From Candidatus Helarchaeota archaeon (GTDB lineage: Archaea > Asgardarchaeota > Lokiarchaeia > Helarchaeales > HEL-GB-A): DNA of 26,067 nt. The first letter of the stretch is position 1, and every line of letters starts with the position of its first letter. Below, one piece after another: positions 1 to 26,067 of this stretch. The stretch spans positions 1-26,067 of the forward strand of contig JABXJT010000067.1 in the NCBI GenBank assembly GCA_013375455.1. Reading direction: 5' to 3'. The position numbers and the translations under genes are program-made. Below the pieces are notes generated by a model. It ran no database searches and had not been told where the DNA came from. It worked only from the letters and a program-made list of their open reading frames with translations.

Positions 1-405
1 TTGGGAGCACCTTATTTTAAAATTGTCGGCATGGCAAGGGCACCACTTGCAGCAGTAATGGTAGGTAAAACTATAGGTAAAACAATAGATAGTGGTGAAA
101 TACCCGTATATATTGCACGTTTTGGGCGAACAAAAAGTGAAATATTTGTAACCGCTATTGAGCTTCAGCGCAAATTTGGAAATAAGTTCGATTCAATTCC
201 CACTAGTGCAATCGGACTTTATACCTATTTGAAAAGGCTTGAACAAGGACTCAAACAATTGATGTGTGGAGCAAGAAAATTTGCACTAGAATACATCACA
301 CGAGATGACATCTCATCATTAACACGGAAATCAGCAGAGATAAGTGGTATTAGATATATAATGGAATGTGATAAAGAAGAGGCTGAAAAAATTCTCGATG
401 ATTGA
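1..405 (+). CDS. FMN-binding glutamate synthase family protein, C-terminal fragment
   Basis: The reading frame is open from the first base and ends at TGA 403-405, so only the last ~134 residues are present. The apparent TTG start at base 1 is probably an internal codon. The segment GMARAPLAAVMVGKTIGK and the later YLKRLEQGLKQLMCGARKF...RDDISSLTRKSAEISGI resemble the end of the FMN-binding central domain of glutamate synthase large-subunit relatives (COG0069). There, a helix of the type NFLR..TEELK.LA.A.G is followed by a DL..LDREAAEITGI-like tail. Members transfer glutamine-derived ammonia to 2-oxoglutarate, or act as uncharacterised FMN oxidoreductases of the same fold. It converges on a glutamate dehydrogenase gene 57 bases away, which fits a nitrogen-assimilation neighbourhood. 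The family call rests on recalled pattern similarity, and the exact enzyme cannot be assigned from the tail alone. Confidence 0.6.
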   Translation: MGAPYFKIVGMARAPLAAVMVGKTIGKTIDSGEIPVYIARFGRTKSEIFVTAIELQRKFGNKFDSIPTSAIGLYTYLKRLEQGLKQLMCGARKFALEYITRDDISSLTRKSAEISGIRYIMECDKEEAEKILDD

Positions 406-462
406 TATCAAAAAAATAAATATCAGGCAAGTCATTTTGTTATGGGGTAATTTCCTAATAAG

Positions 463-1704
463 TTAAGGCCAGATCCCGCGGATTTTGAGAGTATTAGCTA
501 CTCGCTCAACTGCTAACATATAAGCTGCTAACCGCATATGAACTTTTTTATTTTTGGAAATTTTATAGCAATCTTCAAAGGCTTTAACCATAATTTGTTT
601 AAGTTCTTTTTTGACACGTTCTTCTGTCCAGTAATAGCGTTGTAAATTTTGTACCCACTCAAAATAACTGACAGTGACACCTCCTGCATTGGCAAGGATA
701 TCTGGAATTATGAGTATATTATTTTTATACAAAATATCGTCAGCTTCAATAGTTGTTGGGCCATTTGCAGCTTCAGCCAGTAATTTACACTTAATATTAT
801 CAGCATTTTTATTCGTTATTTGATTCTCTAATGCAGCGGGAACGAGAATATCGCTTTCTAATTCAAGTAATTGTTCATTTGTAATTTTTTCAGACCCTTC
901 AAATCCAATAACACTTGTCGTTTTTTTCTTGTGTTCATAAACAGCTGAGGAATCTAATCCCTCTCTTTTTAAAATGCCACCCTTCGAGTCGCTTAGTGCA
1001 ATAATTCTACAACCCATCTTCTCCAAGAAATGTGCTGCGTATGATCCAGCATTTCCATAACCTTGAATTACAGCAGTTGAAGATTTTAGGTCTAAATTCA
1101 ATTTTTGAGCGGCAACCTCTACACAATGACTTAATCCAAGAGCCGTGGCTTCGACACGTCCTTCTGAACCTCCAATTTCTAAAGGTTTTCCTGTGATAAT
1201 ACCAGGGATACTATATCCACGAATCATTTCATATGTATCAGCCATCCATGCCATTATTTGTGGATTTGTATATACATCGGGTGCCGGAATATCGCGTTCT
1301 GGTCCAATAATACTGCTAATTTCGAAAAAATAACGCCGAGAAAGTCGTTCAAGTTCTCCTTGTGATAATTCTTTTGGATTACAAATAATTCCACCCTTCG
1401 CACCACCATAAGGGATAGCCACGACCGCTGTTTTCCAAGTCATCCACATGCTTAATGCTTTAACTTCATCTAAAGTTACATTAGGATGATAGCGAATTCC
1501 TCCTTTAGTAGGCCCTCGTGAACTATTATGCTGGGCTCTAAATCCAATAAAAACTTTAATTCGTCCATTATCCATCCTTACCGGAATAGAAACCGTTAAA
1601 ATTCGTTGATGATGCTTTAAAACTTCTAAAATATCTGGATCCAAGTTTATTTGCTCTGCAGCCATCTCTAACTGCTTTACTGCTACTTCATGCGGATTAA
1701 TCAT
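463..1704 (-). CDS. gdhA: Glutamate dehydrogenase (hexameric, archaeal/bacterial type)
   Basis: Cytoplasmic enzyme interconverting glutamate and 2-oxoglutarate plus ammonia with NAD(P)H. About 413 residues is normal for hexameric GDH of the archaeal type. The N-terminal Glu/Leu/Phe/Val dehydrogenase dimerisation domain shows the substrate motif [14 protein letters not shown], the catalytic-lysine motif PYGGAKGGI and the APDVYTN segment. The Rossmann half has [13 protein letters not shown] as the dinucleotide loop, followed by [28 protein letters not shown] and [20 protein letters not shown]. All expected motifs are intact. The frame can be extended 3 codons to a TTG at 1713. I prefer ATG at 1704, although neither start has a convincing Shine-Dalgarno. 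It is convergent with the glutamate-synthase-like fragment. Cofactor preference is not decidable by eye. Confidence 0.95.
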
Positions 1705-1713
1705 CTTATCCAA

Positions 1714-2569
<856 letters not shown>

Positions 2570-2791
2570 CACTTTTCCTCTTTTTTTATTCGCTTTATTC
2601 CAAGTAGCAAAATGCTTTTTGTTTAAATGTATCTGAATCCAGTCGTGCTTTTTGGTCATTGCCTCTACGTTACGCCCTGGGAGATAATGAAGTATTTAGA
2701 TTACCAACTTTTTCTTCTCCCTTTTCTTAGCGGAATTATATTTCGCTACACGAATATCTCGGCTCGAGATAAATTGAATGAAGTTATTAAG

Positions 2792-3397
2792 TTATATATC
2801 AACCTGATATTTTTTTGCAAGTCGTTTAAGTTTCGCTTCCACTCTAACCTTTTCTGCTTTCCTCAATAACAAATCAATATTGATCTTTTTCAGAGCTAAT
2901 CGGAGAGCGACACCAACATCTTTTTGATCTTTCTTTCTTGGAGATAATACTTTTAAAATAATCAAATCTTCTAAGGGGGGGAGAAATATATTGACACCAT
3001 TGATTTCGACCTCTTCTTCCTCCCACGAACTATCAAAAATCAGAGGTGAAATGATATTAACATCCATATGGTGGAGTCGTCCTATAGGGTAAAAATCTAG
3101 ACCAAATCCAAATTTTCTCCAAACATGCTTTGCTTTTTTGTAATGATCCCTAACATAATCTATAATCTCATCACGCTCTTCTTTAGTTAAAGGTGTGTGA
3201 ATATCAAAATCTTCAGTTAATCTATAGGCTGGAACTCCCCGTTCGTACATAGCTCGTATCCCAATTAAATAAACATTCTTTTTTAATTTGTTTTGAATAA
3301 ATTTAACTACATCTCGAAATTCTTCGCTATAATAAGGAGTATAAGTATTTCGCTTTTTCTTTTTTGGAGAGGATTTTAAATGATTCTTCTTAGACAC
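2792..3397 (-). CDS. Nucleotidyltransferase-fold protein (MNT/AbiEii-like)
   Basis: A protein of 201 residues with a lysine-rich N terminus (SKKNHLKSSPKKKKRN). The core VYLIGIRAMYERG followed by RLTEDFDIHTPL resembles the GG.A...G / R.T.D.D signature of the minimal nucleotidyltransferase superfamily, with EDFDIH supplying the DxD metal ligands. MDVNI may give the third acid. LPPLEDLIILKVLSPRKKDQKDV matches the conserved 'LPSPEDLILMKL.AGR.KD..D' segment after the catalytic core. The first glycine pair of the usual GGS/GG.A motif is degraded to GIRA. The GTG start at 3397 is supported by GGAG about 10 bases upstream. Relatives include antitoxin/toxin nucleotidyltransferases such as MNT and AbiEii, but no HEPN or AbiEi partner gene is adjacent. 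Target and role are unknown. Confidence 0.65.
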   Translation of the reverse strand: MSKKNHLKSSPKKKKRNTYTPYYSEEFRDVVKFIQNKLKKNVYLIGIRAMYERGVPAYRLTEDFDIHTPLTKEERDEIIDYVRDHYKKAKHVWRKFGFGLDFYPIGRLHHMDVNIISPLIFDSSWEEEEVEINGVNIFLPPLEDLIILKVLSPRKKDQKDVGVALRLALKKINIDLLLRKAEKVRVEAKLKRLAKKYQVDI

Positions 3398-3560
3398 TTT
3401 AGCTTCTCCTTTTTAAGCCTCACTTCTCAGAATCGAACGAAATAAGTTCCTAAATTCCAAGCTTTCTAGTATAAAATTCATTGATATTTAAAAATTAGGT
3501 GTTAAATTAAAAAAAACGCCTCCTTTTTTAATATTCAGTTAATTTGTCCAACCTTCTAAT

Positions 3561-3600
3561 TAGTTATAAAAGCCTATAAAATGTTATAAAAAGCTATAAG
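3561..3600 (+). repeat. Left array: four degenerate 10-bp TATAA repeats
   Basis: Four consecutive 10-base units read TAGTTATAAA, AGCCTATAAA, ATGTTATAAA and AAGCTATAAG. The consensus is A-N-G-Y-TATAA-R. This is the reverse complement of the right-hand array unit (AAGTTATAAA when read on the minus strand), so the two arrays are inverted relative to each other around the GC-rich island. Confidence 0.8.
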
Positions 3601-4030
3601 CTTCTATGCCAATTCTCCATCTACCCGATCGCGAGTAGACCCGCCGTAAGGTTATCTGGCGGTACGCCCGTCGCCGGGTTCAAGCCATCCAGCGCGCTAT
3701 CGAAAACTACCAAGAGCTACCTCTTATGGTTTATCGCTGGGTCTGGAGACCTGAAGGGAGTTACCCCACGCTACTCAAAGGGCGCCTGAATTCTTACTCC
3801 ATTCCTAGGAGGGACTGCTCGGGTTCAAACGGGGCTTTCGAACGTCCCCGACTCGTGCAACTAACCACTAAGAACGGGGGGATCAAGATCCTGAAATTCA
3901 AGTGCTCTTTAAGTAATATACTCACATCAAGAGAACTAATGTGGTCAGCTATCGTAAGGGCGCCCTTCTATTTAAACCCTTCGGAACGATTTGCGCATTT
4001 CCCTCATTTGCGCATTTTCTTTGGGAGATT
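3601..4030. other. GC-rich island of unknown nature (possible structured RNA or foreign insert)
   Basis: About 430 bases clearly richer in G+C than all neighbours; by hand count 36 of 60 bases at 3661-3720 are G or C. It contains many potential hairpins: CCGCC...GGCGG (about 3641-3662), GGTCTGGAGACC (3740-3751), CGGGG...CCCCG (about 3830-3850) and the perfect palindrome AAGGGCGCCCTT (3956-3967). A frame running from ATG 3606 to 4037 is interrupted only by TAG at 3636-3638. Its translation is Arg/Trp-rich and resembles no family I know. I found no RNase P CR-I/CR-V motifs, no SRP GGAA domain and no tRNA. A non-coding RNA or imported DNA are both possible. Confidence 0.45.
3989..4018. repeat. 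Direct repeat of ATTTGCGCATTT within the island
   Basis: ATTTGCGCATTT occurs at 3989-4000 and again, preceded by C and followed by T, at 4005-4018. The two copies are spaced about 17 bases apart, and each centres on the palindrome TGCGCA. They lie at the right edge of the GC-rich island, just before the 10-bp array. The arrangement resembles a pair of protein-binding sites, but no binder is known. Confidence 0.55.
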
Positions 4031-4110
4031 TTTATAACTTTTTATAACTTTTTATAACTTTTTATAACTTTTTATAAGTTTTTATAAGTTTTTATAAGTT
4101 TTTATAAGAT
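4031..4110 (+). repeat. Right array: eight tandem 10-bp repeats
   Basis: Perfect 10-base periodicity: TTTATAACTT four times (4031-4070), TTTATAAGTT three times (4071-4100), then the degenerate unit TTTATAAGAT (4101-4110). The C-to-G change at position 8 is shared by the last four units, which suggests stepwise duplication. Read on the minus strand the unit is AAGTTATAAA, matching the left array at 3561-3600. The 10-bp period is close to one helical turn, so A/T tracts are phased and the DNA may be curved. Each unit also resembles an archaeal TATA box. Confidence 0.95.
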
Positions 4111-4181
4111 ATTGACTTACAGTTCAAACGATATATTTCAAGTCATAATCCTTTTAACAAAGAATTAAGTTCTTGTTAGTG

Positions 4182-5117
4182 ATGGATTTATCTAGCGTAA
4201 AAACCTTGGAAATCGCGGATGAGGCAATTTTTAATGATTATTTCAAGAAATACCCCCCGGAAATCTCGGAATTTACCTTCACAAACCTATTTATTTGGCG
4301 AAATTATTATAGTTTCTCGTTTTTGGAGTGGGAAGATCATCTCCTAATTTTTTCTCCAAATTATTTTAAAAAACATAAAATTTCCATATCGAAAGATCCT
4401 GAGACCCTCTTTTTTTTGCCCCCGGTAGGTCCAAATCCCGTGCAGATAGTTCTCGACCTTTTTAAATCATTAAAAAAGATTGAAATTCATCGCGTGCCCG
4501 AATCGATAACCGACAAATTGATTGCAACCCGAAGCGTTCACGATTTGAACGTCAAAATTTTAGAGGATCGAAATAACTGGGACTATTCCTATGAGCGAGA
4601 AAAACTCGTCACGCTCTCTGGCAGGAATTTATACCGAAAAAGGCGCTGGTTAAAAAGGTTCATGGAAAAGTACCCTAATTATGAGTTCCATCTATTGTCA
4701 GAAGAATGGCTGGAAAAATGCAGACAATTACAGATTGAATGGTGTGATATGAATGAATGTCGGCATGGTGAGGATCTAATGGAAGAGCAGAAGGCAATTA
4801 CCGATGCCTTTGATTATTACACGGAATTGAATTTCCGAGGAGGACTAATAATAGTTGATGAGAAATGTATTGCTTATACGCTGGGTGAGAAATTAAATGC
4901 AAATACCGGGGTCATTCATATTGAAAAAGCGTTAGCTGATTATGAAGGGGCCTATCAAGCAATTAATAATAACTTCGCGAAATTTTGTTGTGAGGACGTA
5001 ACATATGTCAATAGAGAGCAGGATTTAGGAGATCCCGGGCTACGCCAGGCAAAGCAATCCTATGTACCCCATCACATGGTGAAGAAAAGTATTATTTACC
5101 GAAAATTGAGTCATTAA
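4182..5117 (+). CDS. DUF2156 / phosphatidylglycerol lysyltransferase C-terminal-like protein
   Basis: About 311 residues with no transmembrane segments. The layout fits the GNAT-fold C-terminal domain of LPG synthase/DUF2156. The N-terminal part carries EFTFTNLFIWRNYY. The central LYRKRRWLKRFMEKYP segment matches the usual 'K.RN.I.RF...' region. The C-terminal part has GGLIIVDEKCIAYTLGEKL, then HIEKALADYEGAYQAIN and YVNREQDLGDPGLRQAKQSY, the hallmark 'vNrEqDlG.pGLR.AK.sy.P' ending. Bacterial members with membrane domains aminoacylate lipids. Stand-alone archaeal forms are mostly uncharacterised and may transfer aminoacyl or acyl groups to other acceptors. A TTG at 4173 would add three codons; ATG 4182 is preferred. 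It follows the repeat array by about 70 bases and is convergent with the small GTPase gene. Confidence 0.8.
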   Translation: MDLSSVKTLEIADEAIFNDYFKKYPPEISEFTFTNLFIWRNYYSFSFLEWEDHLLIFSPNYFKKHKISISKDPETLFFLPPVGPNPVQIVLDLFKSLKKIEIHRVPESITDKLIATRSVHDLNVKILEDRNNWDYSYEREKLVTLSGRNLYRKRRWLKRFMEKYPNYEFHLLSEEWLEKCRQLQIEWCDMNECRHGEDLMEEQKAITDAFDYYTELNFRGGLIIVDEKCIAYTLGEKLNANTGVIHIEKALADYEGAYQAINNNFAKFCCEDVTYVNREQDLGDPGLRQAKQSYVPHHMVKKSIIYRKLSH

Positions 5118-5154
5118 ATTGTTTTTAAACATAACTAACGGTTCTTAAAATTTC

Positions 5155-5670
5155 CTATTGCTGCAGTTTTATCAGTTCATCAGCAATTCGCCTGAATAAA
5201 TCTTCCACATTCTTCCCAGTTTTTGCCGAGGCTTCAAAGTAAATGGAATGCCTCTTGTTTTTCAGAAATTTATGCGCGTGTGCTTCCTGGACTTTCCTCA
5301 GATCTTGTAAATCAGTCTTGTTTCCCACGACAACGTAAGGAAATTGCGGGTCTAATTGTTGCTGGAGTTTGGAAATCCACGTATCAAGCGTGCCAAAAGT
5401 AACAGGGCGGGTTACATCGAAAATAATTATTGCACCATCCGAACCTTTCAAGTACAAATTTAATTTGGCCTTCCACATGTTCTGGCCACCAATATCCCAA
5501 ATGACTAGACGCGTACTCATATCGGGGAGATCTTTCACCACGAAATTCACGCCGAGCGTTGGGATATAATCCCCCTCGAAAGTATTTTCTACGTATCTCA
5601 GGATTAAACTGGTTTTTCCTACAGCTTCCTCTCCAACAACCACTACTTTAAATCGGTATTCATGCTCCAT
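5155..5670 (-). CDS. Ras/Rab-like small GTPase
   Basis: A 171-residue P-loop GTPase with every G motif. G1 is GEEAVGKT (13-20), with Glu and Ala at the positions of Ras Gly12 and Gly13. The G2 threonine is in YIPTLGVNF (Thr38). G3 is WDIGGQ (58-63), keeping the catalytic glutamine but with the Arf/Gtr-like 'GGQ' form rather than Ras 'AGQ'. G4 is NKTD (117-120) and G5 is SAK (148-150). There is no C-terminal cysteine, so eukaryotic-style prenylation is not expected, and there is no lipid-anchor extension. Expanded Ras-superfamily GTPases are a feature of Asgard archaea. The gene is divergent from the first TPR-longin gene across 121 bases, which suggests shared regulation and a functional link. 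The cellular process is unknown. Confidence 0.92.
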   Translation of the reverse strand: MEHEYRFKVVVVGEEAVGKTSLILRYVENTFEGDYIPTLGVNFVVKDLPDMSTRLVIWDIGGQNMWKAKLNLYLKGSDGAIIIFDVTRPVTFGTLDTWISKLQQQLDPQFPYVVVGNKTDLQDLRKVQEAHAHKFLKNKRHSIYFEASAKTGKNVEDLFRRIADELIKLQQ

Positions 5671-5791
5671 GAAAGTAGAATTGGATCTGTATCTTTAAAA
5701 ATTGAATGGCTTGCGAATTTTTAATAATTATATATAGAAAATTTTTTGAGAACATATATTCAAAATGTAACAAGAAGCGCAGGGAATTCAG
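5671..5791. promoter_or_regulatory. Divergent promoter region between GTPase and TPR-longin genes
   Basis: A 121-base AT-rich spacer. On the plus strand TTATATATAG at 5728-5737 is a plausible TATA box, which would place the start of transcription near 5755-5760. A weak AGGGA element lies 9 bases before the ATG at 5792. On the minus strand no single clear TATA box was picked. The shared spacer makes coordinated expression plausible. Confidence 0.35.
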
Positions 5792-8700
5792 ATGAGTAAC
5801 CTACCGAATCAGGACCCTCAAGAACAAATCAGGGAATTAATCTCCCGTGCAGAGAAAGAAGAAGACACCAATAGTTGGAATGCCGCAATCGAGTTTTTGA
5901 AGGAAGCAGAAAAAAAAGTCCTAGATACAAAAAATAAGGAACTGAAAGGTGAGATTTATTATAAATTGGGGTTGAATTATTATCTTGCTGGAGAATGTGC
6001 AAAATCTAAAGAAAAGGTATTAAAAAGTTATCAGATGGGAATAGAAAATTGGGAAATAGCCAAAAAAATCTTTGAGGAGTTAAAGATAGAAGAACGCGTT
6101 AAGGTTATATCTGGTTTCATTGATTTTTTTACCTATTTATATGGATTTGGAGTAGAAAGAGAAATAAACTTATTAGAATCGGCTAAAAATCACTTTAAAC
6201 AGGCGAAAATACTCTACCAACAACAAGAAAAGTTTCTTGATTCAACCAAGATGGAGATCATGGAGATCAAAACTCTCAGCCAGTTAGTTGGTGAGCGTGT
6301 TGTACGCCATGATGAAAGCGCAGATTTTGAAAAGATGGTGGCAGAATTTGATGGTCTTGTAGTAAATCTGATTGATAGATTGAAAAAAACGCCGCAAATA
6401 CCAGATCATTACCTTCAAAGATTTTTGAGTTGCATGGGATATTGCTTCCATTGGATGGGAACTTATTTATCCACTGACATATTAGACGTTCGAGAACGTT
6501 TACTTGATTTTTTCAATAAACATAAACAAATCATCGATATTATCGATAATTCGGAATTATATTCGAAGTATTCTGAATCTGTATTTTATGCCTACACGAT
6601 TTATGGAACATTCAGTTTAATTATAGGAGCTTACTTCGCAGATGATCAATTTGAGATGAAAATATTATTTCAAAACGCGAAAAAGTGGCATAAAAAAGCT
6701 GAAAAATTTCGAGATAAAGTGCAATTCAACACCTCATTATCAACTTTCTATGTCCTACAGTTTTCCGTTTCAATTGCCTTTGTCAAATTGGGGTATGCTT
6801 CCGCCGACATTAAGCATATAGGGGAACTTCTAACCAATGCAATTGAGTCCCTATCCCTTTTTCATCCAAAGTCAATGGCTGCACACACGATTCTCTCAGC
6901 TTCCCTTGGTTTTGCGATTGGAGCCCTTGATGAGACAAACATAAAACTAACCCGTCTCAGGTCTGCAGACAGGATCTTAAACATTTTAGAATGGGGTAAA
7001 AACGAAATACCAATGCTCACGGATCCAAACTACAAGTTATACAATTTTTTTAGAGATACGGAGTTATGTACCGCCTATGCAATAATGGGGGAACTAGCCG
7101 AGGATAAGAATGAGCGTACTAAGTACGTGCAACAAGCATTGAAATTATTTGATCAAATAATGGAATTCTCCAAGCAAAAACCAATAAGTAATCAATCATT
7201 CTATTTTTACTACTTTTTCATCTCTAGTGCTGCAATTATATTGGCAAAACTCCTCCCAGAGATAGCTGAAAAAAGGAAATATTATGAAATTGCAATTGAT
7301 TTAATTGAAAAAGCCATTAGACTGCCATTCAACTTCCATCGAGACGAAATTGTATTCATGTTAGGCAAAGCATATCATGAGCTCGGCATCTTATTGAATG
7401 ATTCTAAGGTATTGAAGAAGTCTTATCTCGCCTATATGAATGCTATCGAATTCTGCAAGAACAAAGGATTTTATAGCCTTGTCGGATCTGGCTATGTAAA
7501 CCTTGCACAGCTTGAAGATCGGTTGGGAAATTTTCTTTCAGCTGCAGAAAACTATCAAAAAGCAATTAGCTCATTCGATCGGGCATTATTGATGTTTACT
7601 TATACTAAATTAGGGACGAAATTAGAAAAAACGAAGAATTATTTAAATGCCTGGAAATTGATAGAAATCGCCAAATCGTATCACGCACAAGAGGACCACG
7701 GGAATGCGCGTGTTAATTATCAACAAGCTAGTACCATCTTGCAAAAAATCCGGGATTACCGGTTTGAGTCCACTTTCTACGTTGCTTGGAGTGAATTAGA
7801 AAAAGCTGAAGAGTTAAGCAAAGGCAGCAAGCACCAGGAGGCAGCAAAAGCCTATAACACTTCCAGAACTCTATTTCAAGAGGCCATTGACAATTTTAAT
7901 AAATATATGAAAAAAAAGCTGCCGCCTGAAGACATAGAACGCATTTCAAAACTCATTAAAGTAGCAAAAATTCGAGATCAGTATTGCACTGCCCGCCAAC
8001 AAATCGAGACTGCACGACTAGAAAGCATTAAAGGTAATCACTTGTTATCCGCAGAGTTGTATAATAAAGCTGGTTTCATGTTTGAAAATCTCTGTGACGT
8101 ATATAAAATTAAAAAAGAAAAGGATGAACTCTCCGCAATATGCCATTTATGCAAAGCTTGGGAATACATGGCTAGGGCAGAAATGGAACAAGAATCATCG
8201 CTTTACGCCACCGCCTCGAAATTATTTGAAAAAGCAAGCCATATTTTTACCAAGAGTCGCATGAAGAAATTATCCTTGGGCAATTCCCTATATTGTTCTG
8301 CACTAGAAAGTGGAGGTCTCTTTGATAAAACAAGCGACTTTGATGAAAAGCTTAATTATTACAAGAAAATTAAAATGACTTTACGGGAATCTGCAAAAAA
8401 TTATCAATTAGGGGGATTTGTTCAAGACGCACAATGGGCATTAGCGACCTCCACGGTTTTTGATGGCATTTGGCAGCTCATTCAGGTTGATACGGAAATG
8501 GATTTCTCGAAAAAGAATCAATACTTAAGCATGGCAAAGAAATATCTTGATAATGCCTTGCAAATCTTTGAAGAGGCGGGGTATGAACAAAAAAAGGGAG
8601 AAATTTCAAAATATTTAGAAATGATTGACGCCGAAAAAGCCATTCTGACCTCAGCATTAGATGTCATTGAAAAGCCGGCTATTTCAGAAAGTAGCATTGG

Positions 8701-9193
8701 TATCGTGGCTCCATCGTGCCCTATAGAAATTAGCTCTTCATTAAGCATCGATGAAATGGCAAAAAGTGATATGCAGGCAGCGTCCGAGCAAAATTGGTTC
8801 AAACGCATCCATCATCTATACCTCTTCGTACCGGGTGGCCTTTGTATTTACGATTACTCTTTCAAATCTCAAGCAACTGATGAGAAGTCAATCTCCGCCA
8901 GTTTAGTAACCGGTGGCCTTGAGGGCATTTCCCATATGATCCAAGAACTCACGAAGAAAGAAACAAAATTAAGAATCCTCGAACAAGAAGATATCACCAT
9001 TTTACTTGAGCAAGGCAAGAATGTAACATGCGCGTTAATTACGGAGGAAAATTTAGCAACTCTCAGAACGAAATTAAAGCAATTTGTTGGCGAATTCGAA
9101 GAGAATTTCCAAACAGAATTAGAAAAATTTGATGGTAACATCAATATTTTTTCTGATGTGAGCAAATTTGTGCAAGAAATTTTTGAACCGTGA
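5792..9193 (+). CDS. Large TPR-repeat protein with C-terminal longin/roadblock-like domain (copy 1)
   Basis: 1133 residues, soluble, no signal peptide. Residues 1 to ~960 are almost all helical with degenerate TPR-like units, for example WNAAIEFLKEAEK, GSGYVNLAQLEDRLGNFLSAAENYQKAI and GNHLLSAELYNKAGFMFENL. A Ser/Pro-rich linker follows (AISESSIGIVAPSCPIEISS). From about residue 1007 a ~125-residue domain begins with HHLYLFVPGGLCIYDYSF. It has an alpha/beta pattern like longin or roadblock folds: two strands, then 'SISASLVTGGLEGISHMIQ', three strands, then a long final helix. Such domains bind or regulate small GTPases, and TPRs scaffold partners. Its divergent neighbour encodes a GTPase and the next gene is a paralogue. 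The longin call is by pattern, not by search. An effector, GEF-like or scaffold role is inference. Confidence 0.75.
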   Translation: MSNLPNQDPQEQIRELISRAEKEEDTNSWNAAIEFLKEAEKKVLDTKNKELKGEIYYKLGLNYYLAGECAKSKEKVLKSYQMGIENWEIAKKIFEELKIEERVKVISGFIDFFTYLYGFGVEREINLLESAKNHFKQAKILYQQQEKFLDSTKMEIMEIKTLSQLVGERVVRHDESADFEKMVAEFDGLVVNLIDRLKKTPQIPDHYLQRFLSCMGYCFHWMGTYLSTDILDVRERLLDFFNKHKQIIDIIDNSELYSKYSESVFYAYTIYGTFSLIIGAYFADDQFEMKILFQNAKKWHKKAEKFRDKVQFNTSLSTFYVLQFSVSIAFVKLGYASADIKHIGELLTNAIESLSLFHPKSMAAHTILSASLGFAIGALDETNIKLTRLRSADRILNILEWGKNEIPMLTDPNYKLYNFFRDTELCTAYAIMGELAEDKNERTKYVQQALKLFDQIMEFSKQKPISNQSFYFYYFFISSAAIILAKLLPEIAEKRKYYEIAIDLIEKAIRLPFNFHRDEIVFMLGKAYHELGILLNDSKVLKKSYLAYMNAIEFCKNKGFYSLVGSGYVNLAQLEDRLGNFLSAAENYQKAISSFDRALLMFTYTKLGTKLEKTKNYLNAWKLIEIAKSYHAQEDHGNARVNYQQASTILQKIRDYRFESTFYVAWSELEKAEELSKGSKHQEAAKAYNTSRTLFQEAIDNFNKYMKKKLPPEDIERISKLIKVAKIRDQYCTARQQIETARLESIKGNHLLSAELYNKAGFMFENLCDVYKIKKEKDELSAICHLCKAWEYMARAEMEQESSLYATASKLFEKASHIFTKSRMKKLSLGNSLYCSALESGGLFDKTSDFDEKLNYYKKIKMTLRESAKNYQLGGFVQDAQWALATSTVFDGIWQLIQVDTEMDFSKKNQYLSMAKKYLDNALQIFEEAGYEQKKGEISKYLEMIDAEKAILTSALDVIEKPAISESSIGIVAPSCPIEISSSLSIDEMAKSDMQAASEQNWFKRIHHLYLFVPGGLCIYDYSFKSQATDEKSISASLVTGGLEGISHMIQELTKKETKLRILEQEDITILLEQGKNVTCALITEENLATLRTKLKQFVGEFEENFQTELEKFDGNINIFSDVSKFVQEIFEP

Positions 9194-9329
9194 TTAAAAT
9201 ACGATTATATTAATCAAAAATGAATTCTTTTTTATCTATTCACACAGCTCCCGACATTATTCAAAACCTAAGAAGAATACTTAAGAATATTTTCAGCATT
9301 ATAAAATAACATAAGGTTGGGAATACGAA

Positions 9330-12300
9330 GTGGTCGATATGGCAGAAGACATTCAAGCTCAAATAAGCAAACTAATGCAAGGTGCAGAAAAGGCAGAAGG
9401 CGACAATAACTGGAATGCTGCCATCGCTTTATTGAAACAAGCAGAAGAGATTCTTCTAAATAAGAACTTAAAGCAGGATGAGGGAAACGTTTTTTATAGG
9501 TTGGCTAGAAATCATCATCTTGCAGGCGATAGTGCAAAAACTAAAGAAGAAGTTTCTGAAAATTACAAATTAGCGATAGCCTTTTATAAAAAGGCGCTCA
9601 ATATTTTTGAAGAATTAAAAATCGCGGAAAAAAAATTTGCTATATCTGGATTTATTGATTTATTAACATATATTTTTGGATTTGACGTTGGAAACGAAAC
9701 AAGTTTGTTGGAATCGGCTAAAAATCATTTCAAAGACGCCAAGATAATGTATCAACAGAACGGCAATTTACACGATTCTTTCAAAATGGAAATCATGGAA
9801 ACCAGAACTTTGACCCTACTCATAGGGGAATTGACTGCACGCTTTGACCAAGACGTCGATTACAAAAAAATTATCGCTGAATTTGATGCTCTCGTATTAG
9901 ATATGATTGAACAATTAGCTAAGAAGCCAAAATTGTCTGATTATTACCTCCATAGATTTCTGACTTGCATGGGCTACTGCTTCCACTATATTGGAACATA
10001 TGTACCCAATGATATAATCAATATTGAACAACAACTTACCGATATCTTAAATAGAAACCAAAAGATAATCAACATTATCGACAGCACGCGTTCCTATGAT
10101 ACGTATTTTGAGTCGAAATTTTATGTCTGTCTAATACATTCATCGTTCAATTTGATACTTGGAGCATACTATGCAAAAACTCAATTCGAGATTAAAAAGC
10201 TATATAAAAGCGCTAGAAATTGGCATAAACAAGCAGAGGAGCTTCTTCCCAAGAACCAATTCAATACATCAAACTCAACGTTCTACATCTTGAAATTTTC
10301 TATTTCAATTTCTATGATAATTTTGGGGTATTCTTCCAGCGATTTTAAACACGTCGTCCAAATCCTAATTAATGCTATTAATTCTATGACTCTTTTCTGT
10401 CCAAAACCAATGGCAGCACACATGATCGTCGCATCTTGTATTGCCTTTTCGGTTGGGGCCCTTGATGAATCGTCTATCAAAATTCAACGTATGGAGCTTG
10501 CGAAAAGGATCTTGGAAATAATAGATTTTGGAGAAAAAGAAATACCGATGTTTGCTGACCCAAACTATAAACAATATAATTTTATGAAATCCCTTAAATT
10601 GTGTGTCGCTAATGCAGTATTAGGGGATTTGGTCGAAGACAAGGATGAACAGTCTAAATATTTGCAAAAAGCTACTGAATTATTCAAAAAAGTAACAGAC
10701 ATTGCTCAAGAGGGAACGATTAATAATCAAGCGTTTTTTATGTATTTTTATTATTTTTCTTTAATCGGAGTTATATTGGCTAAAAACTCAAAAGAAATAA
10801 ATGAACAAAGGAAATATTATGAGATGACAATTAACCTGCTTGAACATACCCTTGCAATGCCGTTTGATTTCCATCGATACGATAGTCTATTTCTCCTTGG
10901 AAAAACCTATTACGACCTTGGAAAATTATTGACTGACGAGGGTATATTAAAAAAATCTTATCTTGCCTACACGAAAGCTATCGAATTCTGTAAAAAAAGA
11001 GGATTTTATTTTCTAGTTGGATCTGGCTACGTCCAGTTAGCTCAGCTTGAAGACCGGCTAGGCAATTTCCTTTCAGCTGCGGAAAACTATCAGAATGCAA
11101 TCAGCTCCTTCGACCAAGCTCTTCTGGTGTTTACTTTTACTAATTTGGGGAAGAAGATTGAAAAGACAAAGAAGTATTTGTCTGCTTGGAAGTTAATTGA
11201 AATCGCTAAATCATACCACGCACAAGAGGACCACGCAAACGCGCGCCTCAATTATGACCAAGCCAGTGCCATCTTGCAAAAAATAAGAGAGTACCGGTTC
11301 GAATCAACGTTCTACAATGCCTGGAGTGAATTAGAAAATGCGGAAGAACTAAGCAAAGCTAGCAACCATCAAAAGGCCGCAAAAGCTTATGACAGTTCCA
11401 AGACGCTTTTCCAAGAAGCTGTCGATAACTTTAATAAATACTTGAAAAAAAGGCTGCCCCCTTCGGATGAAGAACGCATTTCAAACCTAATCAAAGTGGC
11501 TAGAATTCGAGACCAATATTGTATGGCCCGACAACACATTGAGACGGCACGCGTGGAGAGCATTAGAGGAAATCACATATTATCAGCTGAATTATATAAC
11601 AAAGCTGGTTTTATGTTTGAAAATATGTGCGAAGTATATAAAATTAAAAGGGAAAAAAAAGAACTTTCAGCAATTTATTTCCTATGCAAAGCTTGGGAAC
11701 ACATGGCTAAGGCCGAAAATGAACAAAAACCATCGCTGTACGCAACGGCTTCGAATTTGTTCGAGAAGGCCAGCGGCATTTTTACCAAGAGTCGAATGAA
11801 GAAGTTGTCTCTCGGCAACTCATTATATTGTTCTGCCTTAGAATCTGGGAGTCTCTTTGACAAAACAAGCGACTTAGACGAGAAGATTAAATACTACAAA
11901 AAAATTAAGATGAATTTACGGGAATCTGCAAAAAATTATCAATTAGGGGGGTTTGTTCCAGATGCTCAATGGGCATTGGCGACCTCCACGGTTTTTGATG
12001 GAATTTGGCAACTCATTCAGGTTGATACGGAAGTAGATTTCACGAAAAAGAGTCAATACTTAAGCATGGCAAAGAAATATCTCGATACAGCCCTGAAAAT
12101 CTTTGAAGAGGCGGGGTACGAACAAAAAAAGCACGAAATTACAAAATATTTGGAAATGATTGATACCGAAAAAGCCATTCTGACCTCAGCATTAGACGTT
12201 ATTGAGAAGCCGGCTATTTCAGAAAGCAGTATTGGCATCGTGGCTCCATCATGCCCCATTGAAATCAGCTCCTCGCTTTCTATTGGTGAAATGCAAAAGA

Positions 12301-12743
12301 CAGATATGGAAGCAGAATCCGAACAAAATTGGTTCAAACGAATCCATCATTTATACCTTTTCGTTCCTGGCGGTGTATGTATTTATGATCATCCCTTCGA
12401 ATCTGAAGCGATGGACGACGAATCAGTCTCTGCCAGCTTGGTTTCAGCTGGACTTGAAGGTATTTCTATGATGATTCAAGAAGTCACTAAGAAAGAGACT
12501 AAAGTGAAAATTGTGGAACAAGAAGATATGACAATTTTACTTGAGCACGGGAAAGAAGTTACTGCGGCCCTAATCACTGAGGAGAATTTAGAAACTCTAA
12601 AAACGAAAATGAAGCAATTAATTAATGAACTCGAGGAAGCTTTTCAAACAGAATTAGAAACCTTTGATGGCGATATCACCGTGTTTTCCAAGGCGGAGAA
12701 ATTTGTTCAAAAAATTTTCGTAGAATCGCCAGTCACGGCTTAA
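9330..12743 (+). CDS. Large TPR-repeat protein with C-terminal longin/roadblock-like domain (copy 2)
   Basis: 1137 residues, collinear with the preceding gene over its full length, so it is a tandem duplicate. The N-terminal two thirds have diverged substantially (for example QAQISKLMQGAEKAEGDN against EQIRELISRAEKEEDTN). The last ~500 residues are far more alike. The linker SSIGIVAPSCPIEISSSLSI is identical, and the domain beginning HHLYLFVPGGVCIYDHPF is nearly so. The longin-like domain spans roughly 1007-1130, followed by a short SPVTA tail absent from copy 1. The GTG start at 9330 is favoured by GGTTGGGA seven bases upstream; ATG at 9339 is the alternative. The 136-base gap to copy 1 could hold its own promoter or allow co-transcription. 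The two copies may form heteromers or bind different GTPases. Confidence 0.75.
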   Translation: MVDMAEDIQAQISKLMQGAEKAEGDNNWNAAIALLKQAEEILLNKNLKQDEGNVFYRLARNHHLAGDSAKTKEEVSENYKLAIAFYKKALNIFEELKIAEKKFAISGFIDLLTYIFGFDVGNETSLLESAKNHFKDAKIMYQQNGNLHDSFKMEIMETRTLTLLIGELTARFDQDVDYKKIIAEFDALVLDMIEQLAKKPKLSDYYLHRFLTCMGYCFHYIGTYVPNDIINIEQQLTDILNRNQKIINIIDSTRSYDTYFESKFYVCLIHSSFNLILGAYYAKTQFEIKKLYKSARNWHKQAEELLPKNQFNTSNSTFYILKFSISISMIILGYSSSDFKHVVQILINAINSMTLFCPKPMAAHMIVASCIAFSVGALDESSIKIQRMELAKRILEIIDFGEKEIPMFADPNYKQYNFMKSLKLCVANAVLGDLVEDKDEQSKYLQKATELFKKVTDIAQEGTINNQAFFMYFYYFSLIGVILAKNSKEINEQRKYYEMTINLLEHTLAMPFDFHRYDSLFLLGKTYYDLGKLLTDEGILKKSYLAYTKAIEFCKKRGFYFLVGSGYVQLAQLEDRLGNFLSAAENYQNAISSFDQALLVFTFTNLGKKIEKTKKYLSAWKLIEIAKSYHAQEDHANARLNYDQASAILQKIREYRFESTFYNAWSELENAEELSKASNHQKAAKAYDSSKTLFQEAVDNFNKYLKKRLPPSDEERISNLIKVARIRDQYCMARQHIETARVESIRGNHILSAELYNKAGFMFENMCEVYKIKREKKELSAIYFLCKAWEHMAKAENEQKPSLYATASNLFEKASGIFTKSRMKKLSLGNSLYCSALESGSLFDKTSDLDEKIKYYKKIKMNLRESAKNYQLGGFVPDAQWALATSTVFDGIWQLIQVDTEVDFTKKSQYLSMAKKYLDTALKIFEEAGYEQKKHEITKYLEMIDTEKAILTSALDVIEKPAISESSIGIVAPSCPIEISSSLSIGEMQKTDMEAESEQNWFKRIHHLYLFVPGGVCIYDHPFESEAMDDESVSASLVSAGLEGISMMIQEVTKKETKVKIVEQEDMTILLEHGKEVTAALITEENLETLKTKMKQLINELEEAFQTELETFDGDITVFSKAEKFVQKIFVESPVTA

Positions 12744-12815
12744 GGCGGTTTCTTTTCTAAATCATGGCGAATTCGTAGGCTTGAGGCTCTACTTACAACT
12801 ACTTCGATATACTTA

Positions 12816-14228
12816 CTAATGTGGAATCATTTTTAAAACATTATCAAATGCTTGAATAAATTTTTCGAGATCTTCGTCAGTATGTGCTAATGTAGCAAAG
12901 CCACTGGCACCACGTTTTGTAACTACGCCTTGAGCTAGCATCGCCGTCGCAATATTTCCAACGCAATCATTTCGATATAAGGCATTTTCAACATTTCCGG
13001 GGATCCGAATATCCATGTTGATGGCGGCATATGTTTTATATTGGACAATAGATTTGAAATTATAAGCAAAATAGGGAACTCCATGCGTTTCAAATAAATC
13101 ATTCATTTTCACTACAAATTTGTCGCCCATTTTTGCTGCCTTTTCAGCCGCTTTCTCTTTCTCCATGAATTGCAATCCATAATATGTTGCGGCGGTAGTG
13201 ATTGGATTTCCAAGAAGCGTTCCCGACGCCATAACTTTTTCCTGCCCTGCTTCGATTCCACTCGCAAAATAGGACATTATATCAGCGCGCCCACCGAGAC
13301 CCCCAGTTGAAGGGTATCCATGGGTAAGCAATTTTCCAAAAGTCGTTAAATCAGGTTTCACGCCAAAATATTTTTGAGCACCGCCCATACCCATTCGAAA
13401 CCCGGTCACTACTTCATCAAATATGAGGAGCGCCCCATATTTCTGACACAGTTCTTCAACCCCTTTATTAAAATCCGGGGCGACAGGTATATTTCCAGAT
13501 TCGGGACCCATCGGTTCCACGATAACTCCCGCGATACCTTTCTTCTTCTCAAATTCTTTAAATTTCTGTTCTAATGCCTCTAGGTCATTCGGCCAAACCG
13601 AAATCATATCCTTGAAGCAGTGCCTGGGAATGCCATGAGCTTCAAGATCACCGGAACCGGGTACATGCGTATCATAGACCATTTGATCTGACCACCCATG
13701 ATATCCTCCCCCAATTTTTATAATTTTTTTCTTCTTTGTATAGGTGCGGGCCACCCGGATTGCTGCCATATCGGCTTCTGTGCCGGATTGAAAGAATTTA
13801 AACAGCTCTATGCTCGGCACGAATTTTTTTATCATTTTCACTGCTTTTAGCTCGTATTCGTTCATGTAATACATGCCTGAATTGACATCTTGCAACACTT
13901 CGAAGATCTTCTCACGTAATGGGCGGTAATTGTGACCGAGAATGATGGCCCCCGCGCCACTTAACCAATCAACGTATTCGTTCGAGTCGACATCCCACAA
14001 CTTTGACCCATCTGCGCGTTTCATTGTCACAACAAAAGGATCATTAATCACAAGCTGGTGTTCATAACCACCAGGGATGTTCTTTTTCGCCTCTTCGAAC
14101 AGTTTCTTTGATGTAGGACATTTCTGTCCCAATTCTTTTCGAATTTTAGTCATCGTTTCGTCAGGAATTGCCTGGACTGGGCCTTCAATGAGCGTTTTTA
14201 TTTTTCTTTGGATCTCATCAAATTCCAT
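12816..14228 (-). CDS. Class-III pyridoxal-phosphate aminotransferase, glutamate-1-semialdehyde aminomutase-like
   Basis: 470 residues, cytoplasmic, full-length for fold-type I class III. The N-terminal SKKLFEEAKKNIPGGYEHQ and DVDSNEYVDWLSGAGAIILGH parallel HemL. Cofactor motifs are SGTEADMAAIRVAR (148-161, phosphate binding), YHGW (176-179), DEVVTGFR (271-278, the Asp contacts the pyridine nitrogen) and FGKLLTHGYPSTGGLGG, where Lys299 should form the Schiff base. HemL itself usually reads 'GKIIGGG.P.GA.GG' here, and this protein has LLTHGYPSTGG. A ~30-residue N-terminal extension precedes the usual start. No other tetrapyrrole gene is adjacent, so an aminotransferase or aminomutase of another substrate is as likely as heme synthesis. 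ATG at 14228 is the only sensible start. It is convergent with the TPR pair. Confidence 0.85.
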   Translation of the reverse strand: MEFDEIQRKIKTLIEGPVQAIPDETMTKIRKELGQKCPTSKKLFEEAKKNIPGGYEHQLVINDPFVVTMKRADGSKLWDVDSNEYVDWLSGAGAIILGHNYRPLREKIFEVLQDVNSGMYYMNEYELKAVKMIKKFVPSIELFKFFQSGTEADMAAIRVARTYTKKKKIIKIGGGYHGWSDQMVYDTHVPGSGDLEAHGIPRHCFKDMISVWPNDLEALEQKFKEFEKKKGIAGVIVEPMGPESGNIPVAPDFNKGVEELCQKYGALLIFDEVVTGFRMGMGGAQKYFGVKPDLTTFGKLLTHGYPSTGGLGGRADIMSYFASGIEAGQEKVMASGTLLGNPITTAATYYGLQFMEKEKAAEKAAKMGDKFVVKMNDLFETHGVPYFAYNFKSIVQYKTYAAINMDIRIPGNVENALYRNDCVGNIATAMLAQGVVTKRGASGFATLAHTDEDLEKFIQAFDNVLKMIPH

Positions 14229-14389
14229 TTTCTAAACCTCAATTATCTTGAAAGTTCTCAGATATTTCAACTGATTTGTTATTTCTTATTTATAATTTTG
14301 TACAAGACCATAATAGATTTAAGATGGATTAGAAATAAAAGAAGAACAGAATATCAGGATTTATTTATTACTATAAAGCCGGGATTTCA

Positions 14390-15523
14390 ATGGATATTAA
14401 AATAAAAAAGATTACGGAACCAATACCTCATGCAAAGATAGCTGACGTGCTTTGGAAAACCTATTTCAAGGAATATGGTAATGCAGGTGCATTGCAATGG
14501 AGTGAGGAATATGCGAAGTTCTATTTCGAATCAATTTTGCCCAAAGAATCCTCCAGAGACTTTATTTTTGGTGCTTTTGATAAAGATCGGCTCGTGGGAA
14601 CGACAATTGGCCATAGAGATGTGGTAGTATTTGAAAACAGGCTAAATCTTGAGACGGTAAATTTAGGATTGACGGCAGTAGATCCTGAATATAAGCGGCA
14701 GGGAATTGCGAAAAAGTTGGTGTCTAGGTTAATGGATCATGCTAAAGAAAAGAAACTTGATATTGTGATGGCATTTCCAGAAAAAGGGCGATTTGGGGAT
14801 AAGTTGTTAAAAGATTATTTCGATTTCACGAATTTCGGAAAGGCAAAGCATCTAATCAAACTCATGGAAGAGAGAGGTCTTGAAGTCCTGCGTGAATACA
14901 TGAAAATGAATGTTATCTTGGTAAAATTGGCTGGCATATTTTCGCACATTCCCGAAATCGACGAACTTGATGGTACAATAAGACCTGCCAAAATCGAGGA
15001 GACTGATGAGGTTAGAGAAATTCTAAATTCCTATGCCACACGGGTACCTCTCGTAAATTTTTACTCGCACGATGGATATAAGGAATCTAATCTTGGATTT
15101 GCCAAAATGAATGAGCGATTTGGCGATCCCTGGGGCTTTCATTGGTTGGTGTTAGAGCGAAATAGAAAAATAATGGCAACATTATCTTACCGGGTTGAGA
15201 TCGTTTCTTTTGAAATAGAAGAAGACCAGTTGGAGAGCGCGCCTGTCGCTCTTATGACTTCCTTAGGCTGCCACGAATCACTGGAATTAGATGACAAGGT
15301 CCAATTCGTGGCTGCCATACTCCGAAATATTCGTACGGAGTTACCAGAAATTTTTGTGTCCCAAATTACCTCGCCCCAGCATGAGTTGAAGGTTTTTGAT
15401 AAATTGAAGTTCAATAAGGACCGTAATACTTATTTTCTTTACATAAAACCTTTAACAGAAAAAGGAGAAGAACTGAATACATACAAGAAATTTAAGGAAC
15501 ACCTTCTTAATTATTATCGTTAA
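14390..15523 (+). CDS. Tandem GNAT-family N-acetyltransferase-like protein
   Basis: 377 residues. The first half is a GNAT domain: DRLVGTTIGHRDVVV, then NLGLTAVDPEYKRQGIAKKLVSRL, where RQGIAKKL (103-110) is the acetyl-CoA pyrophosphate loop (Q/R-x-x-G-x-G/A). The second half begins with DGTIRPAKIEETDEVREILNSY (about 194-215), a typical GNAT N-terminal strand-helix. It continues through a degenerate fold ending in EIFVSQITSPQHELKVFDKLKF and a final strand NTYFLYIKPL, so it is probably a second GNAT-like domain without an obvious CoA loop. The substrate is unknown. The start ATG at 14390 lies about 160 bases from the divergent aminotransferase gene, so the two may share a promoter region. It is convergent with the DsrE-like gene, 11 bases away. 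Confidence 0.75.
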   Translation: MDIKIKKITEPIPHAKIADVLWKTYFKEYGNAGALQWSEEYAKFYFESILPKESSRDFIFGAFDKDRLVGTTIGHRDVVVFENRLNLETVNLGLTAVDPEYKRQGIAKKLVSRLMDHAKEKKLDIVMAFPEKGRFGDKLLKDYFDFTNFGKAKHLIKLMEERGLEVLREYMKMNVILVKLAGIFSHIPEIDELDGTIRPAKIEETDEVREILNSYATRVPLVNFYSHDGYKESNLGFAKMNERFGDPWGFHWLVLERNRKIMATLSYRVEIVSFEIEEDQLESAPVALMTSLGCHESLELDDKVQFVAAILRNIRTELPEIFVSQITSPQHELKVFDKLKFNKDRNTYFLYIKPLTEKGEELNTYKKFKEHLLNYYR

Positions 15524-15534
15524 AACCTTACATT

Positions 15535-15906
15535 TTAAAGGGAAATAACTAATTGTTGCGTCTCAGCGTATTCTAACAATAGATCCGCTACTTTAAAAGA
15601 GGGTACTAATTTTACGCCATCCATCAGTTCATCTTCCTTCAATCCGATGATTTTCGCACCCATATCGCAGCATATAAATTTGATACCCATTCCAACACAT
15701 TCTTCTATCTCTTCTTCGTAGCGCATCCTGTGCTGTTTGCCCTTCTTCCCAAGTAAAATACCCATAGAGCCCCAGAGGACAACTGTCACATCAAGTCCTT
15801 TTTTTCTGTAGTATTTAGAAAACCGTATTATTTCCATGGGCGCAGTGCTTTCATACACCATTTGTTTTAATAGCAGTAACACTTTAGTAACTTTACCCAA
15901 TTCCAT
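15535..15906 (-). CDS. DsrE/DsrF-like family protein
   Basis: 123 residues from ATG 15906 (a GTG one codon upstream is possible). The beta-alpha fold pattern of DsrE/YchN proteins is clear: KVTKVLLLLKQMVYESTAPMEIIRFSKYYRKKGLDVTVVLWGSMGILLG, then EEEIEECVGMGIKFICCDMGAKIIGLKEDELMDGVKLV and AADLLLEY-like VADLLLEYAETQQLVISL. Cys79-Cys80 (FICCDMGA) sits where the family's persulfide-carrying cysteine is found, with Cys70 nearby. Family members carry sulfur in tRNA thiolation or dissimilatory sulfur metabolism, or have unknown redox roles. No dsr, tus or tRNA thiolation genes lie next to it, so the sulfur acceptor is undetermined. Confidence 0.75.
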   Translation of the reverse strand: MELGKVTKVLLLLKQMVYESTAPMEIIRFSKYYRKKGLDVTVVLWGSMGILLGKKGKQHRMRYEEEIEECVGMGIKFICCDMGAKIIGLKEDELMDGVKLVPSFKVADLLLEYAETQQLVISL

Positions 15907-16049
15907 CACTTCTCATTTCTTAACTTAAAGTATCATTTTATATGTCAGAACTCTTCCTATAAAATGAATCCATAGTTACTGAAAAATTTTATATCCGAGG
16001 AATTAGTTCGTGAATAAATAACTCGTAAAAGATTGATAGAGATTAGCAA

Positions 16050-17024
16050 ATGTGGCAAATTTTTTTATGGGTAGCTCTCTTTATTGGTGGATATATAATA
16101 ATTTACTTTTCTGCAGATGTTTTTTTAGACAATTTAAAAGATCTATGTATCGTTTATGGACTGTCTGCCTTTATTATGGGCTCTTTAATCATTGGGATTG
16201 ATCCCGAGGAATCAGTAGCCTCAATCATGGCATCCGCAAACAATTTACCATACATCGCCGTAGGGAACGTGATTGGAAATTCCATAATAGCCTTAACATT
16301 GTGTTTTGCCATACCTGCCTTATTTTATCGATTTACATTCAAAAAAATTTCAGCTTTTCATTTCATCATGATTTATGCAAGCCTTTTCGTGATAATGTTA
16401 GGCTTCTTCATCAGTTTTGGCCTCTTAATCGCAGGGGTTGCAGCTCTCTCAATGTATTTGATTTATTTGATTCGAAATATTAAGTATTCTCGAAAAGAAG
16501 GAGTTGATAAAAATGGGTTCGATTTTAAAGAAGAGGAGGAAGAAGATGAAAAATCTAAGCGTAAAATGATTGTTTTTATCATTGTCAGCTTTGCTATTAT
16601 TGTCGGTGGAGGGCAGCTGATGATTTGGGCCGCGAAAGAACTAATTATAGAAATTGTTACATTAACAGGCATATCTGGAACCGCATTAGAATCGGTTTTC
16701 GGATTTGTAATCATCGCCTTCGTGACCAATGTCGAAGAACTGACGCTAATAATAAAATCTATCCAGAAACATAGCGTGGAAATAGGAATTGGAGGCATGA
16801 TTGGTAAGTTAGTGTGGAACTTGACCATAACTTTTGGAATCAGTGCTGTTATCTTACTCAACATTACATTTACTTGGAGTCTAATTTGGAATTCGCTTAT
16901 ATTGCTAGCTGTATTAACAATCTTCTATTTGATTGCTAGAAAAGGTAAAATGGGTAAGATAGATGGAGTAATTCTCTCCAGCTTCTTTGTTCTATTCTTA
17001 ATTGTTAATTTCCTTATAATATGA
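16050..17024 (+). CDS. Sodium/calcium exchanger-like membrane protein with variant signature motifs
   Basis: 324 residues with about ten hydrophobic segments in two inverted halves, as in the Ca2+:cation antiporter (NCX) superfamily. Alpha-1 contains IIGIDPEESVASIMAS and then YIAVGNVIGNSI. Alpha-2 contains IIAFVTNVEELTLIIKS and IGIGGMIGKLVWNLTI. Between the halves is a charged cytoplasmic loop of Glu/Asp runs followed by KSKRKM (about 150-172). In canonical members the ion site reads G-T-S-x-P-E in both repeats. Here the sixth-position glutamate is kept (Glu54, Glu230), but the preceding proline is Glu in both repeats and the Thr/Ser pair is altered. The transported ion therefore cannot be assumed to be calcium. 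A TATA-like TTTTATAT lies near 15987. It appears monocistronic. Confidence 0.8.
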   Translation: MWQIFLWVALFIGGYIIIYFSADVFLDNLKDLCIVYGLSAFIMGSLIIGIDPEESVASIMASANNLPYIAVGNVIGNSIIALTLCFAIPALFYRFTFKKISAFHFIMIYASLFVIMLGFFISFGLLIAGVAALSMYLIYLIRNIKYSRKEGVDKNGFDFKEEEEEDEKSKRKMIVFIIVSFAIIVGGGQLMIWAAKELIIEIVTLTGISGTALESVFGFVIIAFVTNVEELTLIIKSIQKHSVEIGIGGMIGKLVWNLTITFGISAVILLNITFTWSLIWNSLILLAVLTIFYLIARKGKMGKIDGVILSSFFVLFLIVNFLII

Positions 17025-17121
17025 GTCCATACTCTACAATCTTAGGCATCTTGAAGTTCCTCAAATGGAGGGGTTTTAATTTCTCGGAAGTTAATTATTA
17101 ATGTAATATGTTTAAGTTAAT

Positions 17122-17934
17122 TCAAGTCACATTTACGCAATCCGAAATGCTATCGATGGTTTTTTCCAAGAAGTGCTCATCTGTAAGGGTGAGCTCAATG
17201 GCTTTTTGGGGACATTTTTCCACACACCGACCACAACCACGGCAGACATTCCCGATAACCGCCTTCTTCTCAATGATTTGTATTGCATTTACAAAACAGA
17301 TGTCCACGCACGTGCCACACCCCACGCAGCTGTCCGTTACTCTCACTTCAACACCCGGGAGTTTCTTATAATTTTTCGCGATTTGAGGGGCCATGTAAGG
17401 TATCATACCAGAAATACAGCAGCAAGGGCAACAATTACAGATAGTTAATAATTTATTGTCAGGACCCACTCCAAGCCATAATGAATCACCTTTTACTCGC
17501 CCAATAAAGTGGACTAATCCGGCATCACGGCTTTTCTTCATGTGGTCTAAGGCTTCTTCCTTTGTAGCTCTTCGTCCAATTTTCGGATTTATGCCCATCG
17601 CCGCTTCTCCAAGGAAGAGACATCCCAACTCTATAGGGTAATCCTTACATTTATTTGAAGAACGGCAGATGCAAAAATTCATTATCCAATGGAAATTGGC
17701 TCGTTCAACAAAAGATTCCGCAACCCGGGAGGGTAAAATGATGTCTCCTTGGGGCGTTACCGATTCATTAACATGGATTATATGATCTTTCGGAAGGCAA
17801 TACAAGTTATCTCCTGAAAAGATTGATTTTTCAATTACATCTCCGATTACCGGTAAGTTAGTAACCCAGGCAGCGATTTTTTTTTGCTTGTAGAGTAGTT
17901 TCAAAAGCCTTACGACCCAGATAGGGCGACCCAT
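17122..17934 (-). CDS. Cysteine-rich protein with two [4Fe-4S] ferredoxin modules
   Basis: 270 residues, no signal peptide. The C-terminal part is a bacterial-type dicluster ferredoxin domain: C203-x2-C206-x2-C209-x3-C213 and C231-x2-C234-x2-C237-x3-C241-P. The N-terminal ~190 residues carry extra cysteines: FCICRSSNKC with C88, C90, C96 and a further C105, and the dense CNCCPCCC at 166-173, which could hold another metal cluster. Residues 60-80 (GDIILPSRVAESFVERANFHWIMNFCICR) look like the start of an N-terminal Fe-S reductase-like region that I cannot name. The protein probably passes electrons to an unidentified oxidoreductase. A possible small ORF precedes it on the same strand. It is convergent with the antiporter-like gene. 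Confidence 0.75.
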   Translation of the reverse strand: MGRPIWVVRLLKLLYKQKKIAAWVTNLPVIGDVIEKSIFSGDNLYCLPKDHIIHVNESVTPQGDIILPSRVAESFVERANFHWIMNFCICRSSNKCKDYPIELGCLFLGEAAMGINPKIGRRATKEEALDHMKKSRDAGLVHFIGRVKGDSLWLGVGPDNKLLTICNCCPCCCISGMIPYMAPQIAKNYKKLPGVEVRVTDSCVGCGTCVDICFVNAIQIIEKKAVIGNVCRGCGRCVEKCPQKAIELTLTDEHFLEKTIDSISDCVNVT

Positions 17935-17967
17935 TCAATCAACTCTCTGATATTTTCAAATTATTGA

Positions 17968-18165
17968 CTATTGCTTATCTTTCTTCTCTAGATATTTCAT
18001 ACACATTTTTAAAGTATTTTCAAGAGCACAGCGAATGTTTCGATCATTCCATTCAGTCCCATAGTCATCGCAAGGTCTGTATTTTTTGTTGATGATGAAG
18101 ATATCGTCTCTATTCATATGATAATAATATAGATAATGTGGATAGTACAGGGCGTTCTTTCGCAC
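17968..18165 (-). CDS. Possible small hypothetical protein
   Basis: A 65-codon frame from GTG 18165, or 49 codons from ATG 18118, ending 33 bases before the ferredoxin-like gene on the same strand. The C-terminal part (DDYGTEWNDRNIRCALENTLKMCMKYLEKKDK) is hydrophilic and could form a helix, with three cysteines in total (CDD, RCA, MCM). No ribosome binding site is evident at either start, and no family is recognised. The position upstream of a ferredoxin gene and the protein-like composition are the only arguments for it. Confidence 0.25.
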   Translation of the reverse strand: MRKNALYYPHYLYYYHMNRDDIFIINKKYRPCDDYGTEWNDRNIRCALENTLKMCMKYLEKKDKQ

Positions 18166-18170
18166 CCTGT
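18147..18170. other. Short inverted repeat
   Basis: ACAGGG and CCCTGT are separated by 12 bases (CGTTCTTTCGCA), giving a 6-bp stem. It lies upstream of the ferredoxin-region genes and of the divergent heparinase-like gene. It could be an operator or a weak RNA hairpin, and may equally be chance. Confidence 0.3.
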
Positions 18171-18266
18171 TATTTATATCAAATTCATATTGAATATTTT
18201 AATTGAAAATAAATTTTTAAGAATTTAATGTTTTTCAATAACTAATTAATGCTTGAAATGAGACAT

Positions 18267-20744
18267 ATGAAACGATCTCATCTACTGCGTACAGTATTAC
18301 TGCTCTCCGCAATTTCATTTGTGGCAATTTATCCTTTATTACCACTAGATAATTCTGTCTCAAATGATTTATTTTTCCTTTTAAGGGGAGATGACCCGGC
18401 TTTACAAGAAATGAAAGATGCTGCCGCGCAGGGTAACTTAACAGGGGCAAAAATTTTATTACATAAATATTTTGTAAATCGGTCACTTGAACCATATTCA
18501 AAAGTTTCAAGCAATAATGTAATCCAAGAGATGCAGAGTGCAGATTTAAGCATTCGAAGAATATTTACGGTTGTTCAAACGACTCGTGCCATGTATAATT
18601 GTTCCGAGTCAGGACTCATCACAGTGAATGGACGAGTCATTTATGATACGAATTGGCATAGAAATCCCTATCCCCACGACGATGAATGGATTTGGCAATT
18701 AAGCCGGTGGGGATGGTTAAGGGATCTTGCAAGGAGTTATCTCGGCAATATTGCAATTGGAAATATATCTACAGCAGAATACTATGCCGAAAATTTGGTC
18801 GATACTGTTACAGACTTCATCCAAAAAGAACCTGTTGGCACGATGTATAGTTGGCGGACGATCGATTCAGCCATTCGCATTGCTAGTGCAATCGGGGCGG
18901 TTGACGCCATTAAAAACAGTAGTGCTTTTACCCCGGAGTTTTGCTTCATTTTCCTGCGTTTCTTGGTTGATCATGGGCGGTACCTCGCAGATTTTCACAA
19001 AGTTCAATTTAACTGGGCGTTTATTGAAAGCGGAGCAATGATTGAGCTGTCTTCCTATCTTCCAGAAATAACTGAAATAGACTCTTGGCAAAATATTGCA
19101 TGGAATCAATTTGAAAGGGCAGTTGACAACACGTTCTATCCTGACGGGGGGAGTAAAGAGCAGGCGATTAATTATCATCGCGTAGCAACTGGTAGATTAG
19201 CTAATGCTATCAAGGTTGCACAACAATTCGAACATATCACGGCGCCAACTAATCTACAAAATGAACTTGCTAGGATGTACGTATATATTCTGCATAATAC
19301 CCTGCCAGATTATTATTCGAATTCCTTTGGAGATAGCGGAGTGAATTATCACAGATCCCATCTTGGCTCGGCATCTCAGCTCTGCGACCATCCCGAATTA
19401 GATTATTTTGATGCGAATGGAAATCCAATTCCAGGAAACACGCCACCGCGACTTAACGTAATATTTCCCGATTCTGGAATATATATTTCACGCAGCAGGT
19501 GGAATGATTCAGATGCATTATATTCATTTTTCGATGGGGGGCCTTTTGGAGAATTTTATCATGCACATTTTGATTTCGGGAGCATCCAAATTGCAGCTTT
19601 CGATCGGCGCTTAATTGTCGATCCAGGACGAAGTTCCTATACTATGGATGAAATGAGTAGATATACGCTATCATCTTATAGACATAATGTTGTCTTGATT
19701 GATGATCAAACTCAAGGAGCAATTGATCCGAGCTCGTCCTCTTGGGCAGCTGGATATTTGGGATCTTGTGCAAGGGCAGCCCATGATGATTATGGGGCAA
19801 AGTTAGAACGCGAATTTCTCTTCGCAAACTTCCGAAACAATCTCACGCAGGATGCCAATTTGACCATTCCTTCAAGTTCAGATGATGTCGGGCGTTATTG
19901 GGTCGTTTCTGACTTTTGGGCAGGGAGCGGTTCTCATGATATTGCTGTACAATGGCAGATGCCAAAATATCGACCTATTTTCGTCGATAATGCTTCAATA
20001 GAAATTAATCAATCTCAATTTACCAATTACATCCGCTGCGTGAAAACAAATTTTGGTTATGGAAACATGGGCATCTATGGATTTGGTCCGTGGTCTGAGA
20101 TGCTAAACATTTCTGGCGGAAATTCCGCAACATATGGGCAACCTTATGGATGGTATACCAATAAGTCTAATTATTTCGTAGAAGGAGTTACTTTACGATA
20201 TTTAGGCAGTATTAACGGTCCGTCCAATTGGTTCACTGTTCTATATCCAGCACCATACGATCCTAATATTACAATAACTACACCACCCTTTCAATATGGA
20301 GGACAAAATTACTCTAGCGGAGGATTAGGAAATGCTCCTGGAAATATATTATACATCCAACATTCTAATGGAAGTGAACTACATATTTCGCTTTCTGAAC
20401 CGACCTCAAGCGGTAAAAACGTCGAACTTAACTTGAATGGCTATAAAATTAACTTTAAAGGGCGGCAAATAACCATTCATTTCAATCTCACCAACAATAT
20501 CACCCAAATTTTTACACAATATTTAACTGAACTGATGATCGATGATGAAGCTTTATTATCACTTACATCGAGCACGTTGAATGTTCATGCGAATAACACG
20601 TTAAACGCTCTTACATGTGGATTAGAACCGCTCGGAAATGTCAATGCGGTCTATATTGGCGCAAAATTACTCCCCTCTCAGAATTATACCATAGAAAATA
20701 GTGCAATCAATCTAGGGACAACCATCTTAGGAGGTGGTTTCTGA
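18267..20744 (+). CDS. Exported heparinase II/III-family polysaccharide lyase
   Basis: About 825 residues from ATG 18267. In-frame ATGs at 18249 and 18258 add six or three codons, but MKRSHLLRTVLLLSAISFVAIY reads as a clean signal peptide or anchor from 18267. The middle is an alpha/alpha toroid: HDDEWIWQLSRWGWLRDLARSY, MYSWRTIDSAIRI, FNWAFIESGAMIEL and FYPDGGSKEQAINYHRVA. The C-terminal heparinase II/III-like beta-sandwich has the hallmark EFYHAHFDFGSIQIAAFDRRLIVDPG and SSYRHNVVLID. Conserved Tyr and His (NYHR, YHAHFD) are candidates for the beta-elimination chemistry on uronic-acid polysaccharides. Many N-x-S/T sequons suggest extracellular N-glycosylation. Its stop overlaps the next gene's ATG. 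Substrate (alginate, heparin-like or self-made polymer) is unknown, and a role in scavenging or cell-surface remodelling is inference. Confidence 0.85.
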   Translation: MKRSHLLRTVLLLSAISFVAIYPLLPLDNSVSNDLFFLLRGDDPALQEMKDAAAQGNLTGAKILLHKYFVNRSLEPYSKVSSNNVIQEMQSADLSIRRIFTVVQTTRAMYNCSESGLITVNGRVIYDTNWHRNPYPHDDEWIWQLSRWGWLRDLARSYLGNIAIGNISTAEYYAENLVDTVTDFIQKEPVGTMYSWRTIDSAIRIASAIGAVDAIKNSSAFTPEFCFIFLRFLVDHGRYLADFHKVQFNWAFIESGAMIELSSYLPEITEIDSWQNIAWNQFERAVDNTFYPDGGSKEQAINYHRVATGRLANAIKVAQQFEHITAPTNLQNELARMYVYILHNTLPDYYSNSFGDSGVNYHRSHLGSASQLCDHPELDYFDANGNPIPGNTPPRLNVIFPDSGIYISRSRWNDSDALYSFFDGGPFGEFYHAHFDFGSIQIAAFDRRLIVDPGRSSYTMDEMSRYTLSSYRHNVVLIDDQTQGAIDPSSSSWAAGYLGSCARAAHDDYGAKLEREFLFANFRNNLTQDANLTIPSSSDDVGRYWVVSDFWAGSGSHDIAVQWQMPKYRPIFVDNASIEINQSQFTNYIRCVKTNFGYGNMGIYGFGPWSEMLNISGGNSATYGQPYGWYTNKSNYFVEGVTLRYLGSINGPSNWFTVLYPAPYDPNITITTPPFQYGGQNYSSGGLGNAPGNILYIQHSNGSELHISLSEPTSSGKNVELNLNGYKINFKGRQITIHFNLTNNITQIFTQYLTELMIDDEALLSLTSSTLNVHANNTLNALTCGLEPLGNVNAVYIGAKLLPSQNYTIENSAINLGTTILGGGF

Positions 20745-21532
20745 TGAATAACGAGAGTTATAATAAATATAGTTTTTTAATTGATTGGTTGATTCATCCG
20801 AACCGCTTCTTTACAAAGCTGAATCAATATTTCGTTAAACTACCCGGAATAAAGAAGACGGCACTTTTCTTGCTGAGCTTTTTGATTCCTTTAGTGGTTG
20901 GACTAGAGTTATACCTGATTTGGACACAATTTGCCATTAGTGTAATCTCAGAACGCATCGTACCAACCGAGTTAGTCTTCGTAATTCTCTTGGGGGGCGT
21001 CCTGATCCTTTCACAGATGCTTTTAATCTTGCTACCAGGCCACGGGTTCAAAAGGCGGATTAATAAAACCATCCACCAGCAGACAATGAAACTTAGTAAA
21101 AATAATAATTCAGAAAAGGATTCACCGAAACGGGAAGTATACGAGGTAAAAATTTTCAGCAGATTATACCTCATAAGAAACAATTTATATTTTACTCCTG
21201 CAGCAGTTGTTTTGCTTGCGATGAGCATCACTAATATATCTAGAACATGGAATATTTATCTTTTAGGGACTTACTTAACAGTTACATTCTGGATACTTTT
21301 ACTTTGGACTGGTTATTTTGCATTTACATCCCTATATTCCGTTGGAGTTGAACATCCACAGATACTGAAACCGAAAATAACGAAAAAGCAGCTCGCGTTT
21401 AAAGGTGCGATCCTCTTGGGCATATATATTGGTTTTGTTGTAGGATTAACGGTTGTTTTTAATTGGTGGATTGGTGCAGAGGGAATGCCATTATGGTATA
21501 AAATAGCCATGTTTCTCCTACATGGAAATTAA
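20744..21532 (+). CDS. Multi-pass membrane protein of unknown function
   Basis: 262 residues starting inside the stop codon of the lyase gene (TGATG, one-base overlap), so the two are translationally coupled. About five hydrophobic segments are visible: AALFLLSFLIPLVVGLEL-like near 40-60, LVFVILLGGVLILSQMLLILL near 78-98, FTPAAVVLLAMSI, YLLGTYLTVTFWILLLWTGYF, and GAILLGIYIGFVVGLTVVF. A hydrophilic loop (RRINKTIHQQ...NNNSEKDSPKREVY) separates the first two from the rest. The arrangement recalls Yip1-type five-span membrane proteins, but I see no diagnostic motif and do not assign it. Coupling to an exported lyase suggests a membrane partner for it, such as an anchor, or a role in product uptake or polymer handling. 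That is inference only. Confidence 0.7.
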   Translation: MNNESYNKYSFLIDWLIHPNRFFTKLNQYFVKLPGIKKTALFLLSFLIPLVVGLELYLIWTQFAISVISERIVPTELVFVILLGGVLILSQMLLILLPGHGFKRRINKTIHQQTMKLSKNNNSEKDSPKREVYEVKIFSRLYLIRNNLYFTPAAVVLLAMSITNISRTWNIYLLGTYLTVTFWILLLWTGYFAFTSLYSVGVEHPQILKPKITKKQLAFKGAILLGIYIGFVVGLTVVFNWWIGAEGMPLWYKIAMFLLHGN

Positions 21533-21726
21533 TTACCTAGAGATTCAAATTGAACCGCTTTCAATTGTGAAAGATAATCTGGTGCCACTCGAACTTCAGC
21601 AGCTCAATTCTTTTAATAAAAAAATACTTTCACATAAATCACCTAAATTACATAAAAATTAATTTTTAATCTCAATTTTTTCTGAAAAGACTTGGTGATT
21701 CCTACCCACAAAAAGGAAAAAATGGA

Positions 21727-22314
21727 TTGGAATCCGTATTTGATATGACACAATTGCTTGTATTTGTGATTTTGAGTGCTATTTCATTAGCTGCTATGAT
21801 TTATTTATTAATTGAGCAGTCCGATGTTGTAGATATGCCATTGGTGCCGTTCTTCTTGACTACCTGCATGTTCGGCGTCATTGGTGCGATAATGACCTTG
21901 AGTGCTATTGAATTAACCTACATTTTAATAACTGCGACGTCAGTGAGTATTGGAATATTCCTCGTCGCTTACTATGGGTTCAAATCAATAATTACTAAAC
22001 CTGATGATCCAGCACGATTCGTTGGTAAAAAGGCAATTGTTGAAATTAACGTGGATTATAATTCGACTGGTCGAATTAAAACTCTGGACGTCGAACATCC
22101 CGTGGAGTTCCCAGCTAAAGCAAATCGAGCAATTCCTAAACATCAAGAAGTCATTATTGAGCGTTTCTCTGGATCTGTTGCCTTCGTCATTCCAGTACCT
22201 AACAGAATGCATGTGAATTCAGGTCACTTAATTCAATGTAAGCGATGTAAATCCTCTATTGAAATTAACATTGATTTCTGTCCTTATTGTGGGGAAAAAA
22301 ATGAGAGTTTATAA
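21727..22314 (+). CDS. NfeD-like membrane protein with C-terminal zinc ribbon
   Basis: 195 residues. The N-terminal ~85 residues hold two or three transmembrane segments (LLVFVILSAISLAAMIYLLI, FFLTTCMFGVIGAIMTL, YILITATSVSIGIFLVAYYG). Residues ~97-158 are an OB-fold of the NfeD C-terminal type, starting FVGKKAIVEINVDYNSTGRI, like NfeD 'lvGk.G.v...l.P.G.v'. The extra tail IQCKRCKSSIEINIDFCPYCGEK has Cys171, 174, 185 and 188 as a zinc ribbon. NfeD proteins are membrane partners of flotillin-family proteins, and the flotillin gene follows 24 bases later. The TTG at 21727 is supported by AAGGA nine bases upstream; ATG 21745 is the alternative. Classical NfeD lacks a zinc ribbon, so the tail is a notable addition. 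Confidence 0.75.
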   Translation: MESVFDMTQLLVFVILSAISLAAMIYLLIEQSDVVDMPLVPFFLTTCMFGVIGAIMTLSAIELTYILITATSVSIGIFLVAYYGFKSIITKPDDPARFVGKKAIVEINVDYNSTGRIKTLDVEHPVEFPAKANRAIPKHQEVIIERFSGSVAFVIPVPNRMHVNSGHLIQCKRCKSSIEINIDFCPYCGEKNESL

Positions 22315-22326
22315 TGAATAAATTTA

Positions 22327-22333
22327 GGGAGGT
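22327..22333 (+). promoter_or_regulatory. Strong Shine-Dalgarno for the flotillin-like gene
   Basis: GGGAGGT lies five bases before ATG 22339 and fixes that start. It is among the strongest ribosome binding sites in the window. Confidence 0.75.
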
Positions 22334-22338
22334 TTAAG

Positions 22339-23556
22339 ATGCTATTGGATGTATCTGGTTTAACTATCGTAATAGTGTTAATTGTTATCGCAGTACTAGC
22401 AGCACTCATCGTCGTCTGGGTTTTTCTATCTAGAATAGTTGTGGTCCCACCTTCAGAATTTCACGTCGTCGTTTCAAAAGATAAGCAGAAAGTCTATGAT
22501 GGAAAGGGACGGTACTTTTATTTCTCCACGTTCAACCGCCGGATTGTTATCCCGAAACGAGTGCTTGACATTGAAGTCAGTCAGATACGGCTTCATGATA
22601 AGCATAATCTACCTTTCCAGCTTGAAATTTCCTGTAAAATTCAAGTTAGAGACCCCAGCAAGGCAGCTGAATCTTTAGGCATGATCGATGAAAGACATCT
22701 CAAAACCATCACAGAAGATACTGTTATGTCAGCTTCGAGATCAATCTGCATGCAAATGGAAATATTGACAATTATGAGGGAGCGAGAAGAAGTTGAAAGT
22801 GCTATTTACAAAGAAATAGTCGATAGTATGATGAAGTTAGGACTAGAGCCAGTTATTTTCGATATTAAAAACATTTCAGATACAAAAGGCAGCACGGTAA
22901 TTAATGACTTTGAACGAGTGAAATCGGCTGAACTGAGAAAAGAAGCAAGAATAGCTGAAAGCATTCACCATAGCGAAGCTGAAATTATGGAGAGTGAACG
23001 CCATAAATTGTCACAAGTTAAACGTGAAGGGGATTTGATGGAGGAGGAAAAGGCAAAAGTCCAACGCGAAATGACGGTCACTGAGAAATCAAGAGAATTA
23101 GTCACCAAAAGGATGGCGGTCAAACGAGAACAAATCACAAAGACTGCTGAGATTGAAAAACAAAAGTTGTTGCTTAAAGCTGAAGCTGACGCTGAGTCTA
23201 TAAGAGTACGGGCTCAAGCAGAAGCTGAAGCAATCGAATTGAAAGCTCAGGCAGAAGCTACCGGAATTCGTGAGAAAGCCAAAGCGCTTGAAGAATATCA
23301 AAAAGCAGGAGAAAAAGGTTTGAAGGTCAAATCGCTGGAAATTCTCTCCAATGCTATGGTAAAAAGTTCGGAGAACATTGCTACTGCTTTAGAAAAAAAT
23401 AGCAAGATAATAATGTTGGGCGGTGGAAATGGACAAAATGGTGCCGGCAATGCCCTATTCAACCTTGTACCGATGTTTTCGCTTCTTACTGAAAAAGGTA
23501 TGCTATCATTACTTCCTGAAGAGCTACGACCCGTAAAAAAAGCAGAAATCCACTAA
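22339..23556 (+). CDS. Flotillin-like SPFH/band-7 protein
   Basis: 405 residues. An N-terminal transmembrane segment (about 9-32, TIVIVLIVIAVLAALIVVWVF) is followed by VVVPPSEFHVVVSKDKQKVYDGKGRYFYF, the start of an SPFH domain of about 170 residues. A long coiled coil then runs to about residue 335, first with mixed Glu/Lys/Arg heptads. It ends in the flotillin hallmark of Ala-Glu repeats (KAEADAESIRVRAQAEAEA, IELKAQAEATGI). The tail includes a glycine-rich GGGNGQNGAGN stretch. Flotillins oligomerise on membranes and organise microdomains. The preceding NfeD-like gene is a known partner type, so the two are very likely an operon. Downstream, a T-rich tract probably ends the transcript. Confidence 0.9.
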   Translation: MLLDVSGLTIVIVLIVIAVLAALIVVWVFLSRIVVVPPSEFHVVVSKDKQKVYDGKGRYFYFSTFNRRIVIPKRVLDIEVSQIRLHDKHNLPFQLEISCKIQVRDPSKAAESLGMIDERHLKTITEDTVMSASRSICMQMEILTIMREREEVESAIYKEIVDSMMKLGLEPVIFDIKNISDTKGSTVINDFERVKSAELRKEARIAESIHHSEAEIMESERHKLSQVKREGDLMEEEKAKVQREMTVTEKSRELVTKRMAVKREQITKTAEIEKQKLLLKAEADAESIRVRAQAEAEAIELKAQAEATGIREKAKALEEYQKAGEKGLKVKSLEILSNAMVKSSENIATALEKNSKIIMLGGGNGQNGAGNALFNLVPMFSLLTEKGMLSLLPEELRPVKKAEIH

Positions 23557-23568
23557 TAAAAAACCTTA

Positions 23569-23582
23569 TTTTCTTTTTTTTT
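23569..23582 (+). terminator. T-rich transcription terminator after the flotillin-like gene
   Basis: TTTTCTTTTTTTTT, beginning 13 bases after the TAA, has the oligo-T character of archaeal intrinsic terminators. It sits between convergent genes. No hairpin is needed or obvious. Confidence 0.5.
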
Positions 23583-23613
23583 AATTAAAACTAATTAAAA
23601 ACTATTCAATTAT

Positions 23614-24738
23614 TTACTTTCGATAAATTCCATATTTATATGCGGAGTCAATTATGGCCTTAATATTTTCAAAAGGTGCATCGAAAGCGACTTCGCAACC
23701 GCTACTTAAAATGAAACCTCCCCCTTCCCCAACTGTTTCTATTAACTTTTTGCACTCCTGTTCGATTTGTTGTGGCGTGCCTAATCGTTGTAGGGTAGAA
23801 CTAACATTTCCCATGATGGAAAAATTGGACCCACAGATTTCTTTTGCCTTCTGGATGTCCGTATTTTCTAGTTGGAGCGTTATTTGGCCCTTTTTATGAG
23901 GTAAGAATTCATTGAAGAGCTCCAGCATTGGTGTCCAGTCAGTATCGAAATGAAGGTTTATTTGAAATCCATCTTGAACGAGATAATCGACCATTGTTTT
24001 CAGGCTTGGGAAATAAAACTCTGTAGACATCTTCGGTGAGATGAATGTGGCTGAGCCACGCACGCCTCCGAGAAAAACACGTTTATGCCCTTTTACCTCG
24101 CTGTACATGAATTCGGCAATTGCAGCCAATCCCGGTGCTAGAAAATCCGCGACTTCAGCAACTTTATCTGGAATTTTTCGTAAATCTATGAAAAAGTTTC
24201 GTAAACCTCGAAATTGTGAAAGAAGATCAAAGGGGGTCACCGTGGTAGCAGAGATGAAAGTATGTACTTGGCGTTCCCGAATCCAATATTTGATTTCTTT
24301 TTTCATCTTTGAGGTAGTCGTGAATACTTCATTAAAATCGAAATCCTGAGGGCGTTTCAACCATGGAACCACGCCTTCGTTGAGAATCTGATCATAGCCT
24401 TCCGGTCCCATTAGAGGATGCTCGCGCAATTGGGGCGGGCTGTTTGGAAGAAATTCCCAATCGAAAAAAAGGCGAGAATGTTGGGTTATAAACGGTGAGT
24501 TATACATCAGTCCAACCCCAGGAATGAAGGTAATCATATCCAATCCTTTATATAATTCGAATACGTCCCGCGCTGCTTTCTGAGCGACTGGAAAATTGAA
24601 TAAAAACTCTTTTATAGGGATTTTCGCTACATGGGCGGCATGGCAAGCGATCATTGGCGCAACTGGAACGCGATCTGGTTCTTTAATTGCTAAAGCTGTT
24701 TCGACGCGCTCTAACGAATTCATGGCAGCTTCATTCAT
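23614..24738 (-). CDS. Uroporphyrinogen decarboxylase-family (MtaA/CmuA-like) methyltransferase-like protein
   Basis: About 374 residues, a full-length TIM barrel of the UROD superfamily. It shows NSLERVETALAIKEPDRVPVAP (the usual family opening), GLDMITFIPG, FLGGVRGSATFISPKM, LHFDTDWTPMLELFNEFLPHKKGQ, IMGNVSSTLQRLGTPQQIEQECKKLIETVG and GGFILSSGCEVAFDAPFENIKAIIDSA. The GGFILSSGCE.....P.EN segment fits corrinoid or coenzyme-M methyltransferase relatives (MtaA, CmuA), where the cysteine or nearby residues bind zinc, better than HemE of heme synthesis. A histidine-rich CHAAHVAKI near the N terminus replaces the RQAGR motif of HemE. ATG 24738 lies six bases after AGAGGG, whereas ATG 24744 directly abuts it, so 24738 is preferred. 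It overlaps a 51-aa ORF upstream. Methyl donor and corrinoid partner are unknown. Confidence 0.85.
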   Translation of the reverse strand: MNEAAMNSLERVETALAIKEPDRVPVAPMIACHAAHVAKIPIKEFLFNFPVAQKAARDVFELYKGLDMITFIPGVGLMYNSPFITQHSRLFFDWEFLPNSPPQLREHPLMGPEGYDQILNEGVVPWLKRPQDFDFNEVFTTTSKMKKEIKYWIRERQVHTFISATTVTPFDLLSQFRGLRNFFIDLRKIPDKVAEVADFLAPGLAAIAEFMYSEVKGHKRVFLGGVRGSATFISPKMSTEFYFPSLKTMVDYLVQDGFQINLHFDTDWTPMLELFNEFLPHKKGQITLQLENTDIQKAKEICGSNFSIMGNVSSTLQRLGTPQQIEQECKKLIETVGEGGGFILSSGCEVAFDAPFENIKAIIDSAYKYGIYRK

Positions 24739-24886
24739 CAGCATCCCTCTTAATTAAGCGCGTTTGAATTACAGGGGCCTCCTGAATCGATTTTAAAAAC
24801 TTCTCCAGAGAGAAAGTTTCTTCATTTTTACCATAGTACAACTTGCCAATGTCTTGCATCATCCTCTGCTTGTCAATCTTTCCCAT
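24731..24886 (-). CDS. Small 51-aa protein overlapping the UROD-like gene
   Basis: A 51-codon frame from ATG 24886 to TGA 24733-24731, starting MGKIDKQRMMQDIGKLYYGK and ending KRDADE. It is preceded by GGTAGGT a few bases before the ATG. Its last codons overlap the first codons of the UROD-like gene by eight bases in another frame, a layout typical of translational coupling. It is hydrophilic, probably helical, and rich in Lys/Glu/Gln. I recognise no family. It could be a small partner of the methyltransferase or a leader peptide. Confidence 0.5.
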   Translation of the reverse strand: MGKIDKQRMMQDIGKLYYGKNEETFSLEKFLKSIQEAPVIQTRLIKRDADE

Positions 24887-24969
24887 AAGACCTACCAACT
24901 AGATTTTAATAAGTTACAAAATGAGTTTAATTACATACTAAAAAAGCATTCTGAATGCCGTATTTAAAC

Positions 24970-24978
24970 GAGGTGATC
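24970..24978 (+). promoter_or_regulatory. Perfect Shine-Dalgarno for the cyclophilin-like gene
   Basis: GAGGTGATC is complementary to the GATCACCTC anti-Shine-Dalgarno at the end of archaeal 16S rRNA. It lies two bases before ATG 24981, closer than usual if the whole motif pairs, but the GAGGT core sits at normal spacing. Confidence 0.75.
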
Positions 24979-24980
24979 GC

Positions 24981-25364
24981 ATGGCAAGAAAAATTAAAGT
25001 AATTATTAAATCGGCAAGCGTTGAATTAGAAGGCGAACTTTTTGATACACCCACCGCTAATAAGTTCTGGGAAATTCTACCTGTTAAAAGTAGCGTAAAT
25101 ACCTGGGGTGAGGAAATCTATTTTGACATTCCATTGGACATGCCACTGGAACCAGATGCAAGAGCTAACGTGGAAATCGGCGAGATTGGCTACTGGGATG
25201 TAGGAAAAGCTCTCGCTATCTTCTTTGGACCAACGCCCGCAAGTAGAAATGAAAAACCAGTCGCGGCTTCGGCTGTGAATATCCTTGGGAAAGTGTTAGA
25301 AAATCCCAAAATACTTAGAAATGTTAAAGATGGCAATGAAGTAATAATAGAGAAATTTGAATAG
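24981..25364 (+). CDS. Cyclophilin-like fold protein (TM1367/DUF3830 type)
   Basis: 127 residues, the usual size for this family. It has the family pattern: an N-terminal strand pair (KIKVIIKSASVELEGELFDTPTANKFWEILPVKSSVNTWGEEIYFDIP), then EIGEIGYWDVGKALAIFFGPTPASR, and SAVNILGKVLENP. 'NTWGEEIYF', 'GYW..GKAL.IFFGPTP.S' and 'A...VN..G.v' are the conserved segments. The fold is that of cyclophilin, but prolyl isomerase activity is not established for members, and the catalytic arginine of true cyclophilins is not evident. It is divergent from the UROD-like operon over 94 bases. Cytoplasmic, apparently monocistronic. Confidence 0.85.
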   Translation: MARKIKVIIKSASVELEGELFDTPTANKFWEILPVKSSVNTWGEEIYFDIPLDMPLEPDARANVEIGEIGYWDVGKALAIFFGPTPASRNEKPVAASAVNILGKVLENPKILRNVKDGNEVIIEKFE

Positions 25365-25529
25365 ACTAGAAAAATTTTCAAAATTAAGATTTCTTTGAAT
25401 TGGTTATATCCGACTGTTTATATAGAAATTAGAACTGAGCAACTCCTCTTTTTTCTACAATAATCTGTTTATAATAATCATTACTTATTAATCCTTATAA
25501 ATGCTTCTCTATTTTTATTAATAGTAAAC

Positions 25530-25565
25530 TATATAAAAGAGGTTTGATAATTAAATAAAGGAGGT
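25530..25565 (+). promoter_or_regulatory. TATA box and ribosome binding site of the last gene
   Basis: TATATAAAA at about 25530-25538 is a good archaeal TATA box preceded by A-rich bases. AAAGGAGGT at 25557-25565 lies nine bases before ATG 25575. The predicted start of transcription would fall close to the ribosome binding site, so the leader is short or the true TATA box lies slightly further upstream. Confidence 0.5.
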
Positions 25566-25574
25566 TTTTAATTG

Positions 25575-26067
25575 ATGTCAGAAAAAATTACTGTTCAAGG
25601 AGATAAAGAGGCACTAAAAATTTTACTAACCAAATATTTTGGTTGCGATTTAATAGGTTTCAAGTATATAATCAAGTATTTAATAACAATAATTTTCTGT
25701 GTTCTATTAATAGTTTTGGGAAAGATTATTGGGTTCAAAATATCAGATATTTCTAATCTTATTAGAATTCTTCTAATTTTAGTTCCTATATGGATATTCA
25801 GATTTATATTAGACCGTAAGCTTGAGCCAATAAATGATGGAAATCGTCCTAAGCACTATTCTGGTAAATTGTCATATTATTATAATACTGAAATTTTAAT
25901 ATCAGACCTGAAGGAGTCTCTTCGAAAACCAATTCCAGATTTTCCTTTCAAAAAAATGTGCCAAATTGGAGAAAATTTTACAATAAATGACGATAATGAG
26001 GAAAAAGAATGTCAGTTATTATCCCAATTCGATCAGAGGAGTCTTATTCAGATTCTAATTGAAAAAA
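25575..26067 (+). CDS. Predicted two-span membrane protein, truncated by the window end
   Basis: A frame from ATG 25575 stays open to the last base, giving about 164 residues so far. After a short hydrophilic start (MSEKITVQGDKEALKIL) there are two hydrophobic segments, YLITIIFCVLLIVLGKIIG and IRILLILVPIWIFRFIL. A charged region follows (DRKLEPINDGNRPKHYSG onward) that looks cytoplasmic. A strong AAAGGAGGT site fixes the start. No family recognised. The paired spans followed by a soluble domain suggest a membrane-anchored protein whose function lies in the missing part. Confidence 0.7.
   Translation, partial: MSEKITVQGDKEALKILLTKYFGCDLIGFKYIIKYLITIIFCVLLIVLGKIIGFKISDISNLIRILLILVPIWIFRFILDRKLEPINDGNRPKHYSGKLSYYYNTEILISDLKESLRKPIPDFPFKKMCQIGENFTINDDNEEKECQLLSQFDQRSLIQILIEK

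Follow-up and report, generated by a model that had tools for sequence, protein, structure and literature searches.

Phased arrays around a GC-rich island

The window (the whole 26,067-nucleotide stretch of Candidatus Helarchaeota DNA that was analysed) contains two phased AT-rich arrays on either side of a GC-rich island. TRF reports at 4029–4107 a 10-mer repeat of 7.9 copies (98% matches, score 137), in which TTATAA recurs eight times at exact 10-bp spacing (4032, 4042 ... 4102), while the longest phased TTATAA run in 1000 dinucleotide shuffles of the window was two. The opposite array at 3565–3599 has a period of 10, 3.5 copies and 80% matches (TRF). Units of the two arrays are oppositely oriented, eight 10-bp units at 4028–4107 facing some four degenerate ones at about 3564–3599: TTATAAAAAS occurs on the minus strand at eight places in 4028–4107 (seven exact, one with a mismatch) and on the plus strand at 3564 (one mismatch) and 3584. 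The island, 3601–4030, has a GC content of 50.5% vs 37.3% for the whole window and is the most GC-rich among 2564 sampled 430-base stretches. The arrays and island described in an earlier note on this DNA are thus borne out by TRF, shuffles and GC sampling, and the inverted orientation that it described by the positions of TTATAAAAAS on both strands. The features, as we read them, are as follows.

3550..4133, minus strand: whole non-autonomous IS200/IS605-type element with its target tetranucleotide (ends aligned with relatives, boundary rule from relatives' empty sites); 580 bp without the TATC target
4130..4133, minus strand: target and presumed TAM, TATC (TATT in most listed left ends of the type)
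4111..4127, minus strand: left-end palindrome region, weakened; about TTTCAACTGTTTGTTGAAA in relatives
4028..4107, minus strand: left-end array, eight 10-bp units TTATAAAAA(S) (TRF, left-end comparison, shuffles)
3969..3976, minus strand: TTTAAATA, read directly, a candidate TATA box for the solo RNA, judged by the archaeal consensus
3923..3943, minus strand: possible 5' hairpin CACAT..ATGTG, at about the same position as a hairpin in relatives
3603..3908, minus strand: remains of the tnpB 3' coding end (residues 414–507 of family protein P0001), with five stops and a frame change (tblastn)
3550..3858, minus strand: omega-RNA (reRNA) region, homologous to the 3' ends of TnpB elements (alignment)
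3617..3774, minus strand: omega-RNA core, positions 1–134 of the 134 of covariance model R1
3564..3599, minus strand: right-end array of four TATA units spaced 10 bp apart (relatives most often show a spacing of 20 bp)
3550..3561, minus strand: right-end terminus AATTAGAAGGTT, common to relatives (end alignment)
3534..3549, minus strand: expected guide, 16 nt flanking the right end, placed by analogy with ISDra2

Among the surrounding genes, a lysyltransferase-like neighbour (Pfam LPG_synthase_C) is matched best in Helarchaeota genome LW55_61 (63%), with further matches in Lokiarchaeia. The plus-strand ORF 2153–2569 looks chimeric: by eye its start resembles the C-terminal end of two large TPR-like proteins, and it closes with the C-terminal part of a glutamate dehydrogenase (PF00208, E 6.5e-30). 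At 5792–9193 and 9330–12743 (+) two similar proteins are encoded in tandem (1133 and 1137 aa), the first with weak TPR and MIT similarity only, below cut-off, and a Ras-like GTPase at 5155–5670 adjoins them.

A search of the window found no Rfam family at gathering score; a permissive search (to E 10) returned four weak matches, all well below their own family's gathering score, and ARAGORN found no tRNA anywhere in the window. The island alone folds moderately better than its shuffles (z -2.0 on the minus strand, -1.2 on the plus). Single-sequence folding leaves the strand of the RNA undecided, and the structural evidence given below is comparative. The ORF at 3726–4037 (+), antisense to the RNA, was taken as spurious.

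The omega-RNA and its conserved fold

Covariance model R1, built from 22 relatives with the window left out, finds the window at full length (89.8 bits, E 2.1e-23). A MAFFT alignment of the 3' ends of the 22 copies and the window (A1) supports six helices, with 98.4% of 744 cells paired. Pairs with change on both sides number 17 of 33, compared with 3.4 in shuffles, none of 500 of which reached as high (these shuffles ignore relatedness), and the signal is lost when pairing partners are slid. In the window all 33 scored pairs form, six of them via double changes; 14 of its 66 paired sites have changed with no pair broken. Random placement of 14 such changes breaks about 10 pairs, and fewer than two were broken in none of 3 x 50,000 simulations. 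A second alignment, A4, fitted to the model structure, gives 34 of 34 pairs with 10 double changes, including helix P3b; since it aligns the window's P3b by structure, the conclusion is drawn from A1.

In relatives from one genome (G005) the RNA overlaps the tnpB 3' end. A structured RNA overlapping the 3' end of tnpB and reaching the right end of the element is what characterises a TnpB-associated omega-RNA (reRNA), and this is what was found. Such an RNA is the guide that partners TnpB, the protein type ancestral to CRISPR-Cas12. The P3b hairpin region of the window is larger by ~25 nt and still folds in the minimum-energy structure. With 58% GC, the window core is the highest of the 89 R1 matches (28–51% in the others), and high GC is not general among them. 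Two GC-rich copies near contig ends in another genome (G029; L143:34-168 and L145:102-237) carry a lengthened P3b hairpin, GGTCACGA..TCGTGACC, which recalls the enlarged hairpin of the window.

The overlap with the gene leaves a coding imprint on the RNA. Across the 134-position core, 30 of 30 full copies (those in which tblastn finds >250 of residues 60–360, stops ignored) carry only multiple-of-three indels. Differences from the full-copy consensus fall on the codon positions as 181:92:169 in full copies and 603:502:583 in solo ones; the window's 15:11:12 is only suggestive. Our inference is that the RNA was under selection once the reading frame had gone, or irrespective of that frame, because the fold has been kept with double changes though the overlapping tnpB frame is destroyed; some of the compensatory changes could predate the loss of tnpB.

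Element ends and insertion sites

The left end of relatives reads TATT, then about R-T-TTCAAC-TGTTT-GTTGAA, then TATAA boxes. From 35 rows returned by a left-end regular expression, nine were dropped by eye as chance, two (L118 and L126) were set apart and 24 were kept. In 22 of the 24, window included, 27 bases separate the target from the first TATAA; the search required at least one TATAA within 80 bases, and the figure speaks to the position of the box, not to its presence. TATAA is found at 27, 37 and 47 in 12 of the 24, and the series in the window runs on to 97. The two rows set apart represent a second, G177-type left end with one TATA at 23, and since both recognised ends of that type are built in this way, the array belongs to the Lokiarchaeia-side copies. 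Right ends of relatives close with AATTAGAAGGTT or a close variant, and their TATA boxes are spaced by 20 in 38 of 62 cases and by 10 in 11 of 62, three of the latter in the window. Given that TATAA positions and spacings are common to the ends of relatives, the inverted arrays are the amplified form of a subterminal signal. At one right end in G005 (L046) four TATA units are spaced 20, 10 and 10, an array expansion like that of the window.

Flank pairs were tested for empty sites in five of eight cases. Related genomes hold empty sites for four of these five elements (L037, L032 and the solos L049 and L142); L104 returned only its own site. The nine empty alleles read TATT in five, TATA in two, GATT in one and unclear in one, the L142 candidates L170–L172 and L174 being left out. 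Flanks are 78–96% identical and are joined by the TATT-like tetranucleotide alone. As judged from these junctions, the relatives follow IS200/IS605 behaviour, with insertion 3' of a short fixed target and no duplication, and precise excision would look alike. For the window element itself, no empty site was located with ten window proteins, which had no shared gene order in 18 related loci.

Hairpins in single-stranded form are present at the ends of relatives (left end of L142, z -3.2; right ends of L049, -3.7, L126, -2.4, and L142, -2.3); the right end of L032 has a weak one (-1.1) and its left end none. In the window neither the left palindrome (z -0.8) nor the right hairpin (z -0.2) gains clearly over shuffles as single-stranded DNA. 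Because these terminal hairpins are weak and the target reads TATC, the window element may no longer move.

The tnpB remains and the family protein

What is left of tnpB in the window, residues 414–507 at 3908–3603, was matched at best tblastn E values of 8e-9 to 1e-4 across five query proteins, and the frame over the RNA is interrupted by the five stops and the frame change. A blastn search of five Helarchaeota/Lokiarchaeia genomes with the island gave two copies, both in G005, where each sits at the 3' end of a TnpB-like gene; early blastn matches in L021–L023 were rejected as similarity to coding DNA. The two G005 proteins are remote TnpB (guided_TnpB at E 7e-9 for one copy, TIGR01766 at E about 5e-7 for both) and score under the curated NCBIfam cut-offs (29.9 and 30.2 vs 32; 35.5 vs 100). 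They belong to a large Asgard TnpB-related group of 1165 homologues at E <= 1e-5, of which 120 were listed (P0001–P0120). Among 38 family proteins, NCBIfam at E <= 1e-3 assigns TIGR01766 to 37 and guided_TnpB to 21; Pfam matches of the family protein are below cut-off, and a PDB sequence search with it gave no match.

RuvC-I D278 and RuvC-II E339 are invariant in all 38 proteins. The family alignment has no evident conserved aspartate at the expected third residue (RuvC-III), where His404 is invariant, and no evident zinc ribbon. Ordinary TnpB is described as having a D-E-D triad and a zinc finger (PMC10711439, in the text available); the family TnpB, in contrast, keeps two residues of the triad and has a histidine at the third site. 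Because neither a RuvC-III aspartate nor a zinc ribbon is evident, nuclease activity of the family protein is not assured. L020:221-1774 is one member of the group with the invariant RuvC-I/II aspartate and glutamate and the histidine at RuvC-III.

Solo relatives and their distribution

TnpB-like relatives occur in 18 of 83 class genomes (E <= 1e-10) and the RNA in the same 18, at at least 80 places when contig-edge fragments are included (up to 40 candidates scored per genome). These protein and RNA counts are not independent, many protein matches being the 3' end that overlaps the RNA. R1 matches per positive genome range from 1 to 33. In the phylum sample, with up to 14 candidates scored per genome, the RNA is present in at least 22 of 227 genomes. 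Viral contigs gave 38 pattern matches for the RNA, none confirmed by R1, and 17 stretches matching TnpB patterns, none confirmed.

In the 89 RNA matches (from 87 sources) a tnpB core lies upstream in 30, part of it in 3 and none in 56; 16 of the 56, with <450 bases upstream, are too short for this test, and the remaining 40 include one duplicate. L157 is the same as L051, and the L142 copy appears in cut form as L029:1-74. Elements with tnpB and both ends recognised (eight) measure 1663–1786 bp. G177, with long contigs, has 15 RNA matches, 12 of them at a full-length tnpB match (three with one in-frame TAG), and the draft assembly G026 has ten with no intact tnpB. Solo copies between recognised ends are 305, 355, 447, 494, 575 and 584 bp long (494 in L049/L050, 575 in L142), and from these differing lengths tnpB was apparently deleted repeatedly. 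One and the same 494-bp derivative is found in L049 and L050, where its right flanks differ (the L050 contig begins at the left end), and L039, flanked differently again, looks like a third copy; the flank common to L049 and L054 probably marks one inherited insertion. Solo copies range from intact to wrecked, with 0–14 broken pairs, and many are decaying.

In a longer tree (314 columns) the G026 and G027 solos group together (8 rows, 100/98; bootstrap not settled), joined less firmly by L142 (G036) and L095 (10 rows, 81/90). A placement of the window inside the solo clade was supported on 134 columns (3 rows, 97/97; 16 rows, 96/97) and unsupported on 314, where its nearest rows carry tnpB and the AU test, on groups named after the first tree was seen, rejected neither the solos without the window (p 0.55) nor with it (p 0.37). 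This placement was not adopted, the window having a long branch and an odd composition.

Identity of the element

We conclude, with a probability of roughly 0.85, that an Asgard IS200/IS605-type TnpB transposon lost its tnpB through an internal deletion and so gave rise to this solo, non-autonomous element. On this reading both ends have been retained, the left one with its TATC target, palindrome region and amplified array of phased TATAA boxes, together with a minus-strand omega-RNA gene that stands alone. Homology, the ends, the lost ORF, the conservation of the RNA fold and the way in which relatives, solo ones among them, insert support this directly. As in PATE/MITE-like elements, no transposase gene is present, the ends are kept and several sites are occupied, the last as seen in the relatives L049/L050 and L142.

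The earlier note had rightly seen one element here. Its core and arrays stand, and its size has to be corrected, the real span of 3550–4133 being slightly larger than was given. Two of the natures that it offered both apply: a small mobile element with terminal arrays, which are subterminal ends of a type with empty sites in relatives, and a non-coding RNA locus, which the covariance model identifies in the core as an omega-RNA. Its opinion that the locus matches no known element type does not hold, as this is an IS200/IS605-type, PATE-like derivative with an omega-RNA. A search of related Asgard genomes with the island, which it proposed as a check, did return copies, two of them in G005.

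Transposase and possible mechanism

No ORF for a Y1 (HUH) TnpA was seen in any frame of the window element, which is accordingly not classed with the autonomous IS605 elements. Among the 83 class genomes 16 have Y1 genes, and 7 of these belong to the 18 that carry the RNA (one-sided Fisher p 0.025, kinship ignored). Eleven loci were scanned out of 38 Y1_Tnp matches: none has both element ends, four (L109, L110, L112 and L222) show isolated one-end motif matches, and no shared autonomous IS605 partner was found among the 11. At L221 (G177:C7) a Y1 TnpA adjoins a 427-aa ORF resembling an ordinary zinc-ribbon TnpB; the same genome also has the 15 RNA matches of the TnpA-less family.

The solo RNA would be transcribed on the minus strand, and the TTTAAATA box at 3969–3976 would fit a start near 3945. 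The earlier note's idea that the arrays are multiplied TATA boxes stays a suggestion; a box similar to TTTAAATA, separate from the arrays and nearer the gene, is seen by eye in several tnpB-bearing relatives. The RNA would take its guide from the flank at 3534–3549 and be bound by TnpB supplied in trans; this complex could then cut the element's own empty donor site, and repair would restore the element. For transposition, a Y1-type transposase would have to be supplied in trans. The arrays look like phased A-tract DNA, and our guess is that the TATAA/A-tract series at the ends makes curved or protein-binding DNA.

Possible function of the solo RNA

The fold looks preserved by selection, which suggests a still functional RNA whose protein partner is probably encoded at another place in the cell's DNA. 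We put a solo RNA working in trans with TnpB from elsewhere at somewhat better than even odds. A wider proposal, that Asgard archaea carry long-lived protein-less omega-RNA elements, guide-RNA parasites whose RNA and ends persist under selection on the fold while TnpB and transposase are borrowed in trans, with the phased end array as part of the recognition signal, is more tentative, and we hold it a little short of an even chance.

The most serious alternative disputes function only. The same kind of element could be a recent relic, a decaying internal-deletion copy with an inactive RNA whose fold was inherited from the tnpB-bearing stage, as the decay of many solo copies, the still visible tnpB remains with their stops and frame change, and the window's weak terminal hairpins would lead one to expect. 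Such a history is, however, hard to reconcile with 14 of 66 paired sites changed in A1 and no pair broken, with a P3b that folds despite its ~25 extra nt, and with five stops in the reading frame over the RNA, and we regard it as unlikely, though it deserves serious weight.

TldR is a TnpB-derived, guide-directed transcription factor of phage and bacteria, and a solo omega-RNA could likewise have been exapted to serve the host, e.g. by guiding a factor of this kind to one of the host's genes. A fold kept without an ORF and a family TnpB with no evident RuvC-III aspartate or zinc ribbon would agree with this. However, an 18-nt stretch over the expected guide (3534–3549) has one match in the window, i.e. 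no second copy there, all 38 family proteins keep RuvC-I D278 and RuvC-II E339, and the multi-copy relatives, some of them solos with empty sites, suit a selfish element; we consider exaptation improbable.

The replication or partition locus also offered in the earlier note, to which the phased AT-rich repeats and a nearby local cumulative GC-skew minimum might have pointed, can be dismissed with near certainty, as a skew minimum is no origin signal in 26 kb where genes run in both directions, the element type is multi-copy in relatives with occupied/empty polymorphism, and in place of the one copy per replicon of an iteron origin the same core reaches 33 matches in one genome (G027), though 5 of the 18 genomes have a single one. 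The copy-number argument therefore applies to the family, not genome by genome, and the comparative data would not bear on a secondary recruitment of this one copy.

For a solo omega-RNA element, the consequences are several. A large Asgard TnpB group gains a curatable RNA family with no Rfam match, whose element ends are known and whose presumed TAM is TATT-like. RNA and coding constraints are otherwise confounded by the overlap of RNA and gene, and covariation in frame-less copies separates them. Solo copies are compact natural scaffolds freed from coding, and they allow a test of whether a guide RNA can be a selfish element by itself, independently of its nuclease.

Comparison with known systems

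Standalone omega-RNA loci with no adjoining nuclease gene were reportedly described for IscB by Altae-Tran in 2021; that resemblance is to loci of a different nuclease family. The open-licence literature searched, in the text available, yielded no study of a solo omega-RNA element or of an Asgard TnpB element.

In ISDra2, as its description in PMC8612924 has it, the TnpB reRNA comes from the tnpB 3' end and the right end, with about 16 nt of guide from the flank, and the element inserts without duplication beside a target motif that adjoins its left end. A donor-joint model has been proposed in which TnpB cuts the empty donor site, favouring restoration (PMC8612924). ISDra2 encodes TnpA and TnpB in cis, whereas the window element encodes neither, and its target is TTGAT, compared with a TATT-like one in the window's family (PMC8612924).

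The nearest named kind is that of the PATEs (palindrome-associated transposable elements) of Haloquadratum walsbyi, notably HqIRS71, which are transposase-free, IS605-related archaeal elements (PMC3119063, as far as its available text goes). They have near-terminal palindromes, which are weak at the ends of the window element, and, like it, a short targeting sequence; that text mentions no RNA for them, whereas the window element has a structured RNA with covariation, an Asgard host and helically phased TATAA arrays (PMC3119063). HqIRS71, in which a C-terminal coding segment is disrupted, may be a further instance of what is seen here, a likeness drawn from its description, not from sequence. 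The Asgard solo omega-RNA element with amplified phased ends is, in this company, a new form of a known kind of element.
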